The position numbers and the translations under genes were made by a program. The notes beneath the pieces were generated by a model. The model worked only from the letters and a program-made list of their open reading frames with translations. It did no database searches and was not told where the DNA came from. 64,000 nt of DNA from the NCBI GenBank assembly GCA_024636975.1, contig JAGXGA010000027.1, forward strand, positions 124,001 through 188,000, written 5' to 3'. Below, in pieces: positions 1-64,000 of this stretch (position 1 is its first letter; the number at the start of each line of letters is the position of its first letter). The DNA comes from Mariniphaga sp. (GTDB lineage: Bacteria; Bacteroidota; Bacteroidia; Bacteroidales; Prolixibacteraceae).

Positions 1-1
1 G

Positions 2-58
2 GGAATGATAGAACTTGAATTATTAATTGAGGATTTAATGAGCGAACTACCAAAATAA
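2..58 (+). CDS. C-terminal end of an upstream gene (partial)
   Basis: An open frame enters from the left edge and ends at TAA at position 58, giving about 18 residues ending in MSELPK. The stop lies 9 bases before the sulfatase start, a spacing typical of an operon, so this is probably the tail of another gene of the same polysaccharide locus. Too little remains to identify the product. Confidence 0.4.
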   Translation, partial: GMIELELLIEDLMSELPK

Positions 59-67
59 ATACTGGTT

Positions 68-1678
68 ATGAGAATAACTGAATATATTCCAGGCAAAACT
101 GTAATCCAGACAGGAAAATTTTTGCTTGCCGGTTGTCTGACTGTTTTTTCTGCATGTTCTCAAGAAATACAGGAAACGCAGAATGAAAGGCCAAATATCA
201 TACTTATTATGGCCGACGATATGGGTTATTCCGACATAGGTGCTTTCGGTAGTGAGATCAAAACACCCAATCTTGATATGCTTGCCGATAGCGGCATCCG
301 GTTTACAAACTTTTATAATGCAGCCCGGTGCTGCCCAACAAGAGCCTCCCTACTTACGGGTCTTTATCCGCATGAAGCCGGAATGGGAGGGATGGTGAGC
401 TCTGTAAATGCCGCCCCTGAACCCGGGCCGTATCAGGGTTACCTGAATGACAATTGTATTACAATGGCTGAGGTGCTGAAAGAAGCTGGTTACAATACTT
501 ACATGACCGGTAAATGGCATGTGGGGGAAAAACCACAGCACTGGCCCCGGAAAAGGGGGTTTGAAAAATATTTCGGTCTGATAAGCGGAGCCAGCAGTTA
601 CTATGAACTACTTGAACAACCAACAATTGTAAGGCAGATGGCCATCGATGATGATCCTTTTGTGCCCACCTCGCCTGATTTTTATATGACCGATGCATTT
701 ACCGATTACGGTGTGCAATACATCAACGATCATTTCGGAGAAAACAATCGAAACCCGATGTTTATGTACGTTGCCTATACCGCTCCGCACTGGCCACTGC
801 ATGCCCTGCCCGAAGACATTCAAAAATATGAAAACCGGTACAACAACGGATGGGATGCCCTTTGGGAGGAGCGGTATCAAACGATGAAGAAAATGGGGCT
901 TATCGACGACACTTACGGCAGAATTGACAGGCCTGAATCTGTGCCGGTGTGGGAAGAGGCTGAAGACCGGGAAAAATGGGCCAGGAAAATGGAAGTGTAT
1001 GCGGCCATGATCGACCGCATGGATCAGGGGATAGGCAGGTTGGTTGAGGCGCTTCGTGAAAACGGGGAATTTGAAAACACACTTATATTATTCCTTTCCG
1101 ATAACGGCGGATGTGCAGAGAGTGTTGCCGGCAGAAATCTTAACGATCCCTCAGTGCCCATTGGGGAAAAAGGTTCCTATGTGGCATATAATGAGCCCTG
1201 GGCTTTTGCTTCAAATACCCCTTTCCGCAAGTACAAGCAATGGATACATGAAGGTGGAATTGCCACCCCTTTTATTGCACACTGGCCGGCACAAATTAAA
1301 TCAAAAGGGGAAACCTCGGCCCAGGTGGCTCATATTATTGATTTAATGCCTACTCTGCTCGAAATTACCGGGGCTGGGTATCCTGAAGAATTTAACAGTA
1401 ATAAAATCAAACCGCTTATAGGGGAAAGCCTGATGCCGGTTTTTAATGATCCCGGTATAGATGAACCGCGTGTTTTATATTGGGAGCATATGCAAAATAA
1501 GGGCATACGGGTTGGCGACTGGAAACTGGTAGCCGGAAAACCTGATCCCGAATGGGAATTGTACAACCTCGATGCCGATCCCGTTGAGATCAATAACCTC
1601 ATTGCCCTCTATCCTGAAAAAGCCGACAGCCTGGAAACATTGTATAGAAAATGGGCTGAAGAAATAGGTGTCAGATAA
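68..1678 (+). CDS. Arylsulfatase-type sulfatase (family S1), putative lipoprotein
   Basis: Type I sulfatase that removes sulfate esters, most likely from a sulfated polysaccharide. The N-terminus has a hydrophobic stretch ending in a lipobox-like FSAC (Cys30), suggesting a lipid-anchored protein at the periplasm or cell surface. The metal-binding Asp pair (ADD, about 50-51) is followed by the core CCPTR at 88-92. Cys88 should be converted to formylglycine by an anaerobic sulfatase-maturating enzyme, which is not in this window. The second metal-binding segment LSDNGG lies near residue 355. The length of 536 aa is normal for S1. It begins a same-strand run with a GH36 enzyme, a BNR protein and a second sulfatase, so the target is probably a sulfated galactan. 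The subfamily cannot be set by eye. Confidence 0.9.
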   Translation: MRITEYIPGKTVIQTGKFLLAGCLTVFSACSQEIQETQNERPNIILIMADDMGYSDIGAFGSEIKTPNLDMLADSGIRFTNFYNAARCCPTRASLLTGLYPHEAGMGGMVSSVNAAPEPGPYQGYLNDNCITMAEVLKEAGYNTYMTGKWHVGEKPQHWPRKRGFEKYFGLISGASSYYELLEQPTIVRQMAIDDDPFVPTSPDFYMTDAFTDYGVQYINDHFGENNRNPMFMYVAYTAPHWPLHALPEDIQKYENRYNNGWDALWEERYQTMKKMGLIDDTYGRIDRPESVPVWEEAEDREKWARKMEVYAAMIDRMDQGIGRLVEALRENGEFENTLILFLSDNGGCAESVAGRNLNDPSVPIGEKGSYVAYNEPWAFASNTPFRKYKQWIHEGGIATPFIAHWPAQIKSKGETSAQVAHIIDLMPTLLEITGAGYPEEFNSNKIKPLIGESLMPVFNDPGIDEPRVLYWEHMQNKGIRVGDWKLVAGKPDPEWELYNLDADPVEINNLIALYPEKADSLETLYRKWAEEIGVR

Positions 1679-1719
1679 GCTAAATAAGAAAACTATTAAT
1701 TAAAACGGATAAAATCCAA

Positions 1720-3813
1720 ATGAAGCATTTAATTTTATTGGTGTTTATCTTTCTGGTTTTTAAGTTAACCGGATCGGAAACTGAAAATTGCCGGGCATGG
1801 CGATCTGACAGCCTTTTTATTATCGAAAATGAAGTTATGAGCCAGACTTTCAAATGGAATAATGGCAATCTTCAGTTTATCCAGTTAAAAAACAAAACTA
1901 ACGGGAAAATAGTGGGATATTCTTCGGACACTTTTCCTGCTGAAGGTACAGGGGAACTGGTGCTTCCCTCTTTTTCTAAAAGACCTGCCGAAGGGAGGTT
2001 TGAACAGAAAGTTACAGCCAAATCGGATATGGAACCCGAATACCTGCAGGTGGTTGTGTATTTTGATATGGATGAAGTTCAGGTGAAAAGGGTTTTTAAA
2101 GTGTACCCCGGAATTGCAGCTTTTGCAAGCCATTATGAATTTAAAGGGAAAAGTAACCGAAGTATGCTGGCAGCCGGGAAAACTTCAGACAGCAGCAGTC
2201 AAGTGATTGAAGATGCAAATTATAAAGCTGCTGACGACAATGAATCACCTGTCATTGGTATACTACCATTGAATTCAAATCACTGGAATTTCAGGATTAT
2301 TGAATTTACAGAAACCACCGATCACAACAATACACTGGTACAGGAAGATACTTATGTTGCCTATACGATGCCGGTAAAGGTTCAGGCTAATTTAATGCTT
2401 GCCCGTAACCAGGCATTGAAAACCGGTTTTTTTATTCTTAAAGAATCACCTTCATCCGTTAATCAGCAATACTACCCGGGGTTCGATTACTCGTTCAGCC
2501 GGAAGGAAGTACGGCTTTTCGGCACAGGAATCAATACGGTTGATTTAAATGAGCAGGATTGGTTGCGGGGGTATGGCTACGTTATCGGAATTGCCGACGA
2601 TACTGAATTTAACCTGTTGAAAGCATTAAAGTCGTATCAGAAAAAAGTAAGGGGGTTAGTATCCGGCAGGGATGAAATGATTTTGATGAATACATGGGGC
2701 GACCGGAGCCAGGACAGCCGTATGAATGAAGCGTTCATCCTTAAGGAATTGGAAACAGCCTCCAGACTGGGTATTACCCATTTGCAGCTCGATGACGGAT
2801 GGCAGCAGGGGCTGTCGAAAAACTCTGCCTCGAAGGAAGGAAAACGTTGGAACGACTGGAGCATTGCTGACTGGCAGCCTCATTCCGAAAGATTTCCCGG
2901 TGGGCTGGCTCCTGTGCTAAAGGTAGCTGCCAATAAAAATATTGAAATAGGTTTGTGGTTCAATCCAAGTAAGGCAAATTCCTATGGTAACTGGGAAAGA
3001 GACGCGGATATATTAATTGGCTATTACAAAAAGCATGGAATTAAAACCTTTAAAATCGATGGGGTTGATTTTCCCGATAAACAAGCTGAAACCAACCTTC
3101 GAAAGTTATTCGACCGCGTATATGAGGGTACCGATGGGAATGTAACTTTTAATCTCGATGCAACAGCAGGAAGACGAGCCGGATACCATTATTTCACAGA
3201 ATACGGCAATATATTCCTCGAAAATCGTTACACCGACTGGGGAAATTACTATCCGCACCATACCCTGAGAAACCTATGGATGCTGTCGAAGTATGTTCCT
3301 GCTGAAAAATTGCAGATCGAATTTCTGAATAAATGGCGAAACCCAGACAGATATCCTGAGCACGATGAACTTGCTCCCCATAATATTCCATTTGAATATG
3401 CAGTAGCCATTTCATTTATGGCGCAGCCACTGGCATGGCTTGAAAGTTCCAGTTTACCTGACGAAGCATTTACCGTTGCGGAAACATTAAAAGAATATGC
3501 CAAAATACAGCACGATATTCACTCAGGGTTAATATTCCCTGTCGGTGATGAACCCAACGGCTTTTCATGGACAGGATTTCAATCGATGCACAAGGACTAT
3601 GGCTACCTGTTAATTTTTAGAGAGAACAACGACCGGGACGAGCAAATGGTTCCAACCTGGCTTGAGGCCGGGCAAAAGGTGACATTGACACCTGTTTTGG
3701 GAGAAGGGAGTTACGGGTCACAAAAAGTGTCGGATACGGGAAGCCTGAAATTTAACTTGCCCGAAAAAAATACATGGTGCCTTTACAGGTATGAACTAAG
3801 TGGGGTTGATTAA
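1720..3813 (+). CDS. Alpha-galactosidase-like glycoside hydrolase (GH36 clan)
   Basis: A 697-aa secreted glycosidase with a signal peptide at residues 1-18. An N-terminal beta-sandwich region (about 30-310) is followed by a TIM barrel. The barrel shows the GH36/GH27-type sequence LQLDDGWQ (about 352-359) and FKIDGVDF, whose Asp is the expected nucleophile. A C-terminal all-beta domain covers about the last 80 residues. The family removes alpha-linked galactose, and some members act on other alpha-linked sugars. The neighbouring sulfatases and BNR protein suggest work on sulfated galactose-containing polymers. It lies 41 bp behind the first sulfatase and 33 bp ahead of the BNR gene, consistent with one transcript. 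The exact specificity is inference. Confidence 0.82.
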   Translation: MKHLILLVFIFLVFKLTGSETENCRAWRSDSLFIIENEVMSQTFKWNNGNLQFIQLKNKTNGKIVGYSSDTFPAEGTGELVLPSFSKRPAEGRFEQKVTAKSDMEPEYLQVVVYFDMDEVQVKRVFKVYPGIAAFASHYEFKGKSNRSMLAAGKTSDSSSQVIEDANYKAADDNESPVIGILPLNSNHWNFRIIEFTETTDHNNTLVQEDTYVAYTMPVKVQANLMLARNQALKTGFFILKESPSSVNQQYYPGFDYSFSRKEVRLFGTGINTVDLNEQDWLRGYGYVIGIADDTEFNLLKALKSYQKKVRGLVSGRDEMILMNTWGDRSQDSRMNEAFILKELETASRLGITHLQLDDGWQQGLSKNSASKEGKRWNDWSIADWQPHSERFPGGLAPVLKVAANKNIEIGLWFNPSKANSYGNWERDADILIGYYKKHGIKTFKIDGVDFPDKQAETNLRKLFDRVYEGTDGNVTFNLDATAGRRAGYHYFTEYGNIFLENRYTDWGNYYPHHTLRNLWMLSKYVPAEKLQIEFLNKWRNPDRYPEHDELAPHNIPFEYAVAISFMAQPLAWLESSSLPDEAFTVAETLKEYAKIQHDIHSGLIFPVGDEPNGFSWTGFQSMHKDYGYLLIFRENNDRDEQMVPTWLEAGQKVTLTPVLGEGSYGSQKVSDTGSLKFNLPEKNTWCLYRYELSGVD

Positions 3814-3846
3814 AAGCATTGCAATAGTATTATTCTATAAGACAAT

Positions 3847-5331
3847 ATGTTACCTATAAGACTAAATGAAATGATTCAGGAATATTCTGGTCTGATACGC
3901 GCAATCAGATGGTATTTGATCCTACCGGTTCTTTTTTTCTGTATTACCGCTTTCGCTCAGGAACCTTCGTTTGAGCCAAAGCCACCGGGTAAAGACAATA
4001 TGAAAGTAGATGGATACAGAGGCATCTGGTTTGAGCTTAATCAGAAATTTGAATACGGCGACAAGTATTCAGGAGGTCTTGGTACCTATACTACGAATCA
4101 CCTGCCCATGGCAATTTATGCCAAAGAGGTTGACAAAACCTTTTTTGTATATGGAGGTACAACCCAAAGTGATGAAAAATACCTTTTATGCATGATTGGC
4201 TATTTTGATCATAAAACAGGGAAAGTGCCCCAACCCACCATTGTTTGCGATAAAATGGGCGTGGATGACCCACATGATAATCCGGTAGTACAAATTGATG
4301 AGGATGGATACATATGGGTGTTTGTGAACGGCAGGGGACGCGGGAGGCCTGGATTTAAGTATAAAAGTATAAAGCCTTATGACATTGAAAAATTTGAACA
4401 AATTACAATGGAAGAAATGGCTTACCCTCAACCATGGCATTTTAAGGATGAAGGATTTGTTAACCTGTTTACAAAGTATACCGGCGTGAGGCTCCTTTAT
4501 TACGAAACCAGTCCCGATGGTGTTCAGTGGAGTGATGACAATCTGCTGGCAGCAATAAAAGAAACCGGCGACGAGAGGGGAGGACATTACCAGATCAGCA
4601 ACCGGAACGGCGATACACTGGCTACTATTTTTAACCGGCACCCTGACGGGAACGTCGATAAAAGAACCGATATCTACTACATTCAAACCACCGATAGGGG
4701 TAAAACCTGGACCACTGTCGATGGTATGCCGCTGAACATTCCCATCACGGATGTTGAAAATCCTTCAAGGGTTGCCAACTACCGCGATCGGGGAATAAAT
4801 GTTTATTTGTGCGATATGGGCTTCGATAAACAGGGAAATCCGGTTTGTCTTTATGTAACCAGTGGCGGCCATGAACCGGGGCCAAAAAACGCTCCCTACC
4901 ACTGGAAGATAATCCGGTGGACGGGTACGGAATGGGTAACTTCGGTTGTTGCGGGTTCCGACCACAACTACGATGCCGGCAGTTTATATCTGCTCTCTGA
5001 CAGATGGGTAATTGTGGCGCCGTTTGTTAATGGCCCACAGTTATGGGGCGCCGGAGGAGAAATGGCAATGTATGAATCAACTGATCAGGGCAAATCGTGG
5101 GAAATCAAAAAGCAGATTACCGCCAACAGTGTGCGGAACCATACCTATGCACGCCGACCTGTACATGCCGCCGACCCGTTTTTCTATTTCTGGGCCGATG
5201 GCAACATTGATACATTCAGCATCTCAAAGCTTTATTTTGGTGATTCTTTAGGGCAGGTCTGGCAGCTCCCCTACCAGATGAAAGGGAAAACGGCTAAACC
5301 CGAAAAAATGATATTACAAACTAAAAACTGA
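3847..5331 (+). CDS. Secreted BNR-repeat beta-propeller protein (BNR_4 type; possible lyase or rhamnosidase fold)
   Basis: A 494-aa protein with an N-terminal hydrophobic signal ending near AFAQ. The start at 3847 gives a somewhat long n-region, and a Met eight residues downstream is an alternative. The body resembles the BNR_4 family: GYRGIWFELNQ near the start of the mature protein, VDDPHDNPVVQIDEDGYIW, and repeated Asp-box-like strands such as TTDRGKTW and STDQGKSW. Related seven-bladed propellers include PL24/PL25 ulvan lyases and GH145 rhamnosidases, so a catalytic role on a sulfated or uronate-rich glycan is plausible, but no catalytic residue can be assigned here. It lies between a GH36 enzyme and a sulfatase. 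Confidence 0.72.
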   Translation: MLPIRLNEMIQEYSGLIRAIRWYLILPVLFFCITAFAQEPSFEPKPPGKDNMKVDGYRGIWFELNQKFEYGDKYSGGLGTYTTNHLPMAIYAKEVDKTFFVYGGTTQSDEKYLLCMIGYFDHKTGKVPQPTIVCDKMGVDDPHDNPVVQIDEDGYIWVFVNGRGRGRPGFKYKSIKPYDIEKFEQITMEEMAYPQPWHFKDEGFVNLFTKYTGVRLLYYETSPDGVQWSDDNLLAAIKETGDERGGHYQISNRNGDTLATIFNRHPDGNVDKRTDIYYIQTTDRGKTWTTVDGMPLNIPITDVENPSRVANYRDRGINVYLCDMGFDKQGNPVCLYVTSGGHEPGPKNAPYHWKIIRWTGTEWVTSVVAGSDHNYDAGSLYLLSDRWVIVAPFVNGPQLWGAGGEMAMYESTDQGKSWEIKKQITANSVRNHTYARRPVHAADPFFYFWADGNIDTFSISKLYFGDSLGQVWQLPYQMKGKTAKPEKMILQTKN

Positions 5332-5524
5332 TAGTATGCAATATTCCGTTTTATCATATGGTGTTATTTGCAAAAGGGAATAAGGATGAAAGTCAATCTT
5401 TTAAGGGAGCAAAAAAGGGTAGAAAAATCAACCTTCCTCTGTCTCACTAAGTCCCACAAGGGCACATCCATTAATGAAACGAACTAAATACCAGTGAAAT
5501 TAATTAAAGAAAAACATACCAACT

Positions 5525-6985
5525 ATGAAAAATCCTTCATTAACAAATAAGGCAACCTGCCTGGCGATGCTTTCATTACTTTCCTGTTCATCAGGGAGTA
5601 TTCAGCAAAAAGGAAATACCTTACCTGATAAGCCTAACATCCTTTTTATTGCCGTTGATGATTTACGGCCGGAGCTGGCCCTCTACGGGGCAAGTCATAT
5701 TAAATCACCTGAACTCGACAAGTTTGCACAGGAAAGCATGGTGTTTGAAAGGACCTACTGCAATGTGCCGGTATGCGGTGCTTCACGGGCGAGCCTGTTG
5801 TCGGGGGTAAGGCCGGGAAGGCACAGGTTTTTAGGATACGATACCTACCTCGATCGGGATTACCCGGGCATTGTGTCCTTGCCGAAATTGTTTAAAAACA
5901 ATGGCTACACAACCATATCCAACGGTAAAATATACCACCATCCCGACGACGATTCACTGGCCTGGGATGAGGTGTGGCAGCCTCTGGTTGATAATTCCGC
6001 CAGATGGAGCAATTATCTTACTGCAGAAAATATTGAACTGCTGCAAAATCCGGGCGTAAGGGGGTATCCCTGGGAAAAGGCTGTTGTCCATGATTCGGCC
6101 TATTTCGACGGACGCATTGCTCAAAAAGCCATTCGTGATTTAAATAAACTGAAAGATACTGGAAAACCTTTCTTCCTTGCTGTGGGATTCCTAAAACCTC
6201 ATCTTCCTTTTAATGCCCCGGCAAAGTACTGGGAAATGTACGATTCAACGCAAATTTCACTTCCCGCCAATTTCCTTCAACCCGAAACCACACCCCGGCA
6301 GGCTTACCATAACTTCGGGGAGTTGCGGAATTACTCGGGCGTTCCAAAGGAAGGGGAGCTTTCACACCAAATGAACATTCAGTTGCTGCACGGCTATTAT
6401 GCATGTGTAAGTTACGTGGATGCACAAATTGGGAAGGTATTAAATGAACTGAAGGAACTGGGCCTCGACGAAAATACTGTGGTAATCCTATGGGGAGATC
6501 ACGGCTACAACCTGGCAGACCACAAGATGTGGGCAAAGCACTGCAATTTCGAATCATCGTTGCATGTGCCCATGATGATTAAAATTCCCGGAAAAACAAG
6601 CGGACAGCGGTCGGATGCAATTACTGAATACGTCGACATTTATCCCAGCCTGGCTGAGCTGGCCGGCCTGGATGTTCCGGAACATATTGATGGCGAAAGT
6701 TTTATTTCACTGATTGATGGAAGCCCAAGGGAAAAAGATTATGCCGTATCGAAGTTCTATGATGGAATTACTTTAATCCAAGGAGATTTATTCTATACCG
6801 AATGGTTAAACGATGAGAACAAAACCGAAGCACGAATGCTCTTCGACCATTCAGCCGATCCCCTTGAACTGAATAACCTTGCAGAAAAACCCGAATACCG
6901 TGAAAAAGTAAAGGTGCTGAGCGAAACCCTGCACAACAGCTTGGGAGATGATTTTTATGTGGACCGAAGAAAACAAAATGAATAG
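5525..6985 (+). CDS. Iduronate-2-sulfatase-like sulfatase (S1) with a CGASR active-site motif
   Basis: A 486-aa type I sulfatase with a short hydrophobic N-terminus and a lipobox-like LLSC (Cys21). The metal-binding VDD lies at 44-46. The formylglycine motif is CGASR at 84-88, with Ala where most sulfatases have Pro; maturation of CxAxR motifs is known in bacteria. [18 protein letters not shown] matches the iduronate-2-sulfatase branch (S1_7-like). The C-terminal domain ends normally. The roughly 190-bp gap upstream holds no gene. It probably desulfates the same polymer as the first sulfatase at a different position. The substrate is unknown. Confidence 0.88.
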
Positions 6986-7004
6986 TCATGAATTTATCAG
7001 GTAA

Positions 7005-7238
7005 TATTGTCACAGCAACACAAAATATACCCAGAGAGGTTACATTGAAAACGTGCATTTCAAAAACATTACGGTTAATGGTGAAGTATTTCCCCCCTCG
7101 CAGATTCATGGATTCAATGAAAAGCACATTGTGAAAAACGTAACGATCGAAAATTTTGTAGTGCATGGAAAAAAGATAAACAATGTTTCTGATGGAAAAA
7201 TATCAGTACGTCATGCCGAAGGTATTCAATTCAAATAA
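7005..7238 (+). pseudogene. C-terminal remnant of a right-handed beta-helix (pectate lyase / GH28-like) protein
   Basis: An open frame of about 77 codons with no upstream ATG, bounded upstream by an in-frame TAA at 7002. The only possible start is a GTG at 7053. Its sequence (YIENVHFKNITVNGE, then IVKNVTIENFVVHGKKI) has the rung pattern of right-handed beta-helix polysaccharide-active enzymes, whose full forms exceed 400 aa. The first two thirds or more are missing; the sulfatase gene ends at 6985. The simplest reading is a deletion remnant of a lyase or glycosidase that once belonged to this locus. Confidence 0.6.
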
Positions 7239-7355
7239 TTTCAGTTTTAATTTCTTTTATGCGCCCGAATGACAGGTAGTTTTGTTTGGTGAAATAATTG
7301 CTTTACCTCATAATTCTCATGCTTTCGGGGTATAAAAAGTTATTCCATATGCTTA

Positions 7356-7482
7356 ACCTTCGCCTGAGCAAATTCAGCCTTAACTCAATGATAACTCAAT
7401 GTAAATTCAATTATAATTGAATTTACATTGAGTTATCATTGAGTTAATATTGAGTTTACATTGAGTTTAGTCCGGAGAAGGT
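7356..7482. repeat. Palindromic element of nine 11-bp units with inverted flanks (copy 1)
   Basis: Positions 7370-7468 consist of nine contiguous 11-bp units. The first four carry the core AACTCAAT or a variant, the last five its reverse complement ATTGAGTT. The switch at 7413/7414 creates a perfect inverted repeat covering 7380-7447 (34-bp arms, no spacer). Outside the array, ACCTTCGCCTGA (7356-7367) and GTCCGGAGAAGGT (7470-7482) are imperfect inverted repeats of each other. A second copy lies at 44711-44853. No coding capacity is seen. It sits in the 570-bp gap between the beta-helix remnant and the convergent cysK. The rest of that gap shows nothing recognisable apart from the cysK terminator. 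Confidence 0.85.
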
Positions 7483-7761
7483 CCCTTGGAGGTATGGTTT
7501 GTAAATACCTCCGACAGGTAAAAATTACCATTTGTTTTTAGAATTACTCAGGAATGCCAAATAGAAAATATTGGAATTAAAACGGCAATCGAATGACTTT
7601 TAGATTTTAAAGAATTATTGCTGCCGGCGATGGGAATTATTTGGGCATTTTCCGGGCTGGAGATTTAAAAAGTTATGAGGAAAAGGTGTTCATGATGGGG
7701 GCCTGGCCAGACAATCAGGCAATTTGCAGATAGTGGTAGCAGTATTCGCCTGCTAATAAAT

Positions 7762-7790
7762 AAAAAAAGGCTGCCCTTGCAGGACAGCCT
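7762..7790 (-). terminator. Intrinsic terminator of cysK
   Basis: On the minus strand a 9-bp stem (7782-7790 with 7768-7776, one G-U pair) with a 5-nt loop is followed by a run of seven U. It lies about 20 bases past the cysK stop. Confidence 0.85.
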
Positions 7791-7809
7791 CTGTTTATAA
7801 GTTGTTTTT

Positions 7810-8721
7810 TCAATATAAACCTTCGATGGAAAGATATCTTTCACCATGGTCGTAAGAAAAGGTAAGGATACGGGAACCTTTCGGCAGGTCCTTTATTTTT
7901 TTAGCCACAGCAGCAAATGAAGCGCCCGATGAAATCCCAACAAATATGCCTTCCAGTTTGGCTGCTTTACGGGCATATTCATAGGCTTCTTCCTGCGAAA
8001 CTGTTATGGTACCATCCAGAAGTTCTGTTTTAAGGTTATCGGGAATGAATCCGGCACCAATACCCTGTATTTTATGCGGACCCGGTTCTCCTCCACCAAT
8101 AACGGGGCTGTCGATAGGCTCCACGGCAAACACCTTCAGATTAGGAAACTCTTTTTTCAATACTTCTGCCACACCGCTTATATGTCCGCCTGTACCCACT
8201 CCGGTGATCAGGTAATCAATTCCCTGCGGGAAGTCGTTTAAAATTTCCATGGCAGTTCTTTCGCGGTGTGCTGCTATATTTGCAGGATTGGAAAACTGGA
8301 GGGGTATCCATGAATCGGGTGTTTCTGATGCCAGTTCTTCCGCTTTGGCAATGGATCCTTTCATGCCTTTCTCCTTGGGTGTCAGAACAAGTTCTGCACC
8401 CAGGGCAATAAGCACCTGCCGACGTTCAATTGACATCGATTCGGGCATTGTAAGTATAAGCCTGTATTTTTTGACTGCTGCCACCAGGGCCAGGCCGATG
8501 CCTGTGTTTCCTGAAGTGGGTTCAATTATTACCGATCCTTCCTTTATAATCCCGCGTTTTTCTGCGTCTTCTACCATTGAAAGCGCAATACGATCTTTTA
8601 TACTTCCTCCCGGATTTGCTTTTTCCATCTTTACCCATACCTCATAATCCTCGGGGTAAAGATTGTTGATCCTTATATGTGGTGTATTCCCAATGGTTTC
8701 CAGAATGTTGTTGACTTTCAT
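7810..8721 (-). CDS. cysK: Cysteine synthase (O-acetylserine sulfhydrylase)
   Basis: PLP-dependent enzyme making L-cysteine from O-acetylserine and sulfide in the cytoplasm. At 303 aa it has the usual length. Lys42 in GGSIKDR is the PLP Schiff-base lysine, [11 protein letters not shown] is the substrate-binding loop, and [10 protein letters not shown] binds the PLP phosphate. The C-terminus is complete. The gene stands alone: no cysE or sulfate-assimilation gene is next to it, and it has its own intrinsic terminator. A beta-replacement relative such as cystathionine beta-synthase cannot be fully excluded, but the length and motifs fit CysK. Confidence 0.93.
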
Positions 8722-8755
8722 AATAATTAATTTTGAGACGTTCTGTTAAAAATGC

Positions 8756-8774
8756 AGCAGAGTTCAAACTCTGT
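8756..8774. repeat. Short perfect hairpin upstream of cysK
   Basis: A 7-bp perfect stem CAGAGTT/AACTCTG with a 2-nt centre, extended by a G-U pair, lies about 36 bases upstream of the cysK start. It could be an operator, a 5' leader hairpin or a small interspersed palindrome. No function is shown by the sequence. Confidence 0.4.
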
Positions 8775-8919
8775 TCTATCCTATTAAACAAATTACGTCC
8801 TGTACGGTTGTGAAATTCGGCCAGAGTTTTTAAAAAGTGAAGCCAGTTATGGCATTAGCGATGCAATATAAGGAAATCCTGCTAATTAAGAATAAAATGT
8901 CTGTTTAATATTAAGGAAA

Positions 8920-10254
8920 TTAACTTTTATACCGCAGCCATTTAATAAGTTCGATTAGGTTTACTTTTTTACCATACATCAGCAGGCCGGTCTTGTATAT
9001 TTTTGCAGCAACCCATATGGCACCGAACATTGCCAGCAAAAGCAGGAACATTGAAAGCAGCAGTTCCCATAGTGGCACTCCGTAAGGTACCCGGGCAAGC
9101 ATAGCTACCGGCGACGTAAATGGAATGATCGAAGCCCAGAATGCCACAGGGCCTTCGGGGTTGCGGGCGATCGGGAACAGCAGCATTATTGAAAGGATAA
9201 GCGGAAAGGTAATGGGAAATACCATTTGCTGGGAATCTTCATCATTATCGACTGCAGCCCCCACTGCCCCCAAAAGGGAACTGTACATGAGATAACCTCC
9301 CAAAAAATAAAATACGAAAGAAAACAGGATGAGCGGAAGATTAAGGTTTCCGATCAGGGCTAATACTTCTGCTACCTGACTGTTATCTACTTCCTGTCCC
9401 ATTGGTGACATCTGACGGCTGTCCATTAAGCTTTGACTCATTTGCTGCGATTCTTCCGGGGACATGAAGGCTCCTATTGCAAGCATAGATACTATGCCTA
9501 TAATGATCCAGATGGCAACCTGTGTCAACCCCACCAGGGCAGTCCCCACAATTTTTCCGGTCATTAACTGAAAAGGCTTTACCGACGAAATAATTACCTC
9601 TACTATCCGGTTTTTCTTCTCTTCCATTACGCTGCGCATAACCATGGCACCATACATGAAAACGAAAAAATAGATAATAAAACCCATGGCATAACTTGTT
9701 ATAAAAGCAACTGCTGATGAGCTCTCCTTAGCCTGTCCTTTATCTGATACTTTTAACGTGTTAATTTTAATTGAAGTACGAGAAGCCCTCAGCCGTTCAT
9801 CCAAATCGGGAATGCCGGTTTCATCAAGGATTTTCTGTCTTTTTTCAGTTTCCAGATAGCGGCTCAGTTTGCCTGAAATTTGCTCAATGACTTCAAACGG
9901 AAGTTGTTTTTCTGAGATCAACTGTGCTTGATTGCTTGAGTAAATGTCGGAGGGAATATACAGCAAAGCATAAAATTCACTTTCTTTCAGGTTGCTTCTT
10001 AACCGGTCATACTCTTCCTGTGGAATAAAATGATATTTTGTAAACCCTTCCTGGTCAAGTTCTCCCAAAAAGATAGTTGATTCATCGAACACTCCAATTG
10101 TCCTTTCCTCATTATCGCCTTGTGCCGACAAAAATATAACAAGGGCAATTATACCGACAAACAGAAGCGGTACGAGGATGGTTAAAATTATAAACGATTT
10201 CTTTTTTACCCTTTTAAGGTATTCCTGGCTAAGTATCAGTAATGTTTTATTCAT
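8920..10254 (-). CDS. ABC-2 type transporter permease (NatB-like)
   Basis: Membrane component of a two-gene ABC exporter. The chosen start (MNKTLLILSQEYLKRV) lies 13 bases after the ATPase stop. An upstream in-frame Met at 10308 would overlap the ATPase gene and put charged residues before the first helix. One transmembrane helix near the N-terminus (about 22-45) is followed by a large extracytoplasmic domain to about residue 185, then five or more helices, with the motif VMEEKKNRIVEVIISS typical of NatB/YhaP-like permeases. The family exports Na+ or drugs in characterised cases; the substrate here is unknown. It is translated after and probably complexed with the upstream ATPase. Confidence 0.85.
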   Translation of the reverse strand: MNKTLLILSQEYLKRVKKKSFIILTILVPLLFVGIIALVIFLSAQGDNEERTIGVFDESTIFLGELDQEGFTKYHFIPQEEYDRLRSNLKESEFYALLYIPSDIYSSNQAQLISEKQLPFEVIEQISGKLSRYLETEKRQKILDETGIPDLDERLRASRTSIKINTLKVSDKGQAKESSSAVAFITSYAMGFIIYFFVFMYGAMVMRSVMEEKKNRIVEVIISSVKPFQLMTGKIVGTALVGLTQVAIWIIIGIVSMLAIGAFMSPEESQQMSQSLMDSRQMSPMGQEVDNSQVAEVLALIGNLNLPLILFSFVFYFLGGYLMYSSLLGAVGAAVDNDEDSQQMVFPITFPLILSIMLLFPIARNPEGPVAFWASIIPFTSPVAMLARVPYGVPLWELLLSMFLLLLAMFGAIWVAAKIYKTGLLMYGKKVNLIELIKWLRYKS

Positions 10255-10267
10255 TTTCTTTTCTTTC

Positions 10268-11191
10268 TTAAATGTTGTTTGATTCCTGTACTGCTTTAAT
10301 AAAGACATCGTTCATACCGGGTATAATTTCCCTGAATGATATTATTTCTGCTGCAGGAAGAATTGCCTGAATCAACCCATTGTTTGCTCCACCGTTTAAA
10401 TATTGCACCTGCAACGTATTTGCTGTTTCCTGCTCGGTGTGGCTTACAACTTTGAAATCATGACTTAATAATCCAGCCACTTTTTCGAAGTCTCCTTTAT
10501 AGGTGATTTCGAAAATATTCGATTTATACCGCTGCCTGATTTCGTTGGTTGGTCCGTCAACAATTTTTACCGATTTATTTATAAGGGCAATGTGATCGCA
10601 TAATTCCTCAACAGAACCCATGTTATGGGTAGAAAAAATTATAGTAGCTCCGTTTTGGCGTAGTTCCAGGATTTCCCTTTTCAATATATTGGAATTTATA
10701 GGGTCAAATCCGCTGAAAGGTTCATCAAAAATCAGCAGCTTAGGGTTATGCACAACTGTAGTAACAAACTGTACCTTTTGTTGCATTCCTTTCGATAGTT
10801 CTTCTACTTTTTTGTTCCACCAGTCTTTCATTTCAAATTTTTCAAACCAGATTTTCAGGCTTGCAACCGCATCGTGTCTGCTCATTCCTTTCAGGCGGGC
10901 AAGGTAAATGGCCTGTTCTCCCACCTTCATTTTCTTGTATAGCCCTCTTTCTTCGGGGAGGTACCCGATATGTGCCACATCGGCCTGCCGCATCCGGCGG
11001 CCATTCAGTAAAACTTCACCTTCATCGGGTGCGGTTATCTGGTTGATTATACGGATAAGCGTGGTTTTTCCTGCCCCATTCGGCCCAAGCAAGCCAAAAA
11101 TACTGTGTTCTTTCACCGAAATACTTACATCGGTTAAGGCTTTGGTTGTAGAAAAAGTCTTGTAAACGTTCTTAGCAACAAATAACTCCAT
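10268..11191 (-). CDS. ABC transporter ATP-binding protein (NatA-like)
   Basis: A 307-aa cytoplasmic ATPase energising the permease encoded directly downstream. It carries Walker A GPNGAGKTT (36-44), signature LSKGMQQK, Walker B LLIFDEP followed by the D-loop, and the switch His in IIFSTHNM. The C-terminal 90 residues form the extra domain (DUF4162-like) usual in this exporter family. The arrangement of one ATPase and one ABC-2 permease in a two-gene operon is standard for a homodimeric or heterotetrameric exporter. Confidence 0.9.
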   Translation of the reverse strand: MELFVAKNVYKTFSTTKALTDVSISVKEHSIFGLLGPNGAGKTTLIRIINQITAPDEGEVLLNGRRMRQADVAHIGYLPEERGLYKKMKVGEQAIYLARLKGMSRHDAVASLKIWFEKFEMKDWWNKKVEELSKGMQQKVQFVTTVVHNPKLLIFDEPFSGFDPINSNILKREILELRQNGATIIFSTHNMGSVEELCDHIALINKSVKIVDGPTNEIRQRYKSNIFEITYKGDFEKVAGLLSHDFKVVSHTEQETANTLQVQYLNGGANNGLIQAILPAAEIISFREIIPGMNDVFIKAVQESNNI

Positions 11192-11308
11192 TTTATATTT
11201 TTTTAATGGGTATAAATATACGGATGCAAATTACAGACTTTCTGATGGCTTTCGCAGGAAAAAGGAGGGAATTTACCGAATAAATTTAATGTTGGGTTAA
11301 AGGTTTCC

Positions 11309-11316
11309 TAATTTTG
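11309..11316 (+). promoter_or_regulatory. Bacteroidota -7 box (TAATTTTG) upstream of the TonB-dependent receptor-like gene
   Basis: The octamer matches TAnnTTTG and ends 22 bases before the start codon at 11339. No well-spaced -33 TTTG is evident (a TTG lies at 11292-11294), so the assignment is tentative. Confidence 0.45.
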
Positions 11317-11338
11317 CATTTCTGAAAACAATATTTTT

Positions 11339-13726
11339 ATGAAGTATTTGAGAATCTGTATCGTATTTTTTCTGGGGTTCCTCTTTGTTATTGATAAAAG
11401 CACTGCGGATGAAAATACTGGTCAGGTTATTCGTGGGAAGGTCGTGGATAAGCTTACCCAGATGCCCTTACCAGGAGCAAACGTAGTTCTGTTGGATTCT
11501 GATCCATTGGTGGTAACAGCAACGAATGAAGAAGGTGAATTTAGAATTGATAACGTACCGCTTGGCCGGCAGACCGTGGTAGTAAGCTTTATTGGATATC
11601 ATTCAGGACAGGCCAGTAATATGATAGTTAATTCTGCACGGGAAACTGTTCTTTTCATTGAGTTGGAAGAAAAAGTGGAAATAACGGGAGAAGTAACTGT
11701 TTTTGGTAACCGGAGAAAAGACAGGGCTTTGAATGAAATGGCCACGGTCAGTGCCCGTGCTTTTACTGTAGAGGAAGCAGGTCGTTATGCCGGCAGTAGG
11801 GAGGATGTGGCAAGGATGGCCATGAATTTTGCCGGAGTTTCGGGTGCAAATGATCAGCGTAACGACATAATCATCAGGGGAAATACACCAAGTGGTATAC
11901 TGTGGCGACTGGAGGATGTAGATATTCCCAACCCGAACCATTTTGCTGCTTCCGGTACTACCGGCGGACCGGTGGGTATGCTTAATAACAATACCTTGCG
12001 CAATTCCGATTTCTTTACAGGCGCATTTCCTGCTGAATATGGCAATGCCTTTTCCGGAGTATTCGATTTGAACATGCGGGAAGGCAACAATGAACAGTAT
12101 GAATTTCTGGGGCAGGTGGGTTTTAATGGTTTTGAGCTGGGAGCAGAAGGACCATTTAAAGCAGGTGGAAACAGTTCATTCCTGGCCAATTACCGCTATT
12201 CCACATTACAGGTCTTCGATTTGCTCGGTATAAGCTTTGGCACCTCAGGCATTCCACAATACCAGGATCTGAGCTTTAAACTGAACTTCCCGATGAAAAA
12301 AGGAAAGCTTACGCTTTTCGGCCTGGCAGGCAAAAGCAGAATCTCGATGCTCGACAGTGATGATAATTCGGCCGATTTATATACAAGTGAAGGAATGGAC
12401 CTGGTAAGTGGTTCTGAATCGCTCGCTACAGGGTTGAATTATTCCCGTTTTCATAATGAGAATGCATACAGCAAATTTGTACTTTCCTTTGTCCACCAGA
12501 ATACCTTCACCACAATGGATCAGTTTAACCAAGGTCAGATTCCTGAATTTTCCTACAGAGAAGATAATATTGAAGAGCGGGTTTCATTTAAATACATTTT
12601 TAATAAGAAATTCAGCCGGCGCCTTTCCAATCGTACCGGAATAACTATTGATAAATTCGGGCATCGGCTTGATGCGCAGCAACTAAGGGAAGGCGATGAT
12701 ACATGGGAGTACCTGCTTAATAACAAAAAAACGATTATTGAAGGTCCGGTGCTTTTTAGTTCCTATTCGCAGGTAGTATATAAATTTTCAGACAGGTTTG
12801 AAATAAAGCCGGGTGTGCATCTGATGTATTTTGGTTTAAATGAAACATTATCACTGGAGCCCAGGTTTGGAGCCAGCTGGAAAACCGGTAATAATACCAG
12901 CTTCAATTTTGGTTATGGAAAGCATGCACGTCTTCAGTCGATGGTTACTTATTTTCTGGAAACGATGTACGATAACAATACCATTGTGCTTGACAACAAA
13001 GACCTCGATTTTACAAAAGCCCACCATTGGGTTTTGGGATTTGATGCATTGGTCAGCCAGCAACTCCGGTTTAAAGCAGAGGCTTATTACCAGTATTTGT
13101 TTGATGTTCCGGTTGAGAAAAATCCTTCCTCATACAGCCTTGTAAATGCCGGGGCAGGGTGGGGGTTGAATACCCGGAATACGATGGTAAATGAGGGAGA
13201 GGCCAGTAATTATGGCATTGAGTTTACCTTTGAGAAATTCTTCCATAAAAACTACTATTTCCTGACAACACTTTCTCTTTTCGATTCAAAATATACAGCC
13301 AGTGACGGCATTGAGCGGAATACCGCGTTCAATGGTCAGTTTGTGTTTAACTCACTTGCAGGGAAAGAATTCAGGCTCAGTGAAAACAGCACCCTGGTTT
13401 TCGATGCAAAGATAAGCTGGGCAGGTGGGGAAAGGTATACCCCAATAGATATGGAGGCATCAGGAAATACAAATGAAGCTTTTGGTACAGAGTATTACGA
13501 TGAACTGGCCTGGTCGTTGCAATTTCCCGATTATGTTAAAGCTGATGTTAAAGTTGGCTTCCGGAAAGATGGGAAAAAGGTGTCACAACTGTGGGAGTTT
13601 TATGTTGAAAATGTTACTAACCGTAAAAACCCCATTAATCAGTTGTACAGCAGCAGTAAGAATGAAATAGAAACCATTTACCAGCTTGGTTTTTTTCCTT
13701 TGTTTAATTACAGGATTTATTTTTGA
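11339..13726 (+). CDS. TonB-dependent receptor-like outer-membrane protein with carboxypeptidase-regulatory domain
   Basis: A 795-aa protein. The signal peptide (about 1-23) is followed by a CarboxypepD_reg-like beta-sandwich (about 30-115; VIRGKVVDKLTQMPLPGANV) and a plug region (about 120-250; DIIIRGNTPSGILWRLEDVDIPNP). The rest is an outer-membrane beta-barrel ending in aromatic-rich NYRIYF. It would import or bind a ligand at the outer membrane with TonB energy, but no TonB box could be picked out with confidence. It is shorter than SusC proteins (about 1000 aa) and has no SusD gene next to it, so it is not a typical glycan importer. The gene stands alone. Confidence 0.85.
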   Translation: MKYLRICIVFFLGFLFVIDKSTADENTGQVIRGKVVDKLTQMPLPGANVVLLDSDPLVVTATNEEGEFRIDNVPLGRQTVVVSFIGYHSGQASNMIVNSARETVLFIELEEKVEITGEVTVFGNRRKDRALNEMATVSARAFTVEEAGRYAGSREDVARMAMNFAGVSGANDQRNDIIIRGNTPSGILWRLEDVDIPNPNHFAASGTTGGPVGMLNNNTLRNSDFFTGAFPAEYGNAFSGVFDLNMREGNNEQYEFLGQVGFNGFELGAEGPFKAGGNSSFLANYRYSTLQVFDLLGISFGTSGIPQYQDLSFKLNFPMKKGKLTLFGLAGKSRISMLDSDDNSADLYTSEGMDLVSGSESLATGLNYSRFHNENAYSKFVLSFVHQNTFTTMDQFNQGQIPEFSYREDNIEERVSFKYIFNKKFSRRLSNRTGITIDKFGHRLDAQQLREGDDTWEYLLNNKKTIIEGPVLFSSYSQVVYKFSDRFEIKPGVHLMYFGLNETLSLEPRFGASWKTGNNTSFNFGYGKHARLQSMVTYFLETMYDNNTIVLDNKDLDFTKAHHWVLGFDALVSQQLRFKAEAYYQYLFDVPVEKNPSSYSLVNAGAGWGLNTRNTMVNEGEASNYGIEFTFEKFFHKNYYFLTTLSLFDSKYTASDGIERNTAFNGQFVFNSLAGKEFRLSENSTLVFDAKISWAGGERYTPIDMEASGNTNEAFGTEYYDELAWSLQFPDYVKADVKVGFRKDGKKVSQLWEFYVENVTNRKNPINQLYSSSKNEIETIYQLGFFPLFNYRIYF

Positions 13727-13855
13727 TGGAATGAGTTTTGCAACCAGTTGCTCTGTTTTTATTCATTAATTCCATTATACTGGATAAAAAAAGGATATAT
13801 TCGAGACTTTCATAACCTCAGGAACTTTATTGAAAACGACTTGCCGGTTAAAAAA

Positions 13856-14404
13856 TTAATCCTGTTCTTTCTGCAAATGGCGAATATAATTCACCAGTTG
13901 CCATGAATCTTCCACTGGCATCATAAAACCATAGGGTCCCATTACACCAAATCCTGCCCTGATGTTGTGAAAAAGCTGACCGTCGGTTTTGTTCATTGCC
14001 CTTTCGTTAAGATAACTTGCAGGTTGAATTGGGTATTTCCCACTTGTGAATAAATGACCTTGACCGTTTCCGTCGGGACCATGGCAAACAATGCAAAACC
14101 GGTTGTATAACAGCTCTGCATGCTCTTGATTAAATTCATCAGCAAGCGGATTTTCAAGCGATGCAGCCCTCAGCTCATCCTCCGGCGTTTTAACAAATTG
14201 GTAGGCATGTTCATGTGTTGCTACGGTTCCTTCAACCGGACCCACCATCATTTTGTTTCCCTCGAAATATGGATTTTTGCTCCAGGTTTCATAAGCCTGC
14301 GATTCTTCCATGTCGGGAAAATAGGACCAGCCGGGGGTATTCCGGTCTCTGTCGCATGAACTGAAAATGACAAGAACTGAAAAAATTAATATCCGGTATT
14401 TCAT
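13856..14404 (-). CDS. actE: Alternative complex III subunit ActE (mono-heme cytochrome c)
   Basis: A 182-aa lipoprotein cytochrome that accepts electrons within the quinol:cytochrome c oxidoreductase. It has a signal with lipobox FSSC (Cys17), a single heme site CIVCH (104-108), and an axial-Met candidate in GFMMPVEDSW near the C-terminus. The start at 14404 follows the ActF stop almost directly. A longer in-frame reading to 14536 would lie inside actF and is rejected. In described act operons this gene precedes actF; here it is last. The 120-bp gap beyond it holds no oxidase gene. Confidence 0.88.
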   Translation of the reverse strand: MKYRILIFSVLVIFSSCDRDRNTPGWSYFPDMEESQAYETWSKNPYFEGNKMMVGPVEGTVATHEHAYQFVKTPEDELRAASLENPLADEFNQEHAELLYNRFCIVCHGPDGNGQGHLFTSGKYPIQPASYLNERAMNKTDGQLFHNIRAGFGVMGPYGFMMPVEDSWQLVNYIRHLQKEQD

Positions 14405-14405
14405 A

Positions 14406-15596
14406 TCATAAATTTTCATAATCGGAACTTTCAATAAAATAAGGATGATTTTCAGGAACTGGTTTGGCTTTTTGAAACATAACAAAAAAGATTGCCAGGA
14501 AAGCAGCAAGGTAAAAGAATGGAAGCCCGATTTCAAGCAGGCCTATTTTTGCATTTTCATGACCAACAGCACCTGGCATTATCGCCATGTATAAATCGAG
14601 GTAATGGCCCATCAGGACAAGCACGGCAATTGATCCCAGTATAACTGGCTGGCGCTTGGATTTCCTGGTCATTAGCGCAAGGAAAGGAAACAAAAAGTTG
14701 ATTGCTACATTCAGATAAAACAAAGATCGAAAGTGGGTGACACGCTCAACATAATAAACTGTTTCTTCCGGAATATTACTGTACCAGATAAGCAAAAACT
14801 GGCTTATCCATAAATATGCCCAGAAAATGCTAAACCCGAACAGGTACTTTCCCAAATCGTGCAGGTGCTCGTTGTTGATGTTGGGCAATATGCCGAAGTG
14901 CTTAAAAGCAATGGCGATAATTATAATTACTGCCAGGGCAGCTACAAACATACTGGAAAATATATACCAGCCATACAGTGTGCTAAACCAGTGGGCATCG
15001 ATTGACATAAGCCAGTCCCATGCTGCCATTGAACTGCTGATTGCAAAAAACACCATAAACCAGCCTGATGTACTTCTTACCCTTCTAAGGTAATTATCCT
15101 GTGGTTCGAAATCATTCTTTAGTGATACTCTTCGCAGGTAGATTGCAAAAAAGCTCCAAAAAATAAAATATATGGCCAGGCGAAGCATCCAAAAAGGAAT
15201 ATTGAGGTAAGCAGTTTTCATCTGTAAGATCCGGTCGAGATGCTCAGTATGTGTCCATTCAAAAATATGTGTAAGACCAGGAAAAGCAACAACAAATAAA
15301 ATTAGGGCAAAAGGAATTGTTAAAGCCATTGATTCCAGAATGCGCTGGATATTAATTTGCCAGGTGGATTCTCCCAGAGCATTAACGGTCCAGAAGAAAA
15401 GAGCGCCTAATCCTAAAAAAAGGAACATGATAGCGTTCATCCAAAGATTTGCCCAAATGCGTGAAGCAGGAGCCTGTGAAATAAATACAGCCCATAGTAA
15501 TGCCACTAAGCCAATTCCTGCTGCAATTCCCAATGCTGTTTTTATTTTCTTTGTAAACTTAAAAGGGACGGCATCCGGTATATTGTGTTTTTCCAT
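14406..15596 (-). CDS. actF: Alternative complex III subunit ActF (quinol:cytochrome c oxidoreductase membrane subunit)
   Basis: A 396-aa polytopic inner-membrane protein with about ten hydrophobic helices. It matches the short NrfD-related ActF subunit: LRRVSLKNDFEPQDNYLRRVRSTSGWFMVFFAISSSMAAWDWLMSIDAHW is the characteristic central segment (about 153-203). In the known complex ActF pairs with ActC in the membrane. Its start codon overlaps the ActD stop by one base, indicating translational coupling. It is followed by actE rather than preceded by it. Confidence 0.9.
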   Translation of the reverse strand: MEKHNIPDAVPFKFTKKIKTALGIAAGIGLVALLWAVFISQAPASRIWANLWMNAIMFLFLGLGALFFWTVNALGESTWQINIQRILESMALTIPFALILFVVAFPGLTHIFEWTHTEHLDRILQMKTAYLNIPFWMLRLAIYFIFWSFFAIYLRRVSLKNDFEPQDNYLRRVRSTSGWFMVFFAISSSMAAWDWLMSIDAHWFSTLYGWYIFSSMFVAALAVIIIIAIAFKHFGILPNINNEHLHDLGKYLFGFSIFWAYLWISQFLLIWYSNIPEETVYYVERVTHFRSLFYLNVAINFLFPFLALMTRKSKRQPVILGSIAVLVLMGHYLDLYMAIMPGAVGHENAKIGLLEIGLPFFYLAAFLAIFFVMFQKAKPVPENHPYFIESSDYENL

Positions 15597-16117
15597 CAGT
15601 TATCAGTTTTAATATTTTTTACCCCAAGTGCTCCGGTGGAAGCCAGCGCTTCTTCAAGCTCTGCTTCAGATGCACTGTTGTTTCTGTCGGTTAGTATTAT
15701 TTGAAAATGATCGTTTGTTACCTCTTCATCGAGTATGTCGGGCAGGGAGCCGGGCCCCAGGTTCGATCGTACTAAAAACAGGATTACCATGGCAAATGCA
15801 GCAAATAAGACGGTCAGCTCAAAAGTAACTGGTATAAATGAAGGCAATGATAAAAATGGCTTGCCACCAATTACAAGTGGCCACCCCCTGGTAAATACCC
15901 AGATCTGAAACAACAGGCCCAGTGAGCCACCTATGGCTCCTGCAATGAAAGCTGCAATCGGTAGCCTTGAACGTGGAAGTTTCAAAACACTGTCAAGTCC
16001 ATGAACCGGAAAAGGTGTCCGTACATCATCGATTTTGATACCTTTATTTTGAAGTTCTTTCACTGCATTCAGCAAATCCAGTTCATCGGTAAAGTGTCCG
16101 TAAATAATCGATCTCAT
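15596..16117 (-). CDS. actD: Alternative complex III subunit ActD (DUF3341)
   Basis: A 173-aa membrane-anchored peripheral subunit. The N-terminal cytoplasmic domain begins YGHFTDELDLLNAVKELQNKGI. Two transmembrane helices follow (about 54-72 and 97-117), with the conserved PFLSLPSFIPVTFELTVL between and into the second. A short soluble tail completes it. Family and position between actC and actF agree with ActD. It overlaps actF by one base and lies 6 bases after actC. Confidence 0.92.
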   Translation of the reverse strand: MRSIIYGHFTDELDLLNAVKELQNKGIKIDDVRTPFPVHGLDSVLKLPRSRLPIAAFIAGAIGGSLGLLFQIWVFTRGWPLVIGGKPFLSLPSFIPVTFELTVLFAAFAMVILFLVRSNLGPGSLPDILDEEVTNDHFQIILTDRNNSASEAELEEALASTGALGVKNIKTDN

Positions 16118-16123
16118 AGCTTC

Positions 16124-17515
16124 CTATTTTTCCGGTGTTTTATTTTTAATCGGTTTACCTATAAACTTTTTGGCAGAAGACCTGGCAACCGATTTTACTT
16201 CCGACAGGGCAATTACAGGAAATACCCTTATGAAAAGGAAAAACAATGTAAAGAACAGGCCAAATGTTCCCAAATAAATAGCTACCTCTACCCAGGTGGG
16301 TTTGTACATTGTCCAACTGGAAGGAAGGTAATCGCGGTGCAGCGAGGTGACAACAATAACAAAACGCTCGAACCACATTCCAATATTTATGAAAATGGAA
16401 AGTATAAAAGTAAATGTCAGGTTCCTCCTTAACTTTTTAAACCACAGCAATTGCGGAGATATCACATTGCAGGTCATCATAATCCAGTAAGCCCATGCGT
16501 AAGGCCCAAGCGCCCGGTTTAAAAAGGCATACCTTTCATATTCCACTCCGCTGTACCAGGCCATAAACAGCTCGGTGATGTAGGCAATACCTACAATTGA
16601 GCCGGTTGCAATGATAACTTTATTCATTGATTCAACATGGCCAACAGTAATATATTCCTCCAGATGGAGCGCCTTACGGGTGACAATCATAAGGGTTAAT
16701 ACCATTGCAAAACCGGAAAATACTGCTCCCGAAACAAAGTAAGGTGGAAATATTGTCGTATGCCACCCGGGTATAACAGAGGTTGCAAAGTCAAAACTTA
16801 CGATGGTATGCACTGAAAGTACCAGCGGAGCAGCCAGGCCAGCCAAAATAAGGCTCATCGATTCATGCCTGTGCCAGTGGCGTGCCGAGCCTTTCCATCC
16901 GAAGCTGAGGAAATTATATGCTTTTTTCTTCCACAGCGTTTTCATCCGGTCGCGTATAGTTCCCAGGTCGGGAATAAGCCCCATGTACCAGAATAATAAT
17001 GATACAAGCAGATAAGTTGTAATGGCAAAAACATCCCATAACAGCGGAGAGTTGAAGTTAACCCATAATTCGCGCGAATTGGGATAGGGTAAAATGAAAA
17101 AGCCCAGTGGTAAACGCCCCATATGTATAAGCGGGAAGATACCGGCACACATTACGGCAAAGATTGTCATTGCCTCGGCTGCGCGGTTTATACTGGTTCT
17201 CCATTTTTGCCGGAAAAGCAACAGGATTGCAGAAATAAATGTTCCGGCATGACCTATACCTACCCACCATACGAAGTTTGTAATACTCCAGCCCCAGCCG
17301 ATTGTACGGTTAACACCCCATTTGCCTATTCCAAACCAAACAGTATAGCCAATCATGGCAAAACCGAATATCATTACGATAGTTGATACGGTTATTCCTA
17401 TGTACCATAACTTTCCCGGTTTGGCTCGAACAGGAGCCATGACATCATTGGTTATGTCATTGTAGCTTTTCTCTCCATTGATTAGTGGTTCTCTAACCGG
17501 TGAAACATGCATCAT
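16124..17515 (-). CDS. actC: Alternative complex III subunit ActC (NrfD/PsrC-family quinone-binding subunit)
   Basis: A 463-aa inner-membrane protein with about ten helices, of the NrfD/PsrC family, which provides the quinol oxidation site of alternative complex III. The segments [20 protein letters not shown] and [19 protein letters not shown] are conserved in ActC and related polysulfide-reductase subunits. It lies 12 bases downstream of actB, in operon order. Quinone use is family knowledge; Bacteroidota normally use menaquinone. Confidence 0.93.
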
Positions 17516-17527
17516 TTGCGGTTACTT

Positions 17528-20464
17528 TTAGCTTTTATTTTTAATTTTCGTCAGATATCCTACTGCAGGAAGTGTATGTAATTCCTCCAGCAGATGATAG
17601 TTTCTTGGATTTTTCATCAGTTTTGATACCCTGCTTTCCGGATCGTTTAAATCACCAAATACAATGGCATTTGCAGGACATGCCTGCTGACATGCTGTTT
17701 GCAGTTCCCCGTCTTCCATAGGCCGCCCTTCCAGCTTGGCATCGAGTTTTTTCTCCTGGATCCGCTGAATACAGAAGGAACATTTTTCAATCACCCCTTT
17801 TGCTCTCACAGTTACGTCCGGATTGTGTCGCATACGGCTCAGATCAACAGTTACATTGGCCGGATCGAAGCGGTTATTTGGGATTGCATCGGCGCCTGTA
17901 TAATCCAGCCAATTGAATCGTCTTACCTTATATGGGCAATTGTTGTTGCAATACCGGGTCCCAATACAACGGTTGTAAACCATTTGGTTGAGACCTTCAC
18001 TCGATTGGTTGGTGGCTGCCACCGGGCACACATTTTCGCATGGTGCCTGGTCGCAGTGCTGGCACATAACCGGTTGCCTTAACACTTCCGGATTGTTTTC
18101 ATCTCCTTTATAGTACCGGTCAATTCGTATCCATTGCATCTCATGGTGACGGGAAGCTTCAATTTTTCCTACAACCGGTATGTTATTTTCTGTATTACAG
18201 GCCAGCACACAGGCACTGCAACCTGTGCAGGTATTTAAGTCGATGGCCATGCCCCATTTATGGCCGGGATATATGGTCTTTGGATATAACGTAGTGTGGT
18301 GTTTCTGAATTTCCTCATGCATTTCATTCCCTGCTGCAGGATTTTCTTTCCACTCTTCATAGGTTGCATCCCTTACAATAGCCCTTCCTTCCATCGACTG
18401 GTGCCCTTGAATTAATGCCAGCAATTCAGTCTGTCCTGTTGGCTCAATGTTCAGATTAGGAACTGTAAGCCGGCGGTAATTACTTTCCACCCTTGAAAGG
18501 GGGTAAGCATTAACGCCTGTTCTTATTTCTTCGGCAACACCTGTTGTGCGTCCATAACCCAATGCAATACTGATGGTACTATCAGCCTGTCCGGGTTGCA
18601 CAAAGGCAGGAATCTGAAGATTTCCCAGTTGAATCACATCCCCGTTTTTAATACTGAGCCTGCGTGCGGCAGCAGGGGCGATGGAAGCATAATTCCCCCA
18701 GGCTATACGGGTTACCGGATCGGGGCACTCCTGGAGCCATGGGTTTAAGGGGCCATGACCTGTGCCTGTATGTATACCTTCTGTTAATTCAAGGGTAAAG
18801 CCTTCTGATGCTTGTTCAGAAGCTGCTGTTTGCAATGCTCCTGCTGTTGCCGATTCATTGTAGGAAACTGATGCTGCAGTATTATTAAGCACCAACTCTC
18901 CGTTTCGTAAGGTTTCAATCCAGAAATCTGATGAGCTAGCATTTGCAGCTTGCTCAGTGAAGTAAACTGAAGTCCAGTTTTCCCTGATGTAATCTTGCCA
19001 GCTTAAAGGATTGGCCATCCAGGTAAGCAGCACCTCTTGTGCTTGTCGTGAATTAAAGAGCTTATGGAGAGTGGGTTGCAGTACCGAAACAACCCCCTTT
19101 TTATATTCAGCATCGTCCCAGCATTCAAGATAACCGGGCGCAGGCAATTTGTATTTACATAGTTCCGAAGTTTCATCGGGCTGGGCGGTTATCGCAACAG
19201 ATAAAGGCGCACGCTCAATAGCAGCGCGAATCTGATCAGACATGGGATGGCTGTATACGGGGTTGGTGTCCCATACAATTACAGCTCCCAGGTTTTGATC
19301 TAATAATGCTTCCAGCCAGTTTTCATTACCCCGGAAGTGGTTATAAGTTCTGTTGAACTGAATTGTTTCGCCAATATTTCCCAACATTTGGTTGATGCTG
19401 TTCACAATAACCTGGTAGTCGGGATTGTTATCTCCGCAAACAACAATTGAACGACCCCGGTTTGCCTGCAGATCGTTAATTACATTTTTAAGTTTTTCAG
19501 TGACTTCTTGCGGTGGAGGTGTTGCTTCAATTTGAGTAGCACCGTTTTGTGAGCCAAGCTGATTATACAAATGCACCAGTATTTTGCCATATTCGGCCCT
19601 GTCAGCACGGATACGGGTATCGGCATTGGTCCCTGTTAACGACATTCCTGCTTCTATCTGGTAGTGTTTGTTCAGCCCGGGGTTCTCTTCAAAAAGAGCC
19701 CTGCGGCTTGAGTATTGAGACGTGAATTCCACTGGGGATAACCAGGTTCCAAGAAAATCACAACCAACAGAAACGATACAATCAGCGTTTTCAAAATGAT
19801 ACTCCGGCAATTCTTCGGTTCCGAAGGAGCGCCTGTTGGCTTCCCGATAGCCGTCCATCGGAATGGGATCGTATTGATGCCATTCAGCATTGAAAGACTG
19901 TGTAAATTCGCCAATTAGTTTTTTTGTTGACGGGCTTATAATGGTTGGAGTAATCAATACAACAGTTCTTCCTGAGCCTGACAGTTCCTTAAGCTGGGTA
20001 ATAATTTCATTATCGGCCTCATCCCAGACTATAGTTTCATCATTCCTGACTGGAGAACGGTAGCGGTTAACGTTGTATACATCCATTACTGATGCCTGGA
20101 CACGTCCGCTGGTACCGTAAGGTGTGATTACCGACTTGGGGTTTGGCTCCAGTTTAATGGGGCGATTATCGCGAACTTTAACGATTACATTGCAAAATTC
20201 ATTTTGATTAAAGTAGGAACTGGCATAATAAACTGCTTTCCCGGGAGTAATTTCATCGGGTTTGATAAAATAAGGAATGGCTTTTTCAACCGGGCTTTTA
20301 CAGGATGCAACCAACGCTGCGGAGGTTGCACCAAGTCCAAGGACTTTCAGGAAGTTCCGTCGTGAGGTTGGGCTGCTTACTGCTTCTCTCTTCCCCTTAA
20401 ACCGGGCATCATCAAGCGGCTCGAATTCATTCAGGAGCTCCCAGTATTTCTTTTCGTCACTCAT
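17528..20464 (-). CDS. actB: Alternative complex III subunit ActB (Tat-variant molybdopterin-oxidoreductase-like plus ferredoxin domain)
   Basis: A 978-aa periplasmic fusion. Near the N-terminus, SRRNFLK (34-40) followed by a hydrophobic stretch and a Cys (ALVASC) is the twin-arginine-like signal of this family, here probably lipid-anchored. Residues of about 60-700 form the molybdopterin-oxidoreductase-like domain, which binds no Mo cofactor in characterised ActB proteins. The C-terminal domain carries four Cys clusters for Fe-S centres: CTGCSACVLAC, CQHCDQAPCENVC, CIGTRYCNNNC and CSFC with CQQAC. It relays electrons between the quinone site and the hemes. It lies 46 bases downstream of actA. 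Confidence 0.95.
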   Translation of the reverse strand: MSDEKKYWELLNEFEPLDDARFKGKREAVSSPTSRRNFLKVLGLGATSAALVASCKSPVEKAIPYFIKPDEITPGKAVYYASSYFNQNEFCNVIVKVRDNRPIKLEPNPKSVITPYGTSGRVQASVMDVYNVNRYRSPVRNDETIVWDEADNEIITQLKELSGSGRTVVLITPTIISPSTKKLIGEFTQSFNAEWHQYDPIPMDGYREANRRSFGTEELPEYHFENADCIVSVGCDFLGTWLSPVEFTSQYSSRRALFEENPGLNKHYQIEAGMSLTGTNADTRIRADRAEYGKILVHLYNQLGSQNGATQIEATPPPQEVTEKLKNVINDLQANRGRSIVVCGDNNPDYQVIVNSINQMLGNIGETIQFNRTYNHFRGNENWLEALLDQNLGAVIVWDTNPVYSHPMSDQIRAAIERAPLSVAITAQPDETSELCKYKLPAPGYLECWDDAEYKKGVVSVLQPTLHKLFNSRQAQEVLLTWMANPLSWQDYIRENWTSVYFTEQAANASSSDFWIETLRNGELVLNNTAASVSYNESATAGALQTAASEQASEGFTLELTEGIHTGTGHGPLNPWLQECPDPVTRIAWGNYASIAPAAARRLSIKNGDVIQLGNLQIPAFVQPGQADSTISIALGYGRTTGVAEEIRTGVNAYPLSRVESNYRRLTVPNLNIEPTGQTELLALIQGHQSMEGRAIVRDATYEEWKENPAAGNEMHEEIQKHHTTLYPKTIYPGHKWGMAIDLNTCTGCSACVLACNTENNIPVVGKIEASRHHEMQWIRIDRYYKGDENNPEVLRQPVMCQHCDQAPCENVCPVAATNQSSEGLNQMVYNRCIGTRYCNNNCPYKVRRFNWLDYTGADAIPNNRFDPANVTVDLSRMRHNPDVTVRAKGVIEKCSFCIQRIQEKKLDAKLEGRPMEDGELQTACQQACPANAIVFGDLNDPESRVSKLMKNPRNYHLLEELHTLPAVGYLTKIKNKS

Positions 20465-20510
20465 CAGGTAATTTTTTGAACCGTGATTGAAATAATTTAA
20501 TCTTTAAAAT

Positions 20511-21671
20511 CTAGTAATGGCAACTTGAACAGTTATTCGCGCCAATGTTAACTGCAAAAATAGAATCTCTGACTCCTGCTTCCAGATCGATATGAAATGC
20601 CTCGAAAATGGAATAGTAGTCGTTTTCAATAAAATCAACTTTTGTAGTCCTGTGGCAATCGAGGCACCAGCCCATCGACAGATCGTTAACCTGCTTTACT
20701 ACATGCATGTTTTCTACATCACCATGACATTGCATGCAGTCGAGTTTTCCTGCTCCCACATGCTGGGCATGAGAAAAGAACACATGGTCGGGCAGATCAT
20801 GGATCCTGATCCATTCAACCGAACGTTCTTCTTCATATGCCTGGACAATTTTATCGATTTCAAAACGGCCTGAACGTGTTCCTTCCCTGACAACTATATG
20901 GCAGTTCATACATAAATTGGTAGAAGGTATATTGGCCGTTTGGGAAGTTGTTACTGTATGATGACAATACATGCAATCTATTTGGTTTTCAGTCACATGA
21001 ACCTGGTGTGAAAACTTAATGGGCTGATCGGGTTGGTAACCAGGACTTCTGCCAAGCAGTACCGATTCATTGAACAGCATAAAAAGCTGAAAGCCAAAAG
21101 CGGCAACAAAAATAAGGATTGGAATGGCTTTGATTTTAACTTTCTTAAAAATAAGCAGATCAAGCAATGCCCAGGTTAAAAGCACGCCAAGAAACAGAAA
21201 AATAAGAATGCGGTTTATGCTTGGCTTCATTGGTTCAACACCAGTTACCGCAAGGTTATCGAGGTATACTTTCATGTAGTAGACGTCCTCTTCGCTTATT
21301 TCGAAGTTCTGGTGTGAAGCTGCCATTAAATTGCCGGATGGTTGCATCACAGCCCGGTGAAAAGCAGCTGAATCTCTGCCTGCATACTTGCGGGCTATAT
21401 CAATTGCTGAAGGGTTCCAGTTAAGGGTGTCGGGTGAAACCATATAGTGGCATGAGATACATGCTTCGTGGTTTCTTTCAAATGGAAGCAGCCCCATAAA
21501 GAAGCGTTTTCCCCGATTAATTTCGTCTTTGGAGAATCCTGATTCAATGATAACATCTTCTGTTTCAGAATAACACGTTAAGGGTAAATTAAAAAAAAAT
21601 GTGAATGGAATGAGAAAGATATAAAATCGAAGAATTAATCCGATTCCTTCACAGCAGCAATTTCTCTTCAT
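20511..21671 (-). CDS. actA: Alternative complex III subunit ActA (multiheme cytochrome c, six CxxCH sites)
   Basis: A 386-aa exported cytochrome and first gene of the act operon. It has a signal or anchor at about 10-34, then a small domain with one heme motif CISCH (71-75). A transmembrane helix pair follows (about 154-172 and 182-200). A C-terminal multiheme domain carries CMYCH (233-237), CMNCH (254-258), CMQCH (312-316), CLDCH (336-340) and CSSCH (381-385). ActA is generally described as pentaheme, so the N-terminal single-heme unit appears additional. The protein ends one residue after the last heme motif. Confidence 0.92.
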   Translation of the reverse strand: MKRNCCCEGIGLILRFYIFLIPFTFFFNLPLTCYSETEDVIIESGFSKDEINRGKRFFMGLLPFERNHEACISCHYMVSPDTLNWNPSAIDIARKYAGRDSAAFHRAVMQPSGNLMAASHQNFEISEEDVYYMKVYLDNLAVTGVEPMKPSINRILIFLFLGVLLTWALLDLLIFKKVKIKAIPILIFVAAFGFQLFMLFNESVLLGRSPGYQPDQPIKFSHQVHVTENQIDCMYCHHTVTTSQTANIPSTNLCMNCHIVVREGTRSGRFEIDKIVQAYEEERSVEWIRIHDLPDHVFFSHAQHVGAGKLDCMQCHGDVENMHVVKQVNDLSMGWCLDCHRTTKVDFIENDYYSIFEAFHIDLEAGVRDSIFAVNIGANNCSSCHY

Positions 21672-22095
21672 TCTGATTAGTTTAGTATAACATCTTTTAT
21701 GCTTATTTTTTGACTATTTAACCTAACAAAGATCAACTTTAAAGGTTTCTAAATATAAATAAAAATTTTTAACCTGATAGATTCTAAAAGGCCATAAAGT
21801 GATATAATGAAACAATAATCAGAGTTTAAATGAAACTATAATAGCCAAAAGTTTATAATGAGAGTTTAAATATAAACGTTTTTTTAACTGTGAATTGTAA
21901 TTTTTAGAAAATTAAGGGAATGTGTTACCGGATAGGGAATGATTATTTATGATTCCATTCATTTTTTTTGCAGCTGATTTAATATTAGATAAAAAACAGT
22001 CAGAATTTAAAATACACAGGTATTTTTGTTGTAGATCTCTTGTTTTCGAAGTATTGCTTCTGTTAATTTTTTACATTTGAGTCGCGAAAAACTTT
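21672..22095. other. AT-rich divergent intergenic region (act operon / flippase)
   Basis: This 424-bp gap separates the leftward act operon from the rightward flippase gene and should hold both promoters. A good -7 box TACATTTG lies at 22072-22079 on the plus strand, 17 bases before the GTG start of the flippase. No convincing box was found for the act operon. No ORF, RNA gene or strong hairpin is seen. Confidence 0.5.
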
Positions 22096-23394
22096 GTGAA
22101 ATTCAGACTAAATACCATTTCTGCTTTTCAGATTTACCAACTGGTAAGATACTCAACGCTGGTTCTGGTCGGTATAGTGCTGGCCAAATCAATGCTGACA
22201 CAAGAGGCCATTGGTGAGTATGAAACATTTTTATTCCTTGCAGGGGCAGTCAGTTTTTTCTGGCTTAACGGATTGCTTAAAGCTTTGTTACCACTTTCAG
22301 CTGATGGGAAAGAATCACGGAGTGCCTTGTTTACCTCATTCGTCTTAATTTCATTATTTGGTTTGTTGAGCGGGGTATTTCTCTACCTCATACATCCACT
22401 TTTTTCAAATCATTTGTTGAATGGGAGGGAGGTGCCTGAATTACACCTTTTAGTTATTTACCTGGTTTTCGGAGTTCCGGCAAACATGGTTGAGTATGTC
22501 TACCTGATTCGAAAAAAAAACAGGCAGATAGTTGTTTATGCAATAGTTTCATTTTTTGTGCAGTTTCTTTTAATAGTTGTTCCGGTAATTGCCGGTTATT
22601 CGGTTGTTTGGGCATTGCGAGGACTTGTAGTTTCCGGTTTGTTGCGTTACATCTGGCTTTGGGGAATGTTTGTTTATTATTCTGAAATCAGCTTTTCCTA
22701 TTCTTTCTTTAAAGCCCATATTCGCTTAGGTACACCGTTAGTTGCTGCCTCTTTTTTAAGTGGTTCGGCGCAATTTGTTGATGGTTTTATTGTTACTTCC
22801 CGTTTTGATGAAAGTACTTTTGCCGTTTTTAGGTATGGTGCCCGTGAGCTGCCGTTGGCAACGCTTCTGGCCAATGCATTAAACAGTGCTATGCTACCAG
22901 TATTTGCAGTTCGGGAAAAACTGACCGAAAACCTGCAACGACTAAAAGGCAGTATTAGCCGGCTGATGCACTTTCTTTTTCCATTGACTGCTATTCTGCT
23001 CCTTGTGTCCCATCCTGTTTTCCCAATAGTTTTTAATCCTGCATTTAAAGAAAGTGCAACCATATTTAATATTTACCTTCTGTTGGTAATCAGCCGGCTA
23101 TTAATGCCACAAACCATACTGAATGGTTTAAGACATACCAATGAAATTTTGATTGCATCGGTGCTGGAGTTGCTGCTTAATGTATTACTGAGTTTGCTTT
23201 TTGTGCAGATATGGGGAATCGCCGGCATCGCATTTGCCACATTTATCGCTTATCTTTTTGAAAAGATTTACCTCATAATGGTGGTTCGGAGAAAGCTGAA
23301 TATTCGCCTTGCAGATTATCATCCGGTTATGAACTATACGTATTATTCGCTAGGTGTTATTGCTTTCTTTATTTTTGCAGAAATTATTTATTAA
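22096..23394 (+). CDS. Polysaccharide-type flippase (MATE/Wzx-like membrane protein)
   Basis: A 432-aa polytopic membrane protein with about 12 hydrophobic helices, matching the oligosaccharide flippase / polysaccharide biosynthesis group. These proteins move lipid-linked sugars across the inner membrane. The start is GTG at 22096. A TACATTTG box just upstream would leave a very short 5' leader. No glycosyltransferase or O-antigen gene is adjacent, so the substrate is unclear. The following gene lies 50 bp downstream on the same strand. Confidence 0.78.
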   Translation: MKFRLNTISAFQIYQLVRYSTLVLVGIVLAKSMLTQEAIGEYETFLFLAGAVSFFWLNGLLKALLPLSADGKESRSALFTSFVLISLFGLLSGVFLYLIHPLFSNHLLNGREVPELHLLVIYLVFGVPANMVEYVYLIRKKNRQIVVYAIVSFFVQFLLIVVPVIAGYSVVWALRGLVVSGLLRYIWLWGMFVYYSEISFSYSFFKAHIRLGTPLVAASFLSGSAQFVDGFIVTSRFDESTFAVFRYGARELPLATLLANALNSAMLPVFAVREKLTENLQRLKGSISRLMHFLFPLTAILLLVSHPVFPIVFNPAFKESATIFNIYLLLVISRLLMPQTILNGLRHTNEILIASVLELLLNVLLSLLFVQIWGIAGIAFATFIAYLFEKIYLIMVVRRKLNIRLADYHPVMNYTYYSLGVIAFFIFAEIIY

Positions 23395-23444
23395 CCATTT
23401 GGGACATTTAGCTATGGTTATGAAGATTATTTATTTAAAACAAA

Positions 23445-24146
23445 ATGGATTTTATTCTCGATAAACCGGAAACAGAAAAAGAATTTCAGCTTTTGCTCCA
23501 CCAGGTAAAGCTTAGGAAAAACGGAGATACAGTTGCCGCAATGAAGCGACAAGGTATTGAATATAAGTTGAACTGGGGAGTTCAGGTGGTGGAGTTACGT
23601 GAACTGGCCCGTGGCTTTAAGCGTAACCACTTGTTAGCATTGAAACTCTGGAATAAGCAGTGGCGCGAGAGCATGATTCTGGCCACTTTACTTGATGAAC
23701 CTGCGGAAGTTTCCGAAGAGCAGATGGATTTCTGGACGAAAAGCTTTGAAAATCGCGAGATTGCAGAACAAGCCTCTGCCAATTTATGGGTGAATACGAA
23801 ATTTGCCTTTGTAAAAGCTATTGAGTGGAGCCGTGGAAAAAAACACATGGTGCGGTTTACGGGAATCCATTTAATGGGCCGGCTTGCCATGACACAAATG
23901 AATGCCCTCAATGAAATGTTTGAACCCTTTTTTGAAGAGCTGGTGGTATTGGGAAGAGATACTCGGCTTAATGCAGTAATTTACCGCACAGTTGTCGCGT
24001 TGGGTACCCGGTCAAAAATGCTGAATGAACTGTCGGTGGAGCTTGCCCAATCATTCCAGCTGGCTGAACAGGAAGATACTGTAAAGCTGGGTGAGTCGCT
24101 AATGGAAGCACTTACTGATGAATACCTCACTTTTTTAACTGAATAA
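23445..24146 (+). CDS. DNA alkylation repair (AlkD-like HEAT-repeat) protein
   Basis: A 233-aa all-helical protein resembling the AlkD/AlkC superfamily of HEAT-like DNA glycosylases: NWGVQVVELRELARGFKRNH near residues 43-62, and WVNTKFAFVKAIEWSRGKKH. Characterised members excise alkylated purines; many Bacteroidota homologues are uncharacterised. It lies 15 bp ahead of the DUF502 gene on the same strand. Whether the catalytic Asp and Trp residues of AlkD are present could not be settled without alignment. Confidence 0.75.
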   Translation: MDFILDKPETEKEFQLLLHQVKLRKNGDTVAAMKRQGIEYKLNWGVQVVELRELARGFKRNHLLALKLWNKQWRESMILATLLDEPAEVSEEQMDFWTKSFENREIAEQASANLWVNTKFAFVKAIEWSRGKKHMVRFTGIHLMGRLAMTQMNALNEMFEPFFEELVVLGRDTRLNAVIYRTVVALGTRSKMLNELSVELAQSFQLAEQEDTVKLGESLMEALTDEYLTFLTE

Positions 24147-24161
24147 TAAAAGGCAGAAAAT

Positions 24162-24779
24162 ATGAAGAAAAAAATCATACAGTACTTTTTACAGGGCATC
24201 TTACTGGTGGCTCCGGTTGGTATTGTTCTTTATATATTGTATGCTTTGTTTGTTTTTGTTGATGGCTGGTCGAGCCGACAGCTTGAAATGGTGTTTGGGT
24301 ATTCTATTCCGGGATTGGGAATTCTGCTGTTGTTTATATCATTAACTCTCCTCGGGTTTCTGGGCCAAACGGCTGTCATCAGGCCTTTAAAAAAGGCCGC
24401 AGGAAGGTTGCTGAGGAAAGTTCCCTTGCTTTACCTGTTATATTCCTCTATTAATGATTTGTTTTCCGCTTTTATGGGAAAAGAGAAGAAATTCAATACC
24501 CCGGTAAAGGTTTTGTTTAATGTGGAAAACAATCTTTGGAAATTGGGTTTTATTACAAAAAAAACATTGGATGAAATTGGAGAAAGTAAGCTGGCAGCAG
24601 TATATTTTCCCCATTCCTATAATTTTTCAGGCGAGTTGTATCTTGTACCGGCAGAAAGGATTCATATTATTGATATTCCACCTGCAGAGGTAATGAAATT
24701 TATTGTTTCCGGGGGAGTTACGCAATTTAATGGTGAAGAGTCAAGGAAATCTTTTCAGCATGAAGCAGAAAACAAATAG
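24162..24779 (+). CDS. DUF502 family membrane protein
   Basis: A 205-aa protein with two N-terminal transmembrane helices (about 8-32 and 47-67) and a soluble C-terminal domain. The pattern GILLVAPVGIVLYILY ... GFLGQTAVIRPLKKAAGRLL and the later LYLVPAERIHIIDIPPAEVMKFIVSGG are typical of DUF502. The function is unknown; homologues are widespread in bacteria and plants. It is followed by a HAD phosphatase with only one base between stop and start, so the two are co-transcribed. Confidence 0.85.
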   Translation: MKKKIIQYFLQGILLVAPVGIVLYILYALFVFVDGWSSRQLEMVFGYSIPGLGILLLFISLTLLGFLGQTAVIRPLKKAAGRLLRKVPLLYLLYSSINDLFSAFMGKEKKFNTPVKVLFNVENNLWKLGFITKKTLDEIGESKLAAVYFPHSYNFSGELYLVPAERIHIIDIPPAEVMKFIVSGGVTQFNGEESRKSFQHEAENK

Positions 24780-24780
24780 C

Positions 24781-25431
24781 ATGGATTTAAAAGCACTGCC
24801 ATTTGAAGCTGTAATCTTCGATATGGATGGTGTACTGGTAAATTCAGAACCATTCTATGTTGAAGTAGAACAGAATAATTTCAGAAAGCTGGGATTAACC
24901 ATATTGGAGGATGAGCATAAAACCTACCAGGGAACTGCTACCGACCGGATGTGGGAGATTATTAAAGAAAAGCACGCAATCAAACAAACGGTGGAAGAGC
25001 TTGTAGAGATGACAAACTCAATTGTGACACCCTATTTTGCTTCGCTTGAAGTAATTGATTCCATGCCAGGGGTTAAGCAGTTAATCAAACAATTAAAAGA
25101 AGATAAGTTTCCTTTGGCACTTGCTTCGTCATCGTATCCCGATGTTATTGAAATCATTTTACAAAAAACAGGTTTGAAGAACTATTTCGATGTTGTGGTT
25201 GACAGTCAAATGGCCGGAGCAAGTAAGCCCGAACCGGACATCTTTCTGTTGGCTGCACAAAAATTGGGTATACAGCCTGAAAGATGTGTTGTTATTGAAG
25301 ATTCTACCAATGGGATTAAGGCTGCTAAATCAGCAGGAATGTATTGCATTGCCTATGCAGGACCAGGTTCTGAACTGCAGGACCAAAGTCAGGCAGATGC
25401 AATTATTTCAGATTTTGGTGAGCTTTTATAA
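24781..25431 (+). CDS. HAD-superfamily hydrolase (beta-phosphoglucomutase / phosphatase-like)
   Basis: A 216-aa cytoplasmic HAD enzyme. The start at 24781 places the nucleophile motif IFDMDGVLVNSE near residue 13 and lies one base after the DUF502 stop. Longer in-frame starts (24703, 24760) overlap that gene and are rejected. Motif II is in ALASSS, the motif III Lys in ASKPEPDIF, and motif IV in VVIEDSTNGIKAA. The Asp-x-Asp nucleophile and the cap domain match the subfamily of beta-phosphoglucomutase and sugar-phosphate phosphatases. The substrate is not defined. Confidence 0.87.
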   Translation: MDLKALPFEAVIFDMDGVLVNSEPFYVEVEQNNFRKLGLTILEDEHKTYQGTATDRMWEIIKEKHAIKQTVEELVEMTNSIVTPYFASLEVIDSMPGVKQLIKQLKEDKFPLALASSSYPDVIEIILQKTGLKNYFDVVVDSQMAGASKPEPDIFLLAAQKLGIQPERCVVIEDSTNGIKAAKSAGMYCIAYAGPGSELQDQSQADAIISDFGELL

Positions 25432-25493
25432 ATTAAATCACTGCTAAGGGCAAATTCTTTAAATATGCTGTTGAGATTATAAATTCTGTGATT

Positions 25494-26507
25494 CTACTTC
25501 ATTAAAAAATACCTGAAAAAGGAATAAATTTGTTCATTGGATTTTTTATTAGGAGAATGTTCAGGACGGTTGGTCATTGCCACCCTATTGTGATATCCCA
25601 ACAGCTCATTGACAGCAACGGTATGATTTAGTGCCCTCCATCGTTCAGGTGGATCGGAAGAACCACCGGAGACCAGAAAGGGACGAGGAGCCATCAAAGC
25701 ATGAAGCTCATGCAGGTTGTATCCTTCTTCAATAAGTTTTGGATAAAGTCCTTTTGCATTTTCTGTCAGGCCTTTTTCCCTCCAGGTATTGTCCCATGGA
25801 GGAGGGTAGTAACCTAAGTACCACGGTTCCCAATAGTTTACAGCCGAGCCTTTTGTTTCATCGAAAACTATACCTGGATCAGACCAAACGGCACATGCAA
25901 ATTTTTCATAAAGGCAGGAAGCAAACATCGCCCACTTACCCCCATAAGAATGACCTGTAATTCCAATGCGGGTAGAATCCACTCCTTCCACCTTAGCCAA
26001 TACATTCCAGGCATTTGCAACTGCATAGGCTAACATCGATAAAGGTTGTACTTCTGCATTTTCAACAGACGGATAATAAAGAGAATAAGTTTTTGAACTG
26101 GTTGATTCTGAAGTACCAATCGATAAGGTTATAAATCCGCGTTTGGTAAGTTGATAGGCATAATCACGATAAGGTTTGCCTATCCCTAAAGCGGTTTCAG
26201 GTTCATAATAAACTGTAATGACAGCAGGTTTTAGTTTTTCACCATTTGGAATTAAAAGGTATCCCTTGGTATAAGTATTGGGAAGCCATTTAAAACGCAC
26301 CTTTTTTTGTATGAAGTTCTCCCTGCTTATCGTTTCAATTACTTCAAGCTTTTGGTCAACAATCAGATCTGGCCATAGTCCCATCATTTCATGCCACCGG
26401 GTTAATATTTCTTTTCTTCTCAGACTCCAACTTTCCACAGAATTTACGGTATCCCCATTGTAAAACTTTAATGGAGAAAGGAGATCAGGGCATCTGTCCT
26501 TAAACAT
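25494..26507 (-). CDS. Secreted alpha/beta hydrolase (acetyl-xylan-esterase-like); true N-terminus probably at an ATA codon
   Basis: Serine hydrolase with nucleophile motif GHSYGG, a YYPPPWD loop, and a C-terminal His-containing segment (NRPEHSP). From the first ATG (26507) it is 337 aa and lacks a signal peptide. The same frame stays open upstream to 26654 and encodes a typical signal peptide, KRFLLFILFLWSIIPAKGQ, preceded by ATA at 26637-26639 instead of ATG. The frame is bounded by the TAA of the preceding CE15 gene, four codons earlier. The real product therefore probably starts near 26639. It is likely secreted with the two CE15-type enzymes upstream and may deacylate xylan side groups (inference). 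Confidence 0.75.
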   Translation of the reverse strand: MFKDRCPDLLSPLKFYNGDTVNSVESWSLRRKEILTRWHEMMGLWPDLIVDQKLEVIETISRENFIQKKVRFKWLPNTYTKGYLLIPNGEKLKPAVITVYYEPETALGIGKPYRDYAYQLTKRGFITLSIGTSESTSSKTYSLYYPSVENAEVQPLSMLAYAVANAWNVLAKVEGVDSTRIGITGHSYGGKWAMFASCLYEKFACAVWSDPGIVFDETKGSAVNYWEPWYLGYYPPPWDNTWREKGLTENAKGLYPKLIEEGYNLHELHALMAPRPFLVSGGSSDPPERWRALNHTVAVNELLGYHNRVAMTNRPEHSPNKKSNEQIYSFFRYFLMK

Positions 26508-26651
26508 CTCTGGTGGTGAAAAAAAGGGACTGATTTCTTTCCATAACTTTTCCTTTTCCTTACCAGAGATGAAGGGTGTTTGCCCTTTTGCAGGGATAAT
26601 GGACCAGAGGAATAGAATAAAAAGCAGGAATCGTTTTATGCTTTTTAATGA

Positions 26652-27845
26652 TTATTGCCTGTGAAAGTAATGGTCTGCAAATTTCATAAACTGTTGCCAA
26701 TCGTATGGTGTCATGTTATGCTTACCTTCCCGGTTATGAAATCCCATGTGAGGATGAATGATTTGCTGATTAACTTCCGGCATCTCAGATGGCAGGTTGG
26801 TGTTTATTCCATAAAGTTCAAATACCGGTTGTGCTGCTTTTAGCGCCATATATTGTCCTTTGGGATCAGCCCAGAGGTCTTCTGCAGCACTTGCAACATA
26901 AACAGCCCTTGGGGCAATTAAGGCAATCAGCATGTGCTGGTCAACGGGAAGCTTGTCTTCGTTATTGGCATACTGCCTGTAGTTAGGTGCGAACCAGTAT
27001 GGAAAGCTTTGAGTTATTCGCTCCACGGTTTCTCCGAAATTCCTGCGGGATAAGGCCGCTCCAGAGTTCCCTGATTCATTGGAAACAGTAATGGCCACCC
27101 TTTTGTCCTGGACGCCAAGCCAGAGCGATGCCTTCCCTCCGCGTGAATGCCCGACTGAAATAATTTTAGCAGCATCAATTGATTCATCCTTTTCAAACCA
27201 GTCTATTGCCCGGCTGGCGCCCCAGCCCCAGGCCCCCAAAGCCCGCATCCCATTGTCCATTTTCAGTTGCCCGGGATAAAGCTTTTCCAGGATGCCTTCT
27301 GTAAAATGATCATTGTTATCGGGGGCTACGTCGGCTACATCAAATCCTGCAATGGCATAGCCGGCATCAATAACCTCTTCTGCCGGCCAGAACCCGTCCT
27401 TGTTCTGGCGGGTAATATCCATTGTTTTCAGTCCGCGGTGATTGATTACCAGAAATACAGGAACCGGTTCTTTTGGCTCGTTGGGTGTAAACATCAGCAG
27501 GTTTACGGTCACTTCATTTTGATTGCGGGTAACCTTAATAGCCACTTCCTTGAAAGTAGCTTTACCTCCCATTGCATTTTTATCCTGTCTGGTTATTTTA
27601 AAATCTATGTTATCAAAGTCCCGGGGGAACTGGCCATAAACATGATCTTCAAATAGCTTCAGAATTTCCGGCCTGCGGATTCTTTCCCACCCCTCAAATG
27701 AGGTAATCTTTTTTCCGTCACTGGTAACAAGCATTTCAGGCAGATGGTAGCTGCCAGTTTTTGATTCATCGTAATTTTGTGCTACAAGAGTTTGAAAAAC
27801 AAATAATAATAGCAGGGTTACGCAGATTTGTTTATAGATTTTCAT
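26652..27845 (-). CDS. CE15-type glucuronoyl esterase
   Basis: A 397-aa secreted esterase with a signal peptide ending near LVAQ (residue 23). The nucleophile elbow GHSRGGK has Ser234 and matches the CE15 consensus with Arg after Ser. ESGNSGAALSRRNFGE and KLPVDQHMLIALIAPRAVYV are further CE15-type segments, and a catalytic-His candidate lies in the HMGFHNREGKHN region. The family cleaves ester bonds between lignin alcohols and 4-O-methylglucuronic acid on xylan. The preceding gene in the transcript is a CE15-like didomain protein about 200 bp away, and an esterase follows in the same frame. Confidence 0.85.
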   Translation of the reverse strand: MKIYKQICVTLLLLFVFQTLVAQNYDESKTGSYHLPEMLVTSDGKKITSFEGWERIRRPEILKLFEDHVYGQFPRDFDNIDFKITRQDKNAMGGKATFKEVAIKVTRNQNEVTVNLLMFTPNEPKEPVPVFLVINHRGLKTMDITRQNKDGFWPAEEVIDAGYAIAGFDVADVAPDNNDHFTEGILEKLYPGQLKMDNGMRALGAWGWGASRAIDWFEKDESIDAAKIISVGHSRGGKASLWLGVQDKRVAITVSNESGNSGAALSRRNFGETVERITQSFPYWFAPNYRQYANNEDKLPVDQHMLIALIAPRAVYVASAAEDLWADPKGQYMALKAAQPVFELYGINTNLPSEMPEVNQQIIHPHMGFHNREGKHNMTPYDWQQFMKFADHYFHRQ

Positions 27846-28046
27846 ATTCTAATGCTTTAATTTTTTTTGCGAAAAGTCTTACGATATTTCGGTTAATTCA
27901 ATTACCAGACAAATATTCCAGCTTTAAAGATAATAAAGAAAATCTCATTCAGTAAAACAATAAAAAACGTAAAAGTTTTCAGGCTAATTCCTGAAAAAGG
28001 CAGCTTAAGCATTTGTATTTCAAAATAAAGACTTCCATTTTGCCTT

Positions 28047-30428
28047 TTAAAAATAATCGCTTAACCAGGTATACATTGTTTCCCGCATTTCAGGGGAAAA
28101 CCGGTTGATATCGTATGGTGTATTTAGTTGAATGTTCTTCGGCACCTTGTAAAGATCAAAAATTTTACTGCTATTTTCAACACAGTTCCTTATATCCTCG
28201 GTATGTGCATCTTTATCTTCCTGAGGTGCAATTATCAGCACCGGGCGGGGTGCTATGCAGGCCAGGATTTCATTGAAGTCGACCGGGATGCGTACTTCAT
28301 TTCCCACAAAGAAACCCAGTCTGGGCTGCAGTCCGTGCAGGTGCGAATAAGTCATAATTCCTTCGGTGCCTCTGTTCAGGGTATTGGTTCGCATAGGAGT
28401 AAACCCTGCTACCGAAACCACTCCGGCAATGCGGTCATCGGTTGCAGTGGTATATAACCCTACGGTTGCGCCAAGTGCATAACCGGCTATAATAATCCGT
28501 GAATTATCTATAAATCCGAGGTTTTCCAGAGCATCAACTGCCCCACTGGCATCAGCAACCATTTTGCCCATTTTCGACCAGTGAGGATACCTTTCATAAA
28601 AACGGGTGGCTTCCTCAATCCGGTTGCCAAAACCCAGCATGTCGTATGTAAAAACAGCAAACCCTTGTTTTGTCAGCGACAGCAATATCGATTCCACATT
28701 ATGAATTGAGTTGAATCCTTTTGAGTAATCGTACTCATGCAGATAGATGACCACCGGCAGGTTATTTCCTTTCATCTTTCCGTTCCCGTCAAGGGGGTAA
28801 TAGAGATAACCAAAAAGCTGATCGGCGAAACCATCGTAGGGGCTGACAGCCATTACCCCCATTTGTTTATTGTCCCCTGGCCTTATTAGAAAAGTGCCAA
28901 AACTGACTTCTCCTCTGCCTCCCTTGTCCAGACTTCCGGGGCCGGGATTAGTAACTCCCGGTGGTTCTTTCCCAAATGCCCAGCTTATTTGTTTTAAAAT
29001 TTCTTTCTTCTTAGATTCCCATTCGTTAATGGATTGCGCTTTTATATTTGCATTCGTGACCTCAGGATAAATGAGTGGATTAATTTTCTCGCCGCTATGT
29101 TCCATCCAATCTTCAAATGAATAGCTGGTGTACAGCATGTTTCCCGGTTGGTGACTGGTACGGTTAAAAACAAAATCAAAAAAGTCAATGTAATCTTCCA
29201 TGTCACGGGCACTAACACTATGCTCCCCATGCCGTGTCCGGATGGCTATATTGTTTTTAGCACCTAAAAAATCATAAACTTTCCGACTGGCATGGTATGC
29301 CTGCTCAATCCCCCACAAATTGGCTGCTTCTTCTGTAAAGGCGCTGGAGAGCATCAACCCTCTTGGAGCAATCAGTGCCATAAAAGAATTCTGGTCAACC
29401 GGGAGCTTGTGCTCTCTGCCAATAAAGAAACGCAGGCGGGGATGCAACCACGAGGGCCGTGCACTGGCCAAAAGGGCTATATCCTCAACATCGAACTTAT
29501 GTGATGCATACCGCCACGGTACCTCAGCCCCTGAACCACCACTGCTGGGTATGCAGGCAGCAATGCGTTCATCGAAAGCAGCTGCCATCAGGGAAGTCTT
29601 GCCATTACGCGAATGGCCCGTCAGTGCAATCTTTTTCTTGTCAACTGCATCAAGGGTATACAGGTAGTCAATTGCCCGGGAAGCTCCCCAAGCCCTGCGC
29701 ATCAGTCGGGTGAAGTCGTATTTACCTGCCCATATTTCCGAATATTTCTCCGTATCATCCTTCTCATCTGCACCGGCATATCTGCAACCAATATATCCGC
29801 GCCTGACAGCCACCTGTGCCCATTCTCGGTGGTTCCACTGGGTGAGAAATACTGGGAATGGCCCTTCCCCGGGGGGAATCATGAGTTCAAGAGTCAGTTT
29901 TGCCTGATGCTCCGGACCAAAAGCAAGTTCTATAAGTTGAAGGCGCACATCTCCATCCATGCGTTCACTGATAATTCTTGCCTTTAGGTTATCAGGTGCC
30001 GGAGGAAACGTTCCGGTGATGTAATGCTGAAGCTTTTCTTTAAGCCATTCCCGTTTTTCCTGCCATTGCACTTTAGTTTCCACTGGTATATTATGTCCTC
30101 CTTCATCTAAAACCAATGGATCGGGGAGGAAGGGCAGGGAAGGCATCCTGTCAAAATCGGGAGGAAGCTCTCCCGTACGCTCCTGCCAGTCGGTAAATGT
30201 CCGGTCCAAAAAGGAGATCCTTCCCCGGTCATCAAACAAACTATTTTCATTCAACTGGTCGGGAGGCAAAACCTTCAGGATTAATTCCAGGTCTGCTTTC
30301 CGCTTTTCTGTAATGCTATCTTGTGCCGATTCATTAAAATTATCAGGATAGTCAAATGAAGACAGAAGCAAAGGTCCAAAAAGAATGATAACAAGAATGC
30401 TCAAGCAGATAAACAGAGATCGTTTCAT
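28047..30428 (-). CDS. Two-domain CE15-like esterase with a degenerate second alpha/beta-hydrolase domain
   Basis: A 793-aa secreted protein with an N-terminal hydrophobic signal (1-25). Domain 1 (about 90-425) is CE15-like: GHSRNGK with Ser273, KLPVDQNSFMALIAPRGLML, and catalytic-His candidate RHGEHS (399-404). Domain 2 (about 430-793) is an alpha/beta hydrolase fold with HEYDYSKG (564-571) and APRPVLIIAPQED. Its nucleophile elbow reads AGYALGA, Ala651 replacing Ser (codon GCA at 28476-28478), and the usual C-terminal His is replaced in PYDINRFSPEMR. Domain 2 is therefore probably non-catalytic, perhaps binding a carbohydrate. It starts 7 bases after nagB, so it is probably co-transcribed. 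Confidence 0.82.
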   Translation of the reverse strand: MKRSLFICLSILVIILFGPLLLSSFDYPDNFNESAQDSITEKRKADLELILKVLPPDQLNENSLFDDRGRISFLDRTFTDWQERTGELPPDFDRMPSLPFLPDPLVLDEGGHNIPVETKVQWQEKREWLKEKLQHYITGTFPPAPDNLKARIISERMDGDVRLQLIELAFGPEHQAKLTLELMIPPGEGPFPVFLTQWNHREWAQVAVRRGYIGCRYAGADEKDDTEKYSEIWAGKYDFTRLMRRAWGASRAIDYLYTLDAVDKKKIALTGHSRNGKTSLMAAAFDERIAACIPSSGGSGAEVPWRYASHKFDVEDIALLASARPSWLHPRLRFFIGREHKLPVDQNSFMALIAPRGLMLSSAFTEEAANLWGIEQAYHASRKVYDFLGAKNNIAIRTRHGEHSVSARDMEDYIDFFDFVFNRTSHQPGNMLYTSYSFEDWMEHSGEKINPLIYPEVTNANIKAQSINEWESKKKEILKQISWAFGKEPPGVTNPGPGSLDKGGRGEVSFGTFLIRPGDNKQMGVMAVSPYDGFADQLFGYLYYPLDGNGKMKGNNLPVVIYLHEYDYSKGFNSIHNVESILLSLTKQGFAVFTYDMLGFGNRIEEATRFYERYPHWSKMGKMVADASGAVDALENLGFIDNSRIIIAGYALGATVGLYTTATDDRIAGVVSVAGFTPMRTNTLNRGTEGIMTYSHLHGLQPRLGFFVGNEVRIPVDFNEILACIAPRPVLIIAPQEDKDAHTEDIRNCVENSSKIFDLYKVPKNIQLNTPYDINRFSPEMRETMYTWLSDYF

Positions 30429-30434
30429 GAAGCC

Positions 30435-31199
30435 TCATTTTATTTTTGTTGCTGAACCTTCATCCAGGTATAGAACAGCATCGGGATGCGTTCTTAAAAT
30501 GGTAGCCGGACAGGTGGTCTCGATTTTCGCATTCAATGTATTGTACACAGCTTCGGCTTTTCTTTCATCAGGAACCACGCAGCTGATTGCTTTACAATTC
30601 ATTATGGCAGGAATAGTCAGCGTAAGCGCATGCGTGGGAACATCCTCCAGTGTGGGAAACCATCCTTCTCCCAGCTGCTGCCTGCGACAAGCTTCATCAA
30701 GTTCCACTACTTTCACAAGTTTAGGATCGTCAAAATTTGCCACAGGTGGATCGTTAAACGCAATATGGCCATTTTCGCCTATCCCTATGCAAGCAATATC
30801 AATGGGGTGCTCTTTAAGAAGAGCTTCATATTTTGCTACTTCCTCTTCTGCATCTGCAGCATCTCCGTTCAGGTAGTAAACTTTTTCAGGCTGCACCTTT
30901 TTCAGGATGCGTTCTTTCAGGTATTTGCGGAAGCTGGCCGGATGAGTTTCAGGCAAACCTTTGTATTCATCGAGATGGAACACGGTGATCTTTTTCCAAT
31001 CGATGGCATGCTGTTGCAGGTGCTCCAGGAACTGAAACTGTGAAGCACCTGTTGCCAGAATCAGGTTAGCAAAGCCGTTTTCAGCAACGACTGTCTTTAG
31101 CTTTTCTGAAACCGCTGCGGCAGCTGCTTTCCCAAGCATATCAGCATTCTCAAATATTTTTATTGTAAGCTTGTCTTTGTTTAATTCAATAGTTTTCAT
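30435..31199 (-). CDS. nagB: Glucosamine-6-phosphate deaminase
   Basis: A 254-aa cytoplasmic enzyme converting glucosamine 6-phosphate to fructose 6-phosphate and ammonia. ATGASQFQFLEHL (phosphate loop), FHLDEYKG and GIGENGHIAFNDPP are the conserved NagB segments, with Asp and His for catalysis in the last two. The length is that of the short NagB form. It lies between a Nramp-like transporter (18 bases upstream) and a CE15-like gene (6 bases downstream), which ties amino-sugar use to this cluster. A 6-phosphogluconolactonase relative is less likely given the motif set. Confidence 0.92.
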   Translation of the reverse strand: MKTIELNKDKLTIKIFENADMLGKAAAAAVSEKLKTVVAENGFANLILATGASQFQFLEHLQQHAIDWKKITVFHLDEYKGLPETHPASFRKYLKERILKKVQPEKVYYLNGDAADAEEEVAKYEALLKEHPIDIACIGIGENGHIAFNDPPVANFDDPKLVKVVELDEACRRQQLGEGWFPTLEDVPTHALTLTIPAIMNCKAISCVVPDERKAEAVYNTLNAKIETTCPATILRTHPDAVLYLDEGSATKIK

Positions 31200-31217
31200 T
31201 TTTATTTATTTGTAATT

Positions 31218-32456
31218 TTACATTAGCAACTCAGTAATGGCAAACCAGGTAGTTACAAGTGAAAACAATACAACTGCCCACACACCAATGCTTTCACTTA
31301 TATTGGCTTTATGGATGCCCATCAGTTTTGACCGGTTCAGGAGCAGTAATACTGGAATGGCAACCGCAGGCAGAATAACCGCCTGGAACGCCTGTGACAG
31401 AATCATTAGCGCAGGAGGCCTTTGTTCCAAAAAGACAGTTCCAAATGCAAACAGCATGGCTCCAAAAATGAGCCACCGCGACTGCGTTGAATGGATGTTG
31501 CGTGGCTTTCCTGAAAAGTCTGCTACTAGCCAAGGAGCAATAAGGACTATGGGGAAAATGGTTGAAAGGCCTGCTCCCACAATACCCAGAATGAGTATGA
31601 AAGCTGCGACATTTCCTCCGATGGGTTCAAACAACTGGATCATCTCTACCGTGTTATCGAGCTTCAGACCCATTACGTGAAGGGTTCCTGCAGCTACCGC
31701 CATTATGACTCCGCTCAGGAAAAGCATCATGGTTGCCGATACCGCAGCATCCTTCTTTTCTTCCTTCAAATTGCCTATGCCCCAACCCTTTTCTGCAACC
31801 ACTGTACTTCGCATGATGAACACCGCTGCAGAGCAAGTGGTCCCTGCAATGGCTGCAACTAATCCCATCGCTCCGGGTGTATCCGGGATTCCGGGAATCA
31901 GCCCTTGTGCTATAACTGAAAAGTTTGGCTTTACCATGAAGAAAACCACGACAAATGACAGGCCCATGAAAATTACAAATACAGTTAGTACCTTTTCAAA
32001 AGTCTTATATTTACCGAACCACAACAACAAGTACAGTGCCGTTGCAAGCACCAGTATAATCCAGCCACGGCCTACAATCCGTTCATTGAAAAGCAACCGG
32101 ATAGCTTCCTGCACAAGATCGGCAACAATGCCCATCACGCCCATCAGTGCCAGCAATTCACCAATAATAAGTGCGATCAGGATATACATCGCAAGCAGCC
32201 ATCCATATTTAAATTCATGTTTTATGTTGTTCAGTGCTGTTTTTCCGGAAACCAGCGTTAACTTTCCATAGGCTACCATCAGAATAAAAGTGAAAATGCA
32301 TGATAATACCAGTGCCCAGAATAATTCCATACCATGCTCGGCACCTGTTTTGGCCATAGTGGTTACGCTGCCTGTACCAATATTATAACCGATGAGAAAT
32401 AATCCGGGGCCGACGGCGGCTAACCCTATTACTATTTTTTTATAAATCCTGGTCAT
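31218..32456 (-). CDS. Divergent Nramp-family membrane transporter
   Basis: A 412-aa inner-membrane protein with about 11 hydrophobic helices and the Nramp-type beginning GLFLIGYNIGTGSVTTMAKTGAEHG. The classical metal-ligand motif DPGN of helix 1 is replaced (GYNIGTG), and the helix 6 motif around MPH is absent (AGTTCSAAVFIMRSTVVAEKGW). The usual Mn2+/Fe2+ site therefore looks lost. It lies directly upstream of nagB and downstream of a NagA-like gene, so a role tied to amino-sugar or organic-substrate uptake is possible (inference). Automatic annotation will probably call it a divalent metal transporter. Confidence 0.75.
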   Translation of the reverse strand: MTRIYKKIVIGLAAVGPGLFLIGYNIGTGSVTTMAKTGAEHGMELFWALVLSCIFTFILMVAYGKLTLVSGKTALNNIKHEFKYGWLLAMYILIALIIGELLALMGVMGIVADLVQEAIRLLFNERIVGRGWIILVLATALYLLLWFGKYKTFEKVLTVFVIFMGLSFVVVFFMVKPNFSVIAQGLIPGIPDTPGAMGLVAAIAGTTCSAAVFIMRSTVVAEKGWGIGNLKEEKKDAAVSATMMLFLSGVIMAVAAGTLHVMGLKLDNTVEMIQLFEPIGGNVAAFILILGIVGAGLSTIFPIVLIAPWLVADFSGKPRNIHSTQSRWLIFGAMLFAFGTVFLEQRPPALMILSQAFQAVILPAVAIPVLLLLNRSKLMGIHKANISESIGVWAVVLFSLVTTWFAITELLM

Positions 32457-32624
32457 ACGTTTAGATGAATTTAAGTTTTGCTTTTTAGATGTTTTACTTT
32501 TTTTTGTTCAGACTGCTTAATTGTTTGACGTACTATCATATAACTACTGTTTCAACCTTTGCATCAAATCCAGCCAATATCAGCCACTAAATTCTGACTA
32601 CCGGGTGCTCGGTCCCAATAGAAA

Positions 32625-32654
32625 CAGATTGCTTTGCTGCGCGCGCAATGACGG
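32625..32654. repeat. REP-like palindromic sequence
   Basis: Within the 408-bp gap between the NagA-like and Nramp-like genes, a 30-bp stretch starts CAGATTGC and ends GCAATGACGG around a GC-rich centre. Its ATTGC and GCAAT arms pair. The reverse strand has the GTCATTGCG...GCAATCTG pattern of repetitive extragenic palindromes known from many bacteria. Whether it recurs in this genome cannot be seen. The rest of the gap (32457-32792) has no ORF or clear promoter. Confidence 0.55.
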
Positions 32655-32792
32655 CTCTGTTGGTACGTTAGCCCGACCCGTATACTATTAAATAATTTAT
32701 TGCGGTGGTTGCTAAACTATTTTAGTTATTTATAATAGCATATTGATCGATGATTAAATGGACTTTTCCTGTCCGAACGGCCGGGCGGGAAC

Positions 32793-32868
32793 TGTTCACT
32801 TTTTACTGTTTACTTATCACTGCCTGGTGCGATATGAAAACTACCAACTACCAACTGCTACTGATTAC
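32793..32868. repeat. Degenerate heptanucleotide repeats abutting the NagA-like stop codon
   Basis: Four 7-bp units (TGTTCAC, TTTTTAC, TGTTTAC, TTATCAC) occupy 32793-32820. After a 20-bp spacer, CTACCAA, CTACCAA, CTGCTAC and TGATTAC follow at 32841-32868. The last unit contains the stop codon of the leftward NagA-like gene at 32865-32867. The 7-bp periodicity recurs at 34125-34159 and 45579-45890. Confidence 0.6.
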
Positions 32869-34115
32869 TTTTCGCTTTTGCTTTCGTAAACTCTCTCTCC
32901 CTTTACCCACGTCTCATGCACATTCACCTGGAAATCATCGAGGGTAAACAGCACCAGGTCGGCACGTTTGCCGGGTTCAAGCACACCGCGGTCAGTTAGG
33001 TTGTATAGCCGGGCCGGATTGGTACTGGCCATTTGCACAGCATCGGCAAGGGTACAGCCGGTTACCTTAATTACATATCCCACTCCTTTGGTTATGGGTG
33101 AAGCAGAACCATATAGTACATTTTGGGCAGGGTAACGCAGCATGCCACCCTCTGTAAGTTCAATGGTTTCGCCGGTAGAGGTTTTGTATTCGCCCGGTTC
33201 AAGCGCTGCATAATGTGTAACATCGGAAGTTATAATTGTTTTTTCCACCCCCTTAACTTTATAGAATACCTGAATTTCTTCGGGGAGCAAATGAAAGCTG
33301 TCGCCAATGATGCTAATGTGCAGCCGGTCATCAGCCAGTTGGGGCCAAAATGGATTGTAGTGCCGATTAATCATATTGGCCGCTCCATTACCCAAATGCG
33401 TGGCAATTTTAGCACCCTTGTCGATGGCTGTAGTTACCGTTTTCATGTCACCATTATGGTGCCCCAAAGCAACAACAATTCCTTCACGGCTGGCTTTGGT
33501 AATAAAATCCATGGCTCCTTCCATTTCAGGGGCAAGAGTGACCTGCAGAATGTTTCTTCCCGAGGCTACATGTAATTTCATAAACTCATCCCAGTCGGGG
33601 AGCTTTACAAACTGTTTGGGATGTGCACCCCGGAATCCGTCTTCCGGATTAATGTATGGGCCTTCAAGGTGGAACCCGGGAATGGAACCCAGCAGGCTTT
33701 TATTGTCAACGGCTTTTGAGAGCAGTTCAAAATTGCTGGTAAGCACCTCAATGCTGTTGGTAGTAAGTGTAGGCAGATAGGATGTTACTCCTTTTTTCCA
33801 CAATTCACGGGTGGCTTTTTCAATACCTTCGGGTGTCAGGTCACTATCGCCAAATGCAAAGGAGACTCCTGCAAACCCGTTTACCTGGTTATCGAAGAAT
33901 CCCGGAGCAATGTATACCGGGTTTTCCTCCGCTGCTTTATCGATGACAACGATGTCTTGTATAATTCCGTTGCTGATTTTTACCTGTACCGGCAAACCGG
34001 TATGATAATGGATACCTTCAACTACCTGTTGCGCTTTTGATTCCATCGTTCCAATTAAAAATATTGTTGTTAGTAAAAAACAACTGAATTGATAAAATGC
34101 TGTTCTATATTTCAT
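32865..34115 (-). CDS. NagA-like amidohydrolase (N-acetylglucosamine-6-phosphate deacetylase family) with signal peptide
   Basis: A 416-aa amidohydrolase-superfamily protein resembling NagA: PGFFDNQVNGFAG, FHLEGPYINPEDGFRGAHP, ALGHHNGD, ATHLGNGAANMINRHYNPFW, ITSDVTHYA and GVLEPGKRADLVLFTLDD. These cover the metal and substrate residues of the fold. Unlike the cytoplasmic enzyme, it begins with a clear signal peptide (about 1-28, ending ESKAQ), which points to the periplasm, where sugar phosphates are not expected. The substrate may be a non-phosphorylated amido sugar or a related amide (inference). A Met at residue 24 would give a cytoplasmic form but would cut a well-formed signal. It follows the Tat-exported oxidoreductase genes by 40 bp. 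Confidence 0.8.
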   Translation of the reverse strand: MKYRTAFYQFSCFLLTTIFLIGTMESKAQQVVEGIHYHTGLPVQVKISNGIIQDIVVIDKAAEENPVYIAPGFFDNQVNGFAGVSFAFGDSDLTPEGIEKATRELWKKGVTSYLPTLTTNSIEVLTSNFELLSKAVDNKSLLGSIPGFHLEGPYINPEDGFRGAHPKQFVKLPDWDEFMKLHVASGRNILQVTLAPEMEGAMDFITKASREGIVVALGHHNGDMKTVTTAIDKGAKIATHLGNGAANMINRHYNPFWPQLADDRLHISIIGDSFHLLPEEIQVFYKVKGVEKTIITSDVTHYAALEPGEYKTSTGETIELTEGGMLRYPAQNVLYGSASPITKGVGYVIKVTGCTLADAVQMASTNPARLYNLTDRGVLEPGKRADLVLFTLDDFQVNVHETWVKGERVYESKSEK

Positions 34116-34124
34116 GCCTGTATT

Positions 34125-34159
34125 CTTTAAACTTTAAACCCTAAACCTTAAACTTTAAA
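34125..34159. repeat. Five heptanucleotide units (CTTTAAA type) at the oxidoreductase 3' end
   Basis: Contiguous 7-bp units CTTTAAA, CTTTAAA, CCCTAAA, CCTTAAA and CTTTAAA fill the 39-bp gap between two leftward genes. The last unit includes the stop codon of the upstream oxidoreductase (34155-34157). No hairpin is formed. Confidence 0.7.
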
Positions 34160-35132
34160 CCTTCACATACTCCACGTCTTCCCATCGCTCAGTTTTACCC
34201 GACTTCTCCAGTGCTTCCAGAACCGACACGCAGTTCAGTATGCTCTGATGGCTGCGCGGTTCCCTGCCAGTCCTGAACATTTCCGCCATATCGGCATAAT
34301 TTTTTGGAGGTTCTGTTTCTTCCACGCGTGGTTTTAATTCTACCAGTTGTTTGGGTGTCTCAACAAAAGTCTCCCAACCTCTGGCCTTTTCCTTAATGAT
34401 GAGGGTGGCAAACAATCCGGATGAAAATTGCAGACTGGCATTGCCATAGCTGCCGTTCCGGGTTACCCTTACCCGTTCAATGTCTTCTCCAAAAATGTAC
34501 ATCATAGGCTGAACGATGTGTACCCCGTAAAAAAAGATGCCGCCATAGGGAGAATCGAAATCACCAGGACCGGTGCAAATCACCTCGCTGATGCCTTCCA
34601 TATTTTTAACCTGCTCCTTCAGGTCAAATGTGGCAGCGCTATGGGCAATGGAGCTGTATGAGGTGACCGGGGTGCCTGATTTCTTTGCCAGCTGAAGGAA
34701 ATCTTTGCCTTCTGATGCCCTGTAGCAGAAGGGCTTATCTATAAATGTCGGAATTCCTTCCTTTATAAATGGCACTGCCGGCTCCAGATGGTATTTCGGA
34801 TGGCGGTGATCCACAATCAAGGCATCTATATTTCCGAGCATTTCATTGGGATCTTTTACCTGGTTAGGTATATTCCCTTTCTCCATAGCATTCTTTGTAA
34901 ACTCATCGGTTTCGCCCCAGACATACTTTACCTCCATTCCGGGGAATTTTTTGTCGGTATTAAACATTTTGCCGAACCCGATTGTGTGCGAATTTTCAGC
35001 GCCTATTATTCCAATCCGGATTGTTTTTTCAGGAGGAACATTAAAAGCAGTGGTTGTAATTATACCGGGTGCCGCAGCAGCAACTGCAAGTCCTTTGCCG
35101 GCTTTTTTCATAAAATCTCTTCTTGATTGCAT
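34155..35132 (-). CDS. Tat-exported Gfo/Idh/MocA-family oxidoreductase
   Basis: A 325-aa protein with an N-terminal twin-arginine signal (SRRDFMKKAGKGLAVAAAAPG, starting at residue 3). The Rossmann-type segment IRIGIIGAENSHTIGFGKMF follows, and the DKPFC-like conserved motif EGIPTFIDKPFCY corresponds to the EKP motif of the family. Such enzymes use NAD(P) to oxidise or epimerise sugars; Tat-exported forms are thought to carry the cofactor folded inside. It lies 12 bases downstream of a second oxidoreductase of the family and shares its transcript. The substrate is unknown; amino sugar or uronate chemistry would fit the cluster. Confidence 0.82.
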   Translation of the reverse strand: MQSRRDFMKKAGKGLAVAAAAPGIITTTAFNVPPEKTIRIGIIGAENSHTIGFGKMFNTDKKFPGMEVKYVWGETDEFTKNAMEKGNIPNQVKDPNEMLGNIDALIVDHRHPKYHLEPAVPFIKEGIPTFIDKPFCYRASEGKDFLQLAKKSGTPVTSYSSIAHSAATFDLKEQVKNMEGISEVICTGPGDFDSPYGGIFFYGVHIVQPMMYIFGEDIERVRVTRNGSYGNASLQFSSGLFATLIIKEKARGWETFVETPKQLVELKPRVEETEPPKNYADMAEMFRTGREPRSHQSILNCVSVLEALEKSGKTERWEDVEYVKV

Positions 35133-35144
35133 AATTGGAACGAA

Positions 35145-36497
35145 TTAAAGTTTCATTTCCCATCCTTTTTCATATTCTCTCGACCAAAGTTTTTGCGCCT
35201 GCCTGTCGCCTACAATGTGCCCGTTTTCCGGATTTATTTCCAGCGAATGCCCAACGCGTTGGGCAATATTGCCAAGCTGTACCAGAACAGTGCTCTTATG
35301 CCCGGAATCGATATCGGCAACCAGGTTTTCCCCTGATGAAATATTGTTGAAAAAGTTGCGGATATGCAGCGCGTCGAGGTGACTGGAAGGATTGGCAGCA
35401 TCACGCGGATCAATTTCCCTTGTATCCTTCACCTCCTTCACAATGTTGTTTTTCAGATCGAATACGGTATACTCATTTCCTGCGGGAATGAGCAGACTTC
35501 CTTTTTCACCATAAAATACTACACCCACCGAGCTTCCTTCTATATTTTTTCCGTTACAGCTGCGCCCTTCCCAGCTCATAGTAATGTCTTCTTCAAAATC
35601 GAGATTAATCACCTGGGTATCGGGTGTCTCCCAATCGTCGGAGTAATGGTAGCGCCCGCCGTTGGAACTGACCTTTACCGGGTAATCTACTCCAAATCCC
35701 CAGCGCAGGAGATCAATCATATGAGTGCCGTTGTTAAGGGCTTCACCAGTTCCCCAGTGCCAGAACCAGTGCCAGTTGTAATGCACTATGTTGTCTTTGT
35801 AATCTTTCCTGGGCGCCGGCCCCTGCCAGAGTTCCCAGTTTAGCCACGCGGGAACGGCAGTTGTTTTTCCTTCGCCAATAGGCCCCCGGTTGTTTGTATA
35901 CCAGCCTTTGCCAAAGTAGGGCCTCCCGATGATGCCATTTTTCAATTCTTCAATTCCCTGCACTACGTTCGGATAAGAACGGCGCTGGTTACCCATCTGA
36001 ACCGACTTTTTATACTTGTTTGCGGCCTCAATCAGCAATTCTCCCTCATGCGGATTATGACTGGCAGGTTTTTCAAGGTAGACATGCTTCCCGGCCTGCA
36101 TGGCCAGCAACGTTGCCGGTGCATGCCAGTGGTCGGGTGCAGCAACTACCAGAATGTCAACGTCACTGCTTTCGAGCGATTTCCTAAAGTCTTCAAATCC
36201 CTGAGGGCTAGTGTCCTGAACCTTCTTCACGTTTGTAATACACTTTTCAAGTGCCCTTGAATCAACATCACATATATGTATCACTTCGCAGTTCTCCTGA
36301 AATGCAAAGTTCTGTGCCAGTGCGTTTCCACGTGAGTTGACACCCATTACTGAAGCCCGAAGCATGTTGTTTGCTCCTATAATCCTGCGGTAACTGGAAG
36401 CACTGAAGCCCGGTAGAATACCACCCGCCATAATTGCAGCTGATGCTCCTGCCGATTTTCTTATAAACTCCCTTCGTGAATTGAATGTTTTGTCCAT
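35145..36497 (-). CDS. Tat-exported Gfo/Idh/MocA-family oxidoreductase (450 aa form)
   Basis: It has a twin-arginine signal NSRREFIRKSAGASAAIMAGG (residues 6-26), an NAD-binding N-terminal domain (ASVMGVNSRGNALAQNF), and the conserved VYLEKPASHNPHEGE with the EKP motif. A C-terminal domain contains HYNWHWFWHWGTGEALNNGTHMIDLLRWG, which carries the usual active-site His. The architecture is that of the secreted bacterial oxidoreductases that include GH109-like alpha-N-acetylgalactosaminidases, but membership of GH109 cannot be claimed. It is first after the lacI gene (16 bp), so it is probably under that regulator. Confidence 0.82.
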   Translation of the reverse strand: MDKTFNSRREFIRKSAGASAAIMAGGILPGFSASSYRRIIGANNMLRASVMGVNSRGNALAQNFAFQENCEVIHICDVDSRALEKCITNVKKVQDTSPQGFEDFRKSLESSDVDILVVAAPDHWHAPATLLAMQAGKHVYLEKPASHNPHEGELLIEAANKYKKSVQMGNQRRSYPNVVQGIEELKNGIIGRPYFGKGWYTNNRGPIGEGKTTAVPAWLNWELWQGPAPRKDYKDNIVHYNWHWFWHWGTGEALNNGTHMIDLLRWGFGVDYPVKVSSNGGRYHYSDDWETPDTQVINLDFEEDITMSWEGRSCNGKNIEGSSVGVVFYGEKGSLLIPAGNEYTVFDLKNNIVKEVKDTREIDPRDAANPSSHLDALHIRNFFNNISSGENLVADIDSGHKSTVLVQLGNIAQRVGHSLEINPENGHIVGDRQAQKLWSREYEKGWEMKL

Positions 36498-36513
36498 TTT
36501 ATTGATTTTTTCG

Positions 36514-37614
36514 TTAATATTCCTCTTTTAGTTCATTTGGGTAATGCTGATTGAACCGGATATAGAAATCCAGGTTTTCGCGGATGATGATATCAAGAGG
36601 TACGTGCTGTATCCTTTCCGGTTCTTTTTTGAACACAAAATAATCGAACAAAGTCTGGATTGCTCTTTTTCCCTGTTGTACGGGGCTATGGGAAATAATG
36701 AAATCGATTCCCCCGTTTTTTAAATGAGCAATATTTTCTTCAACCAGATCGTAACCAACCAATCGGATGTCCAGTTTGTGAAGAGCATGAAATTCTGAAA
36801 CCAGGAAAGCTTTAGAATTGGTGATAAAGACTCCTTTAATTGCCGGATGTTCATTGTAAAATCGTTCAAGTTCCCTGAAAACATCTTCTTTTTTGGTGGA
36901 GTTAATAGTAAGCACATGAACAGGTTTTTGACGGGGCGGTTCATTTTGCTGAAAATAGCTTCGGAAGCCTGCCTCCATTCGCTGAAGAGCCGATGCATTA
37001 GCAAAACCTTTTACCATGTTCACGATAAGGATTTCGCATTTGCCCGGTAATACTGAATTTAAAAGCCGGCCGGCAATAAATGCACTGCTTTTTACTTCAG
37101 GCCCAATGTATGATAAGCTTTGCTCATCGGGTAAATCAGCATCGATAAATACATATGGAATGCCGGCATTCTGAAGTTTATGTACAAATAGTTTACTTTC
37201 ATGAAGTAAAAGCGGCGCCAGCACAACAGCATCGGGGTTTGCATTTAAAAGATTGGCAGATTGCCTCACAAAAGAAGCTTCATCAAATAAATCGTAGTAA
37301 AAATTTTCGGTAATTATTCCATAATCCTTGTATTGTGCCGCTGCCATTTTTATTCCCCGGGCAGGCATCGACCAGTAATGGTGCGGAGAAGGTGCACCAG
37401 GCACGAGGTTACAAATCAGGAAATTTTTTCCGAGTGCAAGCGTGCGGGCAAGCAGGTTCGGATTGAAGTTCAGTTCCCGGATGGCTTTTTCCACTTTTAT
37501 TCTTTTATCAGCCGAAACTTTTCCCCGGTTGTGAATCACCCGGTCAATTGTCCCCGCCGACACATTTGCATGTCGCGCTACATCCTGAATGGTGATTTTT
37601 AAATTCCGTTTCAC
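36514..37614 (-). CDS. LacI-family transcriptional regulator
   Basis: A 366-aa DNA-binding repressor. The N-terminal LacI helix-turn-helix (ITIQDVARHANVSAGTIDRV, about 7-26) is followed by the hinge helix FNPNLLARTLA. A periplasmic-binding-protein-like sensor domain covers about 62-366, with ITSDVTH-type sugar-pocket segments not assignable by eye. It leads the minus-strand cluster of oxidoreductases and amino-sugar genes and is divergent from the alginate lyase / GH5 pair. A perfect palindrome suited to LacI proteins lies 60 bp upstream of its start. Autoregulation with control of both sides is likely (inference). Confidence 0.9.
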   Translation of the reverse strand: MKRNLKITIQDVARHANVSAGTIDRVIHNRGKVSADKRIKVEKAIRELNFNPNLLARTLALGKNFLICNLVPGAPSPHHYWSMPARGIKMAAAQYKDYGIITENFYYDLFDEASFVRQSANLLNANPDAVVLAPLLLHESKLFVHKLQNAGIPYVFIDADLPDEQSLSYIGPEVKSSAFIAGRLLNSVLPGKCEILIVNMVKGFANASALQRMEAGFRSYFQQNEPPRQKPVHVLTINSTKKEDVFRELERFYNEHPAIKGVFITNSKAFLVSEFHALHKLDIRLVGYDLVEENIAHLKNGGIDFIISHSPVQQGKRAIQTLFDYFVFKKEPERIQHVPLDIIIRENLDFYIRFNQHYPNELKEEY

Positions 37615-37674
37615 TGTAATTTAAAGATTTATTTCGTAAAGCTAATGAAATGAAATTCAACTGCAAAATAAAAG

Positions 37675-37688
37675 TGTGTGCGCACACA
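37675..37688. promoter_or_regulatory. Putative LacI-family operator TGTGTGCGCACACA
   Basis: A perfect 14-bp palindrome with the central CG typical of LacI-family operators. It lies in the 310-bp divergent gap between lacI (starting at 37614, leftward) and the alginate lyase (starting at 37925, rightward). It is the only strong dyad in that gap. TATTTTG-type sequences on both strands nearby may be -7 boxes, but none matches the full consensus. The rest of the gap holds no gene. Confidence 0.65.
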
Positions 37689-37924
37689 TTAAAAAGTTAA
37701 AGGGGATGAGTAAGGTATTGTTGTAAATTTATAGTTGCCAATATTTTGTGATTATATGCTGATGATTTCATGTTTTTATATAGAAAAAAAGTTCATGCTA
37801 TACGTGATCTTTATGCCAAATGGTATTTGCTTTTGTTGCAGGGGTTGTTAAAAAAACTGTATTTTGCAGTCCAGGAATAAATATTAAAACAACGAATTTG
37901 AATCAATTTAAATCGGTTTATAAA

Positions 37925-39007
37925 ATGAAATATACGGCGGTGGTTTTATTTGTATTTCTTTTGACAGATGCCTATTCACAGGTAACCAACGTTTTGATTC
38001 TTGATAAAAATGAAACCTACCGCTTAAGTGAAGTTATTTCCACTCATCCTGAGGTCCGAATATTAGCTGATTCAATTTTAAATTTGGCGGCAGATGCAAT
38101 AAAACACCAGCCACGACCACTTGAGGAAATGCATTTTGAAGGCCTCCTTGAAACCGACCCAAAAAGAATTCATACAGTAAAAAGCTTTGCTGACATTAAC
38201 CATACAGCCACTTTACTTTATGCCGGTTACGTAACTGACAATAAAAAATACGGGGAAAAGGTCCGGGATATCGTTGTTGAATGGGCAAAAAACTATAAGC
38301 CGGATGGAAACACAATAAATGAAAATAAATTCATAGTATTTTTCTGGGGATACCATATTTATAAAAAGCGGTTTTCACATGAACAACAGCAGCTGGTTGA
38401 AGGCTGGATTAAGGATATTGCCTTAAAGCAGATGAACCGTGAAAGAACACCAAACAACAATTGGGAGGCCAAGCGTCTAAAGATAATTGGAATTGCCGGT
38501 GTAATTCTTCAGAACAAGCAATATATAGAATATTCCATTGATGGTTTCAAAAAATACATTTCCACAAACTATTTTCCTGATGGTACCAGCAACGACCTGC
38601 ACACCCGCGATGCATTGCATTACCATATCAGTGGCATTAAACCATGTTTATCGGCTTTTATTAACTTGTCTGAATTCGACGAAAGGTTTGCTCTATTTGA
38701 CTGGGAATCGGAAAGCGGCTCTTCAATCCGTGCATCTGTTGAATTTGTCGTCCCCTATGCAAAAGGTGAAAAACAGCGTAAGGAATGGACAAACAGTAAA
38801 GTTGAGCTGGACAAAAGGAGGGCAGAAGCCGGCATTGAAGAATACCGGTCAGGTAGACTTTTTGACCCAAAGGATGCATGGGAGCTTTTTGAATGGGCTT
38901 GCTATTATAATCCCGACTGGTATGAAATATTTGAAGACCCTGAAAAATCAAAATATACTGCTTCCTGGATTGGATTGCTGAACAGTCCCTTAATAAGAAA
39001 AAACTAA
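37925..39007 (+). CDS. Alginate-lyase-superfamily protein (secreted)
   Basis: A 360-aa protein. The start at 37925 (MKYTAVVLFVFLLTDAYSQ) gives a proper signal peptide; the longer frame to 37820 adds a non-signal extension and is rejected. The helical body matches the alginate_lyase (PF05426) type: DINHTATLLYAGYV, NNNWEAKRLKIIGIAGVIL, and FPDGTSNDLHTRDALHYHISG, which contains the His and Tyr expected near an (alpha/alpha) toroid active site. It would cleave uronic-acid-containing polysaccharide by beta-elimination. It precedes the GH5 gene by 10 bp and lies opposite the putative LacI operator. Confidence 0.78.
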   Translation: MKYTAVVLFVFLLTDAYSQVTNVLILDKNETYRLSEVISTHPEVRILADSILNLAADAIKHQPRPLEEMHFEGLLETDPKRIHTVKSFADINHTATLLYAGYVTDNKKYGEKVRDIVVEWAKNYKPDGNTINENKFIVFFWGYHIYKKRFSHEQQQLVEGWIKDIALKQMNRERTPNNNWEAKRLKIIGIAGVILQNKQYIEYSIDGFKKYISTNYFPDGTSNDLHTRDALHYHISGIKPCLSAFINLSEFDERFALFDWESESGSSIRASVEFVVPYAKGEKQRKEWTNSKVELDKRRAEAGIEEYRSGRLFDPKDAWELFEWACYYNPDWYEIFEDPEKSKYTASWIGLLNSPLIRKN

Positions 39008-39017
39008 AACCTATACC

Positions 39018-40301
39018 ATGATTAGAAATTTACTTTTAATTGTCACCGGAATCTTATTGTTGTCATCTGTTGGTCTTAGGGCAGAAAAACCTGGTTTGTA
39101 TGTCGATGGGCGGTATTTATATACGCCTGCAGGTGAAAAATTAATTCTAAAAGGATATAATGCCATGATCGTTTATTGGGACATTTATGGTGAAGTTAAT
39201 TTTCCTGAAATAGAAAAGACGGGTGCAAACTGCGTGCGAATTTTCTGGAAACTGGACGGATATACATGGCCTGCATCTGACCTCGATAAGGTTTTGACCA
39301 ATTGCATACAAAATAATATGATACCCATCATTTGTTTATGGGATGCAACAGGAAACTGGGAAAAAATCCAGTTTTGTGTAAACTACTGGACATCTCCATC
39401 AATTGCCGCAGTATTAAAGAAGCATGAAAAAAACCTTATCGTAAACATTGCCAACGAGCCGGGCAACAAAGCCATGAGTAAAGATGTTTTTGTTGGTACC
39501 TATTCCAGTGCAGTACAACAGATGCGCGATGCCGGAATTAAAGCTCCGCTGATTATTGATGCCGACACATGGGGAAGAAATGCCAACTCGGTATTGGATA
39601 CTGGTACAGAATTGCTTGAACTTGATCCGGAGCACAACCTGATTTTTTCATGGCATCTCTGGGACCCTGCTAACTGGGGGATGGGAAAAATTTCTGAGAT
39701 AGACAGGATAACAGATACAGCTGTTGAAAGGAATCTCTGCTTCATCGTGGGGGAATTTGGTCCGTGTGAGCAATGCGACAAATGTGCTTCAACAAAAATC
39801 AACTGGGAATACCTGATTGAAAAATGTTATAAAAATGAAATAGGTTACCTGCCCTGGGTATGGCGATGGACCGATTGCCATTCATGTATTGAATATGAAC
39901 CGGGAAATTATGGCGACTGGGTGAACACGCCATGGGGAGAAAGTGTTTCAGTTACTCATCAGTACAGTATAAAAAATACTGCAACAAGGCCGGCCGGTAT
40001 GATTACTGCCGTAAACCGATTTGTTGGCTCTGACGATAAAATAAAAGTCTATCCTAATCCCTTTTCGGAAACCGTAAAGTTTGAAATCAGTGGTGGCAGT
40101 CAGTCGAAAATCAGCCTGAAAATTTTCTCCCTTACAGGTGAAGAGCTGGCAACAGTGGAAAATGCTAAATCGATTTCGGGGAATTACCATACCGAATGGC
40201 GGCCCGGGCAGAAATTGACAAGTGGTGTATATTTGTATAAATTATTGATCGAAGACAGCGGTAATTCATATGCAAGGGAAGGGAAGTTTATAAAATACTG
40301 A
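39018..40301 (+). CDS. GH5-type glycoside hydrolase with T9SS C-terminal sorting domain
   Basis: A 427-aa secreted enzyme with a signal peptide (1-22), then a TIM barrel with the GH5 acid/base motif NIANEPG (Glu147) and nucleophile motif FIVGEFG (Glu246). FSWHLWDPANWG lies between them. After about residue 340 comes a type A sorting domain: VYPNPFSETVKFEISGG and, at the end, GVYLYKLLIEDSG. This predicts export by the type IX system and attachment to or release from the cell surface. GH5 members act on beta-mannans or beta-glucans; the target is not set. It is probably co-transcribed with the alginate lyase. Confidence 0.85.
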   Translation: MIRNLLLIVTGILLLSSVGLRAEKPGLYVDGRYLYTPAGEKLILKGYNAMIVYWDIYGEVNFPEIEKTGANCVRIFWKLDGYTWPASDLDKVLTNCIQNNMIPIICLWDATGNWEKIQFCVNYWTSPSIAAVLKKHEKNLIVNIANEPGNKAMSKDVFVGTYSSAVQQMRDAGIKAPLIIDADTWGRNANSVLDTGTELLELDPEHNLIFSWHLWDPANWGMGKISEIDRITDTAVERNLCFIVGEFGPCEQCDKCASTKINWEYLIEKCYKNEIGYLPWVWRWTDCHSCIEYEPGNYGDWVNTPWGESVSVTHQYSIKNTATRPAGMITAVNRFVGSDDKIKVYPNPFSETVKFEISGGSQSKISLKIFSLTGEELATVENAKSISGNYHTEWRPGQKLTSGVYLYKLLIEDSGNSYAREGKFIKY

Positions 40302-40335
40302 TGTTTTGAATAAATAATAAAAACACATAGTTAAG

Positions 40336-41292
40336 ATGCTTATAAATACTTTGCTACTCGTTTTGGGGCTTGTTGTTTTAATTAAAGGTGCCGACTGGAT
40401 GGTTAGCGGGGCATCGGCTTTGGCTAAAAAATACAATGTTTCGGACCTGATTATTGGACTAACCATTGTTGCTTTTGGAACTTCTGCACCCGAACTGGTA
40501 GTGAATGTAATTGCTTCTTCCCAGAATCTCAACGACATCGTTCTGGGTAATGTATTAGGAAGTAACATTGCCAACCTATTTTTAATCCTGGGCATCACTG
40601 GGATTATCTATCCACTTGTGGTGCAATCGAGTACTATATGGAAAGAAATTCCTATATCGCTGCTGGCAGTAGTCGCATTATTTTTGCTGGCCAACAACTT
40701 TTTTGTCGTTGATAATCCTGTACTTTCAAGGATCGATGGCATACTTCTATTGCTGATGTTCAGTTTGTTTATGTTTTATATTTATCGTCTTTCAAAAGCC
40801 GATACTTCAACCCCGGAGATTACAGTAAGTGAAATGTCAGGACTAAAGATGGGTACTTTAATTGTGCTTGGGTTGGGAGGCCTGGTTTTTGGCGGACGCC
40901 TGGTGGTGAATAATGCCATTCAAATTGCCACTGAGTTGGGATTAAGCGAAAAAATCATTGGCTTTACCATTGTTGCTATCGGAACTTCGCTTCCTGAACT
41001 TGCTACATCGGTGGTAGCAGCACTTCGAAAAAACACCAATATTGCCGTTGGGAATATAATCGGTTCAAACATATTTAACATCTTTTTCGTACTCGCTATC
41101 AGTTCATTGGTTCTGCCGATATCATTCAACCCTGTTTTCAATACCGACATCTACCTGCTGGCAGGCGGGACCTTTTTTTTATTTATTGCCATGTTTACCG
41201 GGGGACGTAAAAAGCTCGACCGCTGGGAAGCAATAATCTTATTGCTGATTTACCTGGGTTATACTGCCTGGCTGGTTTCAAAGGAACTGTAA
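40336..41292 (+). CDS. CaCA-family sodium/calcium exchanger (YrbG-like)
   Basis: A 318-aa inner-membrane antiporter with about ten helices in two inverted halves. Each half carries an alpha-repeat: IVAFGTSAPELVVNV in the first and IVAIGTSLPELATSVVAA in the second. The acidic Glu residues in the PEL sequences bind the cation. This is the classic signature of bacterial calcium/sodium antiporters. It lies 34 bp after the GH5 gene on the same strand and ends one base before the convergent GH10 gene. A link to polysaccharide use is not obvious. Confidence 0.92.
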   Translation: MLINTLLLVLGLVVLIKGADWMVSGASALAKKYNVSDLIIGLTIVAFGTSAPELVVNVIASSQNLNDIVLGNVLGSNIANLFLILGITGIIYPLVVQSSTIWKEIPISLLAVVALFLLANNFFVVDNPVLSRIDGILLLLMFSLFMFYIYRLSKADTSTPEITVSEMSGLKMGTLIVLGLGGLVFGGRLVVNNAIQIATELGLSEKIIGFTIVAIGTSLPELATSVVAALRKNTNIAVGNIIGSNIFNIFFVLAISSLVLPISFNPVFNTDIYLLAGGTFFLFIAMFTGGRKKLDRWEAIILLLIYLGYTAWLVSKEL

Positions 41293-41293
41293 T

Positions 41294-43378
41294 TTATTTT
41301 ATCGTGAATTTCTCTCTAAACCTTCGGTTACCCGACTCCACCGATAAAAAATACAGCCCTGGTTTTAATTGAGGGAGCTCCAGAACATTTTCGTACGACA
41401 AATTCATTTTGCGGGTAAGTTTCCTGCTCCCGGTTACATCTGTCACAGTAACACGGGAATTTCCCTGCAGTTGACTGGTCAGCTCAATATTTAACCGGGT
41501 TACTGCCGGATTCGGATAGATTCTGATCTTCCCTCCATTTAATTCCATATAAGTTTCAGCCGCGGTAAATACAGGCGTATCTGAATGTTGTGTCCCTTCG
41601 GCGGTCACCGACAGGTCATCTACATTAATTGTAATTTCATTTTCCATGTTGAAATGAACAGGTACTGATTTAATAAAAGTAGTACCGTTATAATTTACCT
41701 CCACATCATAATTTCCAAGGAAACAGGAGCCAAAATCAGAACTGCCGGAAGCATCTGAATTCTTCGATTGCTCAGGTGTCCACCACACATCGAAAACCAG
41801 TTGTTTGTAAATCTCACCCTGTGGCCTGATGGTCCAGTCGAGGTTGTACCATGCTGCCTCCGGTTTCCAGTGGCGCCCTTCCCAAAAGCCCCAGCTAAGA
41901 ATACTTTTAACATGCGGATAACTGAACAGCGCTGTCATGAAATCGCGGGTGTAATTTACCTTCAACTCATCATTTAATGAATTGATATCAAATTCCGTTA
42001 TTTTAATTTCTTTGTTGAACGTCGAAAACCGGTCGAGGATTTCAAATACTTTAGGAATGCCGGTAACCAATTCAGCAAAATGGCCCTGCATGCCTATACC
42101 GTCAATTTCGCCTCCTTGTTCATCAATGTACTGTATTATATCAAAATAGCCATCCTGGTGGTTGGTATTCACCCCTCCATTTCCCAGGATGCTGTAATCG
42201 TTAATGTATAATTTTACATCCGGGTCAACCTCCCTGGTCTTCTTAAACCAGTCGGCCATTATTTCGTCACCTGTCACATCCTGCAAAGCGTGATTAGTGA
42301 AAGGCTCATTCAGCACATCCCAGTCAACAAGCCGTCCTTTGGTAAATCCTGCCGCCTCTTCAATCCGTTCCATGGTTTCCAAACGCAGCCTTGCTGCATT
42401 ATCCTGGTATAGCTGCAGGTAATCGGGCAGATATTGCCATCCGGGCCAGATAAGTGTATGGCCTCTTACCCTGAAATTCCGTGTGTCGAGGCTGTCGATG
42501 GCCCTTAAAATATAGTTGTGGTTACTGCGCGTGACCCATGGCCGCCATTTCAAATCGTTTTCAAAAACAACTTCATTGAACAGTTCGTGGATATGATTTC
42601 TATAGGTGGCATTGCTTAAATAATGATTTCCGTCAATAGCCGATCCAAACCCGAACAGGTGCTGTTTCATTTTTAGTGAAACCTGCGCTCCTGCAACAGG
42701 ATTGTTTTGTGCGTCTACAAGATTAACTGCCACATTTCCCTTCCTGAATTTTATAATCCGCTCTGCAGCTTCTGTTCGCCAGGCGGCATCAGGTTCCATT
42801 CCTGCATAACGGACTTCCATTACGGGAAGATCTCCCAGGGTGAGCGTTTTCTTATAATTCAGAAACTGAACATCGGCTACCTGAATGGTTTGTACGCCAT
42901 AGCCCACAAAAAAGGCAGCCTTGTGCTTGTCAGCTGTCAACGACATATCCGACTTGAATCCGTATACAAAATGAGTCCACTCACCGCCGGGTGCAAATGT
43001 TTTGCTCAGTGGTTTAGCGTAGGTCTCATTGTGTTCGATTATGGCTGTTAACAAACCTTCTCCGGCTTCGGAACCTGACATGGTAGTCCGGGCCCAGAAT
43101 GAAACCAGGCAAATATCGTCTTCTTCCAACGCTGTATTCGTTTCAAATACCAGTTGTACATCCCAGTAATTTGCCGTATTGGCTGTTACATCTACTTCAA
43201 GCGCCTGGCTAAAAAGTTCATGTTCCACGTCCACCACTGTTACTTTAGCTGAACTTCCAATCTTTGTGAAATTGGTAATGGCATCGTTTATCATGTTGGT
43301 GCCGCCTGGCGGAATGTCAATAGCATTTGATACAAGTACTGTTATCATGAGTCCAAGGAAAGGAATAATTTTCTTCAT
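41294..43378 (-). CDS. Modular GH10 xylanase with N-terminal CBM-like domain and T9SS sorting domain
   Basis: A 694-aa secreted endo-beta-1,4-xylanase. The start at 43378 (MKKIIPFLGLMITVLVSNA) yields a signal peptide; the longer frame to 43519 runs over a terminator and is rejected. An N-terminal beta-sandwich of about 150 residues resembles carbohydrate-binding modules of the CBM4/9/22 type. The GH10 barrel has acid/base motif DWDVLNEPF and nucleophile motif ITEFDINS, and GHTLIWPGW is another GH10 segment. The type A sorting domain at the end starts IRIYPNPAVTRLNIEL. It would hydrolyse xylan chains at the cell surface, complementing the CE15 esterases in the same window. Confidence 0.9.
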   Translation of the reverse strand: MKKIIPFLGLMITVLVSNAIDIPPGGTNMINDAITNFTKIGSSAKVTVVDVEHELFSQALEVDVTANTANYWDVQLVFETNTALEEDDICLVSFWARTTMSGSEAGEGLLTAIIEHNETYAKPLSKTFAPGGEWTHFVYGFKSDMSLTADKHKAAFFVGYGVQTIQVADVQFLNYKKTLTLGDLPVMEVRYAGMEPDAAWRTEAAERIIKFRKGNVAVNLVDAQNNPVAGAQVSLKMKQHLFGFGSAIDGNHYLSNATYRNHIHELFNEVVFENDLKWRPWVTRSNHNYILRAIDSLDTRNFRVRGHTLIWPGWQYLPDYLQLYQDNAARLRLETMERIEEAAGFTKGRLVDWDVLNEPFTNHALQDVTGDEIMADWFKKTREVDPDVKLYINDYSILGNGGVNTNHQDGYFDIIQYIDEQGGEIDGIGMQGHFAELVTGIPKVFEILDRFSTFNKEIKITEFDINSLNDELKVNYTRDFMTALFSYPHVKSILSWGFWEGRHWKPEAAWYNLDWTIRPQGEIYKQLVFDVWWTPEQSKNSDASGSSDFGSCFLGNYDVEVNYNGTTFIKSVPVHFNMENEITINVDDLSVTAEGTQHSDTPVFTAAETYMELNGGKIRIYPNPAVTRLNIELTSQLQGNSRVTVTDVTGSRKLTRKMNLSYENVLELPQLKPGLYFLSVESGNRRFREKFTIK

Positions 43379-43483
43379 TTTATTACCGGTTTTAGTATCT
43401 ATTTTCAAAGATAACAAGGATGGTAAAAGAAACAAGCTGAATTCGAAAATCCATCCGGTATCAATCAGTCCGATTCTGATCCA

Positions 43484-43513
43484 ATAAAAAAGCCGCCGGG
43501 GAAAACCGGCGGC
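43484..43513 (-). terminator. Intrinsic terminator of the DUF1080 gene
   Basis: A perfect 8-bp GC-rich stem, GCCGCCGG with CCGGCGGC (43492-43499 and 43506-43513), has a 6-nt loop and is followed on the minus strand by six U. It lies 50 bp past the DUF1080 stop and upstream of the GH10 start. Confidence 0.9.
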
Positions 43514-43563
43514 CTGCAATTCTACAAATATTTTGAAGGAGCAGTAACGCTCCGTTTATTAGT

Positions 43564-44565
43564 TTATTTAACCACAGGAGTAAGTAACATGTTACGGTAG
43601 GAAACCTTTCCATGATCACCCTGCAGGTAGATGGGGCCTTTACTGAATACATCGGCGCTGATCGCACCTCCGGTAGGACCGTACACCGGCTGGTTGTCGA
43701 TAATGGTGGTGCCGTTCAGCTTAACTGTAACGTAGCGGTCAACCAGGGTGATATCCATCGATTGCCATTCACCGGCAGGTTTTTCAGCAGCCTCCGATGG
43801 GGTAATGCGGCTGTATGCAGCACCCATATTGTGCGAATCCACGTCTTTTCCGTAGGAATCCACTACCTGGATTTCGTAAAGGCCGCGCAGATAGACTCCG
43901 CTGTTGCTGCCTTCAGGTACATTTACCTCCAGGGCCAGGTTAAAATTCTCAAACTCTTCTTCAGTGCGGAGGTTGCCATATGAAACATGTTCCCCTTCCT
44001 TCTGCACCGGGTCGTTCACCATAACGCCATCAACCACTTTGAATCCATTCTGCTGGTCCGGGTTTATTAATCTCCAGCCTGAGAGGTCCTTCCCATTGAA
44101 CAGTTTAATGGGGTCGCCGAATTTCACTTCCGAAAGATCGGGTGCATCCGGCACCGGCGGAAGCTTCCATCCGTAAAATTTACTCTCGTTAACCTCCATC
44201 CCATTTCTGGAGGGTTGCAGCGATTTCCCTGATATGCGGTCGTTACTGCGGGTAATTTCCAGGATATGGGGAACGATCATACTTCGTTCTTTCCCATCTT
44301 TCCCTTCCCGTTTAATCTCATTGGCACGCATAACCGTCAAGTGGTTCTCATCCTTCATGAAAACACTCTGAACCGGCAATACACTTCCCCCACGCCAAAG
44401 CAGTTCTGCATCGAGGAACCCGTTGTTATCAAAAACATGCAGCCATCCCACCGAGCCATCTTCAATTTCAATGCTCCACATTCCTTTAAAGCCGTCAGGC
44501 CTTTGGGCATTGGCAACCGATACTGCAAGAATAGCAGCAATAAACAATACTGATAATTTCTTCAT
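43564..44565 (-). CDS. Secreted DUF1080 (3-keto-disaccharide hydrolase-type) protein
   Basis: A 333-aa exported protein with a signal peptide ending near VANA (residue 20). The first half (about 25-140) is a small beta domain that recalls lipocalin-like or repeat sheets. The second half is a DUF1080 concanavalin-like sandwich starting KLFNGKDLSGWRLINPD, with YGNLRTEEEFENFNLALEVN and GSNSGVYLRGLYEIQVVDS typical of the family. Some family members hydrolyse 3-keto-glycosides. The two Tat-exported Gfo/Idh/MocA oxidoreductases about 8 kb away could in principle supply keto-sugars (inference). It has its own terminator. Confidence 0.88.
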   Translation of the reverse strand: MKKLSVLFIAAILAVSVANAQRPDGFKGMWSIEIEDGSVGWLHVFDNNGFLDAELLWRGGSVLPVQSVFMKDENHLTVMRANEIKREGKDGKERSMIVPHILEITRSNDRISGKSLQPSRNGMEVNESKFYGWKLPPVPDAPDLSEVKFGDPIKLFNGKDLSGWRLINPDQQNGFKVVDGVMVNDPVQKEGEHVSYGNLRTEEEFENFNLALEVNVPEGSNSGVYLRGLYEIQVVDSYGKDVDSHNMGAAYSRITPSEAAEKPAGEWQSMDITLVDRYVTVKLNGTTIIDNQPVYGPTGGAISADVFSKGPIYLQGDHGKVSYRNMLLTPVVK

Positions 44566-44710
44566 CTTTTTTACGGTTTATTTGATTTAATATCTTTCCT
44601 AACAAACATACAAAAAAGATAGCAAGGGATAAGGATGCATAAACTGTAAAAAATCATTTGTCTGATAAATTCATAGAATAACTGTCGAATTAGTATCACC
44701 CCTTGAAAAA

Positions 44711-44853
44711 ACCTTACCTACTCCTTACCAAATTCAATATTAACTCAGTTTTAATTCAGCTATAACTCAATGTAAATTCAATTATAATTGAGTTTACATT
44801 GAGTTAATATTGAATTTATATTGAGTTTACATTGAGTTAAGTCAGGCGAAGGT
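44711..44853. repeat. Palindromic element of ten 11-bp units with inverted flanks (copy 2)
   Basis: Positions 44730-44839 are ten contiguous 11-bp units, five with AACTCAAT-type cores and five with the reverse complement, switching at 44784/44785. The central palindrome is near perfect (one mismatch within 22 bp of each arm). The right flank TCAGGCGAAGGT (44842-44853) is the exact reverse complement of the left flank of copy 1 (7356-7367); the left flank ACCTTACC (44711-44718) is a weaker match. It lies in the 393-bp gap between two leftward genes. Nothing else is recognisable in that gap. Confidence 0.85.
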
Positions 44854-44958
44854 ATAGTGAATGTCTCTGCCATTTCCTTTCACTAATGTCACCATAAAAC
44901 CCGTTAGCACATGTTTTTCCGGTCTTGATACCAGTGTCTAAAAACCGTGTGTCTATAT

Positions 44959-45540
44959 TCACACCAGATCGCAGGCATCGGCAGGCATCCAGTGAGTATC
45001 CTTGCCATCCCACTTGATATTGCAGCCAATGGGGTTGGTTACCGGAACTGAAACAGGCTTTCCTGAAGTAAGCTCATCCAGTGCACGGTCCAGATCGTTT
45101 ATGGTCATTTGGGATACATCACGGGGGTTATCAACAGCACGCCCGGTATAAACCAGTTTCCGGTCCTCATCGAATACAAAAAAGTGGGGAGTACGCAGTG
45201 CTCCATAGGCCAATGCAATAGCCTGTGACTTGTCGCGCAGATATTTCCATGGAAAATGGAATTCATCCATGCGCTTCACCATCGATTCGAAGCCATCTTC
45301 GGGATAGGTTTTGGCACTGTTTGAATTAATTGCAACAAACTTCACTCCCTTGTCTCTGTATTTTTCTTCTGTTTCCCGCGTAACCTCGTCGCTTCCCTTT
45401 ACATACGGACAATGGTTGCAGGTGAAAAAAACTACCAGGTATTTTGCATCTGCAAAGCTGCTGAGCGTATAATTGCTACCATCGGTAGCCGGTAAATTAA
45501 AATCGAATGCTTTTTCTCCGGGTTGTAATGTATATGCCAT
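44959..45540 (-). CDS. Thioredoxin-fold (peroxiredoxin/redoxin-like) protein
   Basis: A 193-aa protein of the AhpC/TSA-redoxin group. [20 protein letters not shown] contains a CxxC-like pair (CNHC, about 37-40) at the position of the thioredoxin active site, followed by the cis-Pro region [20 protein letters not shown]. No signal peptide is visible, so it probably acts in the cytoplasm in thiol redox or peroxide defence. The bacterial homologues of this CNHCPYV type have no firm role known to me. It stands alone, flanked by the palindromic element and the tandem duplication. Confidence 0.85.
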
Positions 45541-45578
45541 AATTATCTATTTTAAGTATCAAAATTTATAGTATCGGG

Positions 45579-45890
45579 TATCAAGACTGTTAGTATCAAG
45601 TATCAAGACTAAAAGTATCGAGTATCAAGACTAAAAGTATCGAGTATCATGACAACTGGTCCATTTTGTATAAAACTGTTTTACGTCTTGTGTCTCTCTA
45701 TCCTTAGTCTTGTGTCTGGTCATCTTGTGTCTTGTGTCTAAAGTATCAAGACTGTTAGTATCAAGTATCAGGACTAAGAGTATCGAGTATCATGACAACT
45801 GGTCCATTTTATATAAAACTGTTTTACGTCTTGTGTCTCTCTCTCAAATGTCTTGTGTCTTGTGTCTAATAATCTTGTGTCTCCCTAATT
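45579..45890. repeat. Tandem duplication built of short TATCAAG/GTCTTGT repeats
   Basis: In the 457-bp gap before ligA a 165-bp unit (45579-45743) is followed by a second copy (45744 to about 45890) that lacks one internal 22-bp subunit. Each copy has several GTATCAA or AGTATCG units on the left, a unique core (GACAACTGGTCCATTTT and neighbours), and GTCTTGTGTCT repeats on the right. The left and right parts are partly complementary (CAAGACTAA with TTAGTCTTG). Much of it has 7-bp periodicity. The weak open frame across it reflects only the repeat. Confidence 0.8.
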
Positions 45891-45961
45891 TATGTCTGTA
45901 ATTTAAATGAAATTCAACATACAATTGTTTAATCCGAATGGGAAATCTTGCGTATTTTTAA

Positions 45962-48007
<2,046 letters not shown>

Positions 48008-48013
48008 TTTTTT

Positions 48014-48046
48014 GCTACCCATATATTGTGCCTACGGCACATTTTC
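48014..48046. repeat. Short palindromic hairpin after ligA
   Basis: A 6-bp perfect stem TGTGCC/GGCACA with loop TAC (48027-48041) lies seven bases past the ligA stop, preceded by GCTACCCATATAT. Only four T follow, so it is a weak terminator candidate. The flanking sequence is of the kind seen in small interspersed palindromes of Bacteroidota genomes, though recurrence cannot be shown here. Confidence 0.4.
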
Positions 48047-48166
48047 CTCCGGTTGGTGGCTTGGAAATAATTTTGAGAAATTCAATCATATTGCTACGTT
48101 AATTAACAGAAGCGGCATCATTTCGACAATTTTAATTGTGCGAAGTGATTCTTTTTCACAATTCAT

Positions 48167-48174
48167 TAACTTTG
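48167..48174 (+). promoter_or_regulatory. -7 box TAACTTTG very close to the start of the DUF6913 gene
   Basis: A full match to TAnnTTTG ends only 7 bases before the ATG at 48182, so transcription would start at or next to the start codon. No clear -33 element was found. Confidence 0.5.
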
Positions 48175-48181
48175 CCAAAGT

Positions 48182-48694
48182 ATGAAACTGATTGAAAAAT
48201 ATGCATACCGGAAATTTCAAAGGGAAGCTGCCGCGGTGAAGCGCCGGGTAGTATTGCCCAATCCTGATACCATCAGAAAGGTGTGTGTGCTGTGGCAGCC
48301 TTCACAGGAGCATGCGTATCAGTATCTGCATGATTATTTTCAGCGGTCGCAGGTTATTTTCAGGAACCTTTGTGTTTACAATCAGCAACCTGTTATGGCA
48401 ACAGGAATGAATGTGATTACGCCTAAAGACTTGAACTGGCTGGGATTTCCCAAACCAGGGCTTACCGAGGAGTTTGTTAAAACAGAATACGACCTTCTGC
48501 TGAATGTGGCCCTTGAACAAAGCCTGGTGCTTTTATACCTGACTGCCATGAGCAAGTCACATTTTAAAATAGGCTGGTCGACTTCAGGACTTAATTATTT
48601 CGATCTAAACATTCAGATTAACGGGATGAAGGATGCAGAATATCTTGCCCGACAACAAATATATTATCTTGAACAACTTAATAAAAAAACTTAA
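48182..48694 (+). CDS. DUF6913 family protein
   Basis: A 170-aa cytoplasmic protein without signal or membrane segment, of a family restricted as far as known to Bacteroidota (the DUF6913 assignment is from memory of the sequence type). Recognisable parts are MKLIEKYAYRKFQREAAAVKRR at the N-terminus, VCVLWQPSQEHAYQYLHDYF and FKIGWSTSGLNYFDLNIQI. Function unknown. It lies two bases before dapA, and the dapA gene presumably depends on its promoter. The -7 box just upstream suggests a leaderless or nearly leaderless transcript. Confidence 0.8.
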   Translation: MKLIEKYAYRKFQREAAAVKRRVVLPNPDTIRKVCVLWQPSQEHAYQYLHDYFQRSQVIFRNLCVYNQQPVMATGMNVITPKDLNWLGFPKPGLTEEFVKTEYDLLLNVALEQSLVLLYLTAMSKSHFKIGWSTSGLNYFDLNIQINGMKDAEYLARQQIYYLEQLNKKT

Positions 48695-48696
48695 GT

Positions 48697-49575
48697 ATGA
48701 ATCATCCGTTTAAAGGTGCAGGTGTGGCACTGGTAACTCCTTTCACCGAAAACAATAATGTAGATTACGATGCACTTGGAAAAGTTTTAAAAAACCAGGT
48801 GCAGGGGGGAATGGATTACCTTGTGGCGTTGGGAACAACGGCTGAAACACCTACTTTGACCGCTAGTGAAAAGCTGGATGTGGTAAGTTTCGTGAAGGAA
48901 AATGCCTCCGGGTTGCCTGTCGTTGTAGGGATGGGAGGTAACGATACCCGGAAAATTATAAAGCAGATCGATAAGTTTGACTTTAATGGCGTAAGTGGGT
49001 TGCTTATTGTTACCCCTTATTACAATAAACCTACACAGGAAGGAATGTTCCGGCATTATACTGCAATTGCAAAAGCATGCCCGGTCCCCATTATTTTGTA
49101 CAATGTCCCATCACGTACAGGAGTTAATATGGAAGCCGAAACAGTAATAAGGCTTGCCGAAAGCTCCGAAAAGATTGTATCAGTAAAGGAAGCCTCGGGT
49201 GTGATGTCGCAGATGACACGAATATGTAAGTATGCTCCTCCTCATTTTAATCTCATTTCGGGGGATGATGTACTGGCACTTCCAATCATTTCTATTGGTG
49301 GTTCCGGAATTATTTCGGTAATTGCCAACGCCCTGCCAGAAAAGCTCAGCAGCCTGATTCACCTGGCCCTGGATGGCCGTTTTGATGAGGCACGTAAACT
49401 GCACTATAGCATGATTGAACTTTTTATGCTGTTGTTTAAGGAAGGGAATCCCGGTGGTGTGAAGGCATTGCTCAATATGCAGGGATTGATTCAGAATGAA
49501 TTGCGATCGCCATTATTCAGGATCAGCGAACCAACTTATAATGAAATAAAAGAAGCATACGAAAAGCTGGTATAA
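48697..49575 (+). CDS. dapA: 4-hydroxy-tetrahydrodipicolinate synthase
   Basis: A 292-aa enzyme condensing pyruvate with aspartate semialdehyde at the first step of the diaminopimelate/lysine branch. The Schiff-base Lys164 is in SVKEASG, Tyr135 in LYNVPSRTG, and the GTTAETPTL loop (46-54) replaces the more common GTTGE form, as is usual in Bacteroidota. Length and motifs fit DapA rather than N-acetylneuraminate lyase. It is preceded by the DUF6913 gene at two bases. Confidence 0.94.
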   Translation: MNHPFKGAGVALVTPFTENNNVDYDALGKVLKNQVQGGMDYLVALGTTAETPTLTASEKLDVVSFVKENASGLPVVVGMGGNDTRKIIKQIDKFDFNGVSGLLIVTPYYNKPTQEGMFRHYTAIAKACPVPIILYNVPSRTGVNMEAETVIRLAESSEKIVSVKEASGVMSQMTRICKYAPPHFNLISGDDVLALPIISIGGSGIISVIANALPEKLSSLIHLALDGRFDEARKLHYSMIELFMLLFKEGNPGGVKALLNMQGLIQNELRSPLFRISEPTYNEIKEAYEKLV

Positions 49576-49612
49576 GTGAAAAGGCTAATTTATTATTAGA
49601 TAAATTTTATGG

Positions 49613-49642
49613 TTTGTAAATCAAAACTTTTATCTAATTTTG
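49613..49642 (+). promoter_or_regulatory. Bacteroidota-type promoter of rpsO (TTTG, 18 bp, TAATTTTG)
   Basis: TTTG at 49613-49616 and TAATTTTG at 49635-49642 are separated by 18 bp, close to the spacing known for the Bacteroidota primary sigma factor. The leader to the rpsO start at 49719 would be about 70 nt. Confidence 0.6.
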
Positions 49643-49718
49643 TGCCCGTAATTTTAAGCTGTTGTTATTTAACGCAATGCTGCAGCTTAAACATGGTATA
49701 ATTTAAATTTTTATTGGA

Positions 49719-49988
49719 ATGTATTTAACACCGGAAAAGAAACAGGAGTTTTTTGCCCAGTATGGCAAAAGCGAAAAAGACACAGGCAGCGCAGAAGGAC
49801 AGGTTGCCTTATTCACATTCAGGATCAATCATCTGACTGAACACCTGAAACAGAACAAGAAAGATTTTAGTACCCGCCGGGCTTTGATTAAGCTCGTAGG
49901 GAAACGTCGCAGGCTTCTTGATTATATGAAGGATAAAGACATTGAACGTTATCGCGCAATAATCGAAAAACTGAATCTGCGTAAGTAA
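49719..49988 (+). CDS. rpsO: 30S ribosomal protein S15
   Basis: An 89-aa ribosomal protein of the standard length. It binds 16S rRNA early in assembly of the small-subunit platform. GSAEGQVALFTFRINHLTEHL, DFSTRRALIKLVGKRRRLLDYM and the final IEKLNLRK are diagnostic. It has its own promoter and intrinsic terminator and is followed by pnp, the usual bacterial gene order. Confidence 0.98.
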   Translation: MYLTPEKKQEFFAQYGKSEKDTGSAEGQVALFTFRINHLTEHLKQNKKDFSTRRALIKLVGKRRRLLDYMKDKDIERYRAIIEKLNLRK

Positions 49989-49997
49989 AAAAGTATG

Positions 49998-50027
49998 GAA
50001 AGGCAATTTAGGTTGCCTTTCTTTTTT
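49998..50027 (+). terminator. Intrinsic terminator after rpsO
   Basis: A perfect 9-bp stem GAAAGGCAA/TTGCCTTTC (49998-50006 and 50013-50021) with a 6-nt loop is followed by six T. It separates rpsO from pnp, although some read-through is usual for this pair in other bacteria. Confidence 0.9.
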
Positions 50028-50083
50028 GTATCTTGCAAAACCTCACCACCCTTAAAGAATTATAAACATTTTGAATTATTAGA

Positions 50084-52390
50084 ATGAGTATGCTTAAAGT
50101 AGTAACAAAAACAATCGAACTTGCAGATGGCAGGTCGATTACCATAGAAACCGGCAAGCTGGCAAAACAGGCCGATGGTTCAGTGGTGGTACGCATGGGA
50201 GAAACAATGGTTCTTGCGACGGTTGTTTCAGCAAAAGAAGCAAGAGAAGATGTTGATTTTATGCCTCTCTCGGTTGATTACCGTGAGAAATTCTCTGCTG
50301 CAGGCCGGTTTCCAGGAGGTTTTTTAAAACGCGAAGGACGACCTTCCGATGAAGAGGTATTGGTTGGCCGGTTAGTTGACAGGGCATTACGGCCACTTTT
50401 TCCCGAGGATTTCCATGCCGAGACAGCTGTTATGATTTCGTTGATTTCGGCAGGCAAGGAGGATCTTCCGGACGCATTGGCAGGGCTTGCTGCATCAGCA
50501 GCTATTGCTGTTTCCGATGTACCGTTTGAAACGCCCATTTCCGAAGTAAGGGTAGCCCGTGTAAATGGTGAATTTGTTATAAATCCCACCTATACACAAC
50601 TGGAAACTGCCGATCTCGACATAATGGTTGCTGCCTCATATAATAATATTATGATGGTAGAGGGCGAAATGAACGAAGTTTCTGAAGAGGTAATGCTGGA
50701 GTCAATTAAGTTTGCCCATGAAGAAATTAAGAAGCATTGCAAAGTCCAGGAAGAGCTGGCTGCTGAACTTGGTGTGGTAAAACGTGAATACAGCCATGAA
50801 ACCAACGATGAACAACTGAGGGAAAAAGTTCATGCCGAACTCTTTCCAAAGTCTTATGAATTGGCCAAAAAACAGCTTACAAATAAGCACGAACGTATGG
50901 ATCAATTCAAGGCTATACGCGACGAGTTTATCGAATCATACCGGGAAGCCAACGCAGAAAACGAAGAGATAGACCTTGACCTTCATGAGAACCTGATTAA
51001 ACGGTATTATCATGATGTTGAAAAAGAAGCCATGCGGCGCATGATCCTTGATGACCATATCAGGCTTGATGGCAGAAAGACCGATGAAATAAGGTCTATC
51101 TGGGGCGAGGTGGATTTCCTGCCCGGAGCACATGGCTCAGCATTATTTACCCGTGGTGAGACCCAGTCTCTGACATCTGTAACCCTGGGTACCAAAATGG
51201 ATGAAAAGATTATCGATAATGTGATGATACAGGGAAGGGAAAAATTCCTTCTCCATTATAATTTTCCGCCATTTTGTGTGGGAGAAGCAAAAACCCCCCG
51301 TGGACTCAGCCGCAGGGAAATAGGACATGGAAATCTGGCTCACCGGGCACTTAAGAAAATAATTCCTAAGGATTTCCCCTACATTATTCGGGTTGTTTCC
51401 GATATTCTGGAATCGAACGGGTCATCATCGATGGCAACAGTTTGTGCCGGTACAATGGCCATGATGGACTGTGGCATGAAGATTAAAAAACCGGTTTCGG
51501 GGATTGCGATGGGATTGATTTCCGATAAAGGATTGACAAAATATGCTGTGTTGTCCGATATCCTTGGTGATGAAGACCACCTTGGCGATATGGATTTTAA
51601 AATTGCCGGCACTGTTGACGGTATCACCGCCACCCAAATGGATATTAAGGTTGACGGACTTTCCTATGAAGTACTTTCAAAAGCACTTCAGCAGGCAAAA
51701 GAAGGAAGACTGCACATTTTAAATAAAATGCTGGAAGTAATTCCTGAACCTCGTGCGGATTACAGACCTAATGTGCCGCGAATTGAGGTGATCGAGATAC
51801 CAAAAGATATGATTGGCGCAGTTATCGGACCGGGTGGAAAAGTTATTCAGGCCATCCAGGAGGAAACCGGTACCGTGATTGTAATTGAGGAAGTTGAAAA
51901 GGTAGGTTTGGTGCAGATTTCAGGTCCGGGCGTTGAGCCGCTGGAAGCAGCAAAAAAACGCATTAAAGCTATTATAGCACTGCCCGAAATAGGTGAAATT
52001 TATAAAGGGAAGGTGAAATCGGTAGTTTCATTTGGTGCCTTTGTGGAAATCATCCCCGGGAAAGATGGTTTATTGCATGTTTCGGAAATGGACTGGAACC
52101 GTGTGGAATCGGCTGAAGATTACATTAAGGAAGGCGAAGAAATAGAAGTGAAGCTTATTGGGATAGATGATAAAACAGGCAAACTGAAACTTTCCAGGAA
52201 AGTATTGCTTCCCAAACCGGAAGGTTATGTTGAACGTCCGCCACGCAGCGATCGCCCTGACCGTGGTGATCGTGGCGACCGTCCTCAAAGAAGGGATGAC
52301 CGCAGGGATAATGACCGCCGCGATTTCAATCGTCGTGATGATAGAAATCGTGACAATGACCGCAGGGACCGCAGGCCTCGCCGTGATTAA
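50084..52390 (+). CDS. pnp: Polyribonucleotide nucleotidyltransferase (PNPase)
   Basis: A 768-aa 3'-to-5' phosphorolytic exoribonuclease. Two RNase PH-like cores (about 15-330 and 335-560) carry [20 protein letters not shown] and [23 protein letters not shown] domain ([20 protein letters not shown]) and an S1 domain ([20 protein letters not shown]) follow. The last 60 or so residues form an unusually long tail rich in Arg and Asp (repeats like [16 protein letters not shown]), probably disordered and RNA-binding. The gene has an intrinsic terminator. Confidence 0.97.
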
Positions 52391-52415
52391 AAAACAGAAG
52401 GTTATACAATAATAA

Positions 52416-52451
52416 AGAAGCTGTTCATATACCGGACAGCTTCTCTTTTTT
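52416..52451 (+). terminator. Intrinsic terminator after pnp
   Basis: A perfect 9-bp stem AGAAGCTGT/ACAGCTTCT (52416-52424 and 52436-52444) has an 11-nt loop and is followed by a U-rich tail of six T. Confidence 0.9.
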
Positions 52452-52455
52452 GTTG

Positions 52456-52463
52456 TAACTTTG
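52456..52463 (+). promoter_or_regulatory. -7 box TAACTTTG upstream of the 160-aa membrane protein gene
   Basis: A full TAnnTTTG match ends 18 bases before the ATG at 52482, directly behind the pnp terminator. A -33 element would have to overlap the terminator stem and is not evident. Confidence 0.45.
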
Positions 52464-52481
52464 ATGTTAAAAATAGAGTGA

Positions 52482-52964
52482 ATGGAAGATTGGACTTCAG
52501 AGATGGTTTCTGCAGTTGATGAGAAACTTAAAGACGCCAGGCCAACTGATTTAAGGTTTTTTCGCGTTGAAGAATTTAAACGCAATGTGGAAAGAACAGG
52601 AACTTTTTTGGGTAAATGCCCGGATTGCACAAGGCAAAAAACCGATATAAAACAGGTTGTTGATAACATCGACCAGGCTATAGGTACTCCGGGCAAGGTG
52701 CGTCGTGACTACGATCGACTAATTAACAAGCTGGCATCGCATATGCAAAAAGAACACGGTTATTACACACCCAATCATTTCACCTACAGGTATTCGTTTT
52801 ACGGTATGTTAATCGGTATTGCAACCGGATTTCTGCTGCTGATGCTATTTTCTGAAAACAACTATGCATACCTTTCAGGAGGATTTTCTGTAGGATTGCT
52901 TCTGGGCTATATTTATGGCGGACAGAAAGACAGGAAGATAAGGGAGAAGAAAATGATAATGTGA
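52482..52964 (+). CDS. Small membrane protein with a CxxC motif, function unknown
   Basis: A 160-aa protein not assigned to a named family. The soluble N-terminal half has one Cys pair (KCPDCTRQK, about 45-53), which could hold half of a metal site or a redox pair, and a helical HMQKEHGYYTPNHFTYRYSF region. Two hydrophobic helices (about 107-125 and 129-147) separated by a short turn anchor it in the inner membrane, and the C-terminus is basic. It lies 15 bp before the deoxynucleoside kinase gene. No function is proposed. Confidence 0.7.
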   Translation: MEDWTSEMVSAVDEKLKDARPTDLRFFRVEEFKRNVERTGTFLGKCPDCTRQKTDIKQVVDNIDQAIGTPGKVRRDYDRLINKLASHMQKEHGYYTPNHFTYRYSFYGMLIGIATGFLLLMLFSENNYAYLSGGFSVGLLLGYIYGGQKDRKIREKKMIM

Positions 52965-52979
52965 CCAATGATTTAGTTT

Positions 52980-53612
52980 ATGCAGTTTTTAGTTATTGAA
53001 GGAAACATCGGCTCGGGGAAAACAACCCTGGCAAAAATGTTGGCCGATGATTTAAATGCAAAGCTCATCCTGGAGCAATTTGCCGACAATCCATTTCTGC
53101 CAAAATTTTATAAAGACCAGGAACGATATTCTTTTCCGCTTGAGCTCTCATTTTTAGCCGACCGGTATAAACAAATTAAAAAGGAGGTACTAAACCGCGA
53201 TTTGTTCCATCCCCTTATTTTGGCAGATTATTACTTTTCAAAAACAGCTATATTTGCACAGAATACACTCAAACCCGATGAATACCATCTTTTTAGACAG
53301 ATATTCGATATGGTTTCCGACAACATTCCAAAACCCGACTTATACGTGTACCTTCATGCTGATACACAAAACCTTCTTGCAAATATAAAGAAAAGAGGAC
53401 GGGATTATGAACAGGAAATTTCTGCTGAATATCTTGATAATATCAGGGAGGGGTATTTTAACTATTTCAGGGGAATCAATTCATTTCCCATATTGGTAAT
53501 CGATGTAAATAATATTGATTTTGTTGAGAAGAAAAATCATTTTCAGCAACTAAAAATTATTCTATTAAAAAGTGATTATAAATTAGGCATAAATCGTCTC
53601 ATTTTGACATAA
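52980..53612 (+). CDS. Deoxynucleoside kinase
   Basis: A 210-aa cytoplasmic kinase of the dNK family that phosphorylates deoxynucleosides for dNTP salvage. The P-loop EGNIGSGKTT (6-15) is followed by a helical domain with LELSFLADRYKQ and DYYFSKTAIFAQNTL. The DLYVYLHADTQNLLANIKKRGRDYEQ segment carries the LID-type arginines. The base preference (A/G versus C/T) cannot be decided. It is translated right after the small membrane protein. Confidence 0.9.
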   Translation: MQFLVIEGNIGSGKTTLAKMLADDLNAKLILEQFADNPFLPKFYKDQERYSFPLELSFLADRYKQIKKEVLNRDLFHPLILADYYFSKTAIFAQNTLKPDEYHLFRQIFDMVSDNIPKPDLYVYLHADTQNLLANIKKRGRDYEQEISAEYLDNIREGYFNYFRGINSFPILVIDVNNIDFVEKKNHFQQLKIILLKSDYKLGINRLILT

Positions 53613-53639
53613 TAAGCTTTAATAAATGAAAAAGCTTAC

Positions 53640-53647
53640 TATTTTTG
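53640..53647 (+). promoter_or_regulatory. -7 box TATTTTTG upstream of the TPR lipoprotein gene
   Basis: A full TAnnTTTG match lies 48 bp before the ATG at 53696. It follows an imperfect AAGCTTT...AAAGCTT hairpin just upstream. No suitably spaced TTTG was found. Confidence 0.45.
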
Positions 53648-53695
53648 TGGGCAGGAGAAAATATATAAAATCATTCAAATAAATTACGGTATGTT

Positions 53696-55450
53696 ATGAA
53701 AAAATTCAATTTTAAGCCTTTGGCTCTTCTTGCTTTGGTTGCTGTGCTTTTGTCTGGCTGTGCAGGACTGAAGAAAATGAAAAGAAATGCCGATCAGATT
53801 CAATTTAAAGTTACGCCCGAAGTTTTGGAGACTCATGGAGGAGATGTTGATTTATCAATTGATGGTAGATTTCCGGCCAAGTATTTTGTCAAAAAAGCCA
53901 CTATAACTGCTACTCCGGTTTTGAAATATGAAGGTGGAGAAACTGAGTTGAGTCCGGTTACCCTGCAGGGGGAAAGTGTTCAGGGGAATAATCGCGTAAT
54001 CAGTTACAATGCAGGCGGCACGTTTAGCTATAAAGATGCTGCTGAGTTCGAGGAGGCTATGAGAAGGTCGGAACTTGTTATGAATATAACAGCTTCGAAA
54101 GGTTCCCGCACACTTGATTTCGACCCGATTAAGGTCGCTGATGGTGTGATTGCTACCAGTACTATGGTTGCAAATGTGCCTAAGGCTATTCTTGGAGTGC
54201 GCCGTGAGGCAAATAACTCCGGGAAATACGATCCAAACATCGATCCGTTTCAAAGAATCGTTCCTGATGAAGTACTTGCCGATATTCATTACATGATTAA
54301 TCGCGCTAACCTTCAAGATGAGGAAGTTTCAAAAGAAGATGTTAAGAAATTCCTGGAGTATACTCAAAAGGCAAATCAGGAAGAGCGTATTGATCTGAAA
54401 AACATTGAAGTTTCAGCGTATGCATCACCTGATGGGGAAATTGATTTTAATACTGAACTTGCAGGTAAACGTAAAGATACTTCTTCAGACTACGTTGCCA
54501 AAAGATTAAAAGAACTTGGTGTTGACATGAATCTTAAAACCAGATATACCCCGGAAGACTGGGAAGGTTTTAAAGAAAAAGTGGAACAATCAAATATTCA
54601 GGATAAAGAATTGATTTTAAGAGTTCTTTCTATGTACAATGATCCGGAAGTTCGCGAACGTGAGATCCGTAATCTTTCGGAAACATTCACTGCCCTTGCT
54701 GATGAGATTCTTCCTCAGTTGCGCCGGGCAAAATTGATGTCAAGTGTTGAACTGATTGGTAAATCAGATGAAGAACTGATGTCGCTTGCGAAGTCTGATC
54801 CTGCATCATTGAACCCGGCCGAATTGCTTTATGCTGCTACATTGTTCGATGATATGGATGAACAGCTTTCAGTATATAATTCATTTATTAAAGTTTATCC
54901 AAATGATTGGCGCGGACCTAATAATGCCGGTTATGTATTGGTAAAACAGATGAATTATGAAAAAGCAGGACCTCTGTTCGAAAAAGCCGAGTCGCTTAAA
55001 AATGATGAGCCGATTGTGAAAAATAACCTTGGAGCTGTGGCTCTTCAGGAAGGCAACATTGATGAAGCTGAAACATTATTTGGAGCTGCTTCAGGTGCCG
55101 GCGATGAAGTGAATTACAACCTTGGGATAGTTAGCATCAAAAAGGCAAATTACGATCAGGCTGTAAAATATTTCAGTGACTACCAGGATGTGAACTCTGC
55201 ACTTGCAAAATTGCTTACAGGTGATAACAATGGTGCATTAAGAGATCTTGAAGCATTTGAAATGGAAAACTGCTTTATGAAAGAATACCTTAAAGCAGTT
55301 GTTGGCGCCCGCACTGCAAGGGAAAACCTTATCTTCGATTCATTGAAAGCTGCTGTTGAAATAAATCCTGAAGTGAAGGAAAAAGCAAAAACCGATTTGG
55401 AATTTGCTAAATATTTTAACAACTCACAGTTTCAGCAAATAGTAAATTAG
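53696..55450 (+). CDS. TPR-repeat lipoprotein with an OmpA-like segment
   Basis: A 584-aa outer-membrane-targeted lipoprotein (lipobox LLSGC, Cys22). Beta-rich residues of about 35-190 are followed by IEVSAYASPDGEIDFNTELAGKRKDTSSDYVAKRL (about 240-275), whose SPDG...N..L...R pattern resembles the peptidoglycan-binding OmpA-like domain. Tetratricopeptide repeats fill about 370-520 (GYVLVKQMNYEKAGPLFEKAESLKN and similar). Such proteins probably scaffold envelope complexes, but the function is not established. It has its own terminator. The codon use and composition are like the neighbours. Confidence 0.8.
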   Translation: MKKFNFKPLALLALVAVLLSGCAGLKKMKRNADQIQFKVTPEVLETHGGDVDLSIDGRFPAKYFVKKATITATPVLKYEGGETELSPVTLQGESVQGNNRVISYNAGGTFSYKDAAEFEEAMRRSELVMNITASKGSRTLDFDPIKVADGVIATSTMVANVPKAILGVRREANNSGKYDPNIDPFQRIVPDEVLADIHYMINRANLQDEEVSKEDVKKFLEYTQKANQEERIDLKNIEVSAYASPDGEIDFNTELAGKRKDTSSDYVAKRLKELGVDMNLKTRYTPEDWEGFKEKVEQSNIQDKELILRVLSMYNDPEVREREIRNLSETFTALADEILPQLRRAKLMSSVELIGKSDEELMSLAKSDPASLNPAELLYAATLFDDMDEQLSVYNSFIKVYPNDWRGPNNAGYVLVKQMNYEKAGPLFEKAESLKNDEPIVKNNLGAVALQEGNIDEAETLFGAASGAGDEVNYNLGIVSIKKANYDQAVKYFSDYQDVNSALAKLLTGDNNGALRDLEAFEMENCFMKEYLKAVVGARTARENLIFDSLKAAVEINPEVKEKAKTDLEFAKYFNNSQFQQIVN

Positions 55451-55472
55451 ACCTATCATTATTCTATATTTA

Positions 55473-55509
55473 AAAGGGCGGCCTTAAAATGGCTGCCCTT
55501 TGCTTTTTT
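55473..55509 (+). terminator. Intrinsic terminator after the TPR lipoprotein gene
   Basis: An 11-bp stem (55473-55483 with 55491-55501, one G-U pair) and a 7-nt loop are followed by a T-run shortly after. Confidence 0.88.
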
Positions 55510-55589
55510 ATGACATATTGCTTTTCTTATTCAAAATGAAATCAGTATTTTTTCCAAATTGAAATTTTAAATCTTTTATTCATTCTATT

Positions 55590-56960
55590 ATGAAAATTAT
55601 ACAAAATTATATCGAAAGTAACAAAGACCGTTTTCTGGAAGAATTATTCGGACTAATACGGATACCTTCCGTAAGTTCTGTTAAGAGCCATAAGCCTGAT
55701 ATGTATAAAGCTGCAGAGTATTGGAAGAAGCTTTTAGTTGAGGCAGGTGCCGATAAGGCTGAAGTTTTTGAAACAGATGGCAACCCGGTGACTTTTGCAG
55801 AGAAAATTATCGATTCCTCTTTACCCACTGTTTTGGTTTACAGTCATATGGATGTAATGCCGGTTGATCCAATCGAAAAATGGAATTCACAGCCTTTTGA
55901 ACCCGAGGTCCGCGATGGTAAAATTTGGGGACGGGGAGCCGATGACGATAAGGGGCAGGGAATGATGCACGCCAAAGCTTTTGAGCTGATGGTGAAAACC
56001 AATACACTTCCCTGCAATGTGAAGTTTATGATCGAAGGGGAGGAGGAAATAGGATCGCCCAACCTCGGTAAGTGGTGCGAAAACAACAGGGAAATGTTGA
56101 AGGCTGACGTTATTCTTGTATCCGACACATCAATGATAGCTGCCAATATTCCATCTATTACCACAGGCTTAAGAGGATTGGCCTACTGGCAGGTTGAGGT
56201 TACCGGGCCAAATCGTGACCTCCATTCGGGACTATTTGGAGGTGCAGTGGGCAACCCTATAAATGTTCTCTGTTCAATGATTGACCAGATGGTTGATGAA
56301 AATGGTAAAGTTACAATCCCCGGTTTCTACGATGACGTGCAGGAAGTCTCAAAGGAAGAACGGGAGCTTTTGGCAAAGGCACCCTTTAACGAAGAGGAAT
56401 ACAAAAAAGCGATTGATGTAGAAGAGCTTGCCGGTGAAAAAGGATATTCACCTACGGAACGCACGGGCATAAGGCCATCTTTCGATGTGTGCGGAATCTG
56501 GGGTGGCTATACAGGTGAAGGTGCTAAAACTGTGTTGCCGTCAAAAGCTTTTGCTAAAATTTCTACACGTTTGGTCCCTGACCAGGATCATGAGAAAATA
56601 GCGAAACTTTTTAAAAGCCACTTTGAAGGGATTGCACCCAAATCAGTAAAAGTGGAAGTTACTTCGCTGCATGGAGGTCAGGGATATGTATGTCCTATTG
56701 ATTTTCCAGCCTATAAGGCAGCAGAAAAGGCGTATACCGATGTATATGAAAAGCGGCCTGTGCCAGTACGTTCAGGTGGCAGTATACCTATTATTTCCAC
56801 ATTCGAAGACGTGTTGGGAATTAAATCAGTTTTAATGGGTTTTGGTCTTGAATCGGATGCGATTCATTCTCCCAATGAGAATTATCCATTGGAACAGTTT
56901 TTTAACGGCATTAAAACCATTTCTTTATTTTACAAATACTTTGCTGAAATGAACAAATAA
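55590..56960 (+). CDS. M20-family dipeptidase/metallopeptidase
   Basis: A 456-aa cytoplasmic dizinc peptidase with no signal peptide. The first metal His-x-Asp is in YSHMDVMPVD (His86, Asp88). The bridging Asp lies in WGRGADDDKGQ, and the catalytic and metal Glu pair in EGEEEIGSPN (about 152-153). A dimerisation domain occupies the middle, and the last metal His is in ESDAIHSPNENY. The length is that of the larger M20 dipeptidases (CNDP/PepV-like). It stands alone, followed by a terminator. Confidence 0.92.
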   Translation: MKIIQNYIESNKDRFLEELFGLIRIPSVSSVKSHKPDMYKAAEYWKKLLVEAGADKAEVFETDGNPVTFAEKIIDSSLPTVLVYSHMDVMPVDPIEKWNSQPFEPEVRDGKIWGRGADDDKGQGMMHAKAFELMVKTNTLPCNVKFMIEGEEEIGSPNLGKWCENNREMLKADVILVSDTSMIAANIPSITTGLRGLAYWQVEVTGPNRDLHSGLFGGAVGNPINVLCSMIDQMVDENGKVTIPGFYDDVQEVSKEERELLAKAPFNEEEYKKAIDVEELAGEKGYSPTERTGIRPSFDVCGIWGGYTGEGAKTVLPSKAFAKISTRLVPDQDHEKIAKLFKSHFEGIAPKSVKVEVTSLHGGQGYVCPIDFPAYKAAEKAYTDVYEKRPVPVRSGGSIPIISTFEDVLGIKSVLMGFGLESDAIHSPNENYPLEQFFNGIKTISLFYKYFAEMNK

Positions 56961-56999
56961 AAATCATTCCTGTTGCCAGCTTTCTGGCAGAGAAGAAAT

Positions 57000-57032
57000 G
57001 AGCCATTCCTATAAAGAGTGGTTCTTTTTTTT
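57000..57032 (+). terminator. Intrinsic terminator after the M20 peptidase gene
   Basis: A 9-bp stem with two G-U pairs (57000-57008 with 57016-57024) and a 7-nt loop are followed by eight T. It lies just before the convergent hypothetical gene. Confidence 0.85.
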
Positions 57033-57045
57033 AAACGAAATTCGA

Positions 57046-57327
57046 TCAGAATTTCTTTGCATTAATTTTCAGAACCGCCAGTTTTTCCTTCAGCTCTATT
57101 CTTAACTCTTTTTTATCAAGGGCATTTAATATCTGGCTGATATCCAATCCTGCTCCGGATGACGCTGGAGCTTTAATTCCGTCTGTTGGTTGAGAGCTGT
57201 TGTTTTCAAGAAAAATTCCAATCAGTTCGTTCAGAAATTCTTCTGTAAATGGTATTTCGCCTTCAATTGATAGTCCTTTTAATTCATTTAAATTATTTTC
57301 TAAAATTCTGTTAACGACTGCTTTCAT
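57046..57327 (-). CDS. Hypothetical 93-aa protein (pair with upstream gene)
   Basis: A small soluble protein without signal or membrane segment. It contains an acidic central part, a low-complexity linker (QPTDGIKAPASSGAGLDISQI) and a charged C-terminal helix rich in Lys, Leu and Glu (LDKKELRIELKEKLAVLKINAKKF). No family is recognised. It starts 3 bases after the upstream 192-aa gene, so the two are co-translated and probably work together. Confidence 0.65.
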   Translation of the reverse strand: MKAVVNRILENNLNELKGLSIEGEIPFTEEFLNELIGIFLENNSSQPTDGIKAPASSGAGLDISQILNALDKKELRIELKEKLAVLKINAKKF

Positions 57328-57330
57328 GAC

Positions 57331-57909
57331 TCAAGTATTAATATTAAAATCGATAATTAATGTGTTTTCACGGGCCGAGACTTCTTTCCATGTAATGAGT
57401 GTATTCAGGTAATCTAAATCTTGCTGCCGGAGCAATTGTGCCAAATTGATAGTGAGAAGGGAGGATGAAATATCAACGGCTGATTTGGATTTATTATTTT
57501 CTTCTTCTTCATCCTGAAACTTCGATTTGAACCATTTCATTCCTTTTTGAAAGGTGGTTGCAGATAAAAGTGCAATTTTTTCATAAAAACGGATTCCTTC
57601 CACGAATTCAATAATTAAAAGCGGTTCAGCATCCTTGTTATAAGAGATATTGTGCAACTGGCACCTGATGGTTTTATTTATTTTCCTGTGATCTACCCTA
57701 ACCACAAATTCCTCATCATTCAAATCGCTGAAATGTATTGATTTAAAGTCTTTCAATCCTTCCGAACTGGAAATAGAAGTAACAAGAATAACATTTAAGA
57801 GACTTTCCTGGATGGGTATATGGAAGGAAACCTCACCTCCTTTTATTCCACTGTAGTCTTTGTTTTGCAGCTTTTCAAGCATTGTTTTTTTAAGAGATCC
57901 CGGATTCAT
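57331..57909 (-). CDS. Hypothetical 192-aa protein downstream of a 33-bp dyad
   Basis: A soluble protein with no signal or membrane segment and no recognised family. Two alpha/beta-looking parts (about 25-110 and 145-192) flank a basic, aromatic helix (FQKGMKWFKSKF, about 120-131) and a short acidic stretch (EEEE near 134-137). The N-terminus contains HIPIQESLLNVILVTS. It is the first gene of a two-gene leftward unit. A near-perfect 33-bp inverted repeat lies 15 bp before its start codon. Confidence 0.68.
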   Translation of the reverse strand: MNPGSLKKTMLEKLQNKDYSGIKGGEVSFHIPIQESLLNVILVTSISSSEGLKDFKSIHFSDLNDEEFVVRVDHRKINKTIRCQLHNISYNKDAEPLLIIEFVEGIRFYEKIALLSATTFQKGMKWFKSKFQDEEEENNKSKSAVDISSSLLTINLAQLLRQQDLDYLNTLITWKEVSARENTLIIDFNINT

Positions 57910-57923
57910 AGCGAAATTTTTAT

Positions 57924-57956
57924 ATTAGAACAGCTTAATTATTAAGTTGTTCTAAT
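57924..57956. promoter_or_regulatory. 33-bp inverted repeat upstream of the hypothetical gene pair
   Basis: Arms of 16 bp begin TTAGAACAGCTTAAT and its reverse complement with a single G-U mismatch around a one-base centre. Its position 15 bp before the 57909 start fits an operator or a 5' leader hairpin. No U-run follows on the minus strand, so terminator function is unlikely. Confidence 0.55.
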
Positions 57957-58106
57957 TATACGGAAATTTCTTCTGACGGTTTGAAATGAATGATGGTTTT
58001 AATCAGGAGAGCAAAGAACAACATCCGGGCAAGGGATTCTTTTAGATTAACATTATGCTACCTAACTAAAGAGAGTTTATCGTTGGGAGTATCTGAAAAA
58101 AAGCAA

Positions 58107-58751
58107 TTAGAACTTCAGCCGGTATTCAATTCCGGCAATGTGTATTGAATTTCTATCGCTAAAGTAATCTTGCAGGCGGTAATACAAGCCAATGCGGTGT
58201 AGTTTCGCAATTTCCCTGGTGAAGCCAAGATCTAATCGGGATTTTTGTAATTCCTTATCAATTAGATTATGGAATAGTTCGAAACTGGCAAAAGGAGTAA
58301 TTTTATTCCCTTTTATATTGTATTCAAGTTTAAAACGGGGCCTGAAGTATTCACCCTGTTCATCCCCCTCAAAATCTGACGAGTTGGTGTACCTGGCCCG
58401 CAGTGATGCATCAAACCGGTCTATTTCATGGGATGCCTGTACATCGAAGGCAAAACGGTTGTAATTCAGGTTTTCCTTATTTTTTACCTCAGTTCCCAGT
58501 CTGTAGGTGCCTGCCACCGACAGAAAAGAAAAAGGTTCATACTCGAGCTTTCCCTGTATCATGTATTCATCAAGATTGAACTGGTCCTGGAATCTGAATT
58601 CAGGTACGATACTAACAGAGAACTGCTTCAGGAAATCTTTTCTGAATTCCAGTTCAATCCAGGTCCCGAATTTCTTTGTCTTTGCCTCTACAAAAGAACT
58701 AGCTGAAATAAAAAAGCACATAGTTAAAATGGTAAGCTTCAGAATTCTCAT
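58107..58751 (-). CDS. DUF2490 family outer-membrane beta-barrel protein
   Basis: A 214-aa exported protein with a signal peptide ending near SSFVEA (residue 23). The remainder is alternating beta-strands (YMIQGKLEYEPFSFLSVAGTYRLG, FRPRFKLEYNIKG) ending IEYRLKF, a C-terminal aromatic typical of small outer-membrane barrels. This matches DUF2490. Its start overlaps the DUF4956 stop by four bases (ATGA), so it is translationally coupled to that gene. The function is unknown. Confidence 0.82.
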   Translation of the reverse strand: MRILKLTILTMCFFISASSFVEAKTKKFGTWIELEFRKDFLKQFSVSIVPEFRFQDQFNLDEYMIQGKLEYEPFSFLSVAGTYRLGTEVKNKENLNYNRFAFDVQASHEIDRFDASLRARYTNSSDFEGDEQGEYFRPRFKLEYNIKGNKITPFASFELFHNLIDKELQKSRLDLGFTREIAKLHRIGLYYRLQDYFSDRNSIHIAGIEYRLKF

Positions 58752-59380
58752 AAATTAATTTCCCTTTTACTTTGACCATTATTATCGAAGAAAATGGTAA
58801 TCTGTGCTGTATCACGCAGGTAATTAATTCTATTTATCTGATACCTGACAATTTTTACTCCTGTGCGGTTTTCCAGATCCTTCAGCATTTCTGTCTCCTT
58901 ATCCCTGTGCATGTTTTCAATTTTCTCGTAAATGATTTCAAGCGAGTTTTCTCGTCGCATCATGAGAATCTTTTCAAGTGCCCATAATGCTCCGACCAGA
59001 AGCAGGTTCACAAATGTGAGTTCTACATAACCAAAGTAATCTTTAGATAGTGCATTGATAACAGATACGGCTATGATAATGAACAAATAGGTCATTTCTT
59101 TTGGAGGAATGGCATCTGTCCGGTAACGGATGATTCCAAATATAGCAAACAGCCCCAGCGCAAATCCTAATTCAATTTTGACACTTTCGAGGAGGAATAC
59201 CAATAGGAAAACAGCTATACTTATAGCAAAATAGCTGAAATAAAATTCTTTGCGCCTGCTAATACGTGCGTAAAGCAATACTACTATGATAAAAGTAGCA
59301 GCGAGATTAAATGCAAAGCGTAGGGCAAGTGCAATTAGAAAATCAGTTTGTTCGGTTCCTAGATTTAACAAGTGAAACAT
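58748..59380 (-). CDS. DUF4956 membrane protein
   Basis: A 210-aa inner-membrane protein with four hydrophobic helices in the first 130 residues (LALRFAFNLAATFIIVVLLYAR; FGLFAIFGIIRYRTDAIPPKEMTYLFII contains the conserved RYRTDAIP). A soluble C-terminal domain ends TGVKIVRYQINRINYLRDTA. It is usually encoded beside VTC-type polyphosphate-polymerase proteins, as here. It overlaps the upstream VTC gene by 16 bp. Confidence 0.88.
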   Translation of the reverse strand: MFHLLNLGTEQTDFLIALALRFAFNLAATFIIVVLLYARISRRKEFYFSYFAISIAVFLLVFLLESVKIELGFALGLFAIFGIIRYRTDAIPPKEMTYLFIIIAVSVINALSKDYFGYVELTFVNLLLVGALWALEKILMMRRENSLEIIYEKIENMHRDKETEMLKDLENRTGVKIVRYQINRINYLRDTAQITIFFDNNGQSKREINL

Positions 59381-60141
59381 AAAAGCTGGTTATTTATAAT
59401 TTTTTTTTCAAGGTGCAGCAGACGGGGCTTAAAACAGTTTATTTTTAACGACGGCTCAAGTAATGCCCTGCCAGTGCAATATTTTGATAATCCTTTTTGA
59501 TTGATTTTTAGTTCCTTAAGAAGAGACACCAGGGGAGATGACTTTAAAAGGTTTCCTCTTTTTATTTCAATAATTGCCAAATTTTCAAGTGCAAGTTCTT
59601 TTTTTTCATTTTTCACCTTCAATTGAATATCTATTGTACACCGTTCACTTTTTTCTTTATTTATAAGTGAAATGCGACTAAAACTGTTGAGAAGAACCGG
59701 TTGGGGTTGAAGATTTTCATATGGTGAGTTTTCACACAAAAACTGGCGTTCTACTTCAGTTATCGATCCTTCATGAAATGGAACTTCAATTCTTTTTTTT
59801 ATGGTACGTTCCTTATTTGTTTTTCTTTTTATTTCAAAGAATCCAAGCTCCGATGTTTCATATTTTCTGCGCCGAACTTTATATCTGTCGCGGAATCCGT
59901 TATGATGATGCAGGTACATCTGGTTGTCTGAAGTATCGAAGTAAATAGACTGGTATACCACCATCCTTTTATTTTCAACTTCAAGCACGTCATACATTGG
60001 AAGAAGCTGTTCCAGTAAATATTCCAGTTTAGAGGAAGGAAACCAGAATTTTTTGTCGATACGGTTCATTAGCTTTACTCCAGATGCATCTTCCAGTGTT
60101 ACAGGTTTAAATTTTGACAATATGAAATTCCGACTTGACAA
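59365..60141 (-). CDS. VTC-domain polyphosphate-polymerase-like protein
   Basis: A 258-aa cytoplasmic protein with the VTC/CYTH-like tunnel fold. RIDKKFWFPSSKLEYLLEQL and YFDTSDNQMYLHHHNGFRDRYKVRRRKYE carry the basic residues that would line the anion tunnel. FFEIKRKTNKERTIKKR and LSKYCTGRALL follow. Eukaryotic VTC4 makes polyphosphate from ATP; bacterial versions are little characterised. It is first of the VTC / DUF4956 / DUF2490 unit, with overlapping reading frames indicating one transcript. Confidence 0.85.
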   Translation of the reverse strand: MSSRNFILSKFKPVTLEDASGVKLMNRIDKKFWFPSSKLEYLLEQLLPMYDVLEVENKRMVVYQSIYFDTSDNQMYLHHHNGFRDRYKVRRRKYETSELGFFEIKRKTNKERTIKKRIEVPFHEGSITEVERQFLCENSPYENLQPQPVLLNSFSRISLINKEKSERCTIDIQLKVKNEKKELALENLAIIEIKRGNLLKSSPLVSLLKELKINQKGLSKYCTGRALLEPSLKINCFKPRLLHLEKKIINNQLLCFTC

Positions 60142-60361
60142 TTATTAAATTCTTATTGATTTTGCAACAAAAATGTAAAATTTTATTTAGAAAGTACAGT
60201 AATAGGTTAATGAAATTTTTAATTTCCCCATGATATCGCAACACAGTGTTGTTTGTTAATTATTTGCTGGAAGCTTTCTATCTTTATGCCAGAGTAAAAC
60301 TGAATTATATACTTTTCTTTAGCAAAAACCAGTACCTATCCTCAAAGGAAAATTTTTATCT

Positions 60362-60369
60362 TAAATTTG
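60362..60369 (+). promoter_or_regulatory. -7 box TAAATTTG upstream of the GH10 gene
   Basis: A full TAnnTTTG match lies 26 bases before the ATG at 60396. No -33 TTTG is seen at the usual distance. Upstream at 60239-60251 there is a perfect 13-bp dyad, CAACACAGTGTTG, of unknown role. Confidence 0.45.
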
Positions 60370-60395
60370 CTGTTGAACCAATAAGTGCCTGAGTT

Positions 60396-61745
60396 ATGAG
60401 ATTATTTCTGTTGTTAGTTGTTTTATTATTATGCGGCAGTTCTGCAAATTCACTTGCCAGACAAGTACTTCAAAAAGGAGAACCGCTTGCCAGAGCCATG
60501 GAAAATATTGAAAAATTCAGGAAAGCAGAACTGACTGTACTGCTCGAAGGTGAATTCGAAAATGCAGAAGTGGAGGTAGAACAAGTTTCTCACGAATTCC
60601 TTTTTGGCTGTATCATATTCGATTTAGTTAACCATGGAGCCAGCCCCGAAAATGAAGAACTTTTCAAAGATCGGTTTAAGAACCTCTTTAATTTTGCTGT
60701 TTTCCCTTTTTACTGGGCTGCTTATGAACCTCAGGAGGGGCAAACTAATGAAGCAAGAATAAAAGAAGTGGTGGACTGGTGCGCCGATAACGGAATTACT
60801 ACCAAAGGGCACCCTTTGGCATGGACACACACTGCTGGCACTCCTGACTGGCTTTCAAACTATTCACATGAAGAGAGTAAACAGCTATTAAAGGAAAGAA
60901 TAGAAAATATCGTTAGCAGCTTTAAGGATCAGATTGAAATCTGGGATGTACTTAATGAAGTTATTCATACAGTTGATTGGGAGGTTGCCATGCATGAAAA
61001 TAAGGCAGGGCAGGATAACAGATATGTGGGTAAGGATTTCATGTCGAAGGAAATCGGTTTCATCGATTCCTGCTTCCGCTGGGCATACGATGCCAATCCG
61101 GCTGCAACTTTAATTTTAAATGAATTTGATATCGTTTACAATCAAAAATCCAGGCAAAGGTTTTATGATGTGCTTAAAGCTTTGCAGGAACGAAATTCAC
61201 CGGTTGGCGGGATTGGTATTCAGGCACATGAGCCTTTTCAGGGGAGAATTTATTATTCTCCTGAGCAAATCTGGGAAACATTTGAAACCTATGCAGAATT
61301 TAACTTACCCCTTCACATTACTGAGCTGATACCGGTTGCGAATGGCGACACCATTAAAGGTGGTTACAGAACAGGTATTTGGACGGAGCAGGTTCAGGCA
61401 GAATTTGCTGAAATGATTTTTACTCTTGGTTTTGGTCATCCCATGGTGGAGTCAATTAACTGGTGGGGTTTTTCCGATGCCAACATATGGCAGCCAAAAG
61501 GCGGGCTGGTAAATGAAAACCTGGATCCCAAACCTGTCTATGAAGCACTTGACCGGTTAATTAACCAAAAGTGGAAGACAAACCTGAAAGATTTAACACC
61601 TAATGATCAGGGAAGAATCACCTTCAGGGGATTTAAAGGTGATTATATATTAACTATTAGTCAGGATGGTATAATCACACAAACTTCCAGAACCAGTTTA
61701 GCCGATTTGATGTCAGGAAATACAATTCTGCAGATAAAACCTTAA
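60396..61745 (+). CDS. GH10 endo-xylanase-like glycoside hydrolase
   Basis: A 449-aa secreted enzyme with a signal peptide (1-22). A small N-terminal beta domain (about 40-66; KAELTVLLEGEFENAEVEVEQ) replaces a full CBM. The GH10 barrel has acid/base motif WDVLNEV (Glu188), LNEFDIVY, GIGIQAHEP, and nucleophile motif LHITELIP (Glu310). The conserved WWGFSDANIWQP near the end closes the barrel. No T9SS domain is present, so it is probably periplasmic or exported by another route. It begins a locus with the BNR protein that starts 13 bp downstream. Confidence 0.88.
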   Translation: MRLFLLLVVLLLCGSSANSLARQVLQKGEPLARAMENIEKFRKAELTVLLEGEFENAEVEVEQVSHEFLFGCIIFDLVNHGASPENEELFKDRFKNLFNFAVFPFYWAAYEPQEGQTNEARIKEVVDWCADNGITTKGHPLAWTHTAGTPDWLSNYSHEESKQLLKERIENIVSSFKDQIEIWDVLNEVIHTVDWEVAMHENKAGQDNRYVGKDFMSKEIGFIDSCFRWAYDANPAATLILNEFDIVYNQKSRQRFYDVLKALQERNSPVGGIGIQAHEPFQGRIYYSPEQIWETFETYAEFNLPLHITELIPVANGDTIKGGYRTGIWTEQVQAEFAEMIFTLGFGHPMVESINWWGFSDANIWQPKGGLVNENLDPKPVYEALDRLINQKWKTNLKDLTPNDQGRITFRGFKGDYILTISQDGIITQTSRTSLADLMSGNTILQIKP

Positions 61746-61758
61746 ATCAATTAATCAC

Positions 61759-64000
61759 ATGATTTGTCTTTTAATAATAGTACTGGTTTCATTCTGTCCA
61801 ATAAAACTAATTGCCCAGCAATGGGAAGCTGTACCATTGGTGTCACAGAAGATTATAAACAACGGCCATACAGGTGGCGAAGGTTGCCAATGGCCGCAGG
61901 CAATAGAAGCCGATAAAACCGATGGCTCCTTTTTGCTGTTTGGAACTGATGTGGGGGGTATTTACAGGAGCATAAACGGGGGTACAAACTGGGAGCCCTG
62001 CAATTTAGGCTACAACCCCAGAGGTAACTGCGGCTTCGCAATTGATCCCAAAAACAACCAGCGTGCACTAGCTGTTGGCGCCAACAGCATTAAGAACCGC
62101 AGCCATGGTCTCTACCTTACAGAAGATCAGGGAGCAACGTGGAAACATATGCTGCAGGTTGAAAACTACGATGGCTATCGTGGATACAACGATAAGATTG
62201 AGTTCGTTGAAAGCAGTTATGACACTGAGCCAGATGCAACTCTTGTGGCTTATTGGTCGTGTCCCTCGGGTGGCATATATAAAACGGAGAATGGGGGGCA
62301 CAGCTGGGAAAAGATAAATGAAGCTTATGGCAACAGCATTTTAAAGGTTCATCCCGACAGTGGTTTTGTTTACATTGCTGATAATTCGGGCTTATACAAA
62401 AGTGCCGATGGGGGAGTTACCTTTCATAAAAAGCTTACTGCAGCCTTTCGTGATGTGGCCGTGGTTAAAGCCGATTCAACTGTAGTTTATGCCGTATCCG
62501 GATCTGCTTTGTACAAATCAACTGATGGTGGCGAGAATTTCTCGCAAAAGAGCATAACCGGCTTTCCTTCCAATATAGTTACTCTTGAAGTAAATCCGGT
62601 TAATCACAATAAAATGGTTGTTTGCAATAACGAAGGCGAATACAACAAGTCAATATACAGCTCAGTTGATGGAGGCAACTCCTGGCAGAAAGCCTCTTTC
62701 GATCATACCAATGCTTTCATGCCGTATAATGGGCGGACACATAAGTTTGCCTGGCATCCTGCAGATGAAAACAAAGTGTGGGCATTTGGCGGCGACTGGA
62801 TTACAAGCAGTTCGAACGGTGGGAAACGTTTTGAATGGGATGCAAACGGTTATACTGGAGTATTAGTGGGTGGCTTCTTTAACTTTAATTTATTTAATCC
62901 CAATTTGCTTTACCTGGCCTCGCAGGACTATAATGGTGCGTTTACCAGCGATGGAGGCACCACCTGGAGATATTGCAATGCCAGTGGTCATGGATGGGGA
63001 GGATTTACCTACGGAGCCTATGCTGCAAATGAAAATGTGCTGGTTACCCAGGCATCACAAGGGTGGCATGAGCCGGGTGTACTTACTGTTAGCAGAAACG
63101 GTGGATCTTCATTTGTGAAAACTTCATTGGTTTGCACAGGTCTGGAAGTTGGTTGCGGCGATGCGAAAGATTCAAGCGTAATCTATTTCAGTAATTACTA
63201 CAGCAAAGACCTGGGAATAACATGGAATGCAATGGAAGGGTGCAATGGCGTTTTAATTGCCAATAGCTTTGGAGATAAGGAAGTTTATGGTGCAAACGGG
63301 CACGGCGTCGTTAAATCTTATACAAAAGGCGATACATGGGAGCATGTGGTGTCGCTCCCTCAGCAGGTAAAAGATGTTGCAGTTGATCATTTACATGACT
63401 TGCTCTATATTGTAACTGCAGGCAACCGGTTGTTTCAGTTTGAAAGTGAGAAGCTGACAGAAATTACTGCACGAATTCCTGTTGACCAGTATAACCACAG
63501 AAGTATCAGCACTGTGGCAACAGATCCAAATAATCCGGAAATAGTATATACAGCAGGTCCCATGAACGTCTATAAAACGGATGCAACGGTTAAACGCTCT
63601 GTTGACGGGGGCAAAACCTGGGAGGTTATCTCTCCTTCAGTACGTCATAATGCAGGTTCAATTAGTTATGATGGTGCAAATGAAGTTTTTGCTATCCGGG
63701 TAAACCCATCAACAAGGGAACTATGGGCAGCAGGAGGTTGCTATGGAGTGTGGAAATATGTTCCCGAAAATAAAATGACCATAAAGGTCATCTCTCCAGC
63801 TGATGGTTTTAGCTTCATTCTTCCGGATAGTATTTCCATACTGACTGAAATAGAACAAATAAACAGCTCCGTTGAAAGGGTGGAATTTTATATTGGCAAC
63901 ACAAAAATTGGTGAAGACACCATTCCTCCCTTTGAGTACGTTTGGAAAAACCCGGAAGTGGGGGAATATAAAATCTATGCCTTAGTAATTGATAACATAG
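61759..64000 (+). CDS. Secreted sortilin/BNR-type beta-propeller protein with Ig-like domain (partial, runs off the window)
   Basis: The frame is open from ATG 61759 to the right edge (747 complete codons) with no stop, so the gene is truncated by the window. A signal peptide (1-20) precedes repeated Asp-box blades: YRSINGGTNWEP, YLTEDQGATWKH, YKTENGGHSWEK, YKSADGGVTFHK, YSSVDGGNSWQK, FTSDGGTTWRY and RSVDGGKTWEV. The layout resembles GH74-type or sortilin-type propellers. The last part (VISPADGFSFILPDSI ... PPFEYVWKNPEVGEYK) is a bacterial Ig-like domain. It is probably a glycan-active or glycan-binding surface protein; no T9SS domain can be seen before the cut. Confidence 0.82.
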   Translation, partial: MICLLIIVLVSFCPIKLIAQQWEAVPLVSQKIINNGHTGGEGCQWPQAIEADKTDGSFLLFGTDVGGIYRSINGGTNWEPCNLGYNPRGNCGFAIDPKNNQRALAVGANSIKNRSHGLYLTEDQGATWKHMLQVENYDGYRGYNDKIEFVESSYDTEPDATLVAYWSCPSGGIYKTENGGHSWEKINEAYGNSILKVHPDSGFVYIADNSGLYKSADGGVTFHKKLTAAFRDVAVVKADSTVVYAVSGSALYKSTDGGENFSQKSITGFPSNIVTLEVNPVNHNKMVVCNNEGEYNKSIYSSVDGGNSWQKASFDHTNAFMPYNGRTHKFAWHPADENKVWAFGGDWITSSSNGGKRFEWDANGYTGVLVGGFFNFNLFNPNLLYLASQDYNGAFTSDGGTTWRYCNASGHGWGGFTYGAYAANENVLVTQASQGWHEPGVLTVSRNGGSSFVKTSLVCTGLEVGCGDAKDSSVIYFSNYYSKDLGITWNAMEGCNGVLIANSFGDKEVYGANGHGVVKSYTKGDTWEHVVSLPQQVKDVAVDHLHDLLYIVTAGNRLFQFESEKLTEITARIPVDQYNHRSISTVATDPNNPEIVYTAGPMNVYKTDATVKRSVDGGKTWEVISPSVRHNAGSISYDGANEVFAIRVNPSTRELWAAGGCYGVWKYVPENKMTIKVISPADGFSFILPDSISILTEIEQINSSVERVEFYIGNTKIGEDTIPPFEYVWKNPEVGEYKIYALVIDNI

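What the first reader, a model, noticed from the sequence alone, without database searches (positions are those of the whole stretch)
7356..7482. Orientation-flipping array of 11-bp units forming a 68-bp perfect palindrome, present twice in the window
Nine 11-bp units (about one helical turn each) run as AACTCAAT-type cores and then switch to the reverse complement at the centre, giving perfect 34-bp arms with no spacer. Copy 2 at 44711-44853 has ten units and shares flank ACCTTCGCCTGA exactly, but at its opposite end, so the copies are inverted relative to each other with inverted-repeat-like ends. Units varying inside a fixed 11-bp register suggest selection for helical phasing (a protein lining one DNA face) or a small mobile palindromic element. 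Neither copy has coding capacity.
Basis: seen in the sequence. Interest (0 to 1): 0.75.

Follow-up and report, generated by a model that had tools for sequence, protein, structure and literature searches.

The report
Evenly spaced chromosomal palindromic repeat arrays
The two palindromes are members of a set of at least about 110 short DNA arrays, built from repeats one helix turn long, that are spread at remarkably even distances along this bacterium's chromosome and look like docking sites for a DNA-organising protein.

Summary
Both window copies belong to a genome-wide set: 67 places of one unit type and 45 more matched by a related model (lower bound). The complete form is 138 bp: two inverted 69-nt arms, each five 11-bp units plus a 14-nt tail. 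None of 63 elements examined overlaps a called gene, and there is no gene-orientation bias. Copies are old (identity mean 81%, maximum 91%), yet length changes are nearly all whole 11-bp units. Base pairing is not conserved beyond sequence, and no target duplication was found. This favours sequence-specific protein binding in a helical register over an RNA hairpin or decaying mobile debris.

The main surprise is spacing. Of 71 within-contig intervals none is below 18 kb (about 27 expected; one weak partial hit left out would give 13 kb); median 35 kb. A genome of another genus carries arrays with different units, same 11-bp inverted plan, also evenly spaced (median 17 kb) across unit types. 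A third genus has such arrays; same-genus relatives sampled do not.

Best reading: a lineage-specific lattice of protein-binding arrays organising the chromosome. A few DUF6266 genes adjoin arrays. Nothing was tested experimentally.

The parts
7356..7482 (+). Array copy 1 (127 bp): inverted arms of 4 and 5 units of 11 bp, with 14-nt GC-containing tails
7380..7447 (.). 68-bp perfect palindrome inside copy 1, centre 7413/7414
   Evidence: 100% reverse-strand self match
7356..7369 (.). Left tail of copy 1 (ACCTTCGCCTGAGC)
7469..7482 (.). Right tail of copy 1 (AGTCCGGAGAAGGT)
44716..44853 (+). Array copy 2 (138 bp): 5 + 5 units of 11 bp plus tails; centre 44784/44785
44716..44729 (.). Left tail of copy 2
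44840..44853 (.). Right tail of copy 2 (AGTCAGGCGAAGGT)

Best explanation
The elements are intergenic protein-binding arrays. Each 11-bp unit (about one helical turn; core YTGARTT followed by a variable linker) is one contact, so an oligomeric protein lines the DNA from both arms towards the symmetric centre. SHOWN: the unit register, the inverted arms, the location between called genes without gene-orientation preference, the rarity of length changes other than whole units, and the even spacing along the contigs. INFERRED: that a protein binds; that the arrays act on chromosome architecture (loop anchors, domain boundaries, condensation or segregation sites, in the way matS sites serve MatP) rather than on single genes; that the unit sequence and its protein change together between lineages while architecture and spacing persist. 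DUF6266 (PF19781), whose genes start next to arrays in three of the four full-length cases held, is a first, weak candidate for the protein or for a gene controlled by it.
For: Register: 103 of 126 arms have exactly 5 in-register units, 14 have 4, 1 has 6; TGA and TT of the unit are 97-99% conserved, linker positions vary. The 46 elements scored with at least five units per arm align over 138 columns with no gap. Of the 67 spans of the main type, two (132 and 137 bp) are not 138 minus a multiple of 11 (read from the table). Age: pairwise identity mean 0.807, maximum 0.906 over 1035 pairs. Not RNA pairing: 83.6% of cells pair against 84.3% in shuffles, covariation score not above shuffles. Location: 0 of 63 overlap a called gene; 15 convergent, 15 divergent, 31 tandem, 2 undetermined. 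Spacing, own genome: 112 places, 71 intervals, minimum 18.4 kb, median 35.0 kb, CV 0.415; for the 70 intervals on 21 contigs of known length, 10,000 uniform placements never went below CV 0.619 or below 14 intervals under 18 kb (observed 0.418 and 0). Similar against real long intergenic gaps in mostly contiguous DNA (13 elements, CV 0.31 vs 0.77, P 0.0008). Genome G061, another genus: arrays of at least six unit types (typed by eye); 38 arrays, CV 0.48 vs 0.84, P 0.0002; same-type neighbours no further apart than label shuffles (P 0.21), so spacing does not depend on unit sequence. Third genus: G013, 5 palindromic arrays at lag 11 in 180 kb, none at lags 8-10 or 12-15, one at lag 7. Precedent for 11-bp arrays on one DNA face: CarH operators (PMC9304148, passages).
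Against: No binding protein is identified. Array positions are mostly not shared between G000 and G061. Same-genus genomes G001-G003 gave no match to the unit pattern or the model and no palindromic lag-11 array in 200 kb sampled, so the function cannot be essential. 16 of 71 intervals are 50 kb or longer, and both censuses stopped at 150 scored candidates. One weak partial match (C38:21008-21061, E 0.016) was left out and would give a 13.4-kb interval. For G061 contig C76 alone the CV is not significant against real intergenic gaps (P 0.11; the minimum spacing is, P 0.007). Of 45 places of the second type only 14 were read. The simple run detector is not clean in G013 (11 runs at lag 9, 11 at lag 11, 7 at lag 12). 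Three of four DUF6266 genes beside arrays is a small number, and its model shows an Ig/FnIII-like domain, no known DNA-binding fold.
Confidence: 0.5

Rival explanations
1. A non-autonomous mobile element (MITE-like) whose arms are transposase-binding arrays; spacing arises from target immunity of the Mu/Tn7/Tn3 kind, which keeps new insertions away from existing copies.
For: Dispersed, lineage-specific family with palindromic ends. Mu cis-immunity is strongest near 5 kb and decays between 5 and 25 kb (PMC7350765, passages), about the range seen here. In G061 unit types recur in several copies.
Against: No target duplication above shuffles for 2-9 bp in 46 elements. No pair over 91% identical among those 46. 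Seven Y1-transposase matches in the genome, none with a run of array units in its fetched flanks (up to 1.5 kb) apart from one isolated two-unit pair about 1.4 kb from the match in L133. Exclusion acts across arrays with unrelated unit sequences in G061. Mu/Tn7-type PF09299 was not found, but that search had no positive control and shows nothing.
Confidence: 0.27
2. Operators of a large regulon: arrays are binding sites of a transcription factor controlling neighbouring genes, as CarH does with tandem 11-bp repeats.
For: 11-bp direct repeats are CarH-type operators; three DUF6266 genes start beside arrays.
Against: 15 of 61 placed elements sit between convergent genes, and distances to gene starts are not shorter than to gene ends (median 258.5 vs 220.5 bp). 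Regulon membership does not predict even spacing.
Confidence: 0.08
3. Transcribed long hairpin (RNA-level) element of the ERIC/REP kind, acting on mRNA stability or termination; 11 bp is also the pitch of double-stranded RNA (recalled).
For: The arms of the two window copies are 73-91% complementary, depending on the stretch; the stem pairs far better than slid versions (83.6% vs 25-42%), as any palindrome would; the inner 22 bp of the two arms match more than shuffled arms.
Against: No covariation above shuffles over the whole stem; linker pairs are mostly unpaired (columns 26/113 35 of 46, 37/102 36 of 46). Units 3-4 of the two arms are less alike within than between elements. No gene-orientation bias. 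No Rfam match in the window at gathering scores.
Confidence: 0.05
4. Intrinsic DNA curvature or supercoil pinning: the shared feature is bending produced by any 11-bp periodic sequence, not a protein.
For: Explains why unit sequences can differ; wedge-model bend is high for the own second type, G061 alpha and beta (98, 103, 66 degrees vs 41, 43, 32 shuffled).
Against: The main type has less predicted bend than its shuffles (24 vs 43) and G061 gamma is near shuffled (42 vs 37) (wedge values recalled).
Confidence: 0.06

Closest known systems
MatP/matS of E. coli
   Same: Short dispersed sites at tens-of-kilobases spacing (23 matS over the 800-kb Ter; PMC3330122, listing and passages) that organise a chromosome domain
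   Different: matS is a single 13-bp site confined to Ter; here arrays of about ten 11-bp sites occur on 41 of 67 contigs (counted from the lists), and other genera have other units
CarH/CarA operators (MerR family)
   Same: Tandem 11-bp direct repeats bound on one DNA face (PMC9304148, passages)
   Different: Three to five repeats at promoters; no inverted second arm of this kind and no genome-wide even spacing in the passages seen
Plasmid parC iterons bound by ParR (recalled)
   Same: Two groups of about five roughly 11-bp iterons in plasmid R1 (recalled, not checked)
   Different: One locus per plasmid, iterons around a promoter, parM-parR operon (recalled)
REP/BIME, REPIN, ERIC, RUP (interspersed palindromic repeats)
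   Same: Dispersed, intergenic, palindromic, lineage-specific
   Different: REPs are 20-40 bp with GTAG or CGTC tags (PMC3733652, abstract start and passages); no fixed 11-bp unit register or mutual exclusion known to me
SegB sites of Sulfolobales
   Same: A protein binding many sites across a chromosome and looping DNA (PMC12284271, abstract)
   Different: Mostly intragenic sites, mainly near segAB; archaea; no phased arrays mentioned in the abstract

Membership tests
REP/BIME with RAYT | 20-40 bp palindrome with GTAG or CGTC tag | tested here: not met
   138-bp element with ACCTTC/GAAGGT-type ends
REP/BIME with RAYT | Y1 transposase gene flanked by the repeat | tested here: not met
   7 PF01797 matches; no run of array units in their flanks (up to 1.5 kb) apart from one isolated two-unit pair
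MITE / transposon-derived element | target-site duplication | tested here: not met
   46 elements, k = 2-9, not above shuffles
MITE / transposon-derived element | autonomous partner with the same ends | tested here: inconclusive
Structured RNA family (Rfam) | match to a known family | tested here: not met
   0 matches in the window at gathering scores
Structured RNA | compensatory base changes | tested here: not met
   whole-stem measures not above shuffles; excess matching in the inner 22 bp only
matS-like chromosome-organising sites | sites spaced regularly over a chromosome region | tested here: met
matS-like chromosome-organising sites | bound by MatP or another organiser protein | not testable with these tools
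   needs pull-down or ChIP
CarH operator | unit nnnnTnnACAn at a promoter | tested here: inconclusive
   TTTACA occurs in some linkers of the main type but not in the second type's consensus, by reading; 15 of 61 arrays lie between convergent genes

The most novel reading that the evidence does not exclude
Some Bacteroidota chromosomes carry a previously undescribed ruler: evenly spaced (about 17-35 kb), helically phased, inverted arrays of protein sites that divide the whole chromosome into domains. Unit sequences are replaced between and within genomes, but the 11-bp register, the inverted plan and the spacing are kept, which implies a shared machinery (possibly with DUF6266 proteins) that measures or enforces distance along DNA.
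Probability: 0.4. Interest if true: 0.95.

Novelty: categorically new. Interest (0 to 1): 0.85.

Why it matters
How bacterial chromosomes are divided into domains, and whether dedicated boundary sites exist, is an old open question. A set of short, recognisable, evenly spaced arrays with countable binding units would make it testable: one can map, delete, move or add sites and read out chromosome conformation. If the spacing instead comes from transposition immunity, this would be an unusually clean natural record of that process acting across unrelated repeat families.

Tried and rejected
RNA hairpin: rejected as the main selected feature. Intrinsic curvature as the common property: rejected for the main type. 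Target duplications: none above shuffles. REP/RAYT link: none. Gene-orientation or terminator role: no bias. Empty-site comparison in the same genus: the gene beside copy 2 is 72-77% identical in G001-G003; in G001 the matching intergenic region has different DNA and no array, and in G002 and G003 only the hydrolase side aligned, so no base-level empty site could be read. Remnants of older arrays beside present ones: the lag-11 signal in the flanks is not above other lags. DUF6266 elsewhere: one of the two proteins against plasmids, the other against phages, the four-protein alignment against viral contigs, no relative found. Three-unit pattern: 0 in viral contigs; 4 stretches in 84,980 genomes, by reading plain 11-bp tandem repeats without an inverted partner; the tool may leave out the own genome.

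Rows dropped and results against: 17 of 63 elements were left out of the 46-element alignment because an arm was scored with fewer than five units; the alignment is therefore of the elements that already passed a register test. C38:21008-21061 was left out of the spacing count. The run at G061 C76 174.8 kb was left out and included. G061 arrays counted were those with an inverted arm; single-arm or short runs (for example L241 near 16,993 and L229) were not. Control lags 7 and 14 are not clean in G061 (24 and 16 detections against 43 at lag 11). The run detector gave one short, barely palindromic lag-11 run each in L194 (G060) and L207 (G002). Not every model hit in relatives is an array: L158, L180, L181 and L184 show no lag-11 run. 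Selection of G061 and G013 arrays used lag 11 itself, so their lag profile is partly circular. Thresholds of the run detector were 0.66 (0.60 for a few loci there), and 0.63.

Full report
OBSERVATION. The window holds two inverted arrays of 11-bp units, at 7356-7482 and 44716-44853. Copy 1 contains a 68-bp perfect palindrome, 7380-7447. A lag-11 run scan of the 64 kb finds only these two places; the control lags 8, 9, 10, 12, 13 and 15 find none and lag 14 one run; a second, palindrome-aware detector finds the same two at lag 11 and one place each at lags 7 and 12. The ten window proteins scanned include a sulfatase, a TonB-dependent receptor and a 3-keto-disaccharide hydrolase, which fits a saccharolytic member of Bacteroidota (inference; the organism's name was not given).

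A LARGE FAMILY. The window lies in a 5.76-Mb draft genome of 67 contigs. A DNA search found many further copies. The pattern of two adjacent units occurs 203 times against 4 for the reversed control, and the strong tail pattern, with up to three mismatches, 65 times against 1. I read 63 elements at first and four more of the main type later (L165-L168). The full form is 138 bp: from the centre outwards each arm is five 11-bp units (TAATTGAATTT, ACATTGAGTTA and so on) and a 14-nt tail of the type AGTCMGGMGAAGGT. Of 126 arms, 103 have exactly five units in register, 14 four and one six; of the other eight, two have three units and six fail my unit score through substitutions. The 46 elements scored with at least five units in each arm align over 138 columns without a gap. 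The two arms differ statistically: a strong and a weak arm can be told apart.

CONSTRAINT. Pairwise identity of the 46 is 0.81 on average and 0.906 at most over 1035 pairs, so there are no very recent copies among them. At that age I would expect many small insertions and deletions (inference), but of the 67 main-type spans only two, 132 and 137 bp, differ from 138 by something other than a multiple of 11. Within the unit, TGA and TT are 97-99% conserved, two positions alternate T/C and G/A, and linker positions vary. Base pairing between the arms is not conserved beyond what the columns give: 83.6% of cells pair against 84.3% in shuffles, though far more than in slid structures (25-42%), and the linker columns 26/113 and 37/102 are unpaired in 35 and 36 of 46. 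In units 3-4 the two arms of one element are less alike than arms of different elements, while the inner 22 bp are more alike. This points to sequence recognition in double-stranded DNA rather than an RNA stem, and perhaps to avoidance of a perfect long palindrome (inference). No target duplication is seen.

CONTEXT. With my own simple gene caller, 0 of 63 elements overlap a gene; 15 lie between convergent, 15 between divergent and 31 between tandem genes, 2 undetermined. Among 22 tandem cases with an oriented element the strong arm points downstream in 10 and upstream in 12. Window copy 1 lies between a sulfatase gene and a PLP-dependent enzyme gene, copy 2 between a redoxin gene and the start of a 3-keto-disaccharide hydrolase gene. 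In G061, 0 of 37 arrays overlap a called gene: 16 tandem, 11 divergent, 4 convergent, 6 undetermined.

DISTRIBUTION AMONG RELATIVES. The DNA query matches only the own genome among 60 genomes searched, own included. The two-unit pattern is in 4 of 140 family genomes, own included, with one or two hits in the other three and none in the three same-genus genomes. A covariance model (R1) matched 7 of 140 family genomes and 6 of 393 order genomes, own included in both. Reading these loci showed, in most but not all, arrays with other units on the same plan: G061 has CGAATTTGTTA units followed by TGAAAGAGGTA units; G062 has TACCCGTAATG-type inner and TATTGAGTTGG-type outer units; G063, G065, G105 and G387 have TCATTCAATGG units. 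L158, L180, L181 and L184 show no such run. Stretches of G061 showed at least six unit types by eye. G013, a third genus, has AACCAAAGGGT and ACAAACCATGG arrays. Same-genus G001-G003 (200 kb sampled) and G060 (120 kb) showed no palindromic array at lag 11, and G029, G031, G067 and G074 none in 27-80 kb each; the simpler run detector gave one short run in L194 and one in L207.

EVEN SPACING. The own genome also has a second, related type (CGAATTTAA units). The union is 67 places of the main type and 45 others matched by model R2, of which 14 were read; both searches scored only 150 candidates, so 112 is a lower bound. The 71 intervals within contigs have minimum 18.4 kb, quartiles 29.9, 35.0 and 46.9 kb and CV 0.415; 16 are 50 kb or longer. 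For the 70 intervals on 21 contigs of known length (CV 0.418), uniform placement gave CV 0.90 on average and never below 0.619 in 10,000 runs, with on average 26.8 intervals under 18 kb (never fewer than 14) against 0 observed. The two types space against each other as against themselves (36 mixed neighbours: minimum 21.7 kb, median 35.1 kb). One weak partial match, C38:21008-21061 at E 0.016, was left out; with it one interval would be 13.4 kb. In G061 five contigs (four end to end, C76 to within 2.5 kb of its end; 714 kb) hold 37 arrays with minimum spacing 7.7 kb, median 17.3 kb and CV 0.46 against 0.91 expected (0 of 10,000). Same-type arrays are no further apart than with shuffled labels (P 0.21), so exclusion does not follow the unit sequence. 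Against placement restricted to real intergenic gaps the result holds: G061 with the one doubtful run included, 38 arrays, CV 0.48 vs 0.84, P 0.0002; own genome, 13 elements in mostly contiguous DNA (about 26 kb of C38 and 4 kb of C48 between stretches not read), CV 0.31 vs 0.77, P 0.0008. For contig C76 alone the CV is not significant (P 0.11) though the minimum spacing is (P 0.007). Array positions are mostly not shared between G000 and G061: of 252 flank proteins 27 had a good hit in the G061 DNA held, and 5 rows (four elements) lay within 1 kb of an array. In three of the four the array is on the other side of the gene; in the fourth (L030, 50% identity) it is on the same side and may be a shared position.

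MECHANISM. An oligomeric protein contacting each 11-bp unit on one face of the helix would explain the register, the tolerance of whole-unit changes, the conserved core and the dyad. CarH is a documented protein that binds tandem 11-bp repeats on one DNA face (PMC9304148, passages). Even spacing without gene bias suggests an architectural role; MatP with its 23 matS sites over 800 kb is the nearest known function (PMC3330122, passages). The rival is a mobile element with target immunity; Mu immunity decays over 5-25 kb (PMC7350765, passages), a similar range, but exclusion across unrelated unit types, absence of target duplications and the strict register argue against it. Intrinsic curvature is not shared by all families.

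A CANDIDATE PROTEIN. Two DUF6266 (PF19781) genes in the own-genome DNA held (834 kb, overlapping loci counted twice) start 70 and 100 bp from array centres and run away from them (L120, L257). In G061 (817 kb) one of two full-length DUF6266 genes starts 130 bp from an array centre (L234); the other lies near a contig start with no array seen in the 378 bp before it (L213), and one further weak partial hit has no full reading frame (L241). None were found in 180 kb of G013 or in 582 kb of nine other genomes, among which one array was seen. Much of the own-genome DNA held lies beside arrays, which favours such finds. The predicted structure (pLDDT 68.9, four sequences) has an N-terminal beta-hairpin with helices and a C-terminal Ig/FnIII-like domain, with no PDB match below E 0.001. 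DNA binding is not shown.

NOVELTY. Seven full-text searches aimed at such repeats in an open-access library showed no description of evenly spaced 11-bp-phased palindromic arrays in what was listed (20 of 41 papers, 15 of 38); subscription papers are not covered. I rate the lattice as a kind not described before, with the function unproven.

CAVEATS. Draft contigs; several arrays lie close to contig ends (C39:165, C26:1802, C38:2780, C33:3034, C37:17359, C21:150847), so assembly breaks may hide some; gene calls are my own; model E-values are rough; lag-11 arrays in G061 and G013 were found by a lag-11 criterion, with other lags as control.

Noticed in passing
L120:2332-2958 and L257:6286-6912 (own genome), L234:3111-3758 and L213:379-1020 (G061): DUF6266 genes; three of four start 70-130 bp from an array centre and are transcribed away from it.
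   Followed up: partly
L156, L157, L159, L177, L183: Inverted arrays with the same 11-bp unit TCATTCAATGG occur in genomes of different genera and families, which suggests horizontal spread of that unit type.
   Followed up: no
L137 5300-5345, L138 3780-3815, L139 5750-5795, L140 5325-5355: Plain 11-bp tandem repeats without an inverted partner in other Bacteroidota; possible raw material for arrays.
   Followed up: no
L125 3129-3195 and 3334-3414; L097 2761-2805: Other 11-bp-phased stretches with unrelated units lie 100-450 bp beside main-type arrays; pooled flank autocorrelation gives no general signal.
   Followed up: partly
L135 and L136 (own genome C5:131415, C14:62107): Partial Y1_Tnp matches inside open frames of 1246 and 1251 aa, unusually long for this domain.
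   Followed up: no
L278 15440-15567 (G013): Nearly perfect run of about eight TTTGTCCATGG units, more uniform than most other arrays seen, as if freshly expanded.
   Followed up: no
own genome contig ends, for example C39:165, C37:17359, C21:150847: Several arrays sit close to contig ends, perhaps because long palindromes break assembly.
   Followed up: no
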